Assembly (NCBI GenBank): GCA_017535635.1
Contig: JAFXTU010000059.1
Location: 62,001-126,000 of the forward strand
Source: Oscillospiraceae bacterium
GTDB lineage: Bacteria; Bacillota; Clostridia; Oscillospirales; Oscillospiraceae
Reading direction: 5' to 3'
DNA: 64,000 nt
The number at the start of each line of letters is the position of its first letter. Position 1 is the stretch's first letter. Under the pieces are notes generated by a model. That model was not told where the DNA came from and ran no database searches. It was given only the letters and a program-made list of their open reading frames with translations. A program made the translations under genes and the position numbers. This document shows, piece after piece, positions 1-64,000 of the stretch.

Positions 1-1140
1 CTCTTCACCAAGTCCTCCAGCCCCGTCTTCCTGGGCAGCTCCTTCGCCTTCATCGGCTCCATGTGCTCCGCCTTCGGCGGCGCCGCCTCCATGGCCGCAG
101 GCTACTGGGGCCTGATCATCGGCGCGTTGATGGCGGGCCTCGTCTATGTGATCCTGGCCATCGTCATCAAGTTCTGCGGCGTCAAGTGGATCGACCGGCT
201 GATGCCTCCCGTCATCATCGGCCCTACGGTGGCCATCATCGGCCTGAGCCTGGCCGGGAACGCAGTGGGCGACCTTACCAACGGCGCGGGCGGAAGCACC
301 TACGTGGCCCTGGTCTGCGGCCTCGTCACCCTGGCGGTGACCATGCTGGCCTCTAGCTACGGCAAAAAGGGCATCAAGCTGGTCCCCTTCATCATCGGCA
401 TCCTGGCGGGCTATCTCGTTGCCACCATCTTCTATTTCATCGGCAAGGCCACGGATAACCCCGCCCTCATCGTTATCAACTACTCCGCTTTTGTGGATTG
501 CGGCGTCTTCGCCCTGCCGGACTTCAGCTTCATGCTGGGCAAGGGCGGTCTGTCCCAGGTGAACGGCTCCTATCTGCTGACCCTCTTCAGCGCCTACGTC
601 CCCGTGGCCTTCGTGGTCTTTGCAGAGCACCTGGCGGACCATAAGAACCTCTCCAGCATCGTGGGCGTGAACCTTCTGGAAGAGCCGGGCCTCACCAGGA
701 CTCTCCTGGGCGACGGCATCGGCAGCATCGCGGGCGCCTTCTTCGGCGGCTGCCCCAACACCACCTACGGCGAGTCCATCGCCACTGTAGCCATCACCCG
801 CAACGCCTCCGCTGTCTCCATCCGGGGCGCGGCCTTCGCCTGCATCCTTTTCTCCCTCTTCTCCCCCCTGGTGGCCTTCCTGGAGACCATCCCCACCTGC
901 GTCATGGGCGGCGTCTGCGTGGCCCTGTACGGCTTCATCGCCGTCTCCGGCTTCAAGATGCTCCAGAGCGTGGACCTGAACAAGAACCGCAATCTCTTCG
1001 TGGCCTCCATCATCTTCATCACCGGCGTAGGAGGCCTGGTGGTCACCTTCGGCGCGGTGGAGATCCGCACCGTGGCCTGCGCCCTGATCCTGGGCATCCT
1101 GGCCAATGTGATGCTCTCCAAGGAGAAGGAAGAGACCTGA
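1..1140 (+). CDS. uraA: Uracil permease, NCS2 family (5' end outside window)
   Basis: The reading frame is open from base 1, so the gene starts before the window; about 379 residues are visible and a full family member has about 420-430. It is a polytopic inner-membrane nucleobase:proton symporter, most like uracil permeases. Support comes from PVFLGSSFAFI near the start, FAEHLADHKN in the substrate-binding helix and CPNTTYGESIATVAITR in the second half-helix region, all characteristic NCS2 signatures. It ends at 1140 and is followed by a strong intrinsic terminator. Uracil is the best substrate guess; xanthine/uric-acid relatives share the fold but differ in these signatures. Confidence 0.9.
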   Translation, partial: LFTKSSSPVFLGSSFAFIGSMCSAFGGAASMAAGYWGLIIGALMAGLVYVILAIVIKFCGVKWIDRLMPPVIIGPTVAIIGLSLAGNAVGDLTNGAGGSTYVALVCGLVTLAVTMLASSYGKKGIKLVPFIIGILAGYLVATIFYFIGKATDNPALIVINYSAFVDCGVFALPDFSFMLGKGGLSQVNGSYLLTLFSAYVPVAFVVFAEHLADHKNLSSIVGVNLLEEPGLTRTLLGDGIGSIAGAFFGGCPNTTYGESIATVAITRNASAVSIRGAAFACILFSLFSPLVAFLETIPTCVMGGVCVALYGFIAVSGFKMLQSVDLNKNRNLFVASIIFITGVGGLVVTFGAVEIRTVACALILGILANVMLSKEKEET

Positions 1141-1169
1141 TCCTTCTGCATGATCCCCATGAAAAGGAT

Positions 1170-1200
1170 CCCGCCCGGCGAGCTGCCGGGCGGGGTTTTG
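1170..1200. terminator. Bidirectional intrinsic terminator
   Basis: A 10-bp GC-rich stem (1170-1179 with 1185-1194, loop GAGCT) is followed by GTTTTG on the plus strand. On the minus strand it is followed by a T-rich stretch. It lies between the convergent permease and glycoside hydrolase genes and probably serves both. Confidence 0.8.
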
Positions 1201-1213
1201 TTCTGCCGCAGTT

Positions 1214-2971
1214 TTATTTTCCGTAGCGGTCCGCGAAGAAGAGGTAGCAGGAGGAAGCCCAGGAGGACCAGAAAAGCTGCTTCTCCCCGAAGGCCACCAG
1301 GCCCCGCTCCGGCTCCCCGGTGAGGGCGTTGAGGATGTGGAACATGCCGTTGTCCCGCAGGGCCCGGGCGTAGCGCAGGCCCATTTCTTTCGCCAGCTCC
1401 GGCTTCCCCGCCCCCTCCAGGGCGAGGCAGAGGATGAGCTGGGCCGGGACGATAACGCTGCCGGCGGTGAAGCCGTGGTTGAAGTAGGGGCTGTCCAGGC
1501 TCTCGGAGGCAAAGCCGTAGGGAGTGATAAAGCCGTTCTTCCAGATGAAATCCACGGTCTTGTCGATGATCTCCTGGGGAAGCCGCTTCCCCAGCAGGAG
1601 GGCAGCGAACATGGGCAGGCTCAGGCTGTCCCCCACGGCGCCGGTACGGGCGTTCACCACGACCCAGCGCTCCCCGTTCCAGAAGCGCTTGATGATCTTT
1701 TCCGTAAGCTCGTCCGCCCGCTTCGACCAGGCGGAGCATTCCGCCTCAGGAACGCCGATACTCTTCCCCAGCCTGGCCAGGGCGTCCATCATGCAGACGG
1801 TGTAGGCGTTCATGTCCGGGGAAGCCAGGGGGAAGCCCACGTAGAAATAGGCCGCGTCCTCCCAGCCGGTCTCAATGGCGCCCTGGTTCTCCCAGACGCC
1901 GTCCCCGTCCAGATCCCGGAACTTGAAGAAGAACTCCGTCCACTTCGCCATGCGCTCGTAGACCTCCCGCTTTTCCTCCGCGGGGATCCCCTCCAGGCAG
2001 CCGTGATCCAGCAGCCAGTTCAGGGCCACGCCCTGGAAGGGCGGCTTCATGCTGGCCCCCATGCCGGAGCGGTGGGAAATGGCGTCCTCGATCCTCCCGT
2101 TCACGTCCTGGTGGTCGAAGCAGGAGCGGAGGATGTCCCAGGCGAGCCTCGGGTTTTTGCAGAGGAAAATGGCCTGCATGGCCTGCTGCCAGCCGAAGGC
2201 GCTCTCAAAGATGATGCGCATCATCTTCACCATGCTGTGCTGATAGGCGCTGACCCCGTCCGGGTCGGCCAGCAGGGTCCAGGTGGTCCAGAGGGCCTGG
2301 CGGCGCATGGGTTCAAATTCCGCAGGAAGCGAAGGATACAGCTCAGCGCAGAATTCCTCGAATTCCTTCTCCGCATCGGCCACCGCCGCCTCGTAGGAGG
2401 GGTAGGAATCCAGACTCCTCGCGCCGGGGTCCACCGCCGTCTCCTCAATGCCGAATTCAAATACGCCCTGGGCATCCGGCGTCAGCAGGAAGGAGCCGTC
2501 GGGCGACAGGCGGACGCTCCCCCGCTTGGGGATGAGCAGCCCGTTGTCGTCGGAGAAGGCGAAGCGCCAGGTGCCGTTGGGCAGGTCCAGGGGCATGGCG
2601 CCAAAGACGCCCCGCTGGGGGGAGAGACGGAGGCTGAGACCGTCGGTCCCTTTCCCCAGCATCAGGTACTCCTCCGCGATGCAGAAGCGGGCGGAGCCCT
2701 TGGCGCACTCCAGGATGACCTCCGTGGGAGTGGTGGAGATCACGGTGGGCAGCTTCTTTCCCTCCCACAGGAGCTCCAGGGCGACCTGGCGGCAGGAATT
2801 CTGGGAATTCAGGTTGCTCATGCCTGAACCGCCGCCCTTGCAGGTCATGAGATACAGGGTGTTCTTGCCGAATTGGGGCGTGCCCTCGTTGCGGTTGGCG
2901 AAGGCCAGATAGCTGCCTCTCCGGGAAAAGGGGGTGCTCAGGGGATCGACGAAGCATTTGCTTTCCAACAT
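1214..2971 (-). CDS. Glycoside hydrolase of the (alpha/alpha)6-toroid type (MGH1/GH63-like)
   Basis: A 585-residue protein without signal peptide, so probably cytoplasmic. The C-terminal two thirds resemble MGH1-like/GH63-type toroid hydrolases: SAFGWQQAMQAIFL, then DLDGDGVWENQG followed by ETGWEDAAYF (a Glu/Asp-rich stretch where such enzymes carry acidic catalytic residues), and a helical repeat pattern to the end. The N-terminal 200 residues look beta-rich. I chose the ATG at 2971 because AAAGGAAG precedes it and a good promoter lies just upstream; an in-frame extension to 3106 has neither. Substrate is unknown; mannosylglycerate, trehalose or other alpha-glycosides are all possible for this clan. 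Confidence 0.7.
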   Translation of the reverse strand: MLESKCFVDPLSTPFSRRGSYLAFANRNEGTPQFGKNTLYLMTCKGGGSGMSNLNSQNSCRQVALELLWEGKKLPTVISTTPTEVILECAKGSARFCIAEEYLMLGKGTDGLSLRLSPQRGVFGAMPLDLPNGTWRFAFSDDNGLLIPKRGSVRLSPDGSFLLTPDAQGVFEFGIEETAVDPGARSLDSYPSYEAAVADAEKEFEEFCAELYPSLPAEFEPMRRQALWTTWTLLADPDGVSAYQHSMVKMMRIIFESAFGWQQAMQAIFLCKNPRLAWDILRSCFDHQDVNGRIEDAISHRSGMGASMKPPFQGVALNWLLDHGCLEGIPAEEKREVYERMAKWTEFFFKFRDLDGDGVWENQGAIETGWEDAAYFYVGFPLASPDMNAYTVCMMDALARLGKSIGVPEAECSAWSKRADELTEKIIKRFWNGERWVVVNARTGAVGDSLSLPMFAALLLGKRLPQEIIDKTVDFIWKNGFITPYGFASESLDSPYFNHGFTAGSVIVPAQLILCLALEGAGKPELAKEMGLRYARALRDNGMFHILNALTGEPERGLVAFGEKQLFWSSWASSCYLFFADRYGK

Positions 2972-2999
2972 GGCAATCTTCCTTTCTTGTTTTTTTCTT

Positions 3000-3028
3000 A
3001 TCATACCAAGCAGAGGGGCGTTTGTAAA
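3000..3028 (-). promoter_or_regulatory. Sigma-A-type promoter for the glycoside hydrolase gene
   Basis: On the minus strand TTTACA (3023-3028) and TATGAT (3000-3005) are 17 bp apart. This puts transcription start about 20 nt upstream of the ATG at 2971. Confidence 0.6.
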
Positions 3029-3040
3029 CCATTTCCCGTC

Positions 3041-3070
3041 TTGCCTCCCGGCTTTTCTATGTGTTACACT
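3041..3070 (+). promoter_or_regulatory. Possible promoter for the DnaQ-type exonuclease gene
   Basis: TTGCCT (3041-3046) and TACACT (3065-3070), 18 bp apart, lie 23 bp upstream of the chosen ATG. Both hexamers match the consensus only moderately. With the promoter at 3000-3028 this would make a divergent promoter pair. Confidence 0.4.
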
Positions 3071-3092
3071 GTCGGAAAAGGGGGAATGGCGG

Positions 3093-3608
3093 ATGAGCTT
3101 CTCCATGGAACGGAATTACGAGCGCTTCACCGTCTTTGATTTCGAGACCACCGGCTTCGGCGAGAGGGCTTTGATCACGGAGATCGGCGCGGTGAAGGTG
3201 GAGCACGGGGAATTCATCGGTGAGTTCAGCACCCTGGTAGATCCCCTCTGCCCCATTCCCCGGCAGGTACAGCTGCTCACGGGGATCACAGATGAAATGG
3301 TCTGCGGCGCGCCCACGATCTCCCGGGTACTCCCCGATTTTCTGGACTTCATCGAGGAGGATCCCATCATCGCCCACAACGCCTCCTTCGACTGCGCTTT
3401 TCTCTATCGGGAGGCACGGCGGCTGGGGCGCAGCGTGCCGAATCCCGTGGTGGACACGGTGCGTCTGGCCCGAAAGGTCTGGCCCGGCCTTCCCACCTAC
3501 AAGCTTGCCTACCTTACGGACTACCACGGCATCGCCCAGGACCGGGCCCACCGGGCCGCCAGCGACGCCGTCGCCACCGCAAAGCTCTACCTCATGATGC
3601 ATACTTGA
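3093..3608 (+). CDS. DnaQ-type 3'-5' exonuclease (DEDDh)
   Basis: A 171-residue stand-alone exonuclease domain of the DNA polymerase III epsilon / PolC-exo superfamily. All five DEDDh residues are visible: D16 and E18 in FDFETTG, D100 in AHNASFD, and H153 plus D158 in HRAASDA. It most likely removes 3' mononucleotides from DNA or RNA ends using two metal ions. The ATG at 3093 has AGGGGG eight bases upstream; a second ATG at 3105 is possible. Nothing longer than the exonuclease domain is present, so it is neither a full PolC nor a DinG-type fusion. Confidence 0.85.
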   Translation: MSFSMERNYERFTVFDFETTGFGERALITEIGAVKVEHGEFIGEFSTLVDPLCPIPRQVQLLTGITDEMVCGAPTISRVLPDFLDFIEEDPIIAHNASFDCAFLYREARRLGRSVPNPVVDTVRLARKVWPGLPTYKLAYLTDYHGIAQDRAHRAASDAVATAKLYLMMHT

Positions 3609-3624
3609 ACAACGCTTACAGAAG

Positions 3625-3669
3625 TGCCCCGACGCGCTCCAGGGGGAGTGCGTCGGGGCAGTGTTTTTT
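3625..3669 (+). terminator. Intrinsic terminator after the exonuclease gene
   Basis: An 11-bp stem (3625-3635 with 3650-3660) is followed by GTGTTTTTT. Confidence 0.8.
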
Positions 3670-4637
3670 CAGAACCTTTTCTCTTCGGCGATCCAGCTCA
3701 GGTCCTTTTTCGCGGCGGCAAAGCCCACCGCCCTGGCGTCCGCCAGGGATTTCAGCTCGGCGGCGTCCTGGCTGTTGTTCTTGCTGCCGCTCCGGTCCCG
3801 TTCCTCCTTCCGGCGGATGCCCTCCGCGGTGCAGTAATCCACCGTCTCCTGGAGGATATCGGCGCACATCTTCTCAGGCTCGTCGTAGGGAATGCAGAGG
3901 ACGACGCCCTCCTCCATGGCCTTTTTCGTCCGCTCGCCCACCTCCCGGATATCCATGCCCAGGATGTTGTGGCGCCGGTACATCTCAATGGAATCGGCGC
4001 TTTCGTAGTAGCCGGTATTCCTCAGATTTTCCGGCCGTGTCATGGTGGCCTCATGGATGTTGGTGTTCATATTGCCCGGGCAGAAGCAGGTGACCCCGAT
4101 CCCGTAGGGCTTCAGCGCCTCATAGTAGCTCTCGCAGAGGTTGATGACCGCCGCCTTGGAGGCGCTGTAGGGGGCGGTGGTGGGGCAGCCTCCCAGGCCG
4201 CCCAGGGAGCCGGTGACGACGATGTGCCCCTGCTTCCCCGCCTGGATCATCCGGGGCACGAAGGTGACGAGGCCGTTGATGACTCCGAAGAGATTCACGT
4301 TGATGATCCAGTCGAAGTCCTCGAAGGTGGAGGCTTCGGCAGGCCCAAAGGCGTTGACCCCGGCAGTCAGCACCAGGATATCCGGGCAGGAACCGTACCA
4401 CGCCTCCACCTGCTGGGCCGCCTTTCGGTAATCCTCCCGGTCGGTGATGTCCATCCGGATGGCCCTGGCCTCCGCGCCTGCGGCCCGGAAATGGGCCATG
4501 GCCTGGTCCAGGTGATCCTGCCGGATGTCCGCCAGGACGACCCTGCAGCCCGCCTCGGACAAAATCTGCGCCTGGCCGAACCCGGCGCCGGACCCGCCGC
4601 CGGTGATCAGGGCCAGCTTGTCTTTAAACTCCTTCAT
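3669..4637 (-). CDS. SDR-family NAD(P)-dependent oxidoreductase
   Basis: A 322-residue short-chain dehydrogenase/reductase. The glycine-rich cofactor loop is TGGGSGAGFG (12-21), the adenine-site acid is in MDITD (about 63), and the catalytic set is S144, Y157 and K161 (YSASK). It is longer than the classical 250 residues, with an extra charged helical C-terminus of about 50 residues. Its start overlaps the stop of the preceding DUF624 gene by four bases (ATGA), so the two are translationally coupled. The substrate cannot be read from the sequence. Confidence 0.85.
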   Translation of the reverse strand: MKEFKDKLALITGGGSGAGFGQAQILSEAGCRVVLADIRQDHLDQAMAHFRAAGAEARAIRMDITDREDYRKAAQQVEAWYGSCPDILVLTAGVNAFGPAEASTFEDFDWIINVNLFGVINGLVTFVPRMIQAGKQGHIVVTGSLGGLGGCPTTAPYSASKAAVINLCESYYEALKPYGIGVTCFCPGNMNTNIHEATMTRPENLRNTGYYESADSIEMYRRHNILGMDIREVGERTKKAMEEGVVLCIPYDEPEKMCADILQETVDYCTAEGIRRKEERDRSGSKNNSQDAAELKSLADARAVGFAAAKKDLSWIAEEKRF

Positions 4638-5575
4638 TCCTCTCCGCTCCTGTTCTCAGTTTTGGGTTCCTCCATCGGCCCGCCCGGTTCCGGGGCAGGA
4701 TCCTTCTGCCCGGTCTGGCCGGACTCCGCCTCCAGGGCAGGGACGATGATATACTTCTTTACGATGGGATAGCAGGTAAAGATCGTGCAAAACCAGGTAA
4801 AGGAATAGAAGAAAAGGGGCAGGGTCACCACGGTGAGCAGCGGCACCAGGAAAAAGCTCAGGAACAGGCAGCCCAGGGTGACAAGGGTGCTGAGCACGTT
4901 CCGCCCAAAGCCCAGGACTACAAACAGCCAGGCGTTTTTCAGGATGCGGAACACGCTGAGGTTCACCGTAACGGCCATGAGGTAGGTGTAGTGGCGCATG
5001 AAGACCCAGATCACCAGCGCCAGGACAGACAGCACCCGCCGGACCGCGGAGAGCGCCCAGAGGGCTCCGCTGGACGAGAGATCGAAAAAAGCGCCGTTGA
5101 CGCAGAGCCAGAGCACCAGGATGTCCGCGATGCCGAAAAAGAGACCCTGCCGGGCATTGGACCAGGCACGGCTCCAGAGATCAGAAGTCCAGGCGTGCTC
5201 CTCCCGGGCGAAATTCCGGAAAATATAGGTGAGTCCCATGGTGATCGGTCCGTAAAGGAGGACCGAGATGATGAGCAGAGGGATGTTCAGGACCCGGGGC
5301 ACGAAGTCAAAAAAGACCGCCAGAAAGCTGATACCGGAAAAAAGGATCACGCCCTCCCCCATGGCCTCCAGCCGCTCGGCAAAAATGCCGTTGACGGTAT
5401 AGAACACATAGAGGAGCATGGGCAGCGTGATCAGAAAATAGAGGAGATTCAGGGTGAGGAAGCGCCAGAATTTCCGAAAATAGATCTCAAAAAAACGAAA
5501 AAAACCCTTTTTCACCGGCGCGTTGTCCAAAAGGTCCGGCCGGGGCTTATAGACATAGGGGCGAAACAGACTCAT
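4634..5575 (-). CDS. DUF624 (YesL-like) membrane protein
   Basis: A 313-residue protein with about five to six hydrophobic segments, an N-terminus of the type MSLFRPYVYKPRPDLLDNAP and a hydrophilic, Glu/Pro-rich tail of about 40 residues. The pattern fits DUF624/YesL proteins, which in Firmicutes often sit beside carbohydrate-uptake genes; their function is not established. AAGGAG lies seven bases before the ATG. It is followed directly by the overlapping SDR gene and preceded by xerD with a 19-bp gap, so the three probably share a transcript. Confidence 0.75.
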   Translation of the reverse strand: MSLFRPYVYKPRPDLLDNAPVKKGFFRFFEIYFRKFWRFLTLNLLYFLITLPMLLYVFYTVNGIFAERLEAMGEGVILFSGISFLAVFFDFVPRVLNIPLLIISVLLYGPITMGLTYIFRNFAREEHAWTSDLWSRAWSNARQGLFFGIADILVLWLCVNGAFFDLSSSGALWALSAVRRVLSVLALVIWVFMRHYTYLMAVTVNLSVFRILKNAWLFVVLGFGRNVLSTLVTLGCLFLSFFLVPLLTVVTLPLFFYSFTWFCTIFTCYPIVKKYIIVPALEAESGQTGQKDPAPEPGGPMEEPKTENRSGEE

Positions 5576-5594
5576 GGCAGAGGCTCCTTGTTGT

Positions 5595-6488
5595 TCAGGC
5601 CCTGGGATGGGCCTTTCTGTATACCTCCGTCAGACGATCCTGCACGACTTTGGTATAGATCTTCGTGGTGGAGAGATCGGCGTGGCCCAGCATCTCCTGG
5701 ATGTCCTTCAGCTCCGCGCCGTTCACCAGCAAATGGGCGGCAAAGGAATGGCGCAGGGTATGGGGGGTGATCTCCTTGACGATCCCCGCCTTTTCCCGGT
5801 AGCCCTTGACGATCTTCCAGAAGCCCTGCCGGGACATGCGGCAGCCGCCCGTGTTCACAAACAGGGCAGGCTCGTCCGCCTCCTCCACCATGGCGGGGCG
5901 GACGTGATCCAGGTAATCCCGCAGAGCTTCCACCGCTACCTTGTACATGGGGATTACCCGTTCCTTCTCCCCGCTGTGACAATGGATAAAGCCAACGGTG
6001 AGATTCACGTCGCTGAGGTCCAGGCCGATGAGCTCGGAGACCCGGATCCCGGTGGCATAAAGGAGCTCCAGCATGGCCTTGTCCCGGATGCCCTTGGCTT
6101 CCCGCAGGTCCGGCTGCTCCAGGAAGAGCTCCACCTCGCTGCTGCTGAGGATCTGAGGCAGCTTGCGCTTCTGCCGGTCCAGCTCCACCTGCTTGGCCGG
6201 GTTCTCCCGGAGCTTTTTCTTTTCAATCAGGTGCGTATAGTATGCCCGGAGGGTCGCGCTGCTGCGGGACACGGTGGATTGGGACTTTCCGGAAGCCAGG
6301 AGAAAACGGAAGTATCCGGAGATGTCGTCCTCCTTCGCCTGCAGCAATTCCTTGTCCGCCGTGGTGGAGAGCCACTGGCCGAACTGGCGCAGATCCCGCA
6401 GATAACTGCTGAGGGTATTGGGGGAAGCATTCTTTTCTTTCTTCAGATAGCCTTCAAAATCCCGCAGGCATTTTTCCAGGTCCGTCAC
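5595..6488 (-). CDS. xerD: Tyrosine recombinase XerD
   Basis: A 297-residue site-specific recombinase of normal Xer length. The N-terminal core-binding SAM-like domain spans about 1-90. The catalytic residues are R149 (ATGIRVSEL), K175, H243 and R246 (HTLRHSFA), H269 (MLGHAD) and nucleophile Y278 (KIYTKV). With a XerC partner it resolves chromosome dimers at dif. I do not see a dif site here. The start is GTG at 6488 with GGGGGA eight bases upstream. The upstream gene looks like a SpoIIM-type protein, matching the spoIIM-xerD order known from Bacillus. Confidence 0.9.
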   Translation of the reverse strand: MTDLEKCLRDFEGYLKKEKNASPNTLSSYLRDLRQFGQWLSTTADKELLQAKEDDISGYFRFLLASGKSQSTVSRSSATLRAYYTHLIEKKKLRENPAKQVELDRQKRKLPQILSSSEVELFLEQPDLREAKGIRDKAMLELLYATGIRVSELIGLDLSDVNLTVGFIHCHSGEKERVIPMYKVAVEALRDYLDHVRPAMVEEADEPALFVNTGGCRMSRQGFWKIVKGYREKAGIVKEITPHTLRHSFAAHLLVNGAELKDIQEMLGHADLSTTKIYTKVVQDRLTEVYRKAHPRA

Positions 6489-6512
6489 AGGCTCTTCCCC
6501 CTTTCTTCAGAA

Positions 6513-7094
6513 TCAAAACAGGAGCCAGAAGAAAAACATAATCAACTCAAACAGTATGGAGAAAACGGCAATGCGAAGCACAAGCGGCCGAAGATCCGGC
6601 CGAAACCTTCCGCCGGAGGATACCTGGCGAAACAGCAACCCGCTCAGATGAAGAACGGAAGCGCTGAGATACACAGACGAGATCGCTGCGGGAATGAACA
6701 GAAGCGCCGTCAGCGGAGACCCGTCAGAAATAAGCAGCGCTGAAAAACCCAGGCAGAAAGCCGCGCCGAAAAGAATATCCAAAGCGGCAAGAAAGGCAGG
6801 CCCCAAAGGGACCAAGCCCAGCAGAACGAGCACCAGGGGAAAAGAAAAAAAGAGCGAAAGGCGAAGAAATTCAGAAGTGCTCCTGACCATCTGAGCGGCT
6901 TGACTCAGCAGAAAACAGCGGCCGTCAGGCTCAGTGCGGAGCAGGACCATCCCGGTACAAAGAGCGCCAAGAGAAAGCAGAGAAGCGCAGAAGAGCGCCC
7001 TTCGATGGGGAGGGTCGCGAACAGGAACCTCTCGACGCCGCTCCGGGATCAAGTGCCGGGATGATGAATTACCGTTTCCTTTTTTCGGAATCAT
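6513..7094 (-). CDS. Polytopic membrane protein, possibly SpoIIM-like
   Basis: A 193-residue protein with a basic N-terminus of about 30 residues and four to five hydrophobic helices. I do not recognise a diagnostic motif. Topology, length and position directly upstream of xerD suggest stage II sporulation protein M, which acts in the engulfment DMP complex; this is inference from gene order. ATG at 7094 has GGAGAGG ten bases upstream. In-frame starts further out (ATG 7154, TTG 7163) have no ribosome binding site. Base composition is somewhat less GC-rich than the neighbours. Confidence 0.55.
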   Translation of the reverse strand: MIPKKGNGNSSSRHLIPERRREVPVRDPPHRRALFCASLLSLGALCTGMVLLRTEPDGRCFLLSQAAQMVRSTSEFLRLSLFFSFPLVLVLLGLVPLGPAFLAALDILFGAAFCLGFSALLISDGSPLTALLFIPAAISSVYLSASVLHLSGLLFRQVSSGGRFRPDLRPLVLRIAVFSILFELIMFFFWLLF

Positions 7095-7310
7095 AATAGT
7101 ACAGCCTCTCCGACGATGCAAGCGAGAAAGAGAAAAATCCTCTTTTTTGTGCATTATGCTCAAAGATTATGTTAACAACATTATGTCTACCAAAGAAACC
7201 GCAGCGTACCAGCCTGCCGTCAAAGCTTTGGTTTTTAGGCGGTTATCCCCATTGAGTTGTGTTTTTCCGCTTACACGATACTATATCTTGTGATTCTCTA
7301 TTCTGTTATG

Positions 7311-7730
7311 TTAACCGTTATCTTTCACTCGCTTTTTTACGGGTGGGCGGCGTTTCCTCCCTTTTTCTTCTCCCAGGATCATTCTGCAGATACCGGGAAG
7401 CAGGAGAAGCAGGACGATGACTAAGGACCAGTTTTTCTCTCCCTCTCCCCTTCCCAGCAGAATGGCTGCCAGGAGGATCAGAGCCGGGATCCCTGGACCG
7501 AGCAGCAGTCTGATCGGTCTATGCTCTTTCTTTCCTGCGCTCACCGTTCCGATCAGTCCAGCCATCAACGCGCCGCCCAACAGCGCCGCCCTGACTGATC
7601 CCGGTTTCATGATCCCTCTCTGTACCATTGCCGCCGCTATGGCGACTATGAGCAGCAGCGTTAATGTGACCAGGCAAGGACTTCGCCACAGCCAGGCTTT
7701 GTCGGATGTTTTGTTTCTTTTTTTCGGCAT
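7311..7730 (-). CDS. DUF3792 / TIGR04086-type membrane protein
   Basis: A 139-residue protein with four predicted membrane helices between a basic N-terminus (MPKKRNKTSDK) and a basic C-terminal tail (GRKRRPPVKKRVKDNG). The tgt-yajC-small membrane protein order is the Firmicutes arrangement in which TIGR04086/DUF3792 (YrzE-like) proteins occur. Function unknown. The ATG at 7730 has GGAGGTG six bases upstream, and that ribosome binding site is the 3' arm of a 13-bp hairpin (7739-7772). A longer in-frame start at 7871 would run through yajC and is rejected. Confidence 0.7.
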   Translation of the reverse strand: MPKKRNKTSDKAWLWRSPCLVTLTLLLIVAIAAAMVQRGIMKPGSVRAALLGGALMAGLIGTVSAGKKEHRPIRLLLGPGIPALILLAAILLGRGEGEKNWSLVIVLLLLLPGICRMILGEEKGRKRRPPVKKRVKDNG

Positions 7731-7738
7731 ATAAAACA

Positions 7739-7772
7739 CCTCCGCATATCCTTGCTTATGGATATGCGGAGG
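7739..7772 (-). promoter_or_regulatory. Hairpin that sequesters the DUF3792 ribosome binding site
   Basis: A perfect 13-bp inverted repeat (7739-7751 with 7760-7772, 8-nt loop) lies between yajC and DUF3792. On the minus-strand transcript the 3' arm contains GGAGG of the DUF3792 Shine-Dalgarno and is followed by TGTTTTAT, so it could act as a weak terminator, a translational block, or both. Confidence 0.65.
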
Positions 7773-7791
7773 CAGTTCTCTTTTATTCGGA

Positions 7792-8061
7792 TCAGCCCTG
7801 GGTGTCCACTCCCGTGGTGGAAATTGCCCAGCGCATGACTTGAAGGCGGACCCGGTCCTCCCCGGTCTCAAAGGTGATCATATCGTCCTTGATGCTGACG
7901 ATCTTACCCACGATGCCGCCGATGGTGGTGATCTCATCGCCGACCTGCAGGCTGGAACGCATTTCCTGGGTCTTCTTTTTATTCTTGTTTTCAGGGCGGA
8001 TCAGGAAGAAATAGAAAACGACAAACAGCAGGACGATCATGATAATGCCGCTGTAGTTCAC
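7792..8061 (-). CDS. yajC: Preprotein translocase accessory subunit YajC
   Basis: An 89-residue protein with one N-terminal membrane helix (IIMIVLLFVVFYFFLIRPE) followed by the conserved RPxxKxxKKxxEMxxSLQVGDEITTIGGI pattern and an SH3-like cytoplasmic part. It associates with SecDF-type translocase components at the membrane. The start is GTG at 8061 with GGAGGG eight bases upstream. It has its own promoter between tgt and yajC and is followed by the DUF3792 gene. Confidence 0.92.
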   Translation of the reverse strand: MNYSGIIMIVLLFVVFYFFLIRPENKNKKKTQEMRSSLQVGDEITTIGGIVGKIVSIKDDMITFETGEDRVRLQVMRWAISTTGVDTQG

Positions 8062-8090
8062 TCTGTTTACCCTCCAAAATATGATAATTG

Positions 8091-8119
8091 ATTATATAGT
8101 TCCCCTCCGGCAAAGTCAA
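8091..8119 (-). promoter_or_regulatory. Promoter for yajC
   Basis: TTGACT (8114-8119) and TATAAT (8091-8096) on the minus strand, 17 bp apart. The -35 box overlaps the end of tgt. It is close to ideal sigma-A consensus and would let yajC be transcribed independently of tgt. Confidence 0.7.
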
Positions 8120-9246
8120 TCCTTTTCTTGCAGCCGGTAGAATTCCCGCCGGAAGTCCTCAAAACGGCCCTCCTCCAGGGCGGTCCGGATCTCCTCCATC
8201 AGATGGTTATAGTACCAGAGGTTATGGAGCACGCCGAAACGAAGCGCCAGGATTTCCTCCGCCTTGAACAGGTGCCGGAGATAAGCCCGGGAATAGCGGC
8301 GGCAGACAGGGCAGGAGCAGCCCTCCTCTATGGGCCGCTCGTCCCTGGCGAATTTCTCATTTTTCAGGTTGATGGTGCCGAAGCGGGTAAAGAGCTTGGC
8401 GTGGCGTCCGTTTCTGGCGGGCATCACGCAGTCGAAAAAGTCGATTCCCCGGTAAACCCCTTCCACGATGTTCGCAGGCGTTCCCACCCCCATGAGGTAG
8501 CGGGGCTTGTCCGCCGGCATTTCCGGCACCAGGTAATCCAGGGTCTCATACATTTCTTCGGTGCTCTCCCCCACCGCCAGGCCGCCCACGGCGTAGCCCG
8601 GCAGGTCCAGCTCACCGATCCGGGCCATGTGCCGCAGACGAAGCTCCCGGTCGATCCCTCCCTGGTTGATGCCGAAAAGCTGCTGTCCCCGGTTCACCGT
8701 GTCCTCTCTCTGATTGAGGCGCATTAGTTCTTCCTTGCAGCGCAGCAGCCAGCGGTAGGTCCGCTCGCAGGAATCGGCGACGTACTCCCTGGGCGAGGGG
8801 ATCTTCACGCACTCGTCAAAGGCCATGGCGATATCAGAGCCAAGGCTGGACTGAACGCGGATGCTGTCCTCCGGGGACATGAAGATCTTCGCTCCATCGA
8901 TGTGGGAGCGGAAGGCCACGCCCTCCTCCGTGATTTTTCGCAGAGAGGCCAGGGAGAAGATCTGGAAGCCGCCGCTGTCCGTCAGGATCGGCTTATGCCA
9001 GTCCATAAAACCGTGAAGGCCGCCCAGCACCTTAATGATCTCCTCTCCGGGACGCAGATGGAGATGGTAGGTATTGCAGAGGGCGACGCGGCAATTCAGT
9101 CCCTCCAGATCTTCGCTGCTCAGGCCGCCCTTGATGGCCGCCTGGGTCGCCACATTCATGAATACCGGCGTCTCGATCGGCCCGTGGGCGGATTCAAATC
9201 TGCCCCGGCGGGCCTGTCCCTCGGGCCGGAGGACGGTGAAAGCCAT
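8116..9246 (-). CDS. tgt: Queuine tRNA-ribosyltransferase (tRNA-guanine transglycosylase)
   Basis: A 376-residue enzyme of normal bacterial length that exchanges guanine 34 of GUN-anticodon tRNAs for preQ1. Diagnostic pieces are NTYHLHLRPG, LTDSGGFQIFSL with the catalytic Asp near 90, FDCVMPARNGRHA with the nucleophilic Asp, and the C-terminal zinc site CSCPVCRRYSRAYLRHLF. I prefer ATG 9246 over 9276: GAGGGA lies six bases before it, and the mapped promoter would leave only about nine leader bases for 9276. Upstream neighbour DUF11 has separate signals; yajC follows. Confidence 0.93.
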   Translation of the reverse strand: MAFTVLRPEGQARRGRFESAHGPIETPVFMNVATQAAIKGGLSSEDLEGLNCRVALCNTYHLHLRPGEEIIKVLGGLHGFMDWHKPILTDSGGFQIFSLASLRKITEEGVAFRSHIDGAKIFMSPEDSIRVQSSLGSDIAMAFDECVKIPSPREYVADSCERTYRWLLRCKEELMRLNQREDTVNRGQQLFGINQGGIDRELRLRHMARIGELDLPGYAVGGLAVGESTEEMYETLDYLVPEMPADKPRYLMGVGTPANIVEGVYRGIDFFDCVMPARNGRHAKLFTRFGTINLKNEKFARDERPIEEGCSCPVCRRYSRAYLRHLFKAEEILALRFGVLHNLWYYNHLMEEIRTALEEGRFEDFRREFYRLQEKD

Positions 9247-9291
9247 AGGGGTTCCCTCATTTCCGGCTGGATTCATTCTCTAAGCTGCCTT

Positions 9292-9320
9292 AATATAGCA
9301 GAGCTTGTCCCTGATTTCAA
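9292..9320 (-). promoter_or_regulatory. Promoter for tgt
   Basis: TTGAAA (9315-9320) and TATATT (9292-9297) on the minus strand with a 17-bp spacer; each box matches consensus at five of six positions. Confidence 0.75.
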
Positions 9321-9398
9321 GAGCCGCAGCCCAGCAGAGCCCGCGCCGGGAGACGCCGCGGCCCCTGGCCGCAGCGTCCGAAGAGGCATATCGAAATT

Positions 9399-10247
9399 TC
9401 AGACCGTCCCGCTGACCGTGAGGGTCACGGTGCCGGGAGTGATGGTCCAGATGCCGGTCTCGTCCTGGACAAAGGTCGCCGCCGGAACGGTGATCGCACC
9501 GGGATTCGTGACAAAAACACCGGTCTGCGTATCATAAGTGTACTGGTCGGTTTTGATCGTGCCGCCGCCGATGGACACGAAGATATCCTGCAGGATCGGC
9601 TCGAAGGTATCGCTGACGGAGAGGTTCTCCCCTGCTTCCGCCGCCGCTGCGCCGTAGTTGGCGATCACAAAGGTGTAGGTCAGGGTCCCGTTTTCCGTCA
9701 CGGTCTCGGGACTGACAAATTTGGAGATAGTGAGGTTCACACCTCCGGCGGGCAGAACGGTCTCACTGGCCGTGACCGGCGCCGCCAGGCCGCCCTGGGC
9801 GAGGGTCGCCGTATTCACGATCCCGGTCCCGCCCTCCAGAGGAGCGTACTCATTGGCGGTAACCGTATAGACCAGCTGCACGCTTCCCTCCGCCGGGACG
9901 GTGATGCCCGTCACAACGAGGGGCGGGCCGACGGTCACGGCGGGAGCAGCCTGGACCACGCCGTCGATCAGGTACAGGAGGGAGCCCGCTTCATACGTGA
10001 GGGGCGTCACCGTCCCGCTCCCTATGTCGTAGGCTCCCAGGTCGTCGGTGAGCGTCAGGCCGGTGAAGGACTCCGTCCCGGCATTCACGATGCTCACCAC
10101 ATAGGTTACGTCCTCACCGGGGGCATAGGTCGGACTCACGGCGGTTTTCGTCATCTGAAGCGCCTCCACGATCTCCCCGGTCACCAGATTGGAGAGAGTG
10201 GATCCGCCGTTGTAGCTCAGCTTTGCGAAGTTCTGAAAGGTTGCCAT
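9399..10247 (-). CDS. DUF11-repeat protein without signal peptide
   Basis: A 282-residue, beta-rich, Thr/Val/Gly-rich acidic protein with two DUF11-like repeats: about 33-165 (TKTAVSPTYAPGEDVTYVV, then VNTATLA) and about 170-282 (SKFVSPETVTENGTLTYTF). These Ig-like modules are usually surface structural domains. No signal peptide, membrane helix or sorting signal is visible. Similar Clostridia proteins start with a TFxNFAxLSYNGG-type segment, as here (ATFQNFAKLSYNGG). Release by mother-cell lysis, for instance as a spore-surface protein, is one explanation; that is speculation. ATG 10247 has GAGGAG seven bases upstream. Confidence 0.7.
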   Translation of the reverse strand: MATFQNFAKLSYNGGSTLSNLVTGEIVEALQMTKTAVSPTYAPGEDVTYVVSIVNAGTESFTGLTLTDDLGAYDIGSGTVTPLTYEAGSLLYLIDGVVQAAPAVTVGPPLVVTGITVPAEGSVQLVYTVTANEYAPLEGGTGIVNTATLAQGGLAAPVTASETVLPAGGVNLTISKFVSPETVTENGTLTYTFVIANYGAAAAEAGENLSVSDTFEPILQDIFVSIGGGTIKTDQYTYDTQTGVFVTNPGAITVPAATFVQDETGIWTITPGTVTLTVSGTV

Positions 10248-10342
10248 TTTGATTCTCCTCATGCGTCATTGGAGCCTTCCGGTTCCGGCTCATCCTATGC
10301 CCGACACCGCCTCCGGGTGACCATGCATCCCGGGAATGCGGA

Positions 10343-10371
10343 TTGACTTCCCGGAGGTTTGCGGCTACAAT
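10343..10371 (+). promoter_or_regulatory. Promoter for the small alarmone synthetase gene
   Basis: TTGACT (10343-10348) and TACAAT (10366-10371) with a 17-bp spacer, 24 bp upstream of the ATG. Confidence 0.75.
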
Positions 10372-10395
10372 GGAGGGGTAAGGAGGTGCAACGAT

Positions 10396-11139
10396 ATGCC
10401 CCAGGACGATTCTCTGTCTCAGAGCATCCACGACCTGCTTCCCGGGACCGGGGACCGGATCATCACCCTGGAACAGGTGCAGGAGCTGAACAAGCTGATG
10501 TCATATTATCGCTGTGCCATGATGGAGGTGGTCACGAAATTTAATGTATTGAACGAGCAGTTTTCCCTTCAATTCGACCGCAACCCGATCACGGGCATCA
10601 AGAGCCGCCTGAAAACCATCCGCAGCATCCATGACAAGCTGGAACGGCGAGGGCTCCCCTTCTCCCTGGAATCCATTGAGGAGAATCTGAACGATGTAGC
10701 CGGGGTCCGGGTCATCTGTTCCTTTACCGAGGACGTTCATATGCTGTCGGAGGCGCTGATGCAGCAGGACGACATCCAGCTCATCGAACGGAAGGACTAC
10801 ATCCTCAACCCCAAGCCCAACGGCTACCGCAGCCTGCACCTGATCGTTTCGGTTCCGATCTTCCTGGCCCACGAAAAGAAGTTCATGCGGGTGGAGATCC
10901 AGCTGCGGACCCTGGCCATGGACTTCTGGGCTACTCTGGAGCATCAGCTCCGCTATAAAAAGGACTTTGATTTTGCCGAGAGCATGGGGCGGGAGCTTTA
11001 TACCTGCGCCCAGCTCAGCGCGGAGCTGGACGAGCGGATGGACGGACTTCGGGAGCTGGTGCAGAAGCAGACAAGCGGCGGGGCCGGCATCCCTGAGCCG
11101 CGCCGCCGCTGGGTGGACCAGAGTCACAACCTCCGCTGA
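10396..11139 (+). CDS. Small alarmone synthetase, RelA/SpoT domain (RelQ/YjbM-like)
   Basis: A 247-residue stand-alone (p)ppGpp synthetase with no HD hydrolase, TGS or ACT domain. Typical synthetase motifs are present: IKSRLKTIRSIHDKLERR (substrate-binding basic loop), LNDVAGVRVICSFTEDV, YILNPKPNGYRSLHL and VEIQLRTLAMDFWATLEHQL with the metal-binding Glu. It transfers pyrophosphate from ATP to GDP or GTP in the cytoplasm. The ATG at 10396 has AAGGAGGTG seven bases upstream. It is a single-gene unit, with its own promoter and a terminator at 11161. Confidence 0.9.
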   Translation: MPQDDSLSQSIHDLLPGTGDRIITLEQVQELNKLMSYYRCAMMEVVTKFNVLNEQFSLQFDRNPITGIKSRLKTIRSIHDKLERRGLPFSLESIEENLNDVAGVRVICSFTEDVHMLSEALMQQDDIQLIERKDYILNPKPNGYRSLHLIVSVPIFLAHEKKFMRVEIQLRTLAMDFWATLEHQLRYKKDFDFAESMGRELYTCAQLSAELDERMDGLRELVQKQTSGGAGIPEPRRRWVDQSHNLR

Positions 11140-11160
11140 ACGGTCAGATCATGAGCTTTC

Positions 11161-11194
11161 GGGCCGCAGGCATTTGTCTGCGGCCCTGTTTCTC
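11161..11194 (+). terminator. Intrinsic terminator after the alarmone synthetase gene
   Basis: A 9-bp stem GGGCCGCAG/CTGCGGCCC (11161-11169 with 11178-11186) is followed by TGTTTCTC. Confidence 0.7.
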
Positions 11195-11223
11195 GGCTTG
11201 AATATCTTTTAAATATTGAATCC

Positions 11224-11252
11224 TTGACACTTCGGTCATACTATGGTAAATT
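11224..11252 (+). promoter_or_regulatory. Promoter of the glnS leader transcript
   Basis: TTGACA (11224-11229) and TAAATT (11247-11252), 17 bp apart. It lies about 160 bp upstream of glnS, leaving room for the leader described at 11283-11399. Confidence 0.75.
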
Positions 11253-11282
11253 ATCAATTACAGCATATGGGAGGACAAATTC

Positions 11283-11327
11283 ATGCTTTGCTTTACTTTT
11301 CGACAGCAGCGGCCCGCCGGGATCTAG
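11283..11327 (+). CDS. Putative glnS leader peptide (14 aa, tandem Gln codons)
   Basis: GGGAGGA (11269-11275) lies seven bases before ATG CTT TGC, which encodes MLCFTFRQQRPAGI and stops at TAG 11325. Residues 8 and 9 are consecutive Gln codons (CAG CAG, 11304-11309). The peptide sits between a strong promoter and an intrinsic terminator located just before glnS, the usual layout of amino-acid biosynthesis or aminoacyl-tRNA synthetase attenuators controlled by ribosome stalling. Its expression and role are inferred. Confidence 0.6.
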   Translation: MLCFTFRQQRPAGI

Positions 11328-11363
11328 CAGGCCCTAACCTTCCGTATCCGAATGTTCTGACGG

Positions 11364-11399
11364 CGGTATGGCCCTGCGCCATACCGATTCTTTTTCTTT
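11364..11399 (+). terminator. Attenuator terminator in the glnS leader
   Basis: A 9-bp stem CGGTATGGC/GCCATACCG (11364-11372 with 11378-11386, loop CCTGC) is followed by ATTCTTTTTCTTT. It ends 12 bases before the glnS ATG, so full termination here would block glnS. CCGTATC at 11343-11349 can pair with GGTATGG of the stem's 5' arm, with two G-U pairs, giving a possible anti-terminator. Confidence 0.7.
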
Positions 11400-11411
11400 G
11401 GGGGTAAAACG

Positions 11412-13097
11412 ATGGACAGCAGCGAGAGCAGAAATTTTATTGAGCAGTTCGTAACCGAGGACCTGGCGCCCGGCGGCGCTTACGAAGGCAAGCAGGTCCA
11501 CACCCGCTTCCCGCCGGAGCCCAACGGATATCTGCACATCGGTCATGCCAAGGCCCTCTGCATCGACTTCGGGACAGCGGAGAAATTCGGCGGCATCACC
11601 AACCTGCGCATGGACGACACCAACCCCGCCAAGGAAGATACGGAGTACGTGGAGGCCATCCAGGACGACATCCACTGGCTGGGCTTCGACTGGGGGGACC
11701 GCTTTTTCTACGGCTCGGACTACTTCCAGCAGACCTATGAGCTGGCCGTCGGTCTGATCAAGAAGGGTCTGGCCTACGTCTGCGAGCTGAGCCCGGAGGA
11801 ATTCAAACTCAACCGGGGCGACATCGGCGTGCCCGCCGTCTCCCCCTGGCGGGATCGGCCCGTGGAGGAATCCCTGGACCTCTTCGAACGGATGAAGAAG
11901 GGGGAATTCGCCGAGGGAAGCATGACCCTTCGTGCGAAGATCGACCTTAGCAGCGGCAACTTCAATCTGCGGGACCCGGTGCTCTACCGCATCCGCTATA
12001 TCGAGCACCACCGGCAGGGCACCAAGTGGTGCATTTTCCCCATGTATGACTTCGCCCACCCCATTCAGGACGCCATTGAGGGCATCACCCACTCTCTCTG
12101 CTCCCTGGAGTACGAGGAGCACCGCCCCCTCTACGACTGGGTGGTGGAGCATGTGGACCTGCCCGGGGACGTGAAGCCCCGGCAGATCGAATTCGCCCGC
12201 CTGGGCATCAACTACACCGTCATGAGCAAGCGGAAGCTCCGCAGGCTGGTGGAGGACAAGGTGGTCTCCGGCTGGGACGACCCCAGGATGCCCACCCTCT
12301 GCGGTCTGCGCCGCCGGGGCTACACCGCCAGGAGCATCCGCAATTTCTGTGACCGCATCGGCGTAGCCAAGGTGAATTCCACCGTGGACTGGGCCTTCCT
12401 GGAGTCCTGCGTCCGGGAGGACCTGAACCAGAATGCCGACCGGGTCATGGCGGTGCTCCACCCCCTGCGCCTCACCGTGACAAACTATCCCCAGGGACAG
12501 ACGGAGACGGTGCAGGTGGAGAATAATCCCCTGAAACCGGAGGCCGGGACGAGGCCGGTGAGCTTCTCCCGGAGCCTCTGGATCGAGGCCACGGATTTCG
12601 AGGAAGTTCCTCCCAAGAAGTACAACCGGCTTTATCCCGGAAACGAGGTGCGCCTGAAGGGCGCCTATGTGGTGCGCTGCACCGGCTGCGTCAAGGATAG
12701 CCTTGGCCACATCACGGAGGTCCTCTGTGAATACGACCCGGATTCCCGGGGTGGGGACCCGGCGGATGGGAGGAAGATCAAGGGCACCATCCACTGGGTG
12801 GACGCCCTGAGCGCGATCCCGGCGGAGGTGCGGCTCTACGACAGCCTGTTCAGCGACCCGGACCCGGACGGTCCCGGCAAGGACTTTTTGCAGCTGCTGA
12901 ACCCCAACAGTTTGCTGGTGCTGGAGGACTGCAAGCTGGAGGCCTGTCTTAAGGAGGCAAAGGCCCCGGAGCGCTGCGAATCGGCCCGGGGCTATCAGTT
13001 CATGCGCACGGGTTATTTCTGCCCGGACAGCGACTGCCGCCCCGATCACCTGGTCTTCAACCAGATAGTGGCCCTGAAGGACAGCTACAAGAAATAA
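11412..13097 (+). CDS. glnS: Glutaminyl-tRNA synthetase
   Basis: A 561-residue class I aminoacyl-tRNA synthetase that charges tRNA-Gln directly. The HIGH-type motif is in PPEPNGYLHIGHAKA (about 34-48) and the KMSKS-type loop is VMSKRKL (about 269). MDDTNPAKED and DLPGDVKPRQIEFARL-type segments separate GlnRS from GluRS. C-terminal anticodon-binding beta-barrels follow from about 340. Most Firmicutes make Gln-tRNA by the GatCAB route, so glnS in Clostridia is a lineage-specific addition (established knowledge). GGGGG lies seven bases before the ATG. Expression is probably controlled by the leader attenuator. Confidence 0.93.
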   Translation: MDSSESRNFIEQFVTEDLAPGGAYEGKQVHTRFPPEPNGYLHIGHAKALCIDFGTAEKFGGITNLRMDDTNPAKEDTEYVEAIQDDIHWLGFDWGDRFFYGSDYFQQTYELAVGLIKKGLAYVCELSPEEFKLNRGDIGVPAVSPWRDRPVEESLDLFERMKKGEFAEGSMTLRAKIDLSSGNFNLRDPVLYRIRYIEHHRQGTKWCIFPMYDFAHPIQDAIEGITHSLCSLEYEEHRPLYDWVVEHVDLPGDVKPRQIEFARLGINYTVMSKRKLRRLVEDKVVSGWDDPRMPTLCGLRRRGYTARSIRNFCDRIGVAKVNSTVDWAFLESCVREDLNQNADRVMAVLHPLRLTVTNYPQGQTETVQVENNPLKPEAGTRPVSFSRSLWIEATDFEEVPPKKYNRLYPGNEVRLKGAYVVRCTGCVKDSLGHITEVLCEYDPDSRGGDPADGRKIKGTIHWVDALSAIPAEVRLYDSLFSDPDPDGPGKDFLQLLNPNSLLVLEDCKLEACLKEAKAPERCESARGYQFMRTGYFCPDSDCRPDHLVFNQIVALKDSYKK

Positions 13098-13109
13098 TGC
13101 CTTTTTCGG

Positions 13110-13142
13110 CGGGACCGGTCTGCGGACCGGTCCCGTTTTTTC
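13110..13142 (+). terminator. Intrinsic terminator after glnS
   Basis: An 11-bp stem CGGGACCGGTC/GACCGGTCCCG with a TGCG tetraloop is followed by TTTTTTC. Confidence 0.85.
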
Positions 13143-13184
13143 ACGCTGAAAAGCATCCTATGTATTCCATTTGCCGAGCCGGTA

Positions 13185-13193
13185 TGCTACAAT
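13185..13193 (+). promoter_or_regulatory. Possible extended -10 promoter for the MATE gene
   Basis: TGCTACAAT (TG at 13185-13186, TACAAT 13188-13193) is an extended -10 element; I see no good -35 box at the matching distance. Confidence 0.4.
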
Positions 13194-13235
13194 GTCGTCG
13201 TAATGAAATGAAGAAACGGAGGTCCGGGGTTCGCT

Positions 13236-14726
13236 ATGGCCGAAGCAGTCAGACGCGCCGGAAGACAGGTCAAGCCGATCACCCTGGACCGGCTTGACTG
13301 GGGCACGGAGGAGAGCCTGGAGGAGGAATACACCAAGAGCCGGAAGGACCGGCGCAGCCTCCCGGAGACCATCACCTCCAAGGAGCTGTACCGGGACATC
13401 GTACAGATCGCCTGGCCCAGCCTCTGCGAGCTCTTCCTCACCAGCCTGGTAAGCATGGTGGACACCATGATGGTGGGCGGCCTGGGAGGCGACGCCATCA
13501 GCGCCGTCAGCCTGGCCACCCAGCCGAAATTCCTCTTCATGAACCTCTTCATGGCTCTGAACACCGGCACCACCGCCATGGTCTCCCGGGCACGGGGCAA
13601 GCAGGACCGGGACGAGGCGGACCGCATCCTTCGCCAGAGCATGGTGCTGGTGACCTTCATCGGCCTTGCAAGCGCTTTCTTTGGCTATCTGTTCTCCGAG
13701 CCGCTGATCCGCTTTATGGCCAACGGAGGCCTGGAGGACTCCGTTATCCGGGAGAGCACGGGCTACCTTCGTATCCAGTTTCTCTTCTTCCCCTTCCTGG
13801 CCTGGACCAGCGTGATCACCGCCACCCTCAAGGGTACGGGACAGGCCAAGCCCAGCATGGTCTACAACACCATCGCCAACCTGGTGAACATCTGTTTCAA
13901 CTGGCTGCTGATTAACGGTCACTGGGGCTTTCCCCGGATGGAAGTGGCGGGCGCATCCCTGGCCACGGGCCTGGGGCAGTTCACCGCCTTCGCCATCGCC
14001 CTCTGGTGTGCCTTTTCAGGCCGCTTCTACTGCACCCTGCGTCTGAAAAACCTTCTCCGCTTCGACCGGAGCATCGTCTCCGGCATCGTGACGGTGGGCG
14101 TACCAAGCATGATCGAGCAGCTCATCATGCGCTTTGGTGTAGTGATGTTCACCCGGACCCTGGCCTCCCTGGGCAGCGTCCAGTTCGCCACCCACAACAT
14201 CTGCATGAACATCCAGTCCATGTCCTTCATGATCGGGCAGGGCTTCGCCGTCTCCTCCACCTCCCTGGTGGGGCAGAGCCTTGGAAAAAAGAGGCCGGAC
14301 ATGGCGGAGCACTACAGCCGCCGCTGCCGGAACCTGGGCCTGTACGCGGCGGTGGTCATCGGGCTTCTTTTCTTTATCTTCCGCCGCAGCCTGGTGGGCT
14401 TCTACAACTGGGGAGAGAACCGGGACGAAGAGATCCTGCGCCTGGGCTCCTACCTCATGATCTATGTGGCGATCCTCCAGCCCTTCCAGTGCAATCAGTT
14501 CATTCTGGGCGGCTCCCTCCGGGGCGCCGGGGACACCCGCTTCACCGCCCTGGTGATGCTCATCACCATCGTGGGCATCCGGACGGTCCTGGCCTGGCTC
14601 CTGGTGACGCTGCTGGACCTGGGCCTCACCGGGGCCTGGATCGCCGTCAGCGCCGACCAGATTACCCGGAGCTTCATCATCCTGGGGCGCTACAACCGGG
14701 GCAAGTGGAAAAAGATCCGGCTCTGA
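13236..14726 (+). CDS. MATE-family efflux transporter
   Basis: A 496-residue protein with about twelve membrane helices in two related halves. Family features include IAWPSLCELFLTSLVSMVDTMM in the first helix region, later PSMIEQLIMRFG at the start of the second half, and GRYNRGKWKKI at the C-terminus. It probably exports organic cations or drugs in exchange for Na+ or H+. A hydrophilic, charged N-terminal extension of about 55 residues before the first helix is longer than usual. The ribosome binding site GGAGGT lies 12 bases before the ATG, a little far. The kinase gene follows after 30 bp. Confidence 0.88.
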   Translation: MAEAVRRAGRQVKPITLDRLDWGTEESLEEEYTKSRKDRRSLPETITSKELYRDIVQIAWPSLCELFLTSLVSMVDTMMVGGLGGDAISAVSLATQPKFLFMNLFMALNTGTTAMVSRARGKQDRDEADRILRQSMVLVTFIGLASAFFGYLFSEPLIRFMANGGLEDSVIRESTGYLRIQFLFFPFLAWTSVITATLKGTGQAKPSMVYNTIANLVNICFNWLLINGHWGFPRMEVAGASLATGLGQFTAFAIALWCAFSGRFYCTLRLKNLLRFDRSIVSGIVTVGVPSMIEQLIMRFGVVMFTRTLASLGSVQFATHNICMNIQSMSFMIGQGFAVSSTSLVGQSLGKKRPDMAEHYSRRCRNLGLYAAVVIGLLFFIFRRSLVGFYNWGENRDEEILRLGSYLMIYVAILQPFQCNQFILGGSLRGAGDTRFTALVMLITIVGIRTVLAWLLVTLLDLGLTGAWIAVSADQITRSFIILGRYNRGKWKKIRL

Positions 14727-14756
14727 ATCACATCTTTCTTTTGGGAGGATAATGAT

Positions 14757-16229
14757 ATGTATTTCATCGGCATCGACCTGGGGACCAGCGCCGTCAAGCT
14801 CCTGCTCATGGAGGAGAGGGGAAGGATCGAAAACATCGTCAGCCGCGCCTATCCCCTCTCCATGCCCCGGCCCGGTTGGTCGGAGCAGGACCCGGCGGAC
14901 TGGATCCGGGCCTCCTTCGAGGGGATCCGGGAGCTTACCAAGGACGTTGACCGCTCTCTGGTACGGGGGATCGGCATCGCTGGACAGATGCACGGCCTGG
15001 TAGCCCTGGACCGGGAGGACCGGGTCCTCCGCCCCGCCATTCTCTGGAACGACGGACGCACCGAGGAGGAGACCGTCTGGCTCAACGAGACGGTGGGCGC
15101 CTAGCTTCTGGCCAAGGAGACCGGCAACATCGCTTTCGCCGGTTTCACTGCCCCCAAGCTTCTGTGGATGCAGAAGCGGGAACCGGAGCTTTTTGAACGG
15201 ATCGCTAAAATCATGCTCCCCAAGGATTACCTCGTCTACCGGCTCACCGGCGTCCACGCCACAGACTGCAGCGACGCCTCCGGCACGCTGCTTTTCGACG
15301 TGGAAAACCGCCGCTGGTCAGAAAAAATGCTGGAGATCTGTTCTCTCCGCCGGGAGCAGGCGGCCCAGGTCTTCGAGAGCAGCGAGCCGGTGGGGACCCT
15401 GCTGCCAGAGATCGCGAAGGCGCTGGGCCTTTCCGGGAATGTGCTGGTGGCTGCCGGCGCGGGGGACAATGCCGCCGCCGCCGTAGGGACCGGCACTGTT
15501 GGGGAAGGCCGCTGCAACATTTCCCTGGGCACCTCCGGGACTTTTTTCCTCTCCGGGGACCGGTATACCCCCTCCTCCAACCACGCCCTCCACGCCTTCT
15601 GTCACGCCGACGGGGGCTGGCATTTCCTGGGCTGCGAACTGAGCGCCGCCAGCTGTGTGAGCTGGTGGTCCTCCCTCAGCGGGGCAGGAGATCCGGCCGC
15701 TGCCCAGGCGGGCATCCGGGAAGAGGCCCTGGGGCGGAACAGCGTGTTCTTCCTCCCCTACCTCATGGGCGAGCGGACCCCCCACAACGACGCCTTTGCC
15801 CGGGGTTCTTTCGTGGGGATGCGGATGGATTCCACCAGGGAGGAAATGACCCAGGCAGTTCTGGAGGGTGTGGCCTTCGGCTTGCGGGACGCATTGGAGA
15901 TCGCCAGAGCTGCCGGACTGGAGGTCCATGCAGCCGGGCTCTCCGGCGGCGGGGCGAAGAGTCCCCTGTGGCGCAAAATCCTGGCGAACATCTTGGATCT
16001 GGAGCTGATGCTGCCGGAAACGGAGCAGGGCCCCGGCCTGGGGGGCGCCATGCTGGCCGCCGTGGCCTGCGGCGCATTTCCGGATGTGCAGACGGCAGCG
16101 AAGGAGCTCACCGGCGGCATTTCCGAGCACACGCTCCCGGACAAGGACCTTACCGGGCTGTATGAGGAGCGCTATCAGGTCTTCCGCTCCCTCTACCCTG
16201 CCCTGAAGCAAAGCTTCCGCTCCATGTGA
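14757..16229 (+). pseudogene. xylB: Xylulokinase (FGGY family), interrupted by an in-frame TAG
   Basis: One reading frame encodes a full-length FGGY kinase of about 490 residues except for a TAG at 15102-15104 (codon 116). Before it lie GIDLGTSAVK (ATP/phosphate loop), MHGLVALD and LWNDGRT. After it lie IAFAGFTAPKLLW, LGTSGTFFLSG, the FGGY C-terminal GLSGGGAKSPLWR and GAAMLA-type GGAMLAAVA. Nothing else is damaged, so this is a recent nonsense mutation or a base-call error. TAG ends ordinary genes elsewhere in the window, so suppression is unlikely. GGGAGG lies eight bases before the ATG. The reaction would be D-xylulose phosphorylation. Confidence 0.85.
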
Positions 16230-16294
16230 TCCGAGAGCCGATTTGCGCCTGAAGGAAGCCTCCGAAAGTTTTTTTCGTTTTTTGTATTTTGGTC

Positions 16295-16323
16295 TTGACT
16301 TTCGCCGGGAAGGGTGTTAATAT
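16295..16323 (+). promoter_or_regulatory. Promoter for tRNA-Ala
   Basis: TTGACT (16295-16300) and TAATAT (16318-16323) with a 17-bp spacer, 35 bp upstream of the mature tRNA 5' end. Confidence 0.7.
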
Positions 16324-16358
16324 TCATCACGCCGCCGGGAAATGCGGCGGCGCGATCT

Positions 16359-16434
<76 letters not shown>

Positions 16435-16448
16435 ATGGTTCAAAAATG

Positions 16449-16480
16449 GCCTGATTTCGCAAGAAATCAGGCTATTTTTG
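16449..16480 (+). terminator. Intrinsic terminator after tRNA-Ala
   Basis: A 10-bp stem GCCTGATTTC/GAAATCAGGC with a GCAA tetraloop is followed by TATTTTTGTT. Confidence 0.85.
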
Positions 16481-16647
16481 TTGTAAATCAAATTGCGAAC
16501 TCATTTTACACCCGAAGCATAGTTTTTATGCCTCCAAGCATACAAGTGTCTCAGCTATACCCCCACAAAAAGAGAAAAAAGAAAAATGAGGATCGACATT
16601 GCTGCTTCCGCAACGGCAAGAATAGCCGATAGAATCAAAAAAGACGT

Positions 16648-16676
16648 TTTACTTTTTGCCGATAATACCGTATACT
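16648..16676 (+). promoter_or_regulatory. Promoter for the Fic protein gene
   Basis: TTTACT (16648-16653) and TATACT (16671-16676) with a 17-bp spacer, 18 bp upstream of the ATG. Confidence 0.65.
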
Positions 16677-16694
16677 ATGGAAGGGGTGAGATGC

Positions 16695-17603
16695 ATGAAC
16701 ATGCTTTCAGTCGCGGATTTTGCGGCAAAATGGGGTATCGCTGAACGCACGGTACGGAACTACTGCGCCAATGGGCGCATTCCCGGCGCTGTGCTGGAGG
16801 GCAAGACCTGGCTGATCCCGGAGGACGCGGAGCGTCCCGCCAGAATCAATCGGCACGAAGATCTGCCCAGGACCCTTTTGGAACGGCTGCGGGCGGAAAA
16901 GAAGCTGCGTTTGCCGGGAGGCATCTATCATAAGGTCCAAGTGGACATGACCTATAACTCCAATCACATGGAGGGAAGCCGCCTTACCCATGAGCAGACC
17001 CGGCTGATCTTTGAGACGAACACCGTTGGTATGGAGGGGGAGGCGGTGAACGTGGATGACGTGGTGGAGACCGCCAATCACTTCCGCTGCATCGACCTGA
17101 TGATCGAGAACGCGACCCGGCCCCTCAGTGAAGCCTTTATCAAGGAACTGCACCGGACGCTGAAAAACGGCACCAGCGACAGTCGCCTGAGTTGGTTCGC
17201 GGTGGGGGCATATAAAAAGGTGGCGAACGAGGTTGGCGGACAGCCTACCACCGCGCCGGGCCAGGTAGCCTCCGCCATGGGGAAACTGATTGGAGAATAC
17301 AACAGGACCTCAGAAAAGACCCTGGATGAACTGCTGGACTTCCATGTAGCCTTTGAACGCATCCACCCCTTCCAGGACGGGAATGGCCGGGTAGGACGGC
17401 TCATCCTGTTCAAGGAGTGCCTGCGCTGCGGCATCGTCCCCTTCATCATCGACGATCAGCACAAGGCGTTCTATTACCGGGGCCTGCGTCAGTGGCCCAA
17501 AACCCCCGGCTACCTCCGGGACACCTGCCTGCTCATGCAGGACGACTTTAAGGCGGCTTTACAGTATTTTGGCATTGTATCTCATCAACAGTTTCGGCAG
17601 TAA
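16695..17603 (+). CDS. Fic-domain protein with N-terminal helix-turn-helix
   Basis: A 302-residue protein. Residues 1-45 form a MerR/excisionase-like winged helix (VADFAAKWGIAERTVRNYCANGRIPGA). The Fic domain follows with the complete catalytic motif HPFQDGNGRVGR, so AMP transfer from ATP to a target hydroxyl is expected. SNHMEG, upstream of the core, fits the [ST]xxxE[GN] inhibitory motif and suggests self-inhibition by an N-terminal helix. The HTH suggests autoregulation or DNA targeting. GGGGTG precedes the ATG at 16695. No antitoxin-like partner gene is adjacent. Base composition is somewhat less GC-rich than the surroundings, so it may be an acquired gene next to the tRNA. Confidence 0.85.
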   Translation: MNMLSVADFAAKWGIAERTVRNYCANGRIPGAVLEGKTWLIPEDAERPARINRHEDLPRTLLERLRAEKKLRLPGGIYHKVQVDMTYNSNHMEGSRLTHEQTRLIFETNTVGMEGEAVNVDDVVETANHFRCIDLMIENATRPLSEAFIKELHRTLKNGTSDSRLSWFAVGAYKKVANEVGGQPTTAPGQVASAMGKLIGEYNRTSEKTLDELLDFHVAFERIHPFQDGNGRVGRLILFKECLRCGIVPFIIDDQHKAFYYRGLRQWPKTPGYLRDTCLLMQDDFKAALQYFGIVSHQQFRQ

Positions 17604-17642
17604 TCTGGAGAACAGAACAAAAGAAGGAACGAGGTAATCACA

Positions 17643-17870
17643 ATGGTGTATGCAGCAGTTGCCGTCGTCGTGATCGCTGTCGCAGTTGGGCTGATCTATA
17701 CCGCGAGGCAAAACAATGCGATCAAACAAAGGATCTTCACAAGGGGAACAGTGTTCGCATCAAATATCTGCCCGATAAGCCAAAGTATGTGATCCGTGCA
17801 GAATGTGTTCCGCCGGGAAAACACCATACAGAACGGGCCCCAAATCAAGCATGTTGCGCTTTGATTTGGG
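17643..17870 (+). pseudogene. Decayed small membrane protein gene (frameshifted)
   Basis: ATG 17643 opens a 49-codon frame with one membrane helix (AAVAVVVIAVAVGLIY) ending at TGA 17790. The next frame over the second half reads GNSVRIKYLPDKPKYVI, which looks like a DUF3592-type beta-rich segment, and then runs into the terminator. The simplest reading is a small membrane protein broken by a frameshift near 17710-17740. A genuine 49-residue protein is the alternative. GAGG precedes the ATG at a usable distance. Confidence 0.35.
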
Positions 17871-17881
17871 ACCCGTTTTTT
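17834..17881 (+). terminator. Intrinsic terminator before the SLH gene
   Basis: A long stem (17834-17848 with 17861-17875, one C-A mismatch) is followed by TTTTTT. It also separates the convergent SLH gene. Confidence 0.8.
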
Positions 17882-17893
17882 CATTTCAGCACG

Positions 17894-19075
17894 TCATTCC
17901 CCTTCATACCGCATGAGCACCGTGGCGACCTGGGCCCGGCCCGCTTCCGTTTTGGGGCTGAGCAGGTCGTTTCCCACACCGGTAATGAGCCCCGCGTCCA
18001 CGGCCCACTGCATGGCGTCGTAAGCCCAGCCGGAGATCTGCTCCGCATCCAGGAACACACCCAGATTGACCCTTTCCGTCGGGGTCGAGCTCATACCCTT
18101 ATAACCGGCGAAGCGCCACAGGATCGTCGCCAGCTGTTCCCGGCTCACGCTGTCGTTTGGGCCGAAGGAATCCGTGCCGTAGCCGTCCACGATGTGCTCC
18201 GACGCCGCCCAGCGCACGGCCTCCGTGTACCAGGCTCCCGCGGGCACATCCTGAAAGCTCAGGTCAAGATCGGAGCGCGGCTCGCCTTCCATTCTCCAGA
18301 GCATGGTTACGAGCATGGCGCGGCTCGCCGCCGCGGCCGGGGCAAAATGCTGACCATCCACGCCGTTCATGACGCCCTGATCCAGCGCCCAATGGATACC
18401 GTCGTGATACCAGGATGCCGCGTCCAGATCGTCATAGGAATTCAAGGGGCACTCGTCCCCTTTCCGACAGTCGGCACAGCCTGGCTTATGTTCCCCGTCG
18501 GAGACATCCGGCGGCTCCGTTCCCTCCTCCGGGGTAAGGTCCGGCTCCGTCTCCTCCGGTGGAGTATCGGAAGGATCGTCTGGAGAAGCTACTTCCCCAC
18601 CGGACTCCTCTTGCTCATTGCCCTCAGCCCGCGGGGTATAGAATAGGGGGATCTCCAGCTTTGAGAAGCCCACAGCGTCACTGCCGACTCTCAGCGTCAG
18701 CTCCTCGGCTTCCTCCGGCAGCGGAAAAGCAGCCAGAAACGAGACCGAGATGCCCGCGGTCTGCTGGTCCGCATACAGAATGCCGCTGCTGCCCTCGACG
18801 GTGAGAAGATAGGACCTCCCCGGCGCGGTTCTCCGGAGCGTGACCCGAAGCGCGGCGGAGCCCGGGTAAAACACCTCGTTCCCTTCCCTGCCGTCCACAT
18901 TTTGGATCACCGCTTCAACGGTCTCCCCGGAAAACGTGACCGGCACGATCTCCACATGTTCAGCAGAGTCGATCCCGTAAAAGCCCGCAGCCTCGGGCTC
19001 CGCCGCGCCGGCGGGCATGAGAACCCAAAGCAGGAGCAACGCGCAGATCACTGAGGTCAACCATCTGTCTTTCAT
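17894..19075 (-). CDS. Secreted protein with three SLH domains
   Basis: A 393-residue protein with an N-terminal signal peptide (about 1-28, ending GAAEPEA). A domain of unknown fold (about 30-150) is followed by an acidic Pro/Glu/Thr linker containing a short Cys patch (PGCADCRKGDECP). Three SLH repeats follow, recognised by WYHDGIHWALDQGVMNG, WYTEAVRWAASEHIVDGYG and WAYDAMQWAVDAGLITG. SLH domains bind pyruvylated cell-wall polymers, so the protein is wall-anchored. ATG 19075 has AAGGA eight bases upstream; ATG 19084 lacks proper spacing. It follows the truncated subtilase-like gene. Confidence 0.85.
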   Translation of the reverse strand: MKDRWLTSVICALLLLWVLMPAGAAEPEAAGFYGIDSAEHVEIVPVTFSGETVEAVIQNVDGREGNEVFYPGSAALRVTLRRTAPGRSYLLTVEGSSGILYADQQTAGISVSFLAAFPLPEEAEELTLRVGSDAVGFSKLEIPLFYTPRAEGNEQEESGGEVASPDDPSDTPPEETEPDLTPEEGTEPPDVSDGEHKPGCADCRKGDECPLNSYDDLDAASWYHDGIHWALDQGVMNGVDGQHFAPAAAASRAMLVTMLWRMEGEPRSDLDLSFQDVPAGAWYTEAVRWAASEHIVDGYGTDSFGPNDSVSREQLATILWRFAGYKGMSSTPTERVNLGVFLDAEQISGWAYDAMQWAVDAGLITGVGNDLLSPKTEAGRAQVATVLMRYEGE

Positions 19076-19196
19076 CTCTTTCATCCTTTGGCTTAGCGCG
19101 GCCCGGTCTCTTTTATCGGACCGGTCAGGCCGCTGTAAGTATTCTTTTCTGTACCATTACGGCATAATGCACAGGCTTGGCAGCGACCTGGTCCCT

Positions 19197-19219
19197 GCTG
19201 AGCTGGTACTCAGCTCAGC
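19197..19219. repeat. Inverted repeat between two secreted-protein genes
   Basis: GCTGAGCT/AGCTCAGC, 8-bp perfect arms around a 7-nt loop, just downstream of the gene at 19227-19823. No T run follows on either strand, so it is a processing or operator-type hairpin rather than a clear terminator. Confidence 0.4.
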
Positions 19220-19226
19220 CTCCGAA

Positions 19227-19823
19227 TCAGGGTGTTTTTCTCCCGTCCAACAGGGGCTTCATCGTCTCCGTCTCATAGACGAACTGCTCATACCGAGCAG
19301 TTTCCTCCAGAGTCTCCAACTCCGCAGTACCATGTGCGGGGATGGTCAGCATGTACTCCGTCACGCCCAGGCAGAGGCCCGTTTCATCGTATTCCGCCAA
19401 GAGATACATACAGCCCAGCGTCGTGTCGGTACGGTTCTCAAGCCCGGTCGCAGGTCCGGCTTCCGGGAAGAAGGAGCAGGGCGCCTCCGGCGCTTCCGGC
19501 GCTTCCCCCGTCAGAAGCAGGACTGCGTCCTCGAGATGGAGAATTCCGTATCCGTAGTATTCATTAAAGCCCTCCGCCCCCCGATCACCGGCGGACCGGG
19601 CCAGCAGGTCGGCATGAAGGAGGCTCTTCAGTTCCTCCTCGCTCACCATGTCAAAGGGGGCAGCCCGGGAGAGATCGGCGAGGGTCTCCCGGTATTTCAC
19701 GATGTACTCCCTCTTTCCCCGCTCCGTCGGGCCGGTGACAGAAAAGCGGCACAGGCCCGTAAGGAGCAGCGCGAAGATCAGCAGGGCGAGGATCCGCTTC
19801 GGGACCCTCTCTTTCCACATCAT
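19227..19823 (-). CDS. Secreted subtilase-like remnant lacking the catalytic domain
   Basis: A 198-residue protein with an N-terminal signal/anchor helix (LALLIFALLLTGLC). Residues about 38-75 (YIVKYRETLADL then PFDMVSEEELKSLL) look like the start of an S8 peptidase propeptide. Residues about 85-103 (YYGYGILHLEDAVLLL) look like the end of a subtilase catalytic domain, and the rest like its C-terminal beta domain. The Asp-His-Ser core between them is absent. I infer an in-frame internal deletion or a dedicated inhibitor-like protein. GGGGAC precedes the ATG, and a near-consensus promoter lies upstream, so it is probably expressed. Confidence 0.5.
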   Translation of the reverse strand: MMWKERVPKRILALLIFALLLTGLCRFSVTGPTERGKREYIVKYRETLADLSRAAPFDMVSEEELKSLLHADLLARSAGDRGAEGFNEYYGYGILHLEDAVLLLTGEAPEAPEAPCSFFPEAGPATGLENRTDTTLGCMYLLAEYDETGLCLGVTEYMLTIPAHGTAELETLEETARYEQFVYETETMKPLLDGRKTP

Positions 19824-19900
19824 ACGCTGTCCCCTTTATTTCTTCATTTTCAGCAGACGCTCCAGGACTCCCGGCTTCCGGATGCTCAAAAGTCAAATCT

Positions 19901-19929
19901 ATTTTACCGTTGCGGACCGGAGTTGTCAA
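19901..19929 (-). promoter_or_regulatory. Promoter for the subtilase-like remnant
   Basis: TTGACA (19924-19929) and TAAAAT (19901-19906) on the minus strand with a 17-bp spacer; leader of about 70 nt. Confidence 0.65.
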
Positions 19930-20074
19930 TCAAAGCCGAACGGCACATTGCACCTGCCATAAACAAATAGATCCCATCAGCGCGATCATTCCGGCACAGC
20001 ACCGGCAGCACGATCTCAACGGATCCCAGCACGGGCGATCGTTGCTTTCCATGAAGGATCGAACAAACAGGCTC

Positions 20075-20104
20075 TTGACAGAGGGCTCTCTGCAATGAGA
20101 TACT
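20075..20104 (+). promoter_or_regulatory. Promoter for the membrane protein at 20154
   Basis: TTGACA (20075-20080) and GATACT (20099-20104) with an 18-bp spacer, 50 bp before the ATG. Confidence 0.6.
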
Positions 20105-20153
20105 ATGATTGTATTTTCTACCCCTCAAACAAACAGAAAAGGAGACTGGTATC

Positions 20154-20816
20154 ATGCGATTTCCAAACGCGCTGGACGGTGTCAAAAAGATCTATAAGGC
20201 TGAGATCATCGCTCTGCTCAGTGCCATCCTTGCCGCAGTCGCGGCGCTCCTCCTACTGATCGGGGCAGGAAGCGCCATGGCCAGCGCTGCCGGCGGCGCC
20301 GTGGCGGGGCTGGTCGGCGGCGGCGTGCTCATGATCGCGGTCGCGGTGCTGGCGATCATCGCCTTCATCATGAACATCGTGGGTCTGAACAAGGCCAAGC
20401 CCGACGAGGACAACTTCAAATTCGCGCTGTACGCCGTGATCGTCGGCATCATCGCCTCGTTGCTGTTGGGCTTCGCCAAGTCCGGCAGCTTCCTCAGCGG
20501 GCTGGGCGACACGCTCAACCAGATCTGCAGTTTCCTCTGCACCTGGTACGTATGCACTGCCCTCATCAACCTGGCGAAGAGCCTCGAGGACGCCGGGATG
20601 GAGCAGAAGGGCGTCAACGCTCGAAGACTGCTGCTGACCACCTGGTGCTTCACCATCGTGCTGAACGTTCTGGGCACCATCCTGAACAACTCCAGCAGCA
20701 TCGCCCTCGGCGTCGTTTCCGGCATTATTCTTCTGGCCGCCGCGGTGGTACGGATCATTGCCTACATCCTCTATCTGAAGCTCCTCAGCAACGCCAGGAC
20801 CATGCCGGAAGCCTGA
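20154..20816 (+). CDS. Polytopic membrane protein of unknown function
   Basis: A 220-residue protein with six hydrophobic segments rich in Ala, Gly, Ile and Leu, starting with a short amphipathic stretch (MRFPNALDGVKKIYKAEI). A central segment (KAKPDEDNFKFALYAVIVG) separates helices two and three. I do not recognise the family. AAGGAG lies nine bases before ATG 20154; a longer in-frame start at 20109 overlaps the promoter. It is a single-gene unit between its own promoter and a hairpin terminator. Confidence 0.65.
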   Translation: MRFPNALDGVKKIYKAEIIALLSAILAAVAALLLLIGAGSAMASAAGGAVAGLVGGGVLMIAVAVLAIIAFIMNIVGLNKAKPDEDNFKFALYAVIVGIIASLLLGFAKSGSFLSGLGDTLNQICSFLCTWYVCTALINLAKSLEDAGMEQKGVNARRLLLTTWCFTIVLNVLGTILNNSSSIALGVVSGIILLAAAVVRIIAYILYLKLLSNARTMPEA

Positions 20817-20854
20817 GCAGAACGCAATTCCGTCACGATCCTGCTGACAAGAAT

Positions 20855-20892
20855 CGCCCGGCCTCTGGGAAGATCATCCCGGAGGTCGGGCG
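20855..20892. terminator. Terminator-like hairpin between convergent genes
   Basis: An 11-bp stem CGCCCGGCCTC/GAGGTCGGGCG (one G-T pair) lies between the membrane-protein gene and sleB. The T tracts on both sides are weak, better on the minus strand (ATTCTTGT). Confidence 0.45.
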
Positions 20893-20929
20893 TTGATTCG
20901 CACATTATCCGATCTGACGCAATGGAACT

Positions 20930-21589
20930 TCAGGCGCAGAAGCGGTGCTTGCCGATGTTGACGATGAGCGGTCTCGACCAGATCCAGGCGCTGGTGGCCG
21001 TGGAAGGATTAAAGTAATAGATGGCCCCGCCGGTGGGGTCCCAGCCGTTCAGGGCGTCGTCCGCAGCCCGGTAGGCGCTCTCCGCCACGGGCTGGTTGAA
21101 CTGGCCGTCGGCGATGCAGCTGAAAGCGCCGGACTGGTAGATGACCCCCGCGATGGAATTGGGAAAGGACGGGTGTTCCACCCGGTTAAGGACCACCGCG
21201 CCCACGGCCACCTGCCCCACATAGGGCTCCCCTCTCGCCTCGGCGGTGATCAGCCGCGCCAGAAGCGCCCGGGTGTTGCTGTCCGCCGTGGGAGAAGAAA
21301 CGCTGATCCCCAGGGCGGAGAGAGTATTGGGTCCGCAGATGCCGTCCACGGTGAGGCCCCTGGCCTTCTGGAATTTCTTGACGGCGGCCGTGGTCCTGCT
21401 CCCATAGATCCCGTCGATGGTATAGGTATAGTATCCCCCCTCCCGCAGCCGCTGCTGGATCTTCGACACCACGCTCCCGCTGGAGCCCTGCCGGTAGCTC
21501 AGGGCCTCCGCGTTCTGACTCAGCTGGATAAGAAGGATATTTACTGCGAACAAAACCGCCAGGGCGGCAGAAAGTCTTGCTTTTTTCAT
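20930..21589 (-). CDS. sleB: Spore cortex-lytic enzyme SleB
   Basis: A 219-residue secreted protein. It has a signal peptide (1-30), a peptidoglycan-binding domain (about 33-92: GSSGSVVSKIQQRLREGGYY and FQKARGLTVDGICG) and a Hydrolase_2 lytic transglycosylase domain (about 107-219) with the likely catalytic Glu at 117 (ITAEARGEPY) and VAVGAVVLNRV. It cuts spore cortex peptidoglycan at muramic-delta-lactam during germination. The usual ypeB partner is not adjacent. Its ribosome binding site GGAGGAG is inside the 3' arm of a 13-bp hairpin. Confidence 0.92.
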   Translation of the reverse strand: MKKARLSAALAVLFAVNILLIQLSQNAEALSYRQGSSGSVVSKIQQRLREGGYYTYTIDGIYGSRTTAAVKKFQKARGLTVDGICGPNTLSALGISVSSPTADSNTRALLARLITAEARGEPYVGQVAVGAVVLNRVEHPSFPNSIAGVIYQSGAFSCIADGQFNQPVAESAYRAADDALNGWDPTGGAIYYFNPSTATSAWIWSRPLIVNIGKHRFCA

Positions 21590-21596
21590 ATGATCA

Positions 21597-21626
21597 GCTC
21601 CTCCGCAGATTAGTCTGCGGAGGAGC
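21597..21626 (-). promoter_or_regulatory. Hairpin that sequesters the sleB ribosome binding site
   Basis: A perfect 13-bp inverted repeat (21597-21609 with 21614-21626, 4-nt loop) lies between the thrS stop and the sleB ATG. The minus-strand 3' arm includes GGAGGAG of sleB. No T run follows, so it should act on translation rather than as a terminator. The arms share CCTCCGCA/TGCGGAGG with the hairpin at 7739-7772. Confidence 0.65.
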
Positions 21627-21649
21627 CGTCTCAGGAATACCAGGGAAAA

Positions 21650-23560
21650 TCAGATCGTTTTGTCAGCGACTTCCTTCTCGATCTTTGCCAGGAACTCGTC
21701 AACGGACATGGTGAGCTGCTCGCCTGTGCGGGTACGGATGCTGAGGCTGCCGTCCTGGGCCTCCTTGTCGCCGATGACCAGCATATAGGGGACCTTCTGC
21801 ATCTGGGCTTCCCGGATCTTATAGCCGATCTTTTCATTCCGCAGGTCCGCCTCCGCCCGGTAGCCCTTCTGCTGCAGGAGCGCGACCAGCTCCTCACAGC
21901 GGTCATGGGTCCGATCCGTGATGGGGAGCACCTTCACCTGCACCGGGCTCAGCCACAGGGGGAAGGCACCGGCGAAATGCTCGGTGATGATGCCCAGGAA
22001 GCGCTCGATGGAGCCGAAGACCACCCGGTGGATCATCACCGGGCACTCCTTCTCCCCGCTGGAGTTCACATACTCCAGGTTGAAGCGGCCGGGGAGCTGG
22101 TAGTCCAGCTGGATGGTGCCGCACTGCCAGGTCCGTCCCAGGCAGTCCTCGATGTGGAAGTCCAGCTTGGGGCCGTAGAAGGCGCCGTCGCCGGGGTTGA
22201 TGGTGTATTCCTTGCCCAGGCTGGTGATGGCGTCCGCCAGGGCATTGGTGGCGATCTCCCAGTCCTCCTCGGTGCCGATGTGATCCTCCGGCATGGTGCT
22301 CAGCTCAATGGTGTAGGGCAGCCGGAAGAGGGAATACACCTCGTCAAAGAGCTGGGCGATGCGCATGACCTCCCCCTTGATCTGCTCCTTGGCCAGAAGG
22401 ATATGGGCGTCGTCCTGGGTAAAGCAGCGGACCCGGAACATCCCGTGGAGGGCGCCGGAGAGCTCATGGCGGTGGACGGTGCCCAGCTCGGAGTAGCGCA
22501 GAGGCAGTTCCCGGTAGGAATGGGGCTCCAGATCGTAGACCAGGATACTGCCGGGGCAGTTCATGGGCTTGATGGCAAAATCCTCCCCGTCGATGAGGGT
22601 GGTGTACATATTGTCCTTATAGTGGTCCCAGTGGCCGCTGGTCTCCCACAAGGTCCGGCGCATGATCTGAGGCGTCATGATCTCCAGATAGCCCCACTTT
22701 TTGTGGACCTCGCGCCAGTAATTGATCAGCGTATTGCGAAGGACCATGCCGTTGTGCAGATAGAAGGGGAAGCCGGGAGCCTCGTCCCGGAAGGCAAAAA
22801 GGCCCAGCTCCTTGCCCAGCTTGCGGTGATCCCGCTTTTTGGCCTCCTCGATGCGCTGGAGATAGGCGTCCAGCTCTTCCTTCTTGGGGAAGCAGGTGCC
22901 GTAGATGCGCTGGAGCATCTTGCGCTTACTGTCCCCCCGCCAGTAGGCCCCGGTGCAGCTGGTGAGCTTGATGGCGTTGCCCTTCAGCTTACCGGTCCTG
23001 GCCAGGTGGGGCCCGGCGCAGAGGTCGGTAAAGGTGCCCTGGCTGTAGAAGCTGATGACCGCGTCCTCCGGCAGGTCCTGCACCAGCTCCACCTTGTAGG
23101 GCTCGTTCATGCTCTCCACGAACTGGAGGGCGGCGGGCCGTGGCATCTCAAAACGGACCAGCGGCAGATCCTCCTTGATGATCTTCCGCATCTCCACTTC
23201 CAGCTTCTCCAGGATCTCCGGCGTGAAGACGGTCTCCGAGTCGATGTCGTAGTAGAAGCCGTCGTCGATGGCGGGGCCGATGGCCAGCTTGGAGTCCGGA
23301 TAGAGCCGCTTCACCGCCTGCGCCAATACGTGAGACGCCGTGTGGCGGTAGGCCAGTCTCCCATCCGCGTCCTCAAAGGTGTTGAAGGTGACATGGCAGT
23401 CATGCTCCAGGGGAAGAGGCAGACCATGCACCTTCCCGTCCACGGTGGCGGACAGGACCTTCCGGGCAAAGCCCTCCGAGATCCTTCCGGCGACATCCAG
23501 AAGGGTACTCCCCTTCTCCACCTCGATGACGCTTCCGTCCTTCAATGTAACTTGTATCAT
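21650..23560 (-). CDS. thrS: Threonyl-tRNA synthetase
   Basis: A 636-residue class II synthetase of normal length. Domains are TGS (1-60), the editing domain with HTASHVLAQAVKRL (HxxxH), the catalytic core with motif 2 RELPLRYSELG and the zinc-site Cys in MNCPGS, and the C-terminal anticodon-binding domain from about 540 (VKVLPITDRTHDRCEELV). It charges and proofreads tRNA-Thr. The 62-bp upstream gap is too short for a T-box riboswitch, which is unusual for Firmicutes thrS. GGAGGT lies four bases before the ATG. Confidence 0.95.
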   Translation of the reverse strand: MIQVTLKDGSVIEVEKGSTLLDVAGRISEGFARKVLSATVDGKVHGLPLPLEHDCHVTFNTFEDADGRLAYRHTASHVLAQAVKRLYPDSKLAIGPAIDDGFYYDIDSETVFTPEILEKLEVEMRKIIKEDLPLVRFEMPRPAALQFVESMNEPYKVELVQDLPEDAVISFYSQGTFTDLCAGPHLARTGKLKGNAIKLTSCTGAYWRGDSKRKMLQRIYGTCFPKKEELDAYLQRIEEAKKRDHRKLGKELGLFAFRDEAPGFPFYLHNGMVLRNTLINYWREVHKKWGYLEIMTPQIMRRTLWETSGHWDHYKDNMYTTLIDGEDFAIKPMNCPGSILVYDLEPHSYRELPLRYSELGTVHRHELSGALHGMFRVRCFTQDDAHILLAKEQIKGEVMRIAQLFDEVYSLFRLPYTIELSTMPEDHIGTEEDWEIATNALADAITSLGKEYTINPGDGAFYGPKLDFHIEDCLGRTWQCGTIQLDYQLPGRFNLEYVNSSGEKECPVMIHRVVFGSIERFLGIITEHFAGAFPLWLSPVQVKVLPITDRTHDRCEELVALLQQKGYRAEADLRNEKIGYKIREAQMQKVPYMLVIGDKEAQDGSLSIRTRTGEQLTMSVDEFLAKIEKEVADKTI

Positions 23561-23621
23561 AGGTACCTCCCCGGGCGTCCATACGAAAGACTACCCAATA
23601 ATCTATATCATAGGCCAAAAC

Positions 23622-24374
23622 CTACAATATGCCGAAAATCGCGCCGATCAGCAGGGTCAGCCCCGCCAAAAGCGGCTGGTGCAGGATATAAATGAGAAGG
23701 GCGTGCCGCCCCACAGTCGGGAAAAAAGGAACCTTCGCCGTATAAAACCGATCCGGCAGCTTATGCTCCAAAACCTTTTCCCCCAGCCAGGCCCCCAACA
23801 GGAAGACAAAGACCCAGGGCAGGATGGGAAAATAATCCGCCGAGGCGAAATCCTCCCGGACGAAGCCGAAGGGGAAGAGCCAGGGGCTCTCCGTGGCGTA
23901 TCCGCCATTGGTGCATCGGTGGAGCAGCGCGATCAGCAGGACATAGAGAACCGGGGCCAGCCAGTCCGGCAGCCGATCCCACAGCTTCCGGGTAAGCCCA
24001 TAGAAAAGCATGCAGAAGCCCAGCAGGTGCAGCACGCCGAAGACGATCAGGATCCCCAGTTCCTCCCCCAGGAACCGAAGGGCCAGCCGGTCCCCTGCCC
24101 AGGTCACTAAGGTCAGCGCCAGAGCCACGGCAATGACCTTCAGCCCCCGCTTCACATTGGAGCGGCTGAAGCGGGAGGAGACGCCGGAGAGCAGGATGAA
24201 GCAGCCGGCGAAGCAGTAATGCAGAATATCGAAGACCGGGTTTGTGAACAGCCACCAGGGCGCGCCCAAAAAGGCACAGAGGTCATAAAGCAGATGGTGG
24301 ATGCACATGAGGACGACGCAGAGGCCACGCAGAGCGTCGATGATCTGGATGCGCTCCCGTCCCGGAGCTGTCAT
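23622..24374 (-). CDS. HGSNAT-like (DUF1624) membrane acyltransferase
   Basis: A 250-residue protein with about seven to eight helices. The N-terminus IQIIDALRGLCVVLMCIHHLLYDLCAF matches the heparan-alpha-glucosaminide N-acetyltransferase catalytic-domain family (R/D-x-RG-xxxxxM-xxxH), and HPLLIY-type RHALLIYILHQP is near the end. Acetyl transfer to a surface sugar across the membrane is the family expectation; the substrate is unknown. It overlaps the ychF stop by four bases, so it is coupled to ychF. Confidence 0.8.
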   Translation of the reverse strand: MTAPGRERIQIIDALRGLCVVLMCIHHLLYDLCAFLGAPWWLFTNPVFDILHYCFAGCFILLSGVSSRFSRSNVKRGLKVIAVALALTLVTWAGDRLALRFLGEELGILIVFGVLHLLGFCMLFYGLTRKLWDRLPDWLAPVLYVLLIALLHRCTNGGYATESPWLFPFGFVREDFASADYFPILPWVFVFLLGAWLGEKVLEHKLPDRFYTAKVPFFPTVGRHALLIYILHQPLLAGLTLLIGAIFGIL

Positions 24375-25450
24375 TTGGAGACGTTGAAGCGGAAGAGAAC
24401 GATATCCCCGTCCCGCATGACGTACTCCTTCCCCTCGCTGCGAATGAGACCCTTTTCCTTGGCAGCCTGCATGGTGCCGACCTTCACCAGATCATCGAAG
24501 GAGATCACCTCCGCCCGGATGAAACCCCGTTCAATGTCCGAGTGGATTTTCCCGGCGGCCTCAGGAGCTTTGCTTCCCTTCCGGATGGTCCAGGCCCGGA
24601 CCTCCGGCTTTCCGGCGGTGAGGAAGCTCATGAGCCCCAGGAGATCATAGGCACAGTTGATAAGACGGCTGAGGCCCATTTCCGTGATCCCCAGTTCCTC
24701 CAGGAATGGGGCGCGCTCCTCCTCCGGCAGTTCCATGATGTCCATTTCCAGCCGGGCGCAGATGGGCATGCACTGCTCCTCCGCATCCTCGGCAAAAGCC
24801 TTGAGCTTCTGATAATTCTCGTTGTGGTCCAGGTCCGCGTAGCCGTCCTCGCTGAGGTTCGCCACGTAGATCACTTTTTTCAGGCTCAGGAGGCCGCCGT
24901 CCAGGAAATAGGACATGTCCTCCTCCGCGATGGGATAAGTCCGTGCGGGCTGGCCCTCGTTGAGGTGGTTTAAAAGCCCCTCGAAGAGCTCCGCCTCGTG
25001 CTTGTACTTCTTGTCGCCCTTCAGATTCTTTTTTGCCTTGTCCAGACGCCGTTCCACCACCTCAATATCTGCCAGCACCAGCTCCATGTTGAGGATCTCC
25101 ACGTCCCGCATGGAATCCGCAGGCTCGTCGAAGATCTCCTCGCTGTCAAAGCAGCGCACCACATGGACCAGAGCGTCCGTCTGCCGGACGGCGGCCAGGT
25201 ACTTGTTCCCCAGGCCCTCCCCCTTGGCCAGACCGGCGATGTCCACAAATTCGATGGTGGCAGGAGTCACCTTGTCCGGCTGGTGCAGCTGCGCCAGCCA
25301 GTCCAGACGGCTGTCCGGCACCTTGACCACGCCCAGGTTGGGCTTGTCGTCAAAGGAGCGGTAGGAGGCCGTTTCCGCCCGCTCGCCGGTCATCGCGTTG
25401 AAAAGAGTGGTCTTTCCCACGTTGGGAAGCCCGATAATACCCAGCTTCAT
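24371..25450 (-). CDS. ychF: Ribosome-binding ATPase YchF (OLA1 family)
   Basis: A 359-residue Obg-family P-loop protein. G1 is GLPNVGKTTL, G2/G3 regions include FVDIAGLAKGEGLGN, and a coiled insertion (about 130-180) is followed by a C-terminal TGS domain. YchF proteins prefer ATP over GTP and bind ribosomes; they act in stress and redox responses. It has its own promoter. The downstream acyltransferase gene overlaps by ATGA. Confidence 0.95.
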   Translation of the reverse strand: MKLGIIGLPNVGKTTLFNAMTGERAETASYRSFDDKPNLGVVKVPDSRLDWLAQLHQPDKVTPATIEFVDIAGLAKGEGLGNKYLAAVRQTDALVHVVRCFDSEEIFDEPADSMRDVEILNMELVLADIEVVERRLDKAKKNLKGDKKYKHEAELFEGLLNHLNEGQPARTYPIAEEDMSYFLDGGLLSLKKVIYVANLSEDGYADLDHNENYQKLKAFAEDAEEQCMPICARLEMDIMELPEEERAPFLEELGITEMGLSRLINCAYDLLGLMSFLTAGKPEVRAWTIRKGSKAPEAAGKIHSDIERGFIRAEVISFDDLVKVGTMQAAKEKGLIRSEGKEYVMRDGDIVLFRFNVSK

Positions 25451-25499
25451 GTATCTTCACGTCCCGTCAATAAGGTAGTATAAGCAATGTATCTTAATT

Positions 25500-25528
25500 A
25501 TTATAGCACGACTGATCCTTCAGCACAA
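25500..25528 (-). promoter_or_regulatory. Promoter for ychF
   Basis: A perfect TATAAT (25500-25505) with TTGTGC (25523-25528) 17 bp upstream on the minus strand. Confidence 0.6.
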
Positions 25529-25530
25529 TA

Positions 25531-25564
25531 GAAAAAACGGGAACCGCGAACAACGCGGCTCCCG
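25531..25564 (-). terminator. Terminator of the M3 peptidase gene
   Basis: An 11-bp stem (25538-25548 with 25554-25564, one G-U pair in RNA) is followed on the minus strand by TTTTTTC. Confidence 0.8.
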
Positions 25565-25578
25565 CTATTCCTGTTTTC

Positions 25579-27498
25579 TCAGCCGACCTTCACATGCTTA
25601 CCCACACCGGTGAGATCCACAACGGCGTTCACGACCTTTACGATGGTCTCCTCGTCAAAGGGAGAGCCCAGGCCGATCTCTTCCAGGGTTTCAGAGAAGG
25701 TGAGCTCCGGATCGCTGCGGACCACTTCGTTATAGATCCGGATGGCTTCCTCCCGGTCCTCCAGGGAGATCTCCAGAATCTCCAGGCTGGGGACGATGGA
25801 GGTGGCGTAGCTGATATAATACATGGGGGCTTCAAAATTGTGCATCACGTCCACCCAAACATATCCCAGGTCTACATAATAGTCGTCGTCCCCGATCCCG
25901 TAACTTCGGCTGATGGTCCGGAACACTTCATTCAATTCCTCAACAGTACTGATGTCGTGTGAAAAAACATACTGCTGAAATTCATCATAGAGGCAGCCAT
26001 TGATCAACGAATCCAAAGCGTCGATCATCTGATACTTCACAATGCCGTTGTAGGTGTCCAGCTTATTATAGCGGTGGTAGTAAGGGAGGAACAGCAGTTC
26101 ATTTGCCTGGGAGCAGATTTCCTTCACGTCCAGGCTCATCAGATTGGCCGAGTCCCAGCCCCCCAGGTAATGGCAGTAAAAGTGACCGAATTCATGAACA
26201 AAGTTGGAGATGTCCATATAGCCGCCGTTTTCGTGGAGATAGATGAAGGGGAGATCATAGACGGGCATATAGGTCGTGTAGGCCCCGGCCTGGCTCGTAT
26301 CGCTGTCCGTCAGGATGCTGAGCTGATACTCCATCAGATAGTTGTAAGCCTCTCGCATCTCCGGGGATATCTCATCCACATAGGCGTCGATGTGTTCCTT
26401 TCGCCTGAAGATCTGGTCCGTGGCGTTCAAAGCCTGCATCAGACCGGTATACTCCATGGAAGTGAAGCTGGAATACAGGTCCTCCATCTCCTTCACGGCG
26501 TACTTTTTCACCGCTTCCGCCAGCGCCAGGGCATCCGCCGGGGAATAATCCCGGGAATACTCATATACATAGGAAAACTCGACATAGTTGTCGTAGCCTG
26601 CCTTGGCGGCGATCTGCTTTTCTATGCCGATGAGCTCCAGATACAGTTCCCCCACCACGGCGTTGAGGTTGCGGTAGTAGTCGTTCATCAGGCTGTAGTA
26701 GGTCGTCTCATTCACATTCAGACCGTCCAGCTCCGCCAGGGTGTACTCCTCTCCCCGATAAGTGAAGGTGGTATTGGACTGGGCGTCCCAGTAGGCGTTA
26801 ATCAGCTCCTCCAGCCGGGTGTTGAGGCGCACGTATTCCTCGTCATAGAGCTTTTCCGCGATGCGGAGATACTCGAAATCCTCCTCAGTCCAGTCGGAGA
26901 ACACCACGTCACGGTGCTCAGACTCGTAAATCTCGACCTCCATTTCCGTGACGAGCACCTGGAACTCGCTGAACTTCTCCATGATCGCTTCCGTCTCTGC
27001 GGAGTAGTATTCATCGTTGACATCGATGGCGGAGAATAGGCTGGCCAAGGAGTAGGCATTGTTCAGGACGTTTAAGTCCTCAGAAAGAATGTCATAGGCG
27101 TCCCGGATCGTCTCGCTGTCTGTCCCATCCGTAAGCATGGTACGAATGTCCTCAATTTCTGCGGACAGAGCATCGTAATCCGGGCGTTCGTAGCTGAGAT
27201 CGTCGAAGGAATAAAGACCCCGGCGGTATTCCGCGGAAACCGGCTCCGGCGTGGGTTCCGGTGTCGGCTCAGCACTCGGCATGGGCGACGGCTCCGGTGT
27301 CGGTGTCGGGGAAGGGGTGGATTCCGGCGTCGGGGACTGCTCCGGCGAGGGTTCCGGTGTCGGCTCCGGCGAAGGCGTATCCTGCACGGCGATGACAGGC
27401 GCCGAAGCGCCCGGTTTTTCCACTACGCGAACGGCACAGCCGCTGCTCAGGAGCATACATACTACCAGCAAAAGGATCCATACTCTTCTCAGATTCAT
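25579..27498 (-). CDS. Lipoprotein M3-family (oligoendopeptidase F-like) peptidase
   Basis: A 639-residue protein. It has a lipoprotein signal (LLSSGC, Cys about 21), a Pro/Thr/Glu/Ser linker of tandem TPEPSP-type repeats (about 40-88), then a helical M3 metallopeptidase domain with zinc motif HEFGH near residue 430 and downstream Glu-bearing helices. It should degrade short peptides at the outer face of the membrane. M3 enzymes are mostly cytoplasmic, so the lipid anchor and long linker are notable. AAGGA lies ten bases before the ATG, and the gene follows glmM after a 29-bp gap. Confidence 0.85.
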   Translation of the reverse strand: MNLRRVWILLLVVCMLLSSGCAVRVVEKPGASAPVIAVQDTPSPEPTPEPSPEQSPTPESTPSPTPTPEPSPMPSAEPTPEPTPEPVSAEYRRGLYSFDDLSYERPDYDALSAEIEDIRTMLTDGTDSETIRDAYDILSEDLNVLNNAYSLASLFSAIDVNDEYYSAETEAIMEKFSEFQVLVTEMEVEIYESEHRDVVFSDWTEEDFEYLRIAEKLYDEEYVRLNTRLEELINAYWDAQSNTTFTYRGEEYTLAELDGLNVNETTYYSLMNDYYRNLNAVVGELYLELIGIEKQIAAKAGYDNYVEFSYVYEYSRDYSPADALALAEAVKKYAVKEMEDLYSSFTSMEYTGLMQALNATDQIFRRKEHIDAYVDEISPEMREAYNYLMEYQLSILTDSDTSQAGAYTTYMPVYDLPFIYLHENGGYMDISNFVHEFGHFYCHYLGGWDSANLMSLDVKEICSQANELLFLPYYHRYNKLDTYNGIVKYQMIDALDSLINGCLYDEFQQYVFSHDISTVEELNEVFRTISRSYGIGDDDYYVDLGYVWVDVMHNFEAPMYYISYATSIVPSLEILEISLEDREEAIRIYNEVVRSDPELTFSETLEEIGLGSPFDEETIVKVVNAVVDLTGVGKHVKVG

Positions 27499-27527
27499 TT
27501 CTTCCTGTTCCTTTTCTAATATCTATC

Positions 27528-28880
27528 TTATTTGATGCCCAACAGCAGTCCTTTTCTCTTCATGACCTCCAGAACGGCATCAACGTTCTTTTCGCAGTTC
27601 TCCATGTCTCCGGCCTCCACCATCACCCGCAGGACCGGCTCGGTGCCGCTCTTGCGCACGAGGATCCGACCGTCCCCGCCCAGCCGCTCTGTCACGGCGG
27701 CGATCTCCGCCTGCACATCGGGATCGTTCAGAGCGGCGTCCTTATCCGTGACTTTGGCATTTTTCAGAACTTGGGGATAAATGGTGAGATCCTGCACCAG
27801 CTCACTGAGGGGCCGCTTGACCTCCAGCATCGCCTGCATGACCTTGATGGCCGTCAGGAGACCATCCCCGGTGTGGGCATGCTGGGTAAAAATGATGTGG
27901 CCGGACTGCTCGCCTCCGATGAGGTGGCCGTTTTCCTTCATGTTCTCATAGACATACTTATCCCCCACAGCGGTCTTTTCATACCCGATCCCAAGGGCAT
28001 CCAGCGCCTTATAAAGGCCGAAGTTGGACATGACGGTCGTCACCACCTTGGTATCTCCCAGGATCCCCCTGGTCTGCATATAGCGCGCACAGAGATACAT
28101 GATCATGTCCCCGTCCACCACATTGCCGTGCTCATCCACGGCCAGGCAGCGGTCCGCGTCGCCGTCAAAGGCGAAGCCGATATCACACTTGTTCTCCTTC
28201 ACCAGTCTCTGCAGGTTTTCGATGTGGGTAGAGCCGCAGCCCTGGTTCACATTGGTGCCGTTGGGATGGTTGGCGGTGACGACGGTATCCGCCCCCAGAG
28301 TCTCAAATATATTTCTGGCCATCTGCCAGGTGGATCCGTTGGAGCAGTCCAGGCCCACCCGAACATTCCGGTAAGAGCTGGAGGCCAGACTGATCAGATA
28401 GCCGATGTAGCGGTTGCGCCCGGCGGAGTAGTCGATGACCGCGCCGATCTTGTCCCCGGTGGCGTAGGGCAGCTCGGGACCTTCTCCGTCCAGATATTGT
28501 TCCACCAGGTCGATGACCTCATCCTCCATCTTTTCCCCTTCCCCGTTCAGGAGCTTGATCCCGTTGTCCTGGAAGGAGTTGTGACTGGCGGAGATCATGA
28601 TGCCGCAGTCGAATTTCTCCACGTTGGCAATGTAGGAAACACTGGGAGTGGTGGTCACATGGAGCAGATAGACATCCGCGCCGGAAGCGGTCAGCCCCGC
28701 GCAGATGGCGTCCTCAAACATATAGCTGGAGAGCCGGGTGTCCTTTCCCAGGACGATCCGCCCCTTATGGTTCTGACTATAGTACCAGCCGAGGAATCGG
28801 CCGATCTTCATAGCGTGTTCGATGTTCAGGTCGATATTGGCTTCTCCGCGGAAGCCGTCGGTTCCGAAGTACTTTGACAT
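27528..28880 (-). CDS. glmM: Phosphoglucosamine mutase
   Basis: A 450-residue alpha-D-phosphohexomutase that converts glucosamine-6-phosphate to glucosamine-1-phosphate for peptidoglycan precursors. The phosphoserine loop is ISASHN (Ser near 99), the metal loop is FDGDADR, the sugar loop is GGEQSGH and the phosphate-binding loop is RKSGTEPVLRVM. ATG 28880 (MSKYFGTDGFRG) has AAGGATG before it; the in-frame ATG at 28889 has no spacing for a ribosome binding site. Confidence 0.95.
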   Translation of the reverse strand: MSKYFGTDGFRGEANIDLNIEHAMKIGRFLGWYYSQNHKGRIVLGKDTRLSSYMFEDAICAGLTASGADVYLLHVTTTPSVSYIANVEKFDCGIMISASHNSFQDNGIKLLNGEGEKMEDEVIDLVEQYLDGEGPELPYATGDKIGAVIDYSAGRNRYIGYLISLASSSYRNVRVGLDCSNGSTWQMARNIFETLGADTVVTANHPNGTNVNQGCGSTHIENLQRLVKENKCDIGFAFDGDADRCLAVDEHGNVVDGDMIMYLCARYMQTRGILGDTKVVTTVMSNFGLYKALDALGIGYEKTAVGDKYVYENMKENGHLIGGEQSGHIIFTQHAHTGDGLLTAIKVMQAMLEVKRPLSELVQDLTIYPQVLKNAKVTDKDAALNDPDVQAEIAAVTERLGGDGRILVRKSGTEPVLRVMVEAGDMENCEKNVDAVLEVMKRKGLLLGIK

Positions 28881-28967
28881 AGGGATCATCCTTTACAATA
28901 CGAATATCACATAATCCGGAGGAAATCCGGAATACTGTCATCAGAAATCAGGAGGGGGAACAAGCAG

Positions 28968-29648
28968 TTGGCCATCATCACGATCCGGACGCTCATCGTC
29001 TTTCTATGCATCTATTGTTCCCTGCGTCTCATGGGAAAGCGGCAGCTGGGTGAGCTGGAGCCCAGTGAGCTGGTGGTGGCGGTACTCATCTCCGATCTGG
29101 CGGCCCATCCGCTCCAGGACATTGGGATCCCGCTGATCAACGGACTGGTGCCCGTGGCCATCCTGCTCTCCTGCGAGCTCATCATCTCCTGGCTGAATAT
29201 GAAAAGCAGCCGCTTCCGTTCCCTCTGCTTCGGGACCCCCAGTGTACTCCTCCGGGACGGAAAGATCATGGAAAAAGAGCTGAAAAAGAACCGCTTCACT
29301 CTGGACGAGCTCTGTGAAGAGCTGCGAAGCAAAGGAGTAACGGATCTCAGCACCGTCCGCTATGCCGTTCTGGAAACGGACGGGACCCTGAACGTCCTTC
29401 TTCGGGCCTCCGAGCAGCCAGTCACACCCTCCCAGCTGGGGATCCGCGTCCCGGACGGCGGGCTTCCGGTGACCCTCATCAGCGACGGAAAGCCGGCGCA
29501 AAAAAACCTCCGGCTCCTGGGAAAGGACGAAGCCTGGCTGCACAGGGAGCTCTCCCTGCGGGGCATCTCCTCACCCGACCAGGTCCTGTACATGACGGTG
29601 GATAACCTGGGCCGGATCTATCTCAACCTGCGGGAGGAACGAAAGTGA
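28968..29648 (+). CDS. DUF421 (YetF-like) membrane protein, TTG start
   Basis: A 226-residue protein with three N-terminal helices, RLMGKRQLGELEPSELVVAVLIS (family hallmark), and a soluble C-terminal domain with two DUF421 repeats. YetF relatives in Bacillus are linked to spore formation and membrane stress; the molecular role is unknown. The start is TTG with GGAGGGGG nine bases upstream; the next ATG would remove the first helix. The next gene overlaps its stop. Confidence 0.85.
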   Translation: MAIITIRTLIVFLCIYCSLRLMGKRQLGELEPSELVVAVLISDLAAHPLQDIGIPLINGLVPVAILLSCELIISWLNMKSSRFRSLCFGTPSVLLRDGKIMEKELKKNRFTLDELCEELRSKGVTDLSTVRYAVLETDGTLNVLLRASEQPVTPSQLGIRVPDGGLPVTLISDGKPAQKNLRLLGKDEAWLHRELSLRGISSPDQVLYMTVDNLGRIYLNLREERK

Positions 29649-30025
29649 AAAAAGAGGTTCTGGCGATCATTCTCCTGGGGGCCATCGGGATTCTCAGCGT
29701 CTGGAATCTCCGGCACCTGGATCGGCTCACCGCCCCGCTCCTGGCGCTGACGGAGGAGGCATTTCTCGCGGCTCAGGCCGGAAACAAGGCTGAAGCCGCA
29801 GAAAAAGCCCTGCTGGCGGAGGAGGCCTGGCTGGACGCAGGGGCGTACACCCACGTTTTTCTCCGCCACCCGGAGGTAGACGCGGCAACCGACGCCTTCT
29901 GTTCCTTCCGGGGCGCCATCGTTGGGGGCGATCCGGGAGAAATATACGGCGCTTATCTCAGTCTGCGGATGCGTATCAGCGGCATTCGGGAGATGGAACA
30001 GCTCCGCCTTGGCTGTATTTTCTGA
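29645..30025 (+). CDS. DUF4363 family protein
   Basis: A 126-residue protein with an N-terminal membrane helix (VLAIILLGAIGILSVW) and an alpha-helical extracytoplasmic part. DUF4363 proteins are regularly paired with DUF421, as here. The GTG start overlaps the DUF421 stop (GTGA), so translation is coupled. Function unknown. Confidence 0.75.
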   Translation: MKKEVLAIILLGAIGILSVWNLRHLDRLTAPLLALTEEAFLAAQAGNKAEAAEKALLAEEAWLDAGAYTHVFLRHPEVDAATDAFCSFRGAIVGGDPGEIYGAYLSLRMRISGIREMEQLRLGCIF

Positions 30026-30031
30026 CCCCGG

Positions 30032-30490
30032 TCAGCTCGTCTCCTTCAGCAGCTTGTTGAGCTCTTCCAGGAAGGTATTGATGTCCTTGAACTGGCGGTA
30101 GACCGAAGCAAAGCGTACGTAGGCCACCTGATCCAGATCCTTCAGCCGGTCCATGATCATCTCTCCGATCTGGACGCTGGAGACCTCCCGTTCCAGGGAG
30201 CTCTGCAGTTCCTGCTCGATCTCATCGGCGATCCGTTCGATCTCATCCACCCGGACGGGGCGTTTCTCGCAGGCCTTGACCATACCTCCGATGACCTTCA
30301 TCCGATCGAAGCTCTGGCGGCTCCCGTCCCGTTTGATCACCAGCAGCGGGAGACGTTCCATGATTTCATAGGTCGTAAAGCGTTTGCCGCAGCTGAGGCA
30401 TTCCCGCCGGCGGCGGATGGTGGTGCCCTCCTCCGCGGGTCTGGAGTCGATCACCTTGCTCTCACTGTAGCTGCAATAAGGGCAGCGCAT
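30032..30490 (-). CDS. nrdR: Transcriptional repressor NrdR
   Basis: A 152-residue regulator of ribonucleotide reductase genes. The zinc ribbon uses C3, C6, C31 and C34 (MRCPYC and [12 protein letters not shown]); the ATP-cone spans about 49-139. With dATP bound it represses nrd operons at NrdR boxes. It is monocistronic with its own promoter and ends six bases from the convergent DUF4363 gene. Confidence 0.96.
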
Positions 30491-30519
30491 GGGCTCTACC
30501 TCCCTTTCTTATTCAATTC

Positions 30520-30549
30520 AGTATACAACGGAAAGATTCTTCAAGTAAA
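30520..30549 (-). promoter_or_regulatory. Promoter for nrdR
   Basis: TTTACT (30544-30549) and TATACT (30520-30525) on the minus strand with an 18-bp spacer. Confidence 0.6.
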
Positions 30550-30581
30550 GTCAAAAATGAAAGATTGCCAGGATCTACCGC

Positions 30582-30611
30582 TTGCGGGAACGACCTCTCA
30601 CCTGCTATCCT
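30582..30611 (+). promoter_or_regulatory. Possible promoter for the small membrane protein at 30631
   Basis: TTGCGG (30582-30587) and TATCCT (30606-30611), 18 bp apart; moderate matches. Confidence 0.45.
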
Positions 30612-30630
30612 GAAAGCGGGAGGGGATACC

Positions 30631-30879
30631 ATGCTGATCCGAAAGATCCTGCGGCGGGCAGGAAGAATGTGTCCGGCAGCCTTATGGGTGCAGAGGCTCA
30701 GCCTTGCCTGGGCCTGTGTTCTGTTGGGGGCGGCGCTGGCGCTTTTGCTGAACTCACTCCCCCTGTCCCCGGATACATACACTGCAAATCGGCTGGCCCA
30801 GGCGCTGATGGAGACGGCCTCAGCCATTCTACTGGTGGGAGTCATCGGCGCGGTGATTATCGAAGAACGACAGCTCTAG
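30631..30879 (+). CDS. Small two-helix membrane protein, unknown
   Basis: An 82-residue protein with a basic N-terminus (MLIRKILRRAGR) and two hydrophobic helices (SLAWACVLLGAALALLL and ASAILLVGVIGAVII). GGGAGGGG lies just before the ATG. Its last 51 bases overlap the 3' end of the convergent rnmV gene, ending at TAG 30877. I recognise no family. Confidence 0.55.
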   Translation: MLIRKILRRAGRMCPAALWVQRLSLAWACVLLGAALALLLNSLPLSPDTYTANRLAQALMETASAILLVGVIGAVIIEERQL

Positions 30880-31446
30880 GAGGCCATAGCGCAGCATCGT
30901 GTTTACCGCGTCCAGAAGCCCGTCGGCGCTCATTCGCTCCGGAAAGCCCAGGCGTTTCGCCAGGGCTTTTCTTTTTTCTCCGCTGCCGGGACCTCCGCTG
31001 AGCCCCAGCGCATAAAAATCCGCCTTGGTCAGCCCGGGAGAGGCGGGCTCTTCGCATTCTTCTCCATCCAGTGCAGCCCCGGCGCGGCGCAGCGCCTCCA
31101 GCAGCACCTCCGGCGGCATCCCCTCGACCCCCAGCTTTCCTTCCCTGGAGGGTTGGGTCTTTCGCTTCTCCTTCCCGAAGACGTCGGGAATATAAGCGTG
31201 CTTGACGCCCTCCTGCGGCAGGACGCCCCGGAGTCGGTTGCGAATGAGGAAGCCCGCAGCGTCCCCGTCGGTAAGGATCACCAGGCCCCGGGTCCCGGCA
31301 TAAAAGCGCAGCAGGTCCATGAGCTCCCGGTCCCGGAACACGCCGAATCCCCGGGTCTCCAGGATTACGGCATCCACCACCTGCAGGAGGCTGTTCTTAT
31401 CATAACGCCCCTCCACCACCAGGGCTTCCCGCAGCCTGGGCTTCAT
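30829..31446 (-). CDS. rnmV: Ribonuclease M5
   Basis: A 205-residue Toprim-domain nuclease that matures 5S rRNA. The Toprim Glu is in VVEGRYDK and the DxD is in LTDGDAAG. The C-terminal DUF4093-type domain follows from about 110. The start (31446) overlaps the holA stop by four bases (ATGA). An upstream in-frame extension to 31560 lies wholly in holA and is rejected. Confidence 0.85.
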   Translation of the reverse strand: MKPRLREALVVEGRYDKNSLLQVVDAVILETRGFGVFRDRELMDLLRFYAGTRGLVILTDGDAAGFLIRNRLRGVLPQEGVKHAYIPDVFGKEKRKTQPSREGKLGVEGMPPEVLLEALRRAGAALDGEECEEPASPGLTKADFYALGLSGGPGSGEKRKALAKRLGFPERMSADGLLDAVNTMLRYGLLELSFFDNHRADDSHQ

Positions 31447-32468
31447 GCTTCCGCCGCCATAGTCACGAAAAGGCTGCGCAGCAGATCCTCCGGCACAGCG
31501 GAGGTGCTTTTCAGCCGGAGGTCTGTCTCCGCGGACAGGCGGATCATTCTGCGATACCATTCCTCGGAAAACGAGGCGCAGATGCGCAGATACTGCTTGG
31601 GAAGGTAATCGCTGCTGCTGCCCAACAGCTCCGTCAGCATCTTCACGCCGCCCTCCGCCTTCTTCACCAGCAGCGCGGCATACAGCTTCCGCAGCTGGCT
31701 GCCGATCATGGCGTTGAGGACGATGGGCTCCGTATTCAGCTGGAAAAGCTTGTACATGAGCTCCGCCGCTTTCTCATAATTCTTTTCCGAGAGCGCATCC
31801 GCGAGCTTGAAAGCCTGCGCCTCCGCTATGGGGACCGCCACTGCGTCGATATCCTCCCGGCGGACGGTTTTCTCGGGAGCATAGACGGCTATTTTTCCGA
31901 TCTCATTTGCCAGGTTTTCCATTCCGCTGCCGCAGAGGAAGAGAAGGTAGGCCGCCTCTTCCCTTCCGATCTCCCGGTTTCTGGCCTGGAAATGCTTCTG
32001 CACCCAGCGGATCAGCTCAATCTGTCCCTGCAGGGGGAATTCCACCATGGTAACCCGGTCCCTGAGCAGCTCCCAGAGCTTTTTTTTCCGCTTGTCGGGC
32101 TTGAATTCCAATGTGTCGTACAGGAACAGCAGACAGCAGTGCTCCGGAAGCTCCGTCAGGAGCTCCGTCAGCTGGCGCTGGGCCTCCTCCTTCGCCGAAA
32201 ACAGATCATAATCCCGTACCTCGATCAGGGTCCGCTCCGCGAAGGAGGGATAGGCGTCTACGGCATCCCTCAGCTCCCAGAGGTCCAGGTTTTTACCCTC
32301 CAGACGGCGCAGATTGAAGGGGTCGTCCTCCCCTCCCAGGACGAAGAGGCGCAGGGTTCGGCAGTAATGGTCCATCAGATACCGCTCTTTGCCATAAAAG
32401 AGATAGCAGCGGTCAAGGATCCCCGCGCTCAGCTGCTTCCGAAGGGCCTCCGGTTTCAGTTCACCCAT
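31443..32468 (-). CDS. holA: DNA polymerase III delta subunit
   Basis: A 341-residue clamp-loader subunit. YLFYGKERYLMDHY at the start, a central stretch with WVQKHFQARNREIGREEA, and the C-terminal helical collar domain fit HolA of Gram-positives. It opens the beta clamp during loading. Its start overlaps comEC by eight bases. The comEC-holA order is common in Firmicutes. Confidence 0.9.
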   Translation of the reverse strand: MGELKPEALRKQLSAGILDRCYLFYGKERYLMDHYCRTLRLFVLGGEDDPFNLRRLEGKNLDLWELRDAVDAYPSFAERTLIEVRDYDLFSAKEEAQRQLTELLTELPEHCCLLFLYDTLEFKPDKRKKKLWELLRDRVTMVEFPLQGQIELIRWVQKHFQARNREIGREEAAYLLFLCGSGMENLANEIGKIAVYAPEKTVRREDIDAVAVPIAEAQAFKLADALSEKNYEKAAELMYKLFQLNTEPIVLNAMIGSQLRKLYAALLVKKAEGGVKMLTELLGSSSDYLPKQYLRICASFSEEWYRRMIRLSAETDLRLKSTSAVPEDLLRSLFVTMAAEA

Positions 32469-34752
32469 GCTTCCCTGCTCCTTTTCTTTCCTGATATGCG
32501 ATCTCCAAGGTTCCGCTCCGATCGGTCCGATAGACCTCCGCTCCGGCGTCCATCAGCCTGCGCAGGGTCTCCTCCGAGGGCAGGCCGAAGCTGTTGCGGC
32601 CTACGGAGATCACGGAGACATCCGGCGCCGAGGCCGCCAGAAGGTTTTGGGACGAGGAGTAACGAGAGCCGTGGTGTCCCACCGCCAGCAGCTCAAGGTC
32701 CGGCAGCTCCAGCCGTTCCAGCAGCCGGAGCTCCGTTTCCGCGGAGGCGTCCCCGGTGAGCAGTACGTCAAAATCCCCCAAGCTCAGAAGGGCGCAGAGA
32801 CCCTTCTCATTATTTCCGCCGCTTCCCAGCGGCGGGACGATCAAGGCCCGCAGCTCCCCAAAGGCCAGCTCTTCCACCTCGCCGGAAACGATCTTCACAG
32901 GCACTCCCAGTTCCTCCGCCGTTTGTATCAGCTCCTGGGCGAAGGAGTCCTCATCCGGCGGCGGGACGATGAGACAGCCCACCTTCATCCTTCGGAGCAG
33001 CTCCAGCGCTCCGTTTCGATGGTCCGCATCATAGTGGGAGAGGATCAGAGCGTCGAGCCTGGTGCGTCCCCTGGACAAGAGATACCTGGCCGCGATATCA
33101 CCGGCGTTTTCGGAAGAATTCAGGCTCCCGCAGTCCGCCGCCACGGCAAAGCCCTTCCCGCTGAGGACGACGCACTGTCCCTGACCCACATCCAGGATCC
33201 CTGCCAGGAGATCATCCTGCCGGTATAGCAGTGTTCCCAGGCAGATGCAGACGAGAAGGCTGGAGGCTGCCGCCAGCAGGCAGGGTCGCATTCGCCGGCG
33301 AAGACCGGGCCAGAAGCGGAAAAACAGAAGGAGCACGTACAGGAGAAACAGCCACAGGGCCAGCATCCGGTTGTCCGGGTACAGGGACGCGAAGGGAAGC
33401 CTGCCAACGGCTTTAACGATCACAGAGATATACCGCACCAGGAGACGGGCGGGCCAGCCGACAATGACTGCGCCGAAGGGCCAGAAAGAGCCCAGGATCG
33501 AGACCAACAGGCCAAGGCCGAAGCTGATCGTCACCGCCCATAGGATGAGCAGGTTCGTCAGCGGAGACAGCAGTGGGATCTGACCGAAGGCAAGGGCACT
33601 GACGGGCAGCGTCAGGATCTGAGCACCGAGACTGACAGCCAGGGTGCCTCGGACATAGCGCAGGATCATGCCGGGCAGACGCCGCTCCCTTCCGGCGGGC
33701 AGCCGCGGAAGGCTCCGATCCAGCTCCTGACTGAACAGCAGGATCCCCAGGGTGGCGGCAAAGCTCAGGATCAGCCCCACGTTCCGCAGTGCATAGGGGT
33801 TCCCTGCCGACATCAATGCCAGGGCCAGAGCCAACGCCGTCGGACCGTCATATTCTCTGTTCAGCAGGACGGAAAAACAAACCAGGATCATCATGATCCC
33901 AGCCCGGACCACGGAGGCGGTAAAGCCCGTCACGGCCATGAAGAGGAGGATCACCGGAATACAGATGAGGCTGCTCCGTTTTCCCCGCCCCAGGGCGAAA
34001 GCCAGGAAGGAGACAAGGAAGGACAGGTGCATCCCGGAGACGGCGATGCAGTGGAGGACTCCCGCCTCCCGCATCATGGCATAGAAGAAGGTATCCTTCT
34101 TCAGCTCGCTCCGGTCCCCCGTGAGGATGTCCGTAAGGAAGGCGGCGGTTTCCCCGTCCACGGCAACCCGGATGTTCCTTCTCAGACGCTCTCCCAGCTT
34201 TGCGGGAAAGAAACGAATGGCCGGGCCAGCCTCGCCCAGGAGCATTGGCGGACTATCTGCATTCCCAAAAAGGGGCAGGCCAAGGGAGAGGTAGTAGTCT
34301 TCCCCGGTCTTCTCCTGCGTCAGACTGAAATGGGCATTCAGGGCGATGCGCATCCCGGGCTCCAGGCCGCTCTCCTCGTCCAGATACAGCTGGCAGCGGA
34401 CGCCTTCCGCCTCCAGCTTGACGCTCTCGCCGTAGTTGGTCGCCTTCGGATACTCCAGCACCACCGCCTCCACCCGTCGGGTGCCTCCCGTGAGTCGGGC
34501 GGCCCTTTCCAGCACCAGGCGCTCCCACACCCCAAAGCACAGGCACCCTGCCAGCAGACCGATCCCCAGGAGAATTAACAGCCGCCGGGAGGAGCGCCAA
34601 AGGAAAAAACTAAGGATCAGGAGGGACAAAGGGATCAGCAGGAACAGCCAGTGTACCCGATCCGGCCAGAACAGCACACAGAGAAAGACCGACGCAGAGA
34701 AGGCAAAAGCCAGAACGGCAAGCTCTCTTCCCGCGACGGTCCCTCTTTTCAT
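32461..34752 (-). CDS. comEC: ComEC/Rec2 DNA-uptake channel
   Basis: A 763-residue protein. Two N-terminal helices are followed by a DUF4131 OB-like domain (about 80-180), the polytopic Competence domain (HCIAVSGMHLSFL, then about eight helices), and a C-terminal metallo-beta-lactamase-type domain from about 520 (SHYDADHRNG, VGHHGSRYSSS). It forms the channel that takes single-stranded DNA into the cell; the MBL part may degrade the other strand. I see no comEA in the window. The ribosome binding site is weak. Confidence 0.92.
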   Translation of the reverse strand: MKRGTVAGRELAVLAFAFSASVFLCVLFWPDRVHWLFLLIPLSLLILSFFLWRSSRRLLILLGIGLLAGCLCFGVWERLVLERAARLTGGTRRVEAVVLEYPKATNYGESVKLEAEGVRCQLYLDEESGLEPGMRIALNAHFSLTQEKTGEDYYLSLGLPLFGNADSPPMLLGEAGPAIRFFPAKLGERLRRNIRVAVDGETAAFLTDILTGDRSELKKDTFFYAMMREAGVLHCIAVSGMHLSFLVSFLAFALGRGKRSSLICIPVILLFMAVTGFTASVVRAGIMMILVCFSVLLNREYDGPTALALALALMSAGNPYALRNVGLILSFAATLGILLFSQELDRSLPRLPAGRERRLPGMILRYVRGTLAVSLGAQILTLPVSALAFGQIPLLSPLTNLLILWAVTISFGLGLLVSILGSFWPFGAVIVGWPARLLVRYISVIVKAVGRLPFASLYPDNRMLALWLFLLYVLLLFFRFWPGLRRRMRPCLLAAASSLLVCICLGTLLYRQDDLLAGILDVGQGQCVVLSGKGFAVAADCGSLNSSENAGDIAARYLLSRGRTRLDALILSHYDADHRNGALELLRRMKVGCLIVPPPDEDSFAQELIQTAEELGVPVKIVSGEVEELAFGELRALIVPPLGSGGNNEKGLCALLSLGDFDVLLTGDASAETELRLLERLELPDLELLAVGHHGSRYSSSQNLLAASAPDVSVISVGRNSFGLPSEETLRRLMDAGAEVYRTDRSGTLEIAYQERKGAGKHG

Positions 34753-34765
34753 GATTGCTATCCGA

Positions 34766-35104
34766 TCAACCCGGCGGCCAGGTCATATCCCGGCCGGAGA
34801 GGACATGGAAATGCAGATGCCGGACCGTCTGCCCCGCGCTCTCTCCCACATTGGAGACCACGCGGAAGCCTTCCAGGTCCTGATCCTTGGCCAGCTTGGC
34901 AATGACCTCAAAAATATGGGCTACCACCGCTGAATTCCCCTGGCTGACGGCAGCGGCGGAGTCGATGTGCTCCCGGGGGATCACCAGGAAATGCACCGGG
35001 GCCTGGGGCGCGATATCCTTAAAGGCATAGACCGATTCATCCTGATACAGGCAGTCGGAGGGGATCTCCCCCGCCGCGATCTTACAGAACAGGCAATCTT
35101 CCAT
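34766..35104 (-). CDS. HIT-family nucleotide hydrolase (HinT-like)
   Basis: A 112-residue protein with the histidine triad HLHFHVL near the C-terminus and CLFCKIAAGEIPS at the start. It hydrolyses AMP-lysine-type phosphoramidates. ATG 35104 has GGAGGT eight bases upstream; the in-frame TTG at 35113 is worse. It sits 18 bp after alaS in the same transcript. Confidence 0.93.
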   Translation of the reverse strand: MEDCLFCKIAAGEIPSDCLYQDESVYAFKDIAPQAPVHFLVIPREHIDSAAAVSQGNSAVVAHIFEVIAKLAKDQDLEGFRVVSNVGESAGQTVRHLHFHVLSGRDMTWPPG

Positions 35105-35122
35105 GGGAAACAACCTCCTTGC

Positions 35123-37762
35123 TCAACCCAGCTTGGCCGCCACAAAGGGCGCCAAGCCGTCCAGGGCCTCCTGCAGCTTGCTCGCGTCCTTTCCTCCGCC
35201 CATGGCGCTGTCCGGCTTGCCGCCGCCGCTGCCGCCGGCGATGGAAGTGACGTGCTTGATGATATCTCCCGCCCGGACACCGGAAGAGACCGCTTCCTTG
35301 CCGCAGACAGCCTGGAAGGTGATCTTCTCCCCGTTCACCGCCGCCAGGACCGCCACGGCGCAGGGGTCCTTCTCCCGGATGCGGTCGCCCGCCGAGCGCA
35401 GCCATTCGGCGCTCACGGCCCCGGCGTTCACCGCCGCCACCCGGAGCTTTCCTACCTGAGTTCCTGTGCTGAGAATCTCTCCGATCTCGGCGCGGATCAG
35501 CTGGTCCTGGAGCTTCTCCACGGTCCGGTGGCTCTCCTTCAGCTCGCTCATCACCGCGCCGGCACGATTCAGCAGCTCCGCAGGGGAGGTCTTCAGAGTC
35601 TCCGCCATTTCTTTTTCCAGCTTGTCCGCGTTTGCCATGTTCTCCATGCAGCGCAGGCCGGTGATGGCTTCGATCCGGCGGACGCCGGCGGCCACGGAAA
35701 ACTCGGAAAGGATGTGGAAGGAGCCGACCCGGGCCGTGTTCGCCAGGTGGGTGCCGCCGCAGAATTCCTTGGAAACCTCGCCCATACTGACCACCCGGAC
35801 CACGTCGCCGTACTTCTCCCCGAAGAGGGCCATGGCCCCCTCCTTCCGGGCTTCCTCGATGGGCAGCTCCCGCACGGTAACAGGGAGATCCTCCAGAACA
35901 TCCGAGTTGACCAGGGCCTCGATCTCCCGGAGCTGCTCCGGGGAAATGGGCTCGTAGTGCGTGAAGTCAAAGCGGAGCTGATCCGCCAGCACGAGAGAGC
36001 CTGCCTGCTGTACATGGTCTCCCAGGACCTTCCGCAGAGCGGCCTGGAGCAGGTGGGTGGCGCTGTGGGCACGCATGATGGCCCGGCGGGTGGGCACGTC
36101 CACCTGGGCGAGGACCGTGTCCTCGGCCTTCATCGCGCCCTTGCGGCACACGCCGTGGTGCAGGTACTTGTCGCCCTTGCTGAGAAGGACGTCGGTCACT
36201 TCAAAGATGCTGCCGTCGGAAGCCTGGAGCACACCGATATCCGCCCGCTGTCCTCCCTTCTCCGCGTAGAAGGGGGTCTTGTCCAGTACAAGAATGCCTT
36301 CCTTGCCCTCGCCCAGGACGCCGGAGAGTTCCCCGTCCTCCACGATGGCCAGAATCTTCCCTTCTCCGGAAAGCTCGGCATAGCCGATGAACTCGGTGGG
36401 GGTGTTGTCCAGACCCAGGTCGATGCTCTTCCAGGCTTCGGACATGTCGCCCCGGGCAGCCCTGGCCCGGTCCTTCTGCTCCTGGAGGCAGGCGGAAAAG
36501 CGTTCCCGGTCCACCGTCATGCCCTGCTCGGAGGCCATCTCCTCCGTGAGGTCAATGGGGAAGCCGTAGGTGTCGTGGAGCTTGAAGGCCGCGTCGCCGG
36601 AGAAGACCGTGGCCTTCTTCTTCTGGAAATCGGCCAGGTAGTCGTTGAAAATGCCCATCCCGGTGTCGATGGTACGGGCAAAGCTCTCCTCCTCGGTGCG
36701 GATGACCCGGGTGATGTAGCTCTGCCGCTCCCGCAGCTCGGGATAGGCCCCGCCGCTCTCGTGGACCACCATGTCGCAGACCTGGTAAAGGAAGGGCTCA
36801 TGGACGCCCAGGAGCCTGCCGTGGCGGGCAGCGCGGCGAAGGAGACGCCGCAGCACATAGCCCCGCCCCTCGTTGGAGGGCAGGACGCCGTCGGCGATCA
36901 TGAAGGTGGAGGAACGGATGTGGTCGGTGATGATGCGAAGGGACACGTCCTTCTCGTAAGACTGTCCATACCGGGCGCCGGTGATCTCGCTGACCTTGTG
37001 GGTGATATTCATCACCGTGTCCACGTCGAAGAGGCTGTCCACCTCCTGGCAGACCACAGCCAGCCGCTCCAGTCCCATGCCGGTGTCGATGTTCTTCTGG
37101 CTCAGGGGGGTGTAGTTGTCGTGGCCATCGTTGTTGAATTGGGTAAAGACCAGGTTCCACACCTCGATATAGCGGTCGCAGTCGCAGCCCACGGTGCAGT
37201 CCGGCTTGCCGCAGCCGTAGGCTTCGCCCCGGTCGTAATAGATTTCGGAGCAGGGGCCGCAGGGGCCGCTGCCATGCTCCCAGAAGTTGTCCGCCTTGCC
37301 GAAGCGGAAGATCCGGTCCTCCGGGATTCCGATCATCTCATGCCAAAGGTTCCAGGCCTCGTCGTCGTCCAGATAGACGGAGGGATAGAGCCGGTCCGGG
37401 TCCAGCCCGACCCATTCCGGAGAGGTCAGGAATTCCCAGGCCCAGGCGATGGCCTCCTTCTTGAAATAGTCCCCGAAGGAGAAGTTGCCCAGCATCTCAA
37501 AAAATGTGCCGTGGCGGGCCGTCTTGCCTATGTTCTCGATATCCGGCGTACGGATGCACTTCTGGCAAGTGGTGACTCTGCGGCGCGGCGGCTCCTGCTC
37601 CCCGGTGAACCAGGTTTTCATGGGGCTCATGCCCGCGTTGATGAGCAGCAGCGAGGGATCGTTCTGCGGGATCAGGGAGAAACTGGGCAGCCGCAGATGA
37701 CCCTTGGTCTCAAAAAAGCTCAGGTACTTTTCCCGAAGCTCATTCAGTCCGTATTTTTCCAT
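35123..37762 (-). CDS. alaS: Alanyl-tRNA synthetase
   Basis: An 879-residue class II synthetase of normal length. The catalytic core is at 1-240 (motif 2 around FFEMLGNFSFGDYFKKEA). The editing domain has HSATHLL (HxxxH) and FCGGTHL, and a C-terminal oligomerisation/DHHA1 domain ends with GGGKPDSAMGGG. It charges and proofreads tRNA-Ala. I chose ATG 37762 (MEKYGLNELREKYL) with GGAGGT upstream, seven bases after the mltG stop; the in-frame ATG at 37807 lies inside mltG. Confidence 0.95.
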   Translation of the reverse strand: MEKYGLNELREKYLSFFETKGHLRLPSFSLIPQNDPSLLLINAGMSPMKTWFTGEQEPPRRRVTTCQKCIRTPDIENIGKTARHGTFFEMLGNFSFGDYFKKEAIAWAWEFLTSPEWVGLDPDRLYPSVYLDDDEAWNLWHEMIGIPEDRIFRFGKADNFWEHGSGPCGPCSEIYYDRGEAYGCGKPDCTVGCDCDRYIEVWNLVFTQFNNDGHDNYTPLSQKNIDTGMGLERLAVVCQEVDSLFDVDTVMNITHKVSEITGARYGQSYEKDVSLRIITDHIRSSTFMIADGVLPSNEGRGYVLRRLLRRAARHGRLLGVHEPFLYQVCDMVVHESGGAYPELRERQSYITRVIRTEEESFARTIDTGMGIFNDYLADFQKKKATVFSGDAAFKLHDTYGFPIDLTEEMASEQGMTVDRERFSACLQEQKDRARAARGDMSEAWKSIDLGLDNTPTEFIGYAELSGEGKILAIVEDGELSGVLGEGKEGILVLDKTPFYAEKGGQRADIGVLQASDGSIFEVTDVLLSKGDKYLHHGVCRKGAMKAEDTVLAQVDVPTRRAIMRAHSATHLLQAALRKVLGDHVQQAGSLVLADQLRFDFTHYEPISPEQLREIEALVNSDVLEDLPVTVRELPIEEARKEGAMALFGEKYGDVVRVVSMGEVSKEFCGGTHLANTARVGSFHILSEFSVAAGVRRIEAITGLRCMENMANADKLEKEMAETLKTSPAELLNRAGAVMSELKESHRTVEKLQDQLIRAEIGEILSTGTQVGKLRVAAVNAGAVSAEWLRSAGDRIREKDPCAVAVLAAVNGEKITFQAVCGKEAVSSGVRAGDIIKHVTSIAGGSGGGKPDSAMGGGKDASKLQEALDGLAPFVAAKLG

Positions 37763-37769
37763 CTCTTGT

Positions 37770-39527
37770 TCAACCTCCGAAGTCGGAACTGTATATGAAG
37801 TACTCAAACTGGGACATGGTGGTAAAGAAGTTGTGGCTCCCGTGCTTGTTCAGGGCGTAGAAATAATAGCCGGTGCTCTCCGGTTCGATGGCCGCACGGA
37901 TGGAGGCCATGCCCGGATTGGCGATGGGGCCGGGAGGCAGACCGGTATACTTATAGGTGTTGTATGGGCTGTCGATCTCCAGATCCTCATTGGTGAGGGT
38001 GGGCTTCCGCTCCTCCAGGGCATACTGGATGGTGGCGTCGATCTGAAGATAGGGATAAGAGCTGCTGTTGAGACGGTTGTAGATCACCGAGGCGATGGTG
38101 GCCCGCTCCGCATCGGTGCCCGCCTCCATTTCGATCAGGGAGGCGACCGTGAGGATCTCCCGCAGGGAGTACCCGGATTCCCGGACGTTCAGCATCGTCT
38201 CCGCCGTCATCTTTGAGGCAAAGTTGGAAAGGAACTTTCCGATGGCCTCCTCCGGCTCCGAGGGGGCAAAGAATTCGTAGGTGTCCGGGAAGAGATAGCC
38301 CTCCAGGCGGTTTTCCTCGCCATAGGGGATGTCCTCCAGGAAATCAAAACCAAACTCATGGTTTGCCGAGCACTCCAGGAGCGTCTCATAGGGGCATACC
38401 CCGTGTTCGGCCAGGATCTGGAAGGTCTGCTTCAGGGTCTTGCCCTCCGGGATCATCACCATAACGGTATTCCGTTCCTCCACCCGATCCTCCTGCTGCA
38501 TGGCATGGATCATGGCATTGTAGTCCAGCCGGGAGGAAATGGTGTAGACCCCGGGCTCCACCTTCGTCTCCGCCTTCATGAGCTTCGCAAACAGGAGGAA
38601 CAGCGGACGGTACTTGATGATCCCCTTGCTGGAAAGCTCTGAGGCGACCTGGGCCATATCCCGGTCTTCTCCCACATAGATCTCCGCTTCCACGATATCC
38701 TTATTCAGGGAGAGAACGTCGTCCGCGGCCAGCCATGCCCCGGAGGCCAGGATGGCGCTGACGCAGATCACAAAGCCGAAATACATCAGCCCGCCCCGCA
38801 GCCCCGTTCGGTAGCTTCTGGCCCGGCGGATGGGCATATAATCCCGCTCCCGGTACTCCACCGCGGGCGGCTCTTTTTTGGGAGGCTCCTCTGTTTTCGG
38901 TCTCCGGACCGTACGGACCACGGTGGGAGCGTTGGAGGGCTTCGGAGTCCTGCGCCGCAGCGGCGCGGGGGGCTGGACGGCCAGGGTATCGGTGTCCTTC
39001 TTGGAGAAAATGTGCGTTTCTTCCTTCTCGGAATCTACCGGCTCCTCAGAAACAGCCTCCTGGGTCAGAAGTTCCTCTTCTCCTTCCGGAAGCTGCTCCT
39101 CCTGAGCGGAGGCTGAATCATTGCCGGTCTGATCGGACTCTGTTTCCTCTGCCGGCTGATTCCCGCCCTCCGACACCGTTTGGAAGATGGCGGTAAAGTC
39201 GATCTCTTCCCGGGTCTCCGGTTCTCCCCGCAGAGAAGGCGGATTCTTCGCCCCTTCCTCCTTAAGCTTCCAGCCGAACTTCGCCAGCGCCTCGGCCACT
39301 TCCTGATCCGTAGCGCGTCCGGGCTTCGGAGCGGAAGCTTCCGCAGGGCTGACAGCACCAGATGCCGAAGACATGCTCGCAATGTCTTCGGCTGGGTCCT
39401 TCCCTTTCAGGTTTTTCTTCAATCGCTCTCCAAGCCTGGAGAACCGGTCCTGATTTTTCGTCGTAACACTCTCCCGATGAAACACATAGGATGAGCCGAA
39501 AGGGACGGAAAACAACCGTCCACTCAT
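37770..39527 (-). CDS. mltG: Endolytic transglycosylase MltG (YceG-like), long N-terminal region
   Basis: Up to 585 residues. About 240 residues of acidic, low-complexity cytoplasmic sequence precede one membrane helix (MYFGFVICVSAILASGAWLA). The YceG domain follows with catalytic Glu in SLIEMEA and YNTYKYTGLPPGPIANPG. MltG cuts nascent glycan strands near the membrane and sets strand length. The true start is uncertain: ATG 39527 has no clear ribosome binding site, while GGGAGAG near 39473 has no start codon at normal spacing. alaS follows after seven bases. Confidence 0.85.
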   Translation of the reverse strand: MSGRLFSVPFGSSYVFHRESVTTKNQDRFSRLGERLKKNLKGKDPAEDIASMSSASGAVSPAEASAPKPGRATDQEVAEALAKFGWKLKEEGAKNPPSLRGEPETREEIDFTAIFQTVSEGGNQPAEETESDQTGNDSASAQEEQLPEGEEELLTQEAVSEEPVDSEKEETHIFSKKDTDTLAVQPPAPLRRRTPKPSNAPTVVRTVRRPKTEEPPKKEPPAVEYRERDYMPIRRARSYRTGLRGGLMYFGFVICVSAILASGAWLAADDVLSLNKDIVEAEIYVGEDRDMAQVASELSSKGIIKYRPLFLLFAKLMKAETKVEPGVYTISSRLDYNAMIHAMQQEDRVEERNTVMVMIPEGKTLKQTFQILAEHGVCPYETLLECSANHEFGFDFLEDIPYGEENRLEGYLFPDTYEFFAPSEPEEAIGKFLSNFASKMTAETMLNVRESGYSLREILTVASLIEMEAGTDAERATIASVIYNRLNSSSYPYLQIDATIQYALEERKPTLTNEDLEIDSPYNTYKYTGLPPGPIANPGMASIRAAIEPESTGYYFYALNKHGSHNFFTTMSQFEYFIYSSDFGG

Positions 39528-39598
39528 CGGCGGCCCGACTGGTTTTATCCGCGCACGGCGGGCGCTGGGAAACAGGGCGCGGGGAAAGGAATCAAAGC

Positions 39599-39769
39599 AT
39601 GTTCTGTTCCAACAACAATAACAACAGCTGCTGGATCTGGATCATCCTGATCCTCTTTATCATCTTCTTCTGGGGCTGCGGCAGCGGCTGCAACAACGGC
39701 TGCAACAACAACTGCAACTGCGGCGGCTGCAACAATGGCTGCGGCGGCTGCGACAACGGCTGCTGCTGA
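39599..39769 (+). CDS. Cys/Asn/Gly-rich membrane microprotein
   Basis: A 56-residue protein: MFCSNNNNNSC, one strongly hydrophobic helix (WIWIILILFIIFFW), then a tail of CNNGC, CNCGGC and CGGC units with 13 cysteines in about 33 residues. AAAGGA lies eight bases before ATG 39599. Similar short Clostridia proteins are sometimes automatically named chorion-class high-cysteine proteins; no function is known. Metal binding or a spore-layer role are guesses. It is divergent from mltG. Confidence 0.7.
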   Translation: MFCSNNNNNSCWIWIILILFIIFFWGCGSGCNNGCNNNCNCGGCNNGCGGCDNGCC

Positions 39770-39809
39770 ACAGGGAGGAAGCGGCAGAGAGCTTCGGTAC
39801 GCCTTCCTC

Positions 39810-40379
39810 TCAGAATCGCAGAATCCGTGACTCCGTCACCAGGCAGCACACCGGCTGGTCGTGTTTTTCCCGGGGAACGTGCTCCATCAGGAGCGCGTCC
39901 CTGGCCACGCCCACGGAAAACAATCTTCGGGAAGCGAGAAACCGGTCATAGTATCCGCCGCCCTGACCCATACGGTAACCCTCCGCATCAAAGGCCAGGC
40001 CCGGCACAAGGATCAGATCGCCCTCCGCAGGCTCCAGACGGGGCGCGGAGGCATCCGGCTCCGGGATGGGAACTACGGTCCCGTCCGTAAGGCAGCCCCG
40101 CCGGTATTCCGCAAAGAACATCTCGCCCCCGGGAAGGCTCACCGGCAGCGCGACCGTTTTTCCCAGATTCATCAGCAGGCGGAGCAGCCGGTGCGTATCC
40201 ACCTCATGACCTACGCTGAGATACAGGAACGCCCTGGATGCTGCCAACACCTCCGGTAAAACTGATAAATTATTATAAATAGCTTTGTCGCTAATTTCAA
40301 GCTCTTTTTCGCTGAGAAGCGCGATCCTCCGGCGCAAATCCCGCCGGAGTTCCCGTTTCACTTCCTTCAGATCTGCCAT
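39810..40379 (-). CDS. 5-formyltetrahydrofolate cyclo-ligase
   Basis: A 189-residue enzyme that converts 5-formyl-THF and ATP to 5,10-methenyl-THF. The N-terminal basic helix is KRELRRDLRRRI and the diagnostic active-site stretch VPGLAFDAEGYRMGQGGGYYDRFL lies near residue 140. It is the last gene of the leftward operon and starts 34 bases after the WecG stop, separated by a perfect palindrome. Confidence 0.92.
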   Translation of the reverse strand: MADLKEVKRELRRDLRRRIALLSEKELEISDKAIYNNLSVLPEVLAASRAFLYLSVGHEVDTHRLLRLLMNLGKTVALPVSLPGGEMFFAEYRRGCLTDGTVVPIPEPDASAPRLEPAEGDLILVPGLAFDAEGYRMGQGGGYYDRFLASRRLFSVGVARDALLMEHVPREKHDQPVCCLVTESRILRF

Positions 40380-40391
40380 AGTCCCTCCTAT

Positions 40392-40413
40392 GGGCCGCCG
40401 GATCCGGCGGCCC
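40392..40413. repeat. 22-bp perfect palindrome
   Basis: GGGCCGCCGGATCCGGCGGCCC is self-complementary over 22 bp. It lies directly between the WecG-family stop codon and the ribosome binding site of the cyclo-ligase gene. No T run follows, so a processing or stability hairpin is more likely than a terminator. Confidence 0.6.
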
Positions 40414-41160
40414 TCACTCTGTTCCCTCCGCAGACGCCCTTCCGTGCAGAAGACGCTCCCACACCACGGAAAGAAGAAAAACCGGCAGCTTGATCATCCG
40501 CCGGATGCGGCTGGGCTGGCTGATGAGCCGGTACAGCCATTCCAGGCCCAGACGGCGCCAGCCCTCCGGCGCCCGCTTTACGTCCCCGGCAAACACGTCC
40601 ATGCTGCCGCCGACGCCCAGCATCAGAGCCGGACCCACCTCATCGCGGTGGGAGGCCATCCACAGCTCCTGCCGGGGAAAGCCGAGGCAGACCAGAATCA
40701 GCCGCGCTCCCGAAGCCCGGAGAGAAGCCAACACCGGCTCGTCCTCCTGAAAATACCCGTCTCCGCAGCCGGCAACGACCAGCCCGGAATGCCTCTTTTT
40801 AAGGTTTTCTCCGGCCCGTTCCGCCACGCCTGGTTTTGCGCCCAGCAGATAAACGGGGATCCCCTGCTCTGCGCAGATGTCCAGGAGATGCTCTGTGAGC
40901 TCAATGCCGGGCACCCGCTCCACCAGCGGCGTCCCCAGGATCCGGGCGGCATAGATGATGCCGATCCCGTCCGGGATCACCAGGTCCGCCCCGTTGAGGG
41001 CAGAGTGCAGCTCGGGCATGCTCCGGGCCAGCCAGACGATCTCCGGATTGGGCGTGACAATATAGTGCCCGCCCTCCTCGGCCATCAGCGCCGCGGCGTC
41101 CCGGACCGCCTCCTCCATGCTGAGCCGGTCAAACCCGATGCCTTTTACAGAGACACGCAT
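40414..41160 (-). CDS. WecG/TagA/CpsF-family glycosyltransferase
   Basis: A 248-residue GT26 enzyme. YIVTPNPEIVWLAR, GADLVIPDGIGIIYAAR, YLLGAKPG and LVCLGFPRQELWM are family signatures. It adds a ManNAc- or ManNAcA-type sugar to a lipid-linked GlcNAc in teichoic acid, capsule or enterobacterial-antigen pathways. The UDP-GlcNAc 2-epimerase at 61.7-62.8 kb could supply UDP-ManNAc. The start overlaps the sirtuin gene by 16 bases, with AAGGTG eight bases upstream. Confidence 0.88.
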   Translation of the reverse strand: MRVSVKGIGFDRLSMEEAVRDAAALMAEEGGHYIVTPNPEIVWLARSMPELHSALNGADLVIPDGIGIIYAARILGTPLVERVPGIELTEHLLDICAEQGIPVYLLGAKPGVAERAGENLKKRHSGLVVAGCGDGYFQEDEPVLASLRASGARLILVCLGFPRQELWMASHRDEVGPALMLGVGGSMDVFAGDVKRAPEGWRRLGLEWLYRLISQPSRIRRMIKLPVFLLSVVWERLLHGRASAEGTE

Positions 41161-41873
41161 TGACGGAACACCTTGCCAAGGCTGTCGTGGATCACCAGAT
41201 CCGCCTGGTCGTCGTAGGGGGTGACGGATTTGTTGATCAGCACCAATCGTCTGCCCCGGTAATAGTCGACGAGGCCCGCCGCCGGGTAGACCGTCAGAGA
41301 CGTGCCGCCCACGATCAACAGGTCCGCGTTCCGAATATAGCGCACGGCCTGCTCCATGTCGCCGTCGTGGAGGCTCTCCTCATAGAGCACCACATCGGGC
41401 TTGATGATCCCGCCGCAGCGGTCGCATTTGGGAACGTCCTCGGCGGCAAGGATCTCCTCCACGGAGAAGCTCTTCCCGCAGGAGAGGCAGTAGTTTTTCA
41501 GGGTCGTGCCGTGAAGCTCGATCACGTTCTTGTTGCCCGCCTTCTGGTGCAGGCCGTCGATGTTCTGGGTCAGCACGGCCCGGAGCTTCCCTTCCGCTTC
41601 CAGTTTTGCCAGCGCCCGGTGACAGTCGTTGGGCTGTGCCTCCGGGTAGATCATCTTATCCCGGTAGAAACGATAGAACTTCTCCGGCCAGCGGACAAAA
41701 TAGCTGTGGCTGATGATCGTTTCCGGCGGCTCGTCGTATTTCTGATTGTACAGGCCGTCCACACTGCGGAAGTCCGGGATGCCGGACTCCGTGGAGACGC
41801 CGGCGCCGCCGAAAAACACGATGTTCCCGCTCTCTTCGATCCAGGTTTTCAGGGTCATGATCGGGTCGGACAT
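41145..41873 (-). CDS. cobB: NAD-dependent protein deacylase, SIR2 family
   Basis: A 242-residue sirtuin. NAD-binding GAGVSTESGIPDFRS, TQNIDGLHQKAG, catalytic His in ELHGT, and a zinc-binding set CLSCGKSF...CDRCGG are present. It removes acetyl or acyl groups from lysines using NAD. GAGGAGG precedes the ATG. It lies in the five-gene leftward operon headed by the 78-residue protein. Confidence 0.92.
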   Translation of the reverse strand: MSDPIMTLKTWIEESGNIVFFGGAGVSTESGIPDFRSVDGLYNQKYDEPPETIISHSYFVRWPEKFYRFYRDKMIYPEAQPNDCHRALAKLEAEGKLRAVLTQNIDGLHQKAGNKNVIELHGTTLKNYCLSCGKSFSVEEILAAEDVPKCDRCGGIIKPDVVLYEESLHDGDMEQAVRYIRNADLLIVGGTSLTVYPAAGLVDYYRGRRLVLINKSVTPYDDQADLVIHDSLGKVFRQCVSL

Positions 41874-41928
41874 AGGTTCTCCTCCTCTCGGTGCTGATCA
41901 TGCGGATTGATTCCATTGCTTTGTTTTC

Positions 41929-42534
41929 TCACGAAAGCTCCCGCCGGAGCCGCGCCGTCAGATCCCCCATGACGTACCACAGGGTCTCATAGTGGAGGAA
42001 GTCCAGCGCCCCGGCGTCCCAGAAAAACTGGAGCTGGGCGGGAAATTCCTCGTCCGCCTCCCAAAAACGGAGCTGCACCGGGAAGAAGTCGAAGACCGGA
42101 AGGATATAGGACACGTCTCCCCGCTCCCCCGGTTTTCCTCCCCGACGGCGGCAGACCTCCGCCAGAGCTTCTCCTTTCCCGGAGAAAAAAGCAGCCTCCC
42201 GTTCGTTCAGGTTCTCATGGACGCTGTTGGCGCCCATGATGCCGTGAAGCTCCATGGTGGGAACGAAGCTTCCCCGCAGAAAGGGCGTCGTCTCCGAGCG
42301 GCAGAGCACATCATATATTGTGAGCGCGGTGGTGGGCAAGGCTTTTGCTCCCCCGGAGTCCAGCACTTCCCCGTCGGGGAGGCGCACAAAATGCTCCTCC
42401 CCCAGGTAGCGGATGGGGATCCCTTCCGCTGTCCTCGGGAGGGACAGGCGGCGGCAGAGCTTTTCCGGGTCATAGTTCAGGAAGAGCAGCCGGGCGCTCT
42501 CCTGCATCCGCTCATAGTTCCCGCCCCGGGTCAT
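41929..42534 (-). CDS. DUF3786 domain protein
   Basis: A 201-residue soluble protein. Family features are the repeated aromatic/acidic stretch DEEFPAQLQFFWDAGALDFLHYETLWYVM near the C-terminus and LTIYDVLCRS in the middle. Function unknown; DUF3786 proteins occur in anaerobes, sometimes with corrinoid or redox genes. The ATG overlaps the stop of the small upstream gene (ATGA). Confidence 0.75.
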   Translation of the reverse strand: MTRGGNYERMQESARLLFLNYDPEKLCRRLSLPRTAEGIPIRYLGEEHFVRLPDGEVLDSGGAKALPTTALTIYDVLCRSETTPFLRGSFVPTMELHGIMGANSVHENLNEREAAFFSGKGEALAEVCRRRGGKPGERGDVSYILPVFDFFPVQLRFWEADEEFPAQLQFFWDAGALDFLHYETLWYVMGDLTARLRRELS

Positions 42535-42767
42535 TTTTTGCCGAGAAGCCCGCCCAGGGAACCAAGTGCGCCGCCGATCTGATCCAGATTCAGCTTCGTC
42601 TTCACCCCGGAGACGATCTTCTGGAGCACATCCTCCGGAAGGTCCACACCCAGCAGTCCTTCGACCGCTTTGATGGGATCGGACTTGAATTTCGCCAGGA
42701 GGTTCTCATCCCCTTTGAGCTTTCCGACCAGCTCCTCTATTTTTCCCTTGATATCCAGTGTATCCAT
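42531..42767 (-). CDS. Small helical protein, first gene of the DUF3786/sirtuin operon
   Basis: A 78-residue acidic/helical protein: GKIEELVGKLKGDENLLAKF, then VEGLLGVDLPEDVLQKIV and a Gly-rich end (GGALGSLGGLLGKK). I recognise no named family; the length and the helix-plus-GG end are reminiscent of Nif11-like leader peptides, but no modification genes are nearby. AAGGAGG precedes ATG 42767, and a near-ideal promoter lies 40-70 bp upstream. Confidence 0.7.
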   Translation of the reverse strand: MDTLDIKGKIEELVGKLKGDENLLAKFKSDPIKAVEGLLGVDLPEDVLQKIVSGVKTKLNLDQIGGALGSLGGLLGKK

Positions 42768-42808
42768 GTTGTTCCTCCTTTTCCACGAAGTTCTGTTTTC
42801 CCGGCTGC

Positions 42809-42837
42809 ATATTAGCATATCAGAGCATGGATTTCAA
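42809..42837 (-). promoter_or_regulatory. Promoter of the leftward small-protein/DUF3786/sirtuin operon
   Basis: TTGAAA (42832-42837) and TAATAT (42809-42814) on the minus strand, 17-bp spacer. Confidence 0.7.
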
Positions 42838-42871
42838 CTCACAGACGGTGCCTTCTTTTCTTCGATTCCAC

Positions 42872-42900
42872 TTGATTCTTATCAGGCTATATGATATATT
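42872..42900 (+). promoter_or_regulatory. Promoter for the GGDEF-EAL gene
   Basis: TTGATT (42872-42877) and TATATT (42895-42900), 17-bp spacer. The 5' leader contains an imperfect CGCCGAA/TTCGGCG hairpin at about 42930-42954, just before the ribosome binding site. Confidence 0.7.
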
Positions 42901-42976
42901 TTAGCTTGGATGTATATGCATCAGGACATCAACGCCGAAGGACCCCTTTCGGCGAAGGTTGGGGGGAGTATTCTAC

Positions 42977-45145
42977 ATGTCGCCGGAAACCAACGGCCGA
43001 GACCGTTCCCTTCGGGAGCTTTTCCTGCTCACCGCCCTGGAAACCTACGAAGTGATCCTTTGTCTGGACCTGTCCACCATGCTCTGTTCGGAGCTGTACC
43101 CCGCCGGGGAGAGTTTTCTTCCCCGGGAGGAAGCGGTCCCCTGGAAGGATAAGCTGCAGACGCTGCTGGACACCGTCCCTCCGGAGGAAAGGATCCATCT
43201 GGAGGAAAAGATCGCAGCGGACCTTCTGTCCGCCAGAGAGGGCAGTCACTATAGCGCCACCTTCCGCAGCAGCATCCGCCGTCCGGACGGCAGCTTCGGC
43301 TGGTGGACGGTACTGAGCCGCATCCTTCGGATCGACGGAGCGCTCAATATGGTCATGCTCTGCAACGATGTCACCGCCGATATGCTGGACCGGCAGCGCC
43401 TGCTGGACCGGAGCGAACGGGACGGGCTGACCGGGCTGTGCAATCGGGCCAAGCTCTCTGAGCTGATCTCCGGCAGCTACCGGAACCTCAGCAGCTGCGG
43501 CATTCTTTTCCTGGACCTGAACGAGCTGAAGGAAACCAACGACAAATACGGACATGACGCCGGCGACCGAATCATCCGCCTGGTGGGCGACAGCCTGGCC
43601 GATCTGGAGGGGCCGGGCGTCACGCCCTTCCGCTACGGCGGAGACGAGTTTCTGCTCATCGCGGAAAACGCCAGCCAGGACGAGATGAACCGGCTCACCC
43701 AGAGCTGGATCCTCCGCTGGCGGAGTCTCCGCGCGTCCAGTGAATTCCAGCCATCCATCGCCGTGGGCATCGCCTGGGGCGTGCAGCCGGTGAATGTCCG
43801 GGAGCTCATCGAAAAAGCGGACGCGGACATGTACCGCAACAAGCACTTGATGAAAACGGGGATCATCCCCGAGCTCAGCAGCTTTGGGAGCAACGAGGTC
43901 GTTACGGGACTCTACGGGCGCTTTGACTTTTATACTGCCGTGCGGCAGGTGCTGGATGCGGCGGAAGGCAGACGCTACGACATGCTCTCCCTGGGCATCG
44001 GCCATTTCAGCCTGGTGAACCGCTGGTATGGCCGGGAGGTGGGCGACAAGCTGCTGGGAGAGATCGGAAACTGTATCCTGGAATTCTCCAAGGCTCACGA
44101 CGGTCTGGGCTGCTATCTGGAGGGAGAAAACTTCGCCATGCTCCTTCCGGAGGAAGAGGGGCTTCCCCGGAAGCTGGACGCCGAGCTGCGGGAGGTCCTT
44201 CGCCGCTACAGCTCCTCTGTGGGCTTTCTCCTGTCCATCGGCGTGTATCCCATTACCGATCTGAATCTGGTCACCGGCTCCATGCTGGATCTGGCCATGG
44301 AGGCCCGCAGCCTGATCAGCGACGACGCTGCGGACCGGATCCGATTCTACGAGGCGGAAAAGGCCGCGGGCAATCAGCTCCGGAAGGATCTGCTGGTCAA
44401 TTTGAAGGTAGCCCTCGCCATGGGTGACGTGTTCAACTGGTTCCAGCCCATCTGCCGTCCGGAGGACGGGGAGATCATCGGAGCGGAAGCCCTGGTCCGT
44501 TGGACGCATCTCACCTGGGGGATGCTGGAGCCGGAGGACTTTCTTCCGGAGCTGGAGAGGGACGGGCTCACCGCGGACCTGGACGAGCCGCTGTGGGAGC
44601 AGGCCGCGGTCCTGCTTCGGGACTGGAAGGCCGCCGGAAAGAACGTTGTACCCATCACCCTCAACGTCTCCCGCTCTGACATTCTCTCCCTGGATGTGGC
44701 GGATGTGTTTCTCCGTCTTACGGAGAAATACGGTCTGGACCGGCGGCTGATCCGCGTCTCCGTTCAGGAGCAGTCCTTGGAGGATATCGTTTCGGAAGCC
44801 TTTGACGACCTGAGTGCGCTGCGGCAGGCCGGGTTTTCCGTGGAGCTGGACGTATCCGGGAGCTTTTTGTCCCTGGAGTGGGATCGTCCCCTTCCGGCGG
44901 ACGGTCTCAAGGTGGACCTCCGCTCCCTCCCCTCCCAGGGCGGTCCGGGAAATATGGGGGGAGACGTGCTTCGTTCCCTGATGGAGAAAGCAAAAGCAGA
45001 CGGCCTCCCCATCACCGTCGTGGGCGTGGAATCCCGGAAGCAGGCGGAGCTCCTGCGGGCGCTGCAGTTCAAAGGGGTCCAGGGCTACTGTTTCCACCGG
45101 CCCATGTCCGCGGAAGACTTCGCCGCGCTGTTGAAGGCGGAGTGA
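42977..45145 (+). CDS. Cyclic-di-GMP protein: PAS-like, GGDEF, degenerate GGDEF, degenerate EAL
   Basis: A 722-residue soluble protein. A PAS-like sensor spans about 20-140. The first GGDEF domain has an intact RYGGDEF (221-225) with LFLDLNELKETND, so it probably makes c-di-GMP. The second GGDEF-like domain (about 310-460) has LEGENF in place of GGDEF. The EAL domain has EAL (504-506), the Asn of LNVS and Lys in LKVD, but ELDVSGS replaces the metal-binding DDFGTG, so phosphodiesterase activity is doubtful. GGGGAG precedes ATG 42977. No membrane segment is seen. Confidence 0.85.
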   Translation: MSPETNGRDRSLRELFLLTALETYEVILCLDLSTMLCSELYPAGESFLPREEAVPWKDKLQTLLDTVPPEERIHLEEKIAADLLSAREGSHYSATFRSSIRRPDGSFGWWTVLSRILRIDGALNMVMLCNDVTADMLDRQRLLDRSERDGLTGLCNRAKLSELISGSYRNLSSCGILFLDLNELKETNDKYGHDAGDRIIRLVGDSLADLEGPGVTPFRYGGDEFLLIAENASQDEMNRLTQSWILRWRSLRASSEFQPSIAVGIAWGVQPVNVRELIEKADADMYRNKHLMKTGIIPELSSFGSNEVVTGLYGRFDFYTAVRQVLDAAEGRRYDMLSLGIGHFSLVNRWYGREVGDKLLGEIGNCILEFSKAHDGLGCYLEGENFAMLLPEEEGLPRKLDAELREVLRRYSSSVGFLLSIGVYPITDLNLVTGSMLDLAMEARSLISDDAADRIRFYEAEKAAGNQLRKDLLVNLKVALAMGDVFNWFQPICRPEDGEIIGAEALVRWTHLTWGMLEPEDFLPELERDGLTADLDEPLWEQAAVLLRDWKAAGKNVVPITLNVSRSDILSLDVADVFLRLTEKYGLDRRLIRVSVQEQSLEDIVSEAFDDLSALRQAGFSVELDVSGSFLSLEWDRPLPADGLKVDLRSLPSQGGPGNMGGDVLRSLMEKAKADGLPITVVGVESRKQAELLRALQFKGVQGYCFHRPMSAEDFAALLKAE

Positions 45146-45170
45146 GCTCAGAGCTTCCATCAACCCGTTT

Positions 45171-45196
45171 CGCCCCGCAGCCTTGGCTGCGGGGCG
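45171..45196. repeat. Strong hairpin between GGDEF-EAL and GH28 genes
   Basis: CGCCCCGCAGCC/GGCTGCGGGGCG, 12-bp perfect stem, is followed by TGATTTCC. The T tract is weak, so partial termination or transcript processing are both possible. Confidence 0.55.
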
Positions 45197-45223
45197 TGAT
45201 TTCCGCCAAAGGAGTCTGGTCCC

Positions 45224-46789
45224 ATGCTGAACACTCTCTTTCTCAGCCCGACCTCTGCCTGCTTCGAGCTGAAGAACGACGCGCCCTATTTTGCGCCGGA
45301 GCACTATGTCTATGCGCTGGACGGGCAGGAGCTGGGCGAGAGCAGCGTCAACGTGCTCTCCCTGTTCGGACTGACGCCCGGGAGCGCTCATTCCCTCCGG
45401 CTCCGCTTCTCCGGAGGCGGAGAGACGTCTGTTTCCTTTCGACTCCCGAAGGAGACCTGTGCCCTGGACGTCCGAGGCTTCGGCGCCAGGGGCGATGGGC
45501 TCGCGGACGACACCTCCGCCCTCCGGGCGGCCATTGCTGTTCTGCCTGAAGGCGGCAGGCTTTTCTTCCCTCCCGGCGTCTACCGGACCCTGCCTTTGTT
45601 CCTCAAAAGCCATATCCACCTGGACTTTGCTGCGGGGGCGGCCTTGCTGGCCTCCCCGGAACGGGATCAGTATCCCGTCCTGCCGGGAACGCTCCCGGAC
45701 CTGGAGGGGGGCGAAGAGCTCCACTTCGGCGCCTTTGAGGGGCAGGCAAAGCCCATGTATGCCTCCCTTCTTACGGCGCAGTATGCCCGGGACATCACCG
45801 TCACCGGCCCCGGTATCCTGGACGGGAACGGGGAAATCTTCTGGAAGGACTTCTTTGAGCTTCCGGCAGCCCGGCCAAGGCTGATGTTCTTCAACCGCTG
45901 CAGGGGAATACGGGTCCACGGGGTCCGGGCGCGCAATTCCCCCTCCTGGCAGATCCACCCCTATTATTCGGAGGACCTGGGTTTCTACGACCTCTCGGTG
46001 GAGGCTCCAAAAAACAGCCCCAACACCGACGCCATGGACCCGGAATCCTGCGACAGGGTGGAGATCGTCGGCTGCCGCTTCAACGTGGGGGACGACTGCG
46101 TCGCCATCAAGTCCGGCAAGATCGAGCTGGGGAGCACGCTGAACCGCCCAGCCCTTCGCTACACGATCCGCAACTGTCTCATGGAGGCAGGACACGGAGC
46201 CGTGACCCTGGGAAGTGAGATCGGCGCGGGTGTGAAGGAGCTGACGGTCTCCCAGTGCTGTTTCCGGGGCACAGACCGGGGCCTTCGCATCAAGACCCGC
46301 CGCGGCTGGGGGCAGAACTGCCGGGTGGACGGCGTGACCTTCGAGAACATTTGCATGGACGGGGTCCTGACCCCCATCACCATGAATATGTGGTATAATT
46401 GCTGTGATCCGGACCGGGAGAGTGAATACGTCTGGAGCCGGGAGGCCCTGCCCGTAGACGAGCGGACCCCCAGCCTGGGCCGCTTCCGCTTCCGAAACAT
46501 CCGCTGCACCAATGCCCACGCGGCGGCCCTCTACGTGGACGGTCTCCCGGAGATGCCCGTGGAAGAAGTGGCGCTGGAAAACGTCCGGATCAGCTTTGCC
46601 CAGGACGCGAAAAGCGCCGTGCCCATCATGAAGAATTTTGCCAGTCCCTGCCGGAAGCTGGGGCTGTACTTCGACAACGTAAAGCGGGTGGTCCTCAGGA
46701 ACGTTACGGTCCATGGCGCGGAGGGGTCTCCCCTGCTCGCCAACCACTGCGGAGAGGTCGTCACAGAGGGGTTTCATTCCGAGGAATAG
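45224..46789 (+). CDS. Glycoside hydrolase family 28 (polygalacturonase-like)
   Basis: A 521-residue protein. An N-terminal Ig-like part (1-85) is followed by the right-handed beta-helix beginning VRGFGARGDGLADDTSAL. All four GH28 signatures are visible: NTDAMD (about 267), GDDCVAIKSG (about 289), GHGAVTLGSE (about 323) and RGLRIKTR (about 353). The three catalytic Asp residues are present. It hydrolyses galacturonic-acid or rhamnogalacturonan linkages. No signal peptide is visible, suggesting action on imported oligosaccharides. AAAGGAG precedes the ATG. It stops with TAG. Confidence 0.9.
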   Translation: MLNTLFLSPTSACFELKNDAPYFAPEHYVYALDGQELGESSVNVLSLFGLTPGSAHSLRLRFSGGGETSVSFRLPKETCALDVRGFGARGDGLADDTSALRAAIAVLPEGGRLFFPPGVYRTLPLFLKSHIHLDFAAGAALLASPERDQYPVLPGTLPDLEGGEELHFGAFEGQAKPMYASLLTAQYARDITVTGPGILDGNGEIFWKDFFELPAARPRLMFFNRCRGIRVHGVRARNSPSWQIHPYYSEDLGFYDLSVEAPKNSPNTDAMDPESCDRVEIVGCRFNVGDDCVAIKSGKIELGSTLNRPALRYTIRNCLMEAGHGAVTLGSEIGAGVKELTVSQCCFRGTDRGLRIKTRRGWGQNCRVDGVTFENICMDGVLTPITMNMWYNCCDPDRESEYVWSREALPVDERTPSLGRFRFRNIRCTNAHAAALYVDGLPEMPVEEVALENVRISFAQDAKSAVPIMKNFASPCRKLGLYFDNVKRVVLRNVTVHGAEGSPLLANHCGEVVTEGFHSEE

Positions 46790-46796
46790 AGATTCG

Positions 46797-46826
46797 CAGA
46801 GCGGTCCGCATCGGCGGGCCGCTCTG
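46797..46826. terminator. Terminator-like hairpin between convergent GH28 and NUDIX genes
   Basis: A 13-bp stem (46797-46809 with 46814-46826, one G-T pair, ATCG loop) followed by GTATCTGTG. It is a strong stem with a poor T tract. Confidence 0.55.
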
Positions 46827-46838
46827 TATCTGTGCGCT

Positions 46839-47285
46839 TCATCTCAGTTCATTGATCCATTCCTCGCCCATCGGCCGGTAGAAGAACTCGCTGATATCCT
46901 CCTCCAGAAACACGCGAAGCATATCCCCCATGTCTCTGGCCAGGTTCAGGGAAGAAAGCTTGTCCAGCTCCTCCCACCATACTTCGCCCTCCTCTGAGGA
47001 TTGAAGGCTGCCGGAAAAACGCTCGGCCCGATAAAACAGGACCACATAGCGGCCCTGATCCGTACACCAGTCCTTGAGGCCGCAGAGCCTTGGATCGGAG
47101 ATAATCAGGCCAGTCTCCTCCCGCACCTCCCGGATGACTGCGTCCGCAAGGGATTCTCCGGGTTCTACATGGCCGCCGGGGAAGGTAATGCCCGGCCATC
47201 GGGGATCCTTTCTGTCCTGCACCAGGACCTGAGAGCCATTACAAACCATGCACATATTGGTGAGTTCAATGGATTCTCTTTGCAT
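46839..47285 (-). CDS. NUDIX hydrolase (MutT-like)
   Basis: A 148-residue enzyme with a complete NUDIX box, GX5EX7REUXEEXGU: GGHVEPGESLADAVIREVREETGL. Such proteins hydrolyse nucleoside diphosphates linked to another group; 8-oxo-dGTP is one candidate. The start at 47285 lacks a clear ribosome binding site; the in-frame ATG at 47255 would shorten the first strand. It follows the aldo/keto reductase gene by 82 bp. Confidence 0.82.
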   Translation of the reverse strand: MQRESIELTNMCMVCNGSQVLVQDRKDPRWPGITFPGGHVEPGESLADAVIREVREETGLIISDPRLCGLKDWCTDQGRYVVLFYRAERFSGSLQSSEEGEVWWEELDKLSSLNLARDMGDMLRVFLEEDISEFFYRPMGEEWINELR

Positions 47286-47367
47286 TATACACTATGCCCG
47301 TCTTTCTTCTGTCTTATCTGCCTCAGAGCGACATAATACCGCATTGATCGCCCTTTGACGTATCTGT

Positions 47368-48546
47368 TCAGTACTTTGTAAAGGTGGTGATCAGCTTCCG
47401 GCCCACCTTGTAGATCGGCCCCTCGAAGGTCTTTTTGCAGGCCTGCAGCTCCTTCCGGATCTGAATGCCCTGGGGGCAATGCTGCTCGCATTTGCCGCAG
47501 CCCACGCAGTTGGAGGCCCCGGTGGCGTCCTTCCGCAGGGCGGTACACATGAAATAGCCCTGCATGGCGGAGATCCAGCCCTCCGAGGCGCGGCGATTGT
47601 AGGCGGCGAAGATGCCGGGAATGTCCACATTCTTGGGGCAGGGCATGCAGTAGCGGCAGCCGGTGCAGCCCACCTTCATCCTGGAGTTGATGGCCTTCAC
47701 CACCAGGGCAATCAGCTCCCGGTCCTCTTTCGTGAAGGTCCCTGCCGTGGCCTCGTCCGCCGCAGCACAGTTCTCCGCCACCATCTCCAGGGAGTTCATC
47801 CCCGAGAGAACACAGGTGACCTCCGGCTGGTCCCAGAGCCAGCGGAAGGCCCACTCGGCGGGGCTGTGCTGTGTCGGATACTTGCGGAAGAGCTCCTCCG
47901 CCTCCTTGGGGAGCTTGTTCGCCAGCTTCCCGCCCCGGAGGGGCTCCATGATAATCACGGGAATGCCCTTCTCCGCCGCGGCCTTCAGGCCCGTCACCCC
48001 GGCCTGGGAATGCTCGTCCAGGTAATTGTACTGGATCTGGCAGAAGTCCCAGTCGTAGGCGTTCAGCAGGCTGATGAACATATCCGAGTTGCCGTGGTAG
48101 GAAAAGCCCACCTGGCCGATGGCCCCGCTCTCCTTCTTCTCCCGTAGCCAGTCCTCGGCGCCGATGGAATTCAGCCTCTCCCAGGTCTTTACGTCCGTGA
48201 GCATGTGCATAAGATAGTAATCCACATGGTCCGTCCGAAGGCGCCGGAGCTCCTCGGCGAAAAACTTATCCAGGCTCTTCAGGTCCTTGGCCAGATAGTG
48301 GGGCAGCTTGGTGGCGATCCGCACCTTGTCCCGGAGTCCGTTCCTCTCCAGGATCTCCCCCAGGGCGGCCTCGCTGCCGGGATAGATGTAGGCGGTGTCG
48401 AAGTAGTTGACCCCCGCCTGGATCGCGGCCAGGATCTCCTTCTCCGCTTTTTTCAGGTCGATGCCCCCCACGGACTGAGTGAAGCGCATACAGCCGTAGC
48501 CCAGGACGGAGAGGGGATTGCCATAGCGGTCTTTGCGGTATTGCAT
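47368..48546 (-). CDS. Aldo/keto reductase with C-terminal ferredoxin domain
   Basis: A 392-residue protein. The (beta/alpha)8 aldo-keto reductase barrel has LGYGCMRF, the catalytic Asp/Tyr in YFDTAYIYPGSE, Lys in IATKLP and His in LMH. The C-terminus carries two Cys groups, CTGCRYCMPCPKNVDIPG and CVGCGKCEQHCPQGI, typical of 4Fe-4S aldo/keto reductases in anaerobes. It couples NAD(P)H or ferredoxin electrons to carbonyl reduction; the substrate is unknown. A strong promoter lies upstream. Confidence 0.92.
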   Translation of the reverse strand: MQYRKDRYGNPLSVLGYGCMRFTQSVGGIDLKKAEKEILAAIQAGVNYFDTAYIYPGSEAALGEILERNGLRDKVRIATKLPHYLAKDLKSLDKFFAEELRRLRTDHVDYYLMHMLTDVKTWERLNSIGAEDWLREKKESGAIGQVGFSYHGNSDMFISLLNAYDWDFCQIQYNYLDEHSQAGVTGLKAAAEKGIPVIIMEPLRGGKLANKLPKEAEELFRKYPTQHSPAEWAFRWLWDQPEVTCVLSGMNSLEMVAENCAAADEATAGTFTKEDRELIALVVKAINSRMKVGCTGCRYCMPCPKNVDIPGIFAAYNRRASEGWISAMQGYFMCTALRKDATGASNCVGCGKCEQHCPQGIQIRKELQACKKTFEGPIYKVGRKLITTFTKY

Positions 48547-48596
48547 ATTCGGGACTCCTTTCCACGGTTGCCGGGATAACGAATTGTTTTGTTTAT

Positions 48597-48624
48597 ATTA
48601 TAGCATATCTCAAAACAGATGCAA
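48597..48624 (-). promoter_or_regulatory. Promoter for the aldo/keto reductase gene
   Basis: TTGCAT (48619-48624), 16-bp spacer, TATAAT (48597-48602) on the minus strand, with an extended TGC in front of the -10. Confidence 0.7.
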
Positions 48625-48783
48625 GGTAGATTTTGCGCAATCGTTTTTCGCGGCAGACGGAATTCCAAAGCGCCGAACTCCCGCGGGCGCTATTGAACAG
48701 CGAAATAACGTGGAAATCCCCGGTTGTTTTCGATGCGGCTTTTATCCTTACGGAGCATCGGCAACAATCCCTCCGCCGTCCTC

Positions 48784-48812
48784 TTGCGGGGCGGCGATTT
48801 TCATGGTATTCT
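48784..48812 (+). promoter_or_regulatory. Possible promoter for the 597-residue protein
   Basis: TTGCGG (48784-48789) and TATTCT (48807-48812), 17-bp spacer; moderate matches, 35 bp before the ATG. Confidence 0.4.
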
Positions 48813-48846
48813 TCTGGAAAACAAAATAAGGAAAGGACAGAGAAGC

Positions 48847-50640
48847 ATGGGTTGCTATCAGAACTTCAAATCCGTCATCTACTGCACCGCCCAGAACATG
48901 GTGAACATCACCCGGGAGGCCCTGGAGGAGCAGCTGGCCTTTTTCCGCCGGTACTGCGGGGTGGACAAGGTCTACCTGGAGCCCTATCGGGACGGGCTCA
49001 TGATCCCCGAGGAGCAGCTCAATATGCTCATCAGCTTCTTCCGGGGCGAAGGGATCGAAGTCTCCGGAGCCCTCACCACCACCTGCGAGGACCTGAGCGA
49101 GGGGGACCAGTTCAAGCAGCGCATGGGCGGCACCTACTGCTATTCCAATGAGACCATGCGGCAGTGGCTGGTGAAGACCGTCCGCTACACCGCCCGGCAC
49201 TTTGATGAATTCATCATCGACGACTGGTTTTTCACCACCTGCACCTGTCAGGAGTGCCGGGACAAGAAGGGCAGCCGGAGCTGGGCGGACTTCCGCCGGG
49301 ATCTGCTGCTGGAGGTCAGTGAAAACCTGATCCTCAAGCCCGCAAAGGAGGAGAACCCCAACTGTAAGGTCATCATCAAGTACCCCAACTGGTCGGAGGC
49401 CTACCAGGAATCCGGCTACGACCCGGACCGGCAGCGGAAGTTCTTCGACCTCATTTACACCGGCACCGAAACCAGGGACACAGCCCACACCGACCAGCAC
49501 CTCCCCAAGTATTGCAGTTGGAGCCTGATGCGCCTCATGGAGCACTACGCCCCCGGAAGAAACGGCGGCGGCTGGTTCGACCCCTACGGCTGCAGCCCCA
49601 TGGAGCTCTATTCCGAGCAGGCCATGCTGACAGCCCTCTCCCGGCCAAGGGAGATCTGCCAGTTCTGCTGGGGCTCCCTCTATAAAAACCGGGTGGTGAC
49701 TCCCATCGGGCTCCAGCTGGAATTCATTGACAAAATGCTCTCCCAAGCGGGGGACTGCCTGGGCGTCCCCTGCTATCTGCCTCCCAACGCCCAGGGGGAG
49801 GACCATCTGGAGGACTTTTTGGGAATGCTGGGCATCCCGCTGGAGCCGGTGCCGGAGTTTCCCACGGCGAGCAAGAGCGTCTTCCTCACCGTGCAGGCCC
49901 TGGAGGACCCTGAGATCATGCCCAAGCTCACCGCCTTCGTGGCGGCGGGCGGGCGTGCCATCGCCTCCTCCGGCTTCGCCATCGGGGCTTTGGGAAAGGG
50001 CTTTGAAGAGCTGAGCTCCATCCGCTATCGGGGCAGGCGCTTCACCACGAAGGAATTCATCGAGGACGGCATGATGGCGCCGGGGAGCGTGTTCAGCCGC
50101 CATGAGATGACCTTCCCCCTGCTGGAGCACCGGAACAACACCTCCTGGGCCCTGGCCAAGGGGGTCTGCGGAGAGGAGAACTACCCCCTGGTCCTGCGGG
50201 ACAGCTACGGCCGGGGCCAGGTCTACACCCTGGCGGTCCCGGACGAATACGGCTATCTCTACGACCTGCCTGCGGAGGTGCTGCGGGTGATTCGTGCTCT
50301 CTTCAATCTGGACGTGCCCGCTTATCTGGAAGGACCCAGCCAGGTTTCTCTCTTTGCCTACGAGAAGGACGTCTTTGCCCTCTACCCTTACGTCAGCGGC
50401 CTCACCCGGGGCCGGACAAGGCTGGTTGTGCGGGGCGTGGCGGACGCTCTGGTGGACCTGAGGACCGGGATGCGCATGCTGCCGAGCCAGGTGAACCGCT
50501 TCGGCGAAGCCGGCACCACCTTCCAGCTCATGCTCCAGCAGGGAGACGTGAGCTTCTACCGGGTGGAGTGGAACGCAGAACGCGAGGGAACGCCCGTGAA
50601 GCGGGGCGTCGCCTCCGCGCCCCATGATTTTGGGGTTTAG
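48847..50640 (+). CDS. Large cytoplasmic protein, possible TIM-barrel glycoside-hydrolase-like
   Basis: 597 residues, no signal peptide or membrane helix. The first half reads like a TIM barrel: VDKVYLEPYRDG, then FIIDDWFFTTCTCQECRDKKG with two paired acids and four nearby Cys/Asp residues, then KVIIKYPNWSEAYQESGYD. The second half looks like a flavodoxin/glutaminase-like and beta-sandwich pair (FVAAGGRAIASSGFAIGAL, then YSFPVPDEYGYLYDLPAE-type sequence). Overall layout resembles GH42/beta-galactosidase-trimerisation architectures, but I cannot name a family. AAAGGA precedes ATG 48847. It stops with TAG. Confidence 0.55.
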   Translation: MGCYQNFKSVIYCTAQNMVNITREALEEQLAFFRRYCGVDKVYLEPYRDGLMIPEEQLNMLISFFRGEGIEVSGALTTTCEDLSEGDQFKQRMGGTYCYSNETMRQWLVKTVRYTARHFDEFIIDDWFFTTCTCQECRDKKGSRSWADFRRDLLLEVSENLILKPAKEENPNCKVIIKYPNWSEAYQESGYDPDRQRKFFDLIYTGTETRDTAHTDQHLPKYCSWSLMRLMEHYAPGRNGGGWFDPYGCSPMELYSEQAMLTALSRPREICQFCWGSLYKNRVVTPIGLQLEFIDKMLSQAGDCLGVPCYLPPNAQGEDHLEDFLGMLGIPLEPVPEFPTASKSVFLTVQALEDPEIMPKLTAFVAAGGRAIASSGFAIGALGKGFEELSSIRYRGRRFTTKEFIEDGMMAPGSVFSRHEMTFPLLEHRNNTSWALAKGVCGEENYPLVLRDSYGRGQVYTLAVPDEYGYLYDLPAEVLRVIRALFNLDVPAYLEGPSQVSLFAYEKDVFALYPYVSGLTRGRTRLVVRGVADALVDLRTGMRMLPSQVNRFGEAGTTFQLMLQQGDVSFYRVEWNAEREGTPVKRGVASAPHDFGV

Positions 50641-50643
50641 CTA

Positions 50644-50672
50644 TTGTTTCTTCTTTTATTTCATGCTATAAT
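50644..50672 (+). promoter_or_regulatory. Promoter for the Lrp/aminotransferase operon
   Basis: TTGTTT (50644-50649) and TATAAT (50667-50672) with a 17-bp spacer and extended TGC, 52 bp before the regulator ATG. Confidence 0.75.
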
Positions 50673-50724
50673 ATTTAAATACACCGAATGTGAATGATAA
50701 ACCAGGACAGAGGAGACACAGGAA

Positions 50725-51212
50725 ATGGACACTGGGACCGAACTGCTGAAGCTGCTGGAAAAGGACTGCCGCGCCACGCCGGATCAGCTTGCCGCCATGC
50801 TGGGAGAAAGCGTGGAGACGGTGCGGGGCGAGATCGCGGAGCTGGAAAAAAACAACGTCATCCTGGGCTACAACGCCATGATCGACTGGGACCGCACCGG
50901 GGAAGAGCTGGTGACGGCCATGATCGAGGTCCGGGTCACCCCCCAGCGGGGCGACGGGTTTGATCGGATCGCCGACCGCATCTACCAGTTTGACGAGGTG
51001 GAGAGCCTATACCTTATGTCCGGGTCCTACGACTTCGCCGTGACCATCACGGGGCGGACCCTCAAGGAGGTGGCCTCCTTCGTTTCCGCCCGGCTCAGCA
51101 CCATCGAGGGCGTCATCGGCACCGCCACCCACTTCATCCTGAAAAAATACAAGGAAAAGGGCGTGGCCTTTGAGACCTTGCCTGTTCAGGAGGAAAGGAT
51201 GAAGTACTGCTG

Positions 51213-51213
<1 letters not shown>
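50725..51213 (+). CDS. Lrp/AsnC-family transcriptional regulator
   Basis: A 162-residue protein. The N-terminal winged HTH (LLKLLEKDCRATPDQLAAMLG...GEIAELEKNNVILGY) is followed by the RAM ligand-binding domain (about 65-145: VTAMIEVRVTP, YLMSGSYDFAVTITG). It is probably an amino-acid-responsive regulator of its own operon; its stop overlaps the aminotransferase start by one base (TGATG). Confidence 0.88.
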
Positions 51214-52382
<1,169 letters not shown>

Positions 52383-52399
52383 ATAAACGAACAGAAAAC

Positions 52400-52440
52400 C
52401 CGTGACCTTGCAGAATGATCTGCAGGGTCACGGGTTTTTG
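52400..52440. terminator. Bidirectional intrinsic terminator
   Basis: A 15-bp stem (52400-52414 with 52421-52435, one G-T pair) with T runs on the plus strand (TTTTTGTTT) and A-rich sequence before it. It serves the convergent aminotransferase and histidine kinase genes. Confidence 0.85.
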
Positions 52441-52451
52441 TTTCTGTATTC

Positions 52452-54584
52452 TCACAAAGGCAGCTCCACGGAAAACTCCACTCCGTTGCCGGTGTTCCAG
52501 ACCAGGCACCTGCCGCCGTGGAGTTCTATGATGTTCTTTGCGATGGAAAGGCCCAGGCCTGTTCCCTTCCCGCTCCGGGCCTTGTCCCGGCGGTAGAAGG
52601 GCTCCCAGATTTTGGACAGTTCCTCCACGGTGAAGGGCTTCTCCACCGGGTTCTCCACCCGGAAGCAGGCTTTTCCCCGGTCGATCCCCACCCGCGCCTT
52701 CACCCAGGTCCCCGCCGGGGCGTAGCGCAGGGCGTTGGAGAGAAGGTTTTCCAGCACCTGGGCGATCCGACTCTCATCCGCCGTGACGGGGCAGGGTTCT
52801 CCGGGCATCAGAGTCACTTCCAGACCCCGCTCCTCCGCCAGAGGACGCAGCTTTTCGAGAAGGTCGTCCGCCAGCGCCCGCAGGTCAAAGTCATCCCGGC
52901 TGAGGCGCACTTTTCCCGCTTCCAGTCTGGATAGATCCAGCATCTCCATCACCAGGCCGTCCATCCGCTCCGCTTCGGAGAGGATGGTGTCCAGATACTG
53001 CTCCCGCTTCTCCTCCGCGATGCGGGAGAGCAGGCCCTCGGCGTAGCTGTGGACCACAGCCAGAGGTGTTTTCAGCTCATGGGCAAGATTGGAGGTGAGC
53101 TGCCGCCGGGCCTGCTCCGCCTCCCGGGCGTAGTCCAGGGCCTTTTGCAGGCGGGTGATCTCATTCTTATCATAGCGGCGGCGGTCCTGCTCGGCCCAAT
53201 ACCCCTCGATCAGCGCCGCAGGCTCCCGCCACACGGAGGGGATCCCCCAAGGCGTGTAAAGGTTATACCAATCCCCCGCCATGCCGTCGGATACATCCGT
53301 GACCGGCGCGATCAGGCGTTTTTTCAGGCTGCCCCGAAGAAGGAGGACCAGCAGAGCCGCCATTAGCCCCGTACCGATATAGACGAAGCGCAGCGCCCGC
53401 ACCGCGCTTTTCAGCGGGTGGAAGCACACCGCCGTGAGCATGAGGAAGTCCAGCTTTTTTTCCCCCGGGTCCCGGAGGTCGAAATAATAGCGGGTGTCCA
53501 TGCGCAGAACGGTGCGGAGGTTTTCGTTGTCGCCCAGGTGCAAACCCGAGGATGCCTTTGTCAGGAGCAAGGCCTCCAGGTTTTCAAAGCTCAGAGCCTC
53601 TCCCTGCGCGCCCCGAAGGGTGATCCTTTGCTTCCCCGGGACGTTCATCTCCGGGAACGATGCATAGATCGTGGTCAGTTCCCCGCCGGTTTCCGCCCCG
53701 GCGTCCCCAAAGAGGTGTTCCCATTCCAGGTAACCCGCCCGGTCCAGATCGTCCACGTAGTAAGCATCACGGAACCCTTGTCCCTTCTCCTCCTGCCAGC
53801 GCCGGGTTCCTTGGGAATAAGCCTCCTGCGTCAACAGGTCCATGGCCACGGGACGGATCTCCGTTCCTTCCAGATATCCGCTGATGCGCAGGGTCTCGAC
53901 TTCAAACCGAAGGGTCCCGTCCCGGCGATAGATCTCCCGGAGGCGTGCGTAGGGGTCGTCTTCTCCTTCCCGGCTCAAGTCCACCCAGCCGCCGCTCATC
54001 TCCTGCGGCTCGGTGGCATTGGTGGTCCAGGCTTCCTCCGGGGCATAGAAAGGAAAATAAAAGACTTCCCTTCCGCCGTACAGGAGCTTCCCCTCCCCAT
54101 CCAGGAAGAGGATGGCGGCCTCCGGGGTGATATTGCGTTCCGCCAAAAGCGTCGGGGAATAGCGGGACGAAAGCGTGAACTCCGGGAGGGAGCGGAGCCC
54201 GCTCTCGATATCAAACGCCAGATCCCCCGGATGCTCATACTGCCGCCAGAGCCTTCCCTGCTCCGCCAGCGCCGGATCGTAATAAGCGGGCATTCGGCAG
54301 GCCTTGGCGGCCCAATCCGCGAAGCCCTCACTAAAGGTTCGGCAGCGGTGATAATTCTCCTCAGCCGTCACCCAGGTGAGGGCGGCCATATTTAGGCCCC
54401 AGCAGAAAAGCATGGCAGCGCTGAGAAGCAGGGTCACGGCGGTCAGGGATCTGAGCGGGCGTCGCTTTGTTTCCTTCCGCCGTTTCTTTTCTCCGAGCAG
54501 GGAAAAAGGGAGGAAAAACAGCAGCAGGAGGAGTAGGAGCGGCGCCAGGATAAAAATCAAGGTCCAAATGACGTTGCGGCTCAT
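52452..54584 (-). CDS. Sensor histidine kinase
   Basis: A 710-residue membrane kinase. An N-terminal hairpin of two helices (about 8-28 and 45-68) is followed by a large extracytoplasmic sensor of about 320 residues, a third helix near 400 and the cytoplasmic transmitter. The phosphoaccepting His is in NLAHELKTPL (about 499), N box ENLLSNALRYA, and G box GKGTGLGLSIAK. A typical HAMP is not obvious. The sensor region is not one I recognise. It starts one base after the response-regulator stop. Confidence 0.9.
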   Translation of the reverse strand: MSRNVIWTLIFILAPLLLLLLLFFLPFSLLGEKKRRKETKRRPLRSLTAVTLLLSAAMLFCWGLNMAALTWVTAEENYHRCRTFSEGFADWAAKACRMPAYYDPALAEQGRLWRQYEHPGDLAFDIESGLRSLPEFTLSSRYSPTLLAERNITPEAAILFLDGEGKLLYGGREVFYFPFYAPEEAWTTNATEPQEMSGGWVDLSREGEDDPYARLREIYRRDGTLRFEVETLRISGYLEGTEIRPVAMDLLTQEAYSQGTRRWQEEKGQGFRDAYYVDDLDRAGYLEWEHLFGDAGAETGGELTTIYASFPEMNVPGKQRITLRGAQGEALSFENLEALLLTKASSGLHLGDNENLRTVLRMDTRYYFDLRDPGEKKLDFLMLTAVCFHPLKSAVRALRFVYIGTGLMAALLVLLLRGSLKKRLIAPVTDVSDGMAGDWYNLYTPWGIPSVWREPAALIEGYWAEQDRRRYDKNEITRLQKALDYAREAEQARRQLTSNLAHELKTPLAVVHSYAEGLLSRIAEEKREQYLDTILSEAERMDGLVMEMLDLSRLEAGKVRLSRDDFDLRALADDLLEKLRPLAEERGLEVTLMPGEPCPVTADESRIAQVLENLLSNALRYAPAGTWVKARVGIDRGKACFRVENPVEKPFTVEELSKIWEPFYRRDKARSGKGTGLGLSIAKNIIELHGGRCLVWNTGNGVEFSVELPL

Positions 54585-54585
54585 C

Positions 54586-55257
54586 TCAGCCCTCCAGCCT
54601 GTACCCCGCCTTGATGACGGTTTTGATGATCCCGGCCCTGTCCCCCAGCTTTTCCCGGAGGCGCTTGATCTGCGTGTCCACGGCCCTCGCCTCCCCCTCG
54701 TAGTCGTAGCCCCAGCATTTCACCAGCAGCTGCTCCCTGCTCAGCACGATGCCCCGGTTTTTCATCAGGCACTCCAGGAGAGCGAATTCCTTGGGGGTGA
54801 GGCTTACTTCCCGCTTCCCCGCCCAGGCCTGCCGGGTACTCAGGCGCAGGGAAACGCCGCCCGCCTCCAGCAGGTCCCCGGAGCGGAGGCTTCCCCGCCG
54901 GCGGCGGATCAGGGCATCCAGCTTCGCGTAGAGGACGGCCATACTGAAGGGCTTCGTCACGTAGTCGTCGGCCCCCAGCTCGTAGCCGTAGAGCTTATCC
55001 TCCTCGTCGGAGAGGGCCGTGAGGAAGACAATGGGCACGTCGCTTTCCCGCCGGGCGGCCCGGCAGACGGAGAAACCGTCCAGCTCCGGCATCATGATGT
55101 CCAGCAGCAGGGCGTCGTACTCTCCCTCCTCCAGCCTTTCCAGGGCTTCCGCCCCGTTTGCCGCCGGGATCGGCTCATCCCCCTTGTCCCGGAACCAGTC
55201 ACAGAGCACCGCCCGGAGACGGGGCTCATCTTCCACGATGAGGACCTTGTATTCCAT
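54586..55257 (-). CDS. OmpR-family response regulator
   Basis: A 223-residue regulator. The receiver domain (1-115) has the acidic pair in VEDE, phosphorylated Asp in LLLDIMMPELDG and Lys in VTKPFSM. The winged-helix output domain follows (SLTPKEFALLECLMKNRG; RAVDTQIKRLREKLG). ATG 55257 has GGAGGGG five bases upstream; in-frame sequence further upstream runs through the cupin terminator and is rejected. The kinase gene follows at once. Confidence 0.93.
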   Translation of the reverse strand: MEYKVLIVEDEPRLRAVLCDWFRDKGDEPIPAANGAEALERLEEGEYDALLLDIMMPELDGFSVCRAARRESDVPIVFLTALSDEEDKLYGYELGADDYVTKPFSMAVLYAKLDALIRRRRGSLRSGDLLEAGGVSLRLSTRQAWAGKREVSLTPKEFALLECLMKNRGIVLSREQLLVKCWGYDYEGEARAVDTQIKRLREKLGDRAGIIKTVIKAGYRLEG

Positions 55258-55329
55258 CCGCTTCCCCTCCTTTGGGGGCAGTATAACTCCCACATGTGTA
55301 CTCAATGTGTCAGGTTTGAAATTATAGAG

Positions 55330-55363
55330 AAGGCCGCCGCGAGCCGATAACTCGCGGCGGCCT
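55330..55363 (-). terminator. Hairpin terminator after the bicupin gene
   Basis: A 13-14-bp GC-rich stem (55330-55343 with 55351-55363, loop CCGATAA) is followed on the minus strand by CTCTATAATTT. The stem is strong and the T tract moderate. Read-through would continue into the two-component system. Confidence 0.6.
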
Positions 55364-55375
55364 TTGGTCTTCGGG

Positions 55376-56704
55376 TCACTTGGTTTCCGGGATCTGAATG
55401 TTGCCGAAGCACTTGCCGCAGATGTTGCAGCGCTTCGTCTTGTCAAAGCGGCAGAAGCGCACGTTGTCGCCCATGTAGACGTAGGTCTTGTCGCTCTGGA
55501 AGAAGCCGTTGCCACCCTTCCCCGGCTCCGCGGGCCGGGAGACGATGGTGCCCCAGGTACCGGACATGAAGGCCGCCTGGAACATGACGGGCTTGTTCAT
55601 CTTCCGGAACTTGATGGGGCAGTGCCACACGTTGGCGGGGATACGCACCACGGTGGGTTTCGTGATGATCTTGGACTCCATATGCTCCGGGTCGTCCCCG
55701 AAGGTCATCTCGATCTCGGCGTCGAAATCAAAGAAGTCCATAGGATTCGCGCCCATGAAGAAGATGTACTCCTCCGCACCCTGGTGGAAGTGGGTGTCCT
55801 CGGTGTCGTTGGCCCCGGCGAAGATCTGGAAGCCCACGTGGTAGGTGGCGCCCTCCATGTACGTCTCGCCCCGGAAATAGGCCTGGGGAGAGGGGCACCA
55901 GTCGCCCCAGGCGGTCTTTTCCTTGGGAACGGCCAGTACGTTTTTCCGCACCTCCTCGCTGAGGGCGGGCTTGGGAGCCTTGAGCACGGTGGCGTCGGAA
56001 TAGGGTTTACTGGGATTGGTGGGGGTGACCACGCACTTGGTGGAATCCGGGGCCTTCTCCGGGTCGTATGCGCCGGTGTCGGTATAGGAGGTGACCCCGT
56101 CCTCGTTCACGACGGTCCAGGGCACGAAGTGGTAGGGGCGCGGGGGGACCTTGTCGGGATTGGCAAAGCAGGTGCCGCAGTAGGAGCACTTCTTCCCCGG
56201 CTCCAGGACGCAGTCGGCCTCGCACTCGTCGCCGAAGTAGAGGTACTGCTTCTCGCCGGTGTCGTCCCGCTCCACGTACTTCACCAGCCCGGCCCGCCCG
56301 GACTGCATCACCGCCTGGAAAATGAGGGGCTTATCCACCCGCACGAAATCCAGGGGACTGTGCCACCAGCCCTTGGGAAGGTGAATGATGGTGGGCTCGG
56401 TGATGACCACCTTCTCCATCTGGTCCAACTTGGGCCCCATATAGAAGTGGACCTCCGCGTCCCAGCCGGAGAACACGTCGGGCAGCTGGGCGCCCAGGAA
56501 CACCAGGTACTCGTCCTCCCGGTGGAAGTGGGGCTCTGTCTCCAGCCGCACGGGCTTTTTGAAGACCTGGAAGCCTACATTCAGCCCCGCGCCGGGCATA
56601 TCCCGGTCGCCCCGGAAATAGGCCTGGGGGGAGTGGCACCAGTCGCCCCAGTGGGTCTCCTGGGGGACAAACTCGTAAAACAGCTTCTCAAATTTCTCCT
56701 GCAT
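55376..56704 (-). CDS. Duplicated cupin protein with two CxxCGxC clusters
   Basis: A 442-residue protein made of two homologous halves, each opening with WGDWCxSPQAYFRG (about 19-32 and 266-279). Half 1 has cupin metal ligands H59, H61, E65 and H115; half 2 has H305, H307, E311/E312 and H361, so both sites look intact. Each half ends in a Cys cluster: C165, C173, C176, C179 and C418, C426, C429, C432 (CSYCGTCF and CNICGKCF), suited to zinc or an iron-sulfur cluster. No signal peptide. It is divergent from the molybdenum hydroxylase genes with back-to-back promoters. The function is unknown; a metal-dependent step or accessory role for the neighbouring enzyme is inference. Confidence 0.7.
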   Translation of the reverse strand: MQEKFEKLFYEFVPQETHWGDWCHSPQAYFRGDRDMPGAGLNVGFQVFKKPVRLETEPHFHREDEYLVFLGAQLPDVFSGWDAEVHFYMGPKLDQMEKVVITEPTIIHLPKGWWHSPLDFVRVDKPLIFQAVMQSGRAGLVKYVERDDTGEKQYLYFGDECEADCVLEPGKKCSYCGTCFANPDKVPPRPYHFVPWTVVNEDGVTSYTDTGAYDPEKAPDSTKCVVTPTNPSKPYSDATVLKAPKPALSEEVRKNVLAVPKEKTAWGDWCPSPQAYFRGETYMEGATYHVGFQIFAGANDTEDTHFHQGAEEYIFFMGANPMDFFDFDAEIEMTFGDDPEHMESKIITKPTVVRIPANVWHCPIKFRKMNKPVMFQAAFMSGTWGTIVSRPAEPGKGGNGFFQSDKTYVYMGDNVRFCRFDKTKRCNICGKCFGNIQIPETK

Positions 56705-56742
56705 ACAGGTCGCTCCTCTCTGATTGGTTTTCTGCTGCTATC

Positions 56743-56771
56743 AATATACACGTTTTTTGCCCGTATAACAA
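56743..56771 (-). promoter_or_regulatory. Promoter for the bicupin gene
   Basis: TTGTTA (56766-56771) and TATATT (56743-56748) on the minus strand with a 17-bp spacer. Confidence 0.7.
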
Positions 56772-56804
56772 GCACTTCCTGCAAATCCGCCGCCCCATTT
56801 CCGC

Positions 56805-56833
56805 TTGCGGCGGCGGGCGGCGGCTGGTATAAT
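56805..56833 (+). promoter_or_regulatory. Promoter for the molybdenum hydroxylase operon
   Basis: TTGCGG (56805-56810) and a perfect TATAAT (56828-56833), 17-bp spacer, with an extended TGG before the -10. Its -35 lies only 34 bp from the -35 of the divergent bicupin promoter, so one regulator could control both. Confidence 0.75.
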
Positions 56834-56879
56834 CAAGGACAGGAAAAGAACACAGGAAGGAGTGAAGGAGGAAATGGAA

Positions 56880-57536
56880 GTGAAAACGGCGGGCATCTCC
56901 CTGGCCGACGCCTGCGCCCAGGCCCAGGCCAGGATCGAAAAGATGCCCACCCGGCAGAAGACCGTCACCTGTCCCCTCTGCGGTGAGCCCTTTCTCAGCT
57001 TCGGGGACCTGACGGCCCACTATCTCGCCGTCCATCCCGAAGCTGTTGCCCCCGTGGAGGTACGGATGACGGTGAACGGCAGGGACTGCTGCCTCATCAT
57101 CGAGCCGCAGATGACCCTGAAGGAGGTCCTGCAGTTCCACCTGGGCCTCACCGGGGCCAAGCAGATGTGCGACCGGGGCCAGTGCGGGTCCTGCACCGTC
57201 ATCATGGACGGGAAGCCCACCCTGAGCTGCAACGTCCTGGCGGCGGACTGCGGCGGCAAGACGGTGGAGACCGTGGAGGGCATAGCGGTGCAGCCCAAGT
57301 GGCGGCCTCTGATCGACGCTTACTGTAAGTGGGACGCCATGCAGTGCGGCTACTGCACCCCAGGCTTCCTGGTGGCGGCCAAGTGTCTGCTGGACCGGAA
57401 CCCTCACCCCACGGAGGAGGACATCAAGGAGGCCCTCAGCGGCAATATCTGCATCTGCGGCACCTATCCCCGCCACAGCCAGGCCATCCTGGAGGCGGTG
57501 AGCTACATGGTGAAGGGAGGGGAACAGAATGCCTGA
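56880..57536 (+). CDS. [2Fe-2S] subunit of a molybdenum hydroxylase with N-terminal C2H2 zinc-finger signature
   Basis: 218 residues from GTG 56880, chosen because AAGGAGG lies eight bases upstream; ATG 56874 is only two bases from it. Residues 31-52 read C-x2-C-x12-H-x4-H (C31, C34, H47, H52), a classical C2H2 finger, unusual in this family. The CoxS-type part has the plant-ferredoxin cluster C97, C102, C105, C117 and the helical-domain cluster C156, C159, C191, C193, all intact. It passes electrons from the molybdenum centre to FAD. The next gene overlaps by eight bases. Confidence 0.85.
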   Translation: MKTAGISLADACAQAQARIEKMPTRQKTVTCPLCGEPFLSFGDLTAHYLAVHPEAVAPVEVRMTVNGRDCCLIIEPQMTLKEVLQFHLGLTGAKQMCDRGQCGSCTVIMDGKPTLSCNVLAADCGGKTVETVEGIAVQPKWRPLIDAYCKWDAMQCGYCTPGFLVAAKCLLDRNPHPTEEDIKEALSGNICICGTYPRHSQAILEAVSYMVKGGEQNA

Positions 57537-59958
57537 TACCACCGGCGTTAACGGTCTGCGGGAAGAATTCCGGGTGGTGGGAAAGCCAAATCTCCCCGGC
57601 CTCACCTCCTACGCCATGGCCACCGGTGTGGCCAAATACGGCACCGATTACACCCAGCCGGACATGCTCTTCGCCAAGATCCTCCGCTGCCCCCACGCTC
57701 ACGCCAGGGTCAAAAGCATCGACGCGGAGGCGGCCCTTCTTATCCCCGGCGTGTTGGACGTGATCCAGTGGGACGACCCGGTATTTCAGGAGCTGGGAAT
57801 GAACCCCATCGGCGGCTTCCCCAAGCCCAGCTATCTGAATCAGGAGGCCCACTATGAGGGCCAGGAGGTTGGCTGCATCGTGGTGGCGGAGAGTGAGGCC
57901 CTCTGCGAGGAAGCCCTGAAAGCCCTCAAGGTGGAGTGGGAAGTCCTCCCCTTCATCACGGATATCAAAAAGGGAACGGACCCGAACCTGGAGCGCATCC
58001 GGGGGCCGGAGCTCACCCAGGGGGAGGCGGCGGAGTACCGCCCCGAGGCGGGCATGGCCACCTCGGAGGGCTATGTCCTCATGACCAAGCACTACCCCAC
58101 CGACCCGCCTAGGGAGGCCAACGTGAGCTGGAACATCAAGGTGGACGGAAACCCGGAGGAGGGCTGGAAAAAGGCGGACTTCGTGCTGGAATACGACGTG
58201 AACATCCCCACCAACATCTCCACCATCCCCAATCCCCCGGCCAGCGTGGCCTGGTGGGAGGACAGCATGTACAAGGGACCGGGGCAGAAAATCCACATTG
58301 AGGGCGCACCCCATCGGCGGGAGTCCATCATGTCCATGTACCACAAATCCTCCGACGAGGTGGTGCAGGAGGGGCTGTTCCAGGGCGGCAAATACTGCGA
58401 CTGGGGCCTGCGCATGGCCCAGGAGGTGACGCCCCTCCTCTCCAAGCGCTTCGGCGGACGGCCCGTCCGCTGCTGCAACAGCCGGGAGGAGACCTTCGAC
58501 CTGAGCCGCAACGAGCGGCACATGCATATGCGCCTGGGGGTCACCAGGGACGGCCTCATCACCGTGGTGGAGGACAATACCCTGGTGGACAACGGAGCCC
58601 CCGGCTCCAGCACCATGGGCTCCGTCTCCGATCGGGACTGGGGCGGCTACTACACTCTGAAATGCAAGGACATCACCCAGAAATTCCAGGTGGTGGACTC
58701 CAACATCGGCTTCATGCACACCTGCGCCCAGTTCGTGCCCTATAACTGGGACAGCATCACCGTGGCCTTCGACCTCATCGCGGAAAAGCTGAGGCTGGAC
58801 CCGGTGGAGGTGGCGCGGCGCAATCTCCACGGCCCCTCCTCCCAGGACGACCCGGACCCGGTGCCCTCCTTTGAGAAGAGCGTGGAGGTGGGAAAGGAGC
58901 TGATGAACTGGGACTGGCACCCGGCGGGAACGAAGCGGCTGCCCGATGGGAGGCTCCACGGCACTTCCTTCCGCTACGCCATCTGCCCCCGCCACTCCTT
59001 CATGGACTACTTCTGCAAGCTGGAGTACCGGGACGGGGTGGTCCACTTCCCCACCCAGGGCCCCATCGCCGGCTGGTTCAGCACCGAGTGCTTCACCATG
59101 ATCGCGGCGGAGGAGCTGGGCCTCAACTACGAGGACATCAGCGTGGACTACGACTACCGGGAGAAGCACTCCGACCAGGCGGGCGGCTCCGACGGGGTCA
59201 CCGGCCACGGCTGGATCGTGAAGGAATGCGCCAATAAGCTGAAACGAAAGATTCTGGAATCCGCCGCCAGAGAGGCGAATCGCCCGGAGGACGCCTACCG
59301 GGGCGTGTTCTCCTTCCCCATGCCCCCCAGCCCCTTGAAGGGCTGCACTGCCGACGAGCTGGACATCGTGGAGGGTAAGGTCGTCGTGAAGGCCGACCCC
59401 AACCGCTTTGTCCCCTTCAGCCGGGCCACGCGGGAGAACGTCACCGCCGAATTCGGCGGCTACAGCCCCAAGTCCGCCTGGGTCACCGGCTTCGGGCGCA
59501 TTCTGGATACCATGAACACCTCCTGGTGCGAGGTTGCTGTGGACGACGAGACCGGCGAAGTGGAGATCCTCAAGTACATCGTGGTGCCCGACGTGGGCAA
59601 GGTGATCCGCCGCACCTCCCTGGAGAGCCAGATCGACCAGGTGGTTTACTTCTCCCAGGGCTGCCAGCTCCTGGAGGAATTTGTTCAGGACCCGGAGACC
59701 GGGGTGAAGCTCAACGGCAACTTCCTGGACTACCGGGTGCCCACCACCATGGACGTACCGGAGGTGAGCAAGGAGATCCTGGAGCTCAGGAGCGGCAACG
59801 GGGCCTACGGGGCCAGCGGCATCAGCCATAACCTGGCAAACTCCCACCTCATCATCACGGCCATCCACAACGCCACCGGCGTCTGGGTGGACCCGCCCGC
59901 CACGCCGGACCGGGTGCTGAAGGCCCTGGGCAAGTGCGAGATCGGAGGCGAAGCATGA
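57529..59958 (+). CDS. Molybdopterin-binding subunit, divergent xanthine-dehydrogenase family
   Basis: An 809-residue CoxL/XdhA-type subunit. YAMATGVAKYGTDY at the start, GRPVRCCNSREETF, LRLDPVEVARRNL and the C-terminal VPDVGKVI...GCQLLEEFV place it in the family. Canonical active-site signatures are changed: QGGKYCDWG (about 285) stands where GGGFGGK is expected, FMHTCAQFVPYNWDS (about 395) where FRGFGxPQ is expected, and GAYGASGISHN (758-768) where GxKGxGE carries the catalytic Glu. Substrate and even hydroxylase activity are therefore uncertain. Its start overlaps the ferredoxin subunit gene and its stop overlaps the FAD subunit gene (ATGA). Confidence 0.85.
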   Translation: MPDTTGVNGLREEFRVVGKPNLPGLTSYAMATGVAKYGTDYTQPDMLFAKILRCPHAHARVKSIDAEAALLIPGVLDVIQWDDPVFQELGMNPIGGFPKPSYLNQEAHYEGQEVGCIVVAESEALCEEALKALKVEWEVLPFITDIKKGTDPNLERIRGPELTQGEAAEYRPEAGMATSEGYVLMTKHYPTDPPREANVSWNIKVDGNPEEGWKKADFVLEYDVNIPTNISTIPNPPASVAWWEDSMYKGPGQKIHIEGAPHRRESIMSMYHKSSDEVVQEGLFQGGKYCDWGLRMAQEVTPLLSKRFGGRPVRCCNSREETFDLSRNERHMHMRLGVTRDGLITVVEDNTLVDNGAPGSSTMGSVSDRDWGGYYTLKCKDITQKFQVVDSNIGFMHTCAQFVPYNWDSITVAFDLIAEKLRLDPVEVARRNLHGPSSQDDPDPVPSFEKSVEVGKELMNWDWHPAGTKRLPDGRLHGTSFRYAICPRHSFMDYFCKLEYRDGVVHFPTQGPIAGWFSTECFTMIAAEELGLNYEDISVDYDYREKHSDQAGGSDGVTGHGWIVKECANKLKRKILESAAREANRPEDAYRGVFSFPMPPSPLKGCTADELDIVEGKVVVKADPNRFVPFSRATRENVTAEFGGYSPKSAWVTGFGRILDTMNTSWCEVAVDDETGEVEILKYIVVPDVGKVIRRTSLESQIDQVVYFSQGCQLLEEFVQDPETGVKLNGNFLDYRVPTTMDVPEVSKEILELRSGNGAYGASGISHNLANSHLIITAIHNATGVWVDPPATPDRVLKALGKCEIGGEA

Positions 59959-60935
59959 GACCCTTCAATCATCTGAATCCTGCGACCCTGGAAGAGGCCG
60001 CGGAGGCCCTGAGACAGCCCGGCAGCGTGGCTATGGCCGGAGGCGGCGACCTGCTGGGCGCCCTGAAGGACGATATCGCCCGGGAGTACCCGAAGCTCGT
60101 GGTGAACCTCAAGAGCATTCCCGGGCTGGACCGGACCGAAGTCCGGGACGGCGCCCTCTGCATCGGCGCCCTCTGCCTGCTGGGAGACCTGAGCCGAAAT
60201 GAGCTCGTGCTGCAATACGCCCCCATGCTGGCGGAGGCGGCGGGAAAGTGCGCCTCCCCCGCCCTGCGGGAGAACAGCTCCATCGGCGGAAACTTATGTC
60301 AACTTCCCCGCTGCTGGTACTTTCGCAAGCTGAATAACCGCTTCGACTGCGCCCGTAAGGGCGGGGAGCGCTGCTTCGCCCTCTCCGGAGACAACCGCTA
60401 CCATTCCGTCTTCGGCCCCGCCGTTTTTGAGAACTGCGACGGGAAGAAGCGGGCCTGTATCGCCGTGAACCAGGCGGAGCTGGCCCCACCCCTGATGGCC
60501 CTGGGGGCAGAAATCGTGACCACACTGCGGACGCTTCCCGTCGGGGAGTTCTTCGGCGTAAGAGTTATGTCAACCACAGTTCTGGAGCCCGGCGAGCTGC
60601 TGACGGAGATCCGCATCCCCCTGCCGGAAGCCGGAACGAAGATGCGCTACAAGCGCTTCTCCTTCCGGAAGAGCATCGACTTCCCGGTGGTGAACCTGGC
60701 CATCGTGAAAACGCCGGAAAACGAATACCGCGTCGCTTTGGGCGGCGTGGCCCCCATGCCGATAAGAGCGGAGGCGGCGGAGGAACTGCTCCGGGGAAAG
60801 GAGCTCACGCCCGAGCTGGCGGAGGCAGCCGGAAGGGCCGCTGTGCGAGACGCCAAGCCCACGGAGGCGAATGCCTACAAGCTCCAGCTGGTCAAGACGC
60901 TTCTTAAGCGGGAGCTCATCTCCATGATGGATTGA
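59955..60935 (+). CDS. FAD-binding subunit of the molybdenum hydroxylase, with Cys-rich loop
   Basis: A 326-residue CoxM/HcrB-type subunit. The FAD pyrophosphate loop is MAGGGDLLGAL (about 27-37), and NSSIGGNLC is the second FAD motif. An insertion of about 40 residues carries C115, C120, C132 and C140 (LCQLPRCWYFR, RFDCARKGGERC), like the loop that binds an additional [4Fe-4S] cluster in 4-hydroxybenzoyl-CoA reductase beta subunits. It oxidises or reduces the external electron carrier. GGAGG lies six bases before ATG 59955. Confidence 0.9.
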   Translation: MRPFNHLNPATLEEAAEALRQPGSVAMAGGGDLLGALKDDIAREYPKLVVNLKSIPGLDRTEVRDGALCIGALCLLGDLSRNELVLQYAPMLAEAAGKCASPALRENSSIGGNLCQLPRCWYFRKLNNRFDCARKGGERCFALSGDNRYHSVFGPAVFENCDGKKRACIAVNQAELAPPLMALGAEIVTTLRTLPVGEFFGVRVMSTTVLEPGELLTEIRIPLPEAGTKMRYKRFSFRKSIDFPVVNLAIVKTPENEYRVALGGVAPMPIRAEAAEELLRGKELTPELAEAAGRAAVRDAKPTEANAYKLQLVKTLLKRELISMMD

Positions 60936-60952
60936 CGCCAAAGCAACATTTG

Positions 60953-60993
60953 CGGGAGGTCTCCAGGTTTCCCTGGCGGCCTCCCGCTTTTTG
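60953..60993 (+). terminator. Terminator of the molybdenum hydroxylase operon
   Basis: An 8-bp outer stem GCGGGAGG/CCTCCCGC with an inner CCAGG/CCTGG stem is followed by TTTTT. Confidence 0.85.
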
Positions 60994-61005
60994 CTTTCAT
61001 CCACT

Positions 61006-61548
61006 TCAGGATTCCATCTGTTTTCCCAGAAAGCCGGCCACGGTCTGGGCCAGCTTGTCCTCCACCTCTCCCACGGGAGCGGCGGTCCCGCCGCTGAGAA
61101 AGACCACGCAGCCCATCACGTCTCCTTCGGAGATGATGGGAACGGCGATGGCCACGCTGTAATTGTTGTTCCCCTCCGCCACGGGCAGGGCCTTGTCCCC
61201 CTCCTGCTTGTGATAGACCTGCCTCGCCTCCATGACCTCGCTGAGCTCGCCGCTGATTCGTTTCTCGTTCAACTCCCGCCGGGGCGCTCCGCTGACGGAG
61301 ATGATGCTGTCCCGGTCCGTGATCACGGTGATCTGGTTGGTGGTTTTATGCATGGTTTCGCAGAACTGGCCCGCGAAGCTGCTGAGCTCCCCCATGGGAG
61401 AGTATTTTTTGAAAATGACCTCGCCGTCGTTGCTGGTAAAGATCTCCAGGGGATCGCTCTCCCGGATGTGGAGCGTCCTGCGGATCTCCTTGGGGATCAC
61501 GACGCGCCCAAGGTCGTCGATGCGCCGGACGATTCCTGTCGCTTTCAT
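61006..61548 (-). CDS. spoVT: Stage V sporulation protein T
   Basis: A 180-residue regulator. The N-terminal AbrB/SpoVT swapped-hairpin DNA-binding domain is MKATGIVRRIDDLGRVVIPKEIRRTLHI, and a GAF-like domain spans about 55-180. In spore formers it tunes late forespore (sigma-G) genes. AGGAGGA precedes ATG 61548; the longer in-frame start is rejected. I could not identify a convincing sigma-G promoter upstream. Confidence 0.92.
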   Translation of the reverse strand: MKATGIVRRIDDLGRVVIPKEIRRTLHIRESDPLEIFTSNDGEVIFKKYSPMGELSSFAGQFCETMHKTTNQITVITDRDSIISVSGAPRRELNEKRISGELSEVMEARQVYHKQEGDKALPVAEGNNNYSVAIAVPIISEGDVMGCVVFLSGGTAAPVGEVEDKLAQTVAGFLGKQMES

Positions 61549-61677
61549 TGCGTCTTCCTCCTGCTTCTTTCTTTCTCGCCCGCTTCTCACAGCCTGCGCT
61601 GCGCGAAGCTGCCTGTGCAGGAATTAGGTTCCGCAGTTTCCGCTTTTCTATGCGCCCGGCAGGATTTGGCAGACCTT

Positions 61678-62799
61678 TTATCCGGCCGCCCACGGACGAT
61701 AATCGCCTTTTTCCAAAATGTCCGCGATCCGCTCGCAGGCGTGTCCGTCCCCATAGGGATTGCAGGCATGGCTCATCTTCTGATACTCGCTCTCGTCCTC
61801 CAGGAGAAGCTTGAAGGTCTTGTAAATGGTCTCCTCATCCGTGCCGACCAGCTTGAGAGTTCCGGCCTCCACGCCCTCCGGACGCTCGGTGGTATCCCGC
61901 ATCACCAGGACCGGGACGCCGTAGGAAGGGCACTCCTCCTGGATGCCCCCGGAATCCGTGAGACAGAGATAGGAGCGGGCTTCAAAATTGTGGCAGTCGA
62001 ACACCTCCAAAGGCTCTATGATGTGGATACGGTCAAAGCTGCCCAATTCTTCATCGGCCGCCTGCCTTACCGCAGGGTTCATATGGATGGGATAGACGGC
62101 CTTGCACTCGGGATGCTCCTCCAGCACCCGCCGGATCGCCCGGAACATATGGTGCATGGGCTCGCCCAGGTTCTCCCGGCGGTGGGCGGTGATGAAAATC
62201 AGCTTGTCTCCTCCCACCCAATCCAGCTCCGGATGGCGGTAGTCGGGCCGGACCGTGTGCTGCATCGCGTCGATCACCGTATTTCCGGTGACGTAGATGC
62301 TGCCGGGGTTCTTTCCCTCCCGGAGCAGATGCTCCGCCGCCAGGGGCGTCGGCGCAAAGTTGTATTGTGAGATCAGGCTCACCGCCTGGCGATTGAATTC
62401 TTCCGGGTATGGGCTGTAGAGGTGATAGGTGCGCAGACCGGCCTCCACATGCCCCACCGGAATCTGCAGATAGAAGCAGGCGAGAGCCGTTACAAACGTG
62501 GTGGAGGTATCCCCGTGGACAAGGACCACGTCGGGTTTTTCTTTTTCCAGCACCACTTTGATCCCGTTCAGTATGCCCGTAGTAATGTCAAAGAGGGTCT
62601 GCCGGTCCTTCATGATGTTCAGGTCATGGTCCGGGACCACGCCGAAGGTACTCAACACCTGATCCAGCATCTGGCGGTGCTGCGCCGTAACGCATACGGC
62701 TACCTCCAGCCCTTCCCGTCTCTTCATCTCATTGACCAGGGGGCAGATCTTGATCGCCTCCGGGCGGGTACCAAACACAGTCATTATTTTTTTCTTCAT
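61678..62799 (-). CDS. wecB: UDP-N-acetylglucosamine 2-epimerase (non-hydrolysing)
   Basis: A 373-residue GT-B-fold enzyme that interconverts UDP-GlcNAc and UDP-ManNAc. FGTRPEAIKICPLV at the N-terminus, VHGDTSTTF, FITAHRREN and LTDSGGIQEECPSYGVP are family motifs. UDP-ManNAc feeds wall teichoic acid or capsule pathways; a WecG-type transferase that could use it is encoded at 40.4 kb. GGGAGA lies seven bases before ATG 62799, with its own promoter upstream. Confidence 0.94.
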   Translation of the reverse strand: MKKKIMTVFGTRPEAIKICPLVNEMKRREGLEVAVCVTAQHRQMLDQVLSTFGVVPDHDLNIMKDRQTLFDITTGILNGIKVVLEKEKPDVVLVHGDTSTTFVTALACFYLQIPVGHVEAGLRTYHLYSPYPEEFNRQAVSLISQYNFAPTPLAAEHLLREGKNPGSIYVTGNTVIDAMQHTVRPDYRHPELDWVGGDKLIFITAHRRENLGEPMHHMFRAIRRVLEEHPECKAVYPIHMNPAVRQAADEELGSFDRIHIIEPLEVFDCHNFEARSYLCLTDSGGIQEECPSYGVPVLVMRDTTERPEGVEAGTLKLVGTDEETIYKTFKLLLEDESEYQKMSHACNPYGDGHACERIADILEKGDYRPWAAG

Positions 62800-62847
62800 A
62801 CGTAAATCTCCCAGGGACCGTCACGGGTTCATCTAATATTTTTGTTC

Positions 62848-62876
62848 AGTATAACACACTGGCTCCAAAAAGTAAA
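62848..62876 (-). promoter_or_regulatory. Promoter for wecB
   Basis: TTTACT (62871-62876) and TATACT (62848-62853) on the minus strand with a 17-bp spacer, the same boxes as upstream of the Fic gene. Confidence 0.65.
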
Positions 62877-62883
62877 GGAACAG

Positions 62884-62912
62884 GGGAGACCAAACGTCCC
62901 CGTGAGTCTCCC
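62884..62912 (-). terminator. Probable terminator of the flavoprotein gene
   Basis: A 7-bp stem GGGAGAC/GTCTCCC around a 15-nt loop is followed on the minus strand by CTGTTCCTTTACTTTTT. Confidence 0.5.
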
Positions 62913-62918
62913 GGACGC

Positions 62919-64000
62919 TCATTCTGCGGCCCGCTTCCCCGTCAGGTAGCCGAAGGTGAGGCTCGCCCCGTAGTTCTGGCCGGGGATGCGGAAATTATAA
63001 CAGTTTGCGTACATATCCCCCACCATGCTCCCCGCGCACCAGAGGCCGGGAATGGGCTCGTCGTCAGAGTCGCAGACCTGCATCCGGTGATTCGTCCTGG
63101 GTCCGCCCAGGACGGTGAAAAAGAGCCGGTCGCTAAGGCTGCACCCATAGAAGGGAGCCTCCCGGATCTCCTGGAGGTACTTGGACTTCTTGTGGAAATC
63201 CGCGTCAAACCCGGCGCGGCACAGCTCGTTGTACCTCCGGACGGTCTCCAGCGTCTCCCGGACCGGAAGACCCAGGGCTTCCGCCACGGCCTCCACGGAG
63301 TCCCCCTTCACCAGCCTGCCCTCGGAGACCTGTTCCTCCCAGGTTTTCAGCACCTGCTCCGGCCCGAGGTCCGGCCCCTCCCGCCGCCCGCCGTGGGCGC
63401 GGAAAATGGTCTCCCGGGCGTAATTGCTGCCCCAGACGGCGTAAGCCTGACCTCCCGGCTCCCGCAGGGTGGTGAGGGCGGTGTAAGCCCCGTTCATATC
63501 CTCATTGCAGTACCGCTCTCCCCGGCGGTTGAGCCGCAGGCCACGGTGGGAACCGTAGGGCTGGCTGGTGCCCAGGCGGCTGCCCTGGATCATGACAGCG
63601 CAGGGCCAGGTCCGCTGCCAGGCCGCCCCGGCCCAGAGGGCCATCTGCTGCCCTTCCCCCCGGTAGAGGCCGCGCACGGCGAAGCCCACGTCGTAATTTT
63701 CCCCGTCGGCGGTGAATTCCGGCGCGTACTGGGGACAGTACTTCGCCATCATCTCTTTGTTGGCGGAGAAATCCCCCGTGGCCAGGATCACGCCCTTCCG
63801 GGCCCGCAGCCGCAGATACTCTCCGTTTGCCGCCCGGACGACCACGGCGCAGACCCTGCCGTTCTTCTTCTCCAGGTACTTCGCCGGAGCGGAGTGGAGC
63901 ACTTCGCCCCCGGCGGCCAAAAACGCCTTTTCCAGGGCTTCCAGGGCAAGGCTTATGCCCGTACCCGCACGGGTGATCCCCTTCCCTGCAAAGGCGTGGG
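62919..64000 (-). CDS. FAD-dependent oxidoreductase, flavocytochrome c/fumarate-reductase-like (5' end outside window)
   Basis: The frame is open to the window edge, so the N-terminal FAD-binding Rossmann motif is not visible; about 360 residues are seen. GKGITRAGTGISLALEALEKA at the edge, GVILATGDFSANKEMM, and the C-terminal FAD site YANCYNFRIPGQNYGASLTFGYLTG fit the FAD_binding_2 family (fumarate reductase, urocanate reductase, ketosteroid dehydrogenase relatives). The capping-domain residues that define the substrate do not give a clear answer. It might reduce an enoate or similar acceptor. Confidence 0.85.
   Translation of the reverse strand, partial: HAFAGKGITRAGTGISLALEALEKAFLAAGGEVLHSAPAKYLEKKNGRVCAVVVRAANGEYLRLRARKGVILATGDFSANKEMMAKYCPQYAPEFTADGENYDVGFAVRGLYRGEGQQMALWAGAAWQRTWPCAVMIQGSRLGTSQPYGSHRGLRLNRRGERYCNEDMNGAYTALTTLREPGGQAYAVWGSNYARETIFRAHGGRREGPDLGPEQVLKTWEEQVSEGRLVKGDSVEAVAEALGLPVRETLETVRRYNELCRAGFDADFHKKSKYLQEIREAPFYGCSLSDRLFFTVLGGPRTNHRMQVCDSDDEPIPGLWCAGSMVGDMYANCYNFRIPGQNYGASLTFGYLTGKRAAE

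Follow-up and report, generated by a model that had tools for sequence, protein, structure and literature searches.

The leader of glnS, the gene for glutaminyl-tRNA synthetase (GlnRS), in a 64,000-nucleotide stretch of DNA from an Oscillospiraceae bacterium (the window, meaning the whole stretch analysed; its genome, G000, is a 2.0-Mb assembly in 61 contigs) is very probably a ribosome-mediated transcription attenuator of the trp/pheST type, predicted to sense charged tRNA-Gln. A promoter, a Shine-Dalgarno (SD) sequence, an ATG followed by five codons and by Arg-Gln-Gln (RQQ), a hairpin and a terminator precede glnS in 7/7 genomes of the genus, which are related and amount to few independent observations, and in one genome of another, related genus (G007). 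The parts and their order are conserved, the Gln codons are invariant, and hairpin 1 and terminator covary within the genus. As judged from these sequence comparisons, the module is real, conserved and lineage-restricted, its bearers being a small set of gut Oscillospiraceae (Clostridia). Its components in the window are listed in Table 1.

Table 1. Components of the glnS leader and the gene that follows it, in window coordinates
Feature	Position	Strand	Conservation or remark
Sigma-70 type promoter TTGACA-17-TAAATT, extended -10	11224..11252	+	TTGACA kept in 7/7 genus genomes
Promoter boxes TTGACA and TAAATT, 17-nt spacer	11224..11229 and 11247..11252	+	TAAATT preceded by TG
Leader-peptide SD, GGGAGGA	11269..11275	+	GGAG invariant in 7/7 genus genomes
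Leader ORF MLCFTFRQQRPAGI, 14 codons, ATG 11283, stop TAG 11325-11327	11283..11327	+	ATG and 15-nt spacing to CGACAGCAG same in 8 genomes
CGA CAG CAG, Arg and two putative sensor Gln codons	11301..11309	+	identical in 8/8 leaders
Hairpin 1 (segment 1:2), starts at second CAG	11308..11335	+	covariation in relatives; stable in 7 of them, weak in the window
Segment 2, hairpin 1 3' arm and next bases; candidate antiterminator strand against 11364-11373	11330..11339	+	
CCGTATC, second candidate antiterminator strand, pairs with GGTATGG 11365-11371	11342..11348	+	
Intrinsic terminator, 9-bp stem CGGTATGGC/GCCATACCG, loop 5, T-rich tail	11364..11396	+	5' arm is segment 3; hairpin proper 11364-11386, then T-rich tail
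SD of glnS, GGGGG	11400..11404	+	
glnS, glutaminyl-tRNA synthetase, 561 aa, ATG 11412	11412..13097	+	TIGR00440, PF00749, PF03950, PF20974

The promoter, the leader SD, the 14-codon ORF with two adjacent Gln codons, the terminator and the glnS ATG of the original prediction are all found where it had put them; CCGTATC, placed at 11343-11349, was off by one. The identity of GlnS is supported by the family profile search (TIGR00440, 691 bits vs. a cut-off of 425.8). Judged from the window alone the leader is unconvincing, and it is the comparison with relatives that makes the case strong. The fold of the whole leader in the window is uninformative (z = 0.04), and terminator-like matches occur in the window at background frequency (5 found, 4.0 expected). 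ORFs and terminators of such size arise by chance, and the unremarkable fold would suit a fixed partial terminator beside a fortuitous short ORF, damping glnS constantly and sensing nothing. This is very improbable, RQQ being invariant at a fixed position in eight genomes of two genera, with a covarying hairpin exactly behind it.

The putative leader ORF, with an SD directly upstream, is kept in eight genomes, and consists in all eight leaders of ATG, 15 nt and CGACAGCAG, the distance from ATG to RQQ being fixed at five codons. The peptides of the six other genus genomes are MTLFCFRQQRPGVN, MTLFVFRQQRPYLLK, MVFCAFRQQRPARI, MALWMDRQQGGRRLRLPHRA, MALWMDRQQGGRRQRLPHRA and MTLWMDRQQGGRR, that of G007 is MRAMIFRQQLRRPVFPGALACRAFYAP. 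Identity is 100% over CGACAGCAG in 8/8 leaders; codons 2-6, ahead of it, share 43%, and the 9 nt behind it 41%. The pattern GGAG-N5-9-ATG-N15-CGNCARCAR has exactly one match in each of the seven genus genomes, and this match lies at glnS. A reversed control pattern gives roughly 0.1 match per whole genome, hence chance matches in the 200 bp next to glnS are expected at an order of 1e-5 per genome. The original prediction would have been refuted by relatives keeping the hairpin and lacking the peptide or its Gln codons; none was found, and 7/7 terminator-bearing relatives keep ATG, five codons and RQQ with CGACAGCAG.

The tandem codons CAG CAG, invariant in 8/8 leaders, are cognate to the downstream gene, glnS; that there are only two of them is a point against attenuation. 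The Arg codon ahead of them is always CGA, at 11301-11303 in the window as in the seven relatives. In 41 window ORFs, one of them a shadow ORF opposite glnS that introduces a small bias, CAG accounts for 91% of Gln codons, and CGA, a rare codon, for 4.4% of Arg codons. An RNA pairing accounting for the invariant CGA was looked for, and none was found. TnaC and SpeFL are arrest peptides at which ribosome stalling responds to a metabolite, and the leader peptide might likewise arrest the ribosome through its own sequence, the nascent RQQ with its CGA-encoded Arg causing a stall in response to free glutamine or another metabolite rather than for lack of charged tRNA. In favour of this, the Arg varies no more than the Gln codons do and is always encoded by the same rare triplet, and the five-codon spacing is the same in 8/8 leaders. 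Yet known arrest peptides conserve longer stretches, residues ahead of RQQ vary here (LCFTF, ALWMD, RAMIF), and Gln codons ahead of the gene for the Gln synthetase suit the simpler model of codon stalling; we regard an arrest peptide as highly unlikely.

CGACAGCAG is conserved at the nucleotide level, wobble positions included, as would be expected of an RNA motif in a tRNA- or protein-binding switch (T-box-like, or autoregulation by GlnRS) to which the ORF is incidental. Against this, CAG is the dominant Gln codon anyway; SD, ATG and the frame to CAGCAG are kept in 8/8 leaders while the intervening 15 nt vary; and no T-box is found in the window at gathering threshold, though the genus has detectable T-boxes at other loci. 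The chance that the leader is such a switch seems slight.

A conserved hairpin overlooked in the original prediction, hairpin 1, directly follows the Gln codons. In the alignment of the seven genus sequences four of its eight pairs are changed on both sides (CG/GU, GC/UA, AU/GC, GC/UA). Hairpin 1 and terminator together feature 12 two-sided cells, vs. 5.1 in shuffles (0/500), and 93% of their cells are paired, a share that falls to 40% or less once the partner is slid. The terminator, kept in all leaders, has taken alone 100% of cells paired and one pair with two-sided changes. In relatives the stability of hairpin 1 exceeds that of dinucleotide shuffles, the fraction of shuffles as stable ranging from 0 to 0.054 (combined P about 2e-5 over five representatives); the hairpin 1 of the window itself is weak (-9.5 vs. 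a shuffle mean of -10.2). A hairpin 1:2 with its 5' arm at the Gln codons and an intrinsic terminator 3:4 ahead of the gene are both found, and stalling on the Gln codons would place the ribosome over the 5' arm of hairpin 1.

Two conserved pairings that might act as antiterminator exist, neither of them above shuffled controls. In the first, candidate (i), the partner of the terminator 5' arm is the hairpin 1 3' arm. In G178, G267 and G228 this pairing is TGCCGCA/TGCGGCA, with -15.5 kcal/mol vs. -16.5 for the terminator; in G007 it takes the form of a long composite helix, and it is shorter in the clade of the window (82% of cells paired, vs. at most 51% when slid). In the second, candidate (ii), CCGTATC pairs with GGTATGG, with 93.5% of cells paired vs. 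at most 46%. Covariation above column shuffles was detected for neither candidate, and in the simulated stalled state the probability that segment 3 is paired showed no excess over shuffled linkers for either. On the assumption that the footprint reaches 12-15 nt past the A-site codon, a ribosome that has reached the leader stop codon of the window would cover the RNA to about 11339-11342, masking (i) and not (ii), and for this reason candidate (i) is favoured as the switching element, with the hairpin 1 3' arm as the probable main antiterminator strand. The pairing of CCGTATC with the terminator 5' arm, proposed originally, is conserved, but lies in the window just outside the footprint of the stop-codon ribosome, and is probably not the sole or main antiterminator. 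Sequestration of the SD (11265-11274 with 11338-11347, 10 bp in the window) was also considered; similar pairings occur in several leaders, do not stand out clearly from shuffles (P 0.055 to 0.39), and were set aside.

The classical attenuation layout originally proposed, a Gln leader peptide and a terminator before glnS, is at the level of sequence supported by eight genomes. From it we infer translation of the peptide, stalling, an operating antiterminator pairing and a regulatory response. RNA polymerase would start near 11259, and a ribosome would translate the leader peptide. With ample Gln-tRNA the ribosome would pass CAG CAG, reach the stop codon and cover segment 2, and the terminator hairpin would form. 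With Gln-tRNA scarce it would stall on the CAG codons and occlude the hairpin 1 5' arm; its 3' partner and the strand downstream, left free, would then capture the terminator 5' arm, allowing read-through into glnS. Where the peptide is not translated hairpin 1 would form, and termination would be favoured.

The closest GlnS relatives of the window are from Oscillospiraceae. In the GlnS tree G007 groups with G057 beside the genus (81/93 support at that fork), and G057 has glnS behind a short plain leader. The presence of the module in G007 and its absence from G057 imply either one loss in G057 or two gains, and the plain leader of G057 indicates that the system is dispensable. Short plain glnS leaders are found in most other genera, and about 60 more glnS upstream regions of the family yielded no further members. 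Searched with a covariance model, 394 genomes of the order yielded the window and G007 only, and a second set of 149 genomes no other member; matches in G519 are terminator look-alikes behind repeated coding sequence. When 300 family genomes were searched with the leader DNA, good alignments were obtained with two genus members, and two more matches were short and in other contexts. Elsewhere in the family none of 30 fetched loci with the RQQ pattern encodes GlnS, many being the starts of ordinary proteins, and the one useful match is G007. An N-terminus of the form MDIHxxRQQLRTKSxYDIxLRVTYYARVS recurs in several Oscillospiraceae (L168, L184 and pattern matches), and by eye resembles that of a mobile-element serine recombinase. 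In several other genera, L006, L010, L195 and L247 feature a single strong hairpin immediately behind the glnS promoter and no leader ORF, and at some of these loci a T run comes after the hairpin; it may be an attenuator of a different type or serve to stabilise the 5' end.

The absence of T-box features at glnS, as originally claimed, is borne out: the Rfam T-box model (RF00230) has no match at gathering threshold in the glnS leader or the window, and finds 5-7 T-boxes per genome elsewhere in the genus. Genes downstream of T-boxes, identified by eye from translated frames, are tyrS, pheS, trpE and an AMP-ligase-like gene in the genome of the window, and in relatives valS, divergent from glnS. 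At L088, L089, L090, L091, L092 and L094 the T-box leader lies upstream of glnS on the opposite strand, followed by valS where the downstream frame was translated. The window differs, the upstream neighbour of glnS being a same-strand gene for a RelA/SpoT-domain protein (10336-11139); a DUF11-repeat protein is encoded on the minus strand (9399-10262) between tgt and the RelA/SpoT-domain gene.

GatB_N (PF02934) was found in none of the seven genus genomes, while controls were positive in 12/14; the genus genomes are 70-90% complete, and gaps alone are unlikely to cause absence from 7/7. The result points to GlnRS as the only route to Gln-tRNA, and GlnRS is probably the sole source of Gln-tRNA in the genus. 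There is a small chance that the Arg(CGA)-Gln-Gln stretch itself, beyond codon hunger, stalls the ribosome, and is a glutamine-responsive nascent-peptide sensor for this probably sole source.

The preferred reading, a leader peptide sensing charged tRNA-Gln, has known counterparts. Firmicutes synthetase genes are mostly controlled by T-boxes, and none was known in 2005 to be under classical attenuation; in Streptomyces, trpS and leuS were predicted to lie behind classical attenuators, and pheST was cited for gammaproteobacteria (PMC1262725). The glnS leader shares with the E. coli pheST and the Streptomyces trpS and leuS attenuators a short peptide with cognate codons, a terminator before the synthetase gene and candidate alternative pairings, and differs from them in the amino acid, Gln, in the clostridial host and in the invariant Arg CGA ahead of the Gln codons (PMC1262725). 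His leader peptides were predicted in 2010 ahead of hisZ and hisS* in bacilli (PMC2965389), again ribosome-mediated attenuation before a Firmicutes synthetase-family gene; there the amino acid is His and the lineage different, and the likeness is drawn from the description rather than from sequences. The glnS switch, originally called unusual, is so for a Firmicutes synthetase, but the hisS/hisZ leader peptides of bacilli had been predicted earlier (PMC2965389). With the trp operon attenuator (trpL) it has in common the order of its parts, with tandem codons in segment 1, a stop codon near segments 1/2, and predicted mutually exclusive pairings 1:2, 2:3 and 3:4; trpL precedes a biosynthetic operon, the glnS leader a synthetase gene, and here the 2:3 pairing is less certain. 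A regulatory RNA or attenuator structure has been predicted by RSSVM before glnS of Shewanella, a gammaproteobacterium, and the excerpt of that paper (PMC2659441) names no Gln leader peptide. In the 2008 T-box survey all genomes but one lacked GlnRS (PMC2494555). No Gln leader peptide was found in the open-licence literature searched. Most likely the amino acid and the lineage are new, and the kind of mechanism, as predicted here, is already known.

T-box riboswitches, which do the same job of linking tRNA charging to synthetase expression, serve valS, tyrS and pheS in the genus; the glnS leader lacks the T-box signature, and a translating ribosome would be the sensor. A single genus would use T-boxes for valS, tyrS and pheS, and a leader peptide for glnS. 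In this lineage, which has GlnRS and no detectable GatB, the supply of Gln-tRNA probably hangs on glnS alone.

Follow-up and report, generated by a model that had tools for sequence, protein, structure and literature searches.

The region described here lies between positions 55376 and 60935 of a 64,000-nt stretch of DNA (hereafter, the window), whose source is a 2.0-Mb MAG that is 82 percent complete (G000). On the minus strand, it contains a gene for a bicupin of 442 aa (55376..56704), each half of which carries an HxHx3-4E cupin metal motif. Divergently, on the plus strand, three genes encode the subunits of a molybdenum enzyme: a small (FeS) subunit with two [2Fe-2S] domains (56874..57536), a large molybdopterin-binding (Mo) subunit of 809 aa (57529..59958) and an FAD subunit of 326 aa (59955..60935). 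The open reading frames match the layout given by a first-pass annotation, in which the bicupin diverges from three overlapping enzyme genes, and the overlaps are indeed 8 bases between the FeS and Mo genes (57529-57536) and 4 bases between the Mo and FAD genes (59955-59958). The intergenic gap measures 169 bp when the FeS gene is read from the ATG at 56874; the 175 bp given earlier would require the GTG at 56880 as start codon.

Two back-to-back promoters occupy this gap and their -35 boxes, which start at 56771 and 56805, are 34 bp apart, as had been proposed. The bicupin promoter (TTGTTA-17-TATATT, 56743..56771, minus strand) agrees with the consensus at 9/12 positions, and so does the promoter of the enzyme operon (TTGCGG-17-TATAAT, 56805..56833, plus strand), which presents a perfect -10 box and a TG extension. 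A generic promoter scan of positions 55250-61100 showed no excess over shuffled sequences (1 vs 1.1 expected), and overlooked the plus-strand promoter because its -35 box scores just 3/6. Both promoters are kept in the nearest relative (G113, L070) and the bicupin promoter is also retained upstream of the bicupin in L123, a contig piece without the enzyme, which argues that they are more than chance matches. Downstream of the FAD gene, the enzyme operon ends at the strong terminator that had been predicted, a hairpin of -37.2 kcal/mol (60952..60987, plus strand, z -7.05). A second terminator hairpin (55330..55364, minus strand, -33.2 kcal/mol, z -5.9) separates the bicupin from the two-component genes. 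Because of this hairpin, and because the two-component genes are absent from the G113 locus, where the bicupin comes directly after an aminotransferase gene, we rejected the suggestion that the two-component system is a dedicated regulator of the bicupin. Overall, the anatomy of the locus is confirmed, and the unusual Cys motifs and active-site changes that had been noted in its proteins are real and conserved across relatives.

Subunits of the enzyme and the clade to which it belongs

Pfam confirmed the Fer2_2 domain of the FeS subunit, and the ligands of the two [2Fe-2S] clusters (Cys99, 104, 107, 119 and 158, 161, 193, 195) are invariant in 22/22 small subunits. Equally invariant (22/22) are Cys33, Cys36, His49 and His54, the residues of an N-terminal C2H2 zinc finger (56970..57035, plus strand) with the pattern C-x2-C-x12-H-x4-H. 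AlphaFold2 modelled a helix at residues 43-53 after two short strands (beta-beta-alpha). The Pfam zf-C2H2_4 model was matched weakly, by 20/22 members at E<=1, and the window member, with 17.9 bits, is under the 27-bit cut-off.

The Mo subunit scores over the gathering cut-offs of PF01315, PF02738 and PF20256 (Ald_Xan_dh_C, MoCoBD_1, MoCoBD_2; the a/b hammerhead is present). We aligned the 97 distinct full-length Mo subunits recovered from all loci, using the canonical paralogue encoded in the genome of the window as outgroup. The conserved active-site Glu of canonical molybdenum hydroxylases was replaced by His in all of them (97/97; His767 of the window, 59827..59829, plus strand). The canonical paralogue has Glu in this column, and profile alignments to HcrA and QorL also placed their Glu there. 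The GGxFG loop is replaced in the window by a GGKYCDWG loop (58384..58407, plus strand); it reads GG(K/R)YCDW in 97/97 sequences (residues 286-292 of the window Mo subunit), with Tyr289-Cys290-Asp291-Trp292 invariant. No NCBIfam equivalog reached its cut-off, the best large-subunit score being 188 bits vs 780. The three subunits scored 188.1/780, 123.4/217 and 115.5/310 bits (score/cut-off) with the XdhABC equivalogs and 171.6/994.55, 142.9/257.8 and 125.7/404.55 bits with those of 4-hydroxybenzoyl-CoA reductase. The latter enzyme (HcrABC, PDB 1rm6) is the solved structure closest to the large subunit. The window enzyme resembles it in having three subunits, two [2Fe-2S] clusters and an FAD subunit with an extra predicted [4Fe-4S] site, but differs in the His that stands for the catalytic Glu, the changed Mo loop, the zinc finger of the FeS subunit and the Hcr scores, which for all three subunits fall far short of the cut-off.

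The FAD subunit was recognised by PF00941 (FAD_binding_5, 98.1 bits) and PF03450 (CO_deh_flav_C, 55.2 bits). Four of its cysteines (Cys120, 132, 140 and 168) are invariant in 14/14 sequences, align with those of solved medium subunits and probably form a [4Fe-4S] site. Among solved structures, its best matches are the medium subunits of PaoABC (PaoB, PDB 5g5g) and of an aldehyde oxidase (5y6q), with which the four cysteines align, although both enzymes are oxidative and have a large subunit of another class. A CoA-linked substrate, suggested earlier from the HcrB-like character of this subunit, thus finds no specific support, since the four cysteines also align with PaoB-type subunits, and the FAD subunit alone does not support it. 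In 41/97 cases the FAD subunit is ~780 aa long, owing to a GltD/NfnL-like module (Fer4_20, Pyr_redox_2) inserted after residue ~154, that is, between the third and the fourth invariant Cys. No FAD gene was found nearby in 25/97, and another 17/97 were too close to a contig end to tell. The window FAD subunit does not contain this NAD(P)H module.

Scanning named genomes yielded 123 relatives, and we kept the best 80. The hosts of these best 80 of 123 are 76 Bacillota, 3 Acidobacteriota and 1 Deltaproteobacteria, the Bacillota comprising Oscillospiraceae, Clostridiales, Peptococcaceae, Papillibacter and Sporobacter. In the tree, the window falls within a fully supported group of 15, and 14/15 have the short FAD subunit. 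The family is expanded, with up to 4 copies per genome, and Mo subunits outnumber FeS genes in several genomes (2 vs 1 in G007, 3 vs 2 in G219 and 2 vs 1 in G000; FeS search at E<=1e-45), which suggests that electron-transfer subunits are shared. Judging from these gene counts, the extra lone catalytic subunits seem to borrow the FeS and FAD subunits of full operons. The enzyme is real, divergent and made of three parts, and represents a novel variant within the xanthine oxidase family. Several of the features described above are not known from characterised members of this family, and in open PubMed Central we found none with a fused FAD/glutamate-synthase-type subunit, a zinc finger or a changed active-site Glu.

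The bicupin and the organisms that carry both proteins

At E<=0.001, the bicupin matched neither a Pfam nor an NCBIfam family, and searching PDB sequences with an alignment of bicupins gave nothing beyond a chance match. Each of its cupin domains is followed by a four-Cys motif, C-x7-C-x2-C-x2-C, located at 56168..56212 after domain 1 (minus strand; Cys165, 173, 176 and 179, numbered from the alignment) and at 55409..55453 after domain 2 (minus strand; Cys418, 426, 429 and 432, invariant in 21/21 aligned bicupins). Among 80 distinct cupin domains of the lineage, the four-Cys tail was present in 57 and an HxHx3-5E motif in 61; the tail resembles cluster or zinc sites of the CxxCGxC kind. When the AlphaFold2 model (pLDDT 86.5) was compared using Foldseek and VIA-align, the bicupins OxdC and MncA occupied the top ranks (2vqa: Z 18.6, rmsd 4.5, 292 aligned; 1j58: Z 17.8, rmsd 4.2, 277 aligned), a fold comparison that leaves other cupin families possible. 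The predicted likeness comprises the bicupin fold and a metal motif in each domain, whereas the sequence is just 12-14 percent identical, carries the four-Cys tails and falls in no matched family. Open PubMed Central literature held nothing relevant on a cupin of this kind. We also considered DPGC, the ring-opening hydrolase of the phloroglucinol pathway, and excluded it on the basis of its family, which is the 'cyclase' family (PMC10470551).

We compared the occurrence of both proteins at different taxonomic levels. In the family sample (250 genomes), a bicupin-type match (E<=1e-20) was present in 44 genomes and the Mo subunit (E<=1e-60) in 28, and all the enzyme genomes were among the 44 (28/28), an overlap whose probability by random draw is about 4e-26 when shared ancestry is ignored. 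Cupin and Mo subunit were both present in the same 2/345 genomes of the order-level sample, and the cupin search, carried out alone at phylum level, identified 2/249 genomes. A strong full-length bicupin match was obtained in 17 genomes, 12 with the enzyme and 5 with no enzyme match. Regarding the loci themselves, 5/80 named enzyme loci (best 80 of 123 relatives) have some kind of cupin in their examined flanks. In the genome set, a cupin homologue lies within 8 kb of 8/52 enzyme loci vs about 1.2 expected, a crude expectation calculated from the cupin density of E<=1e-20 matches while detection itself was by HMM. These 8 loci represent about 5 or 6 independent cases and involve differing cupins.

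The hosts point to the breakdown of aromatic compounds. Sporobacter termitidis, which carries three Mo subunits and the bicupin, is described as growing on methoxylated aromatics only, with O-demethylation and ring cleavage (PMC4585845). Pyrogallol hydroxytransferase-like proteins were detected in 7/7 genomes tested vs 0/14 controls. XdhC, the maturation factor of such molybdenum enzymes, was over cut-off in 5/7 genomes tested, G000 included, and in G007 it is encoded about 2 kb from the enzyme genes. Within 7 kb of 92 enzyme loci, some of them cut by contig ends, the recurrent neighbours were SDRs (27 loci), ABC ATPases (17), URO-D-type proteins (8), BaiCD-like flavoenzymes (7), cupins (6) and glycyl radical enzymes (6). 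For the SDRs that adjoin the enzyme in L071 and L170, the best solved relatives are C-alpha-dehydrogenases, enzymes of the lignin beta-aryl ether catabolism of Sphingobium; the SDR of L109 has mannitol- and carbonyl-reductase-like relatives and not C-alpha-dehydrogenases. The L071-type SDR occurs at about 9 enzyme loci. No SDR lies near the enzyme of the window; at other places in its genome, G000 encodes three relatives of the L071-type SDR that are 52 to 61 percent identical to it. The SDR of L145 sits at a cupin locus, away from the enzyme. Many of the enzyme-bearing MAGs are presumably of termite origin, and some enzyme-bearing named genomes have a rumen or rectum source.

Proposed reaction and alternative explanations

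4-Hydroxybenzoyl-CoA reductase is itself a reductive enzyme and, to our knowledge, only this enzyme and, recently, a few gut enzymes represent the reductive members of the xanthine oxidase family. Ucdh, the urolithin C dehydroxylase of Enterocloster bolteae, which is similar to the window enzyme by description (xanthine oxidase family, three subunits, gut Clostridia, reduction with NADH), is reported to remove a phenolic OH with NADH (PMC12771579). Taken together, the hosts and neighbouring genes described above, the relation to HcrABC, the precedent of Ucdh and the NAD(P)H-type module of the sister operons suggest that the enzyme most likely attacks a phenolic or aryl C-O bond reductively. 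The reading that we favour, to which we give somewhat less than an even chance, is that the enzyme represents a divergent clade of the xanthine oxidase family acting reductively on such a bond in anaerobic aromatic catabolism, with the bicupin as an independent member of the same guild. The data establish the family, the invariant changes, the subunit layout, the gene distribution and the host lineage, and we infer the direction, the substrate class, the sharing of subunits and catalysis by the bicupin.

According to this proposal, the clade, which has His in place of the catalytic Glu and a rebuilt loop beside the molybdenum, would most likely run reductively. Electrons would enter via the FAD/[4Fe-4S] subunit (for sister operons, via the built-in NAD(P)H-reading NfnL/GltD-like module) and would then cross the two [2Fe-2S] clusters to the molybdenum site. 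There they would serve to break or remove a C-O bond, phenolic or aryl, in a compound derived from lignin or polyphenols. The small-subunit zinc finger would probably serve in assembly or docking, and full operons would lend their FeS and FAD subunits to the extra lone catalytic subunits. The bicupin, with its two cupin sites and its two four-Cys tails, would be a metal enzyme in its own right that belongs to the same aromatic-degrading organisms without being a dedicated partner of the molybdenum enzyme. Some observations run against a reductive reading: C-alpha-dehydrogenases oxidise, so that the clusters may include oxidative steps; a His replacing the Glu could also support an oxidative reaction; SDRs are near just 27/92 enzyme loci, about 9 of them with the L071 type, and not near that of the window; and the FAD subunit of the window is without the NAD(P)H module.

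The same data allow a more daring proposal, which we hold to be unlikely as it stands. The clade would constitute a new class of molybdenum reductase (Glu to His, YCDW loop) that catalyses reductive aryl C-O cleavage while bacteria of termite guts, the rumen and digesters degrade lignin-derived aromatics anaerobically; the reaction would be either the dehydroxylation of a phenol or the cleavage of a lignin aryl ether. Its partners would be C-alpha-dehydrogenase-like SDRs, which would convert the benzylic alcohol to a para-acyl phenol activated for reduction, and one electron-input chassis would serve several interchangeable catalytic subunits. A search of the open PubMed Central literature for anaerobic aryl-ether cleavage with molybdenum turned up nothing relevant. 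More generally, a whole clade without the Glu, endowed with a zinc finger and, in sister operons, with an NAD(P)H module, would widen the chemistry known for the family, and its presence in fermenters of lignin aromatics would provide a handle on ring opening without oxygen. The existence of a cultured member, Sporobacter termitidis DSM 10068, makes the enzyme hypothesis testable.

Alternatively, the enzyme could be an ordinary oxidative one, either a molybdenum hydroxylase or an aldehyde oxidoreductase, with His767 doing the work of the catalytic Glu. This explanation, which we consider rather unlikely and yet worth serious attention, is consistent with the presence of every cofactor domain, with the proximity of the FAD subunit to the medium subunits of PaoABC and aldehyde oxidase, and with oxidation being the rule in the xanthine oxidase family. 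It accounts less well for an invariant His and a changed Mo loop in 97/97 sequences, for scores that reach no NCBIfam equivalog cut-off (188 vs 780 bits, large subunit), for the strictly anaerobic lineage and for the NAD(P)H-type input modules of sister operons.

The first-pass annotation had joined the bicupin and the enzyme in one dedicated, co-evolved redox pathway under a shared divergent promoter, and the co-occurrence at the genome level (28/28 and 2/2), together with the presence of some cupin near 8/52 enzyme loci vs about 1.2 by crude count, agrees with it. However, the bicupin ortholog adjoins the enzyme only in G000 and G113. In G113 (94, 85, 87 and 77 percent identity for the bicupin, FeS, Mo and FAD proteins, respectively), the same four genes have the same orientation and both promoters are present, but a 2.5-kb gene for an 820-aa repeat-rich secreted/surface protein is inserted between the bicupin and the FeS gene; for this reason, we rejected the shared divergent promoter as a conserved feature. 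In G178 and G228, which belong to the same genus, separate contigs carry the bicupin (79 and 78 percent identity) and the enzyme. The bicupin orthologue of S. termitidis (L128) follows an Opp-type transporter operon with two further cupins, in some other genomes the bicupin adjoins unrelated genes, and the enzyme is absent from 5/17 genomes with a full-length bicupin. The homologues are, therefore, mostly apart at the level of the locus, which tells against the first-pass annotation by its own refuting test, and together at the level of the genome, and we regard a single dedicated pathway as improbable. What stands of the earlier interpretation, which is partly supported, is an unusual redox enzyme with active-site changes in a lineage of aromatic degraders whose genomes also encode bicupin-type cupins; the single co-evolved locus does not, and the window bicupin and the enzyme do not make up a new bicupin/hydroxylase system. 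These enzymes and cupins share a guild and at times lie side by side, but the window bicupin is not the regular partner of the enzyme.

With respect to the bicupin itself, a role as a ligand or metal sensor, in which zinc or an Fe-S cluster held by the four-Cys tails would serve regulation, appears decidedly improbable. Such a role would fit the C-x7-C-x2-C-x2-C tails of 57/80 cupin domains and a sequence that reaches no known enzyme family; it is at odds with two intact cupin metal motifs, with the fact that MncA and oxalate decarboxylase, both metal-binding bicupins, match its structure best, and with the lack of a DNA-binding domain. It also conflicts with the clustering of cupins with catabolic enzymes, as the cupin paralogues in the genome of the window are grouped with BaiCD-like flavoenzymes and glycyl radical enzymes (L140 and L141).

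Finally, we give hardly any credence to the idea that the clade has lost its general base and is catalytically impaired, or works mainly in electron transfer or substrate sensing, since, despite the loss of the Glu in 97/97 sequences and the existence of lone catalytic subunits without FeS or FAD neighbours, the entire active-site neighbourhood is invariant rather than drifting, many full operons are retained and genomes keep up to 4 copies.

Subunit composition of the enzyme clade

When counted per genome, Mo subunit genes were more numerous than FeS subunit genes and, therefore, enzyme subunits may be shared. Mo subunits encoded without neighbouring FeS or FAD genes were found at L109:3257-5626 (G000:C45, in the window's own genome) and at other loci. 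In the sister operons, at L079:5601-7934 and 40 more loci, the FAD subunit is interrupted between its third and fourth cluster cysteines by a flavo-FeS module resembling NfnL/GltD.

Neighbouring flavoprotein and SDRs

Close to the enzyme operon of the window, positions 62919-63998 encode an FAD_binding_2 protein that missed all cut-offs and whose relatives include vinyl phenol reductase and 3-ketosteroid dehydrogenases. The SDRs adjoining enzyme or cupin loci (L071:11088-12017, L170:5330-6271 and L145:11588-12520) had C-alpha-dehydrogenases as their best solved relatives.

Cupin loci

The genes grouped with cupin paralogues in the window's genome (L140:6518-14416 and L141:8977-14765) encode an activase and a ferredoxin-like protein, as well as glycyl radical enzymes and a BaiCD-like flavoenzyme that score under every equivalog cut-off. 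In the nearest relative, G113, the gene of a repeat-rich secreted protein separates the bicupin from the enzyme operon (L070:2827-5289). The G057 bicupin (L122:7437-8750) is broken by an in-frame stop, which may reflect decay or an assembly error, while its G139 relative (L123) is intact. In Sporobacter termitidis, the bicupin shares a single gene row with an Opp-type ABC transporter and two single cupins (L128:5245-13246); L135, L138 and L139 contain rows of a similar kind.
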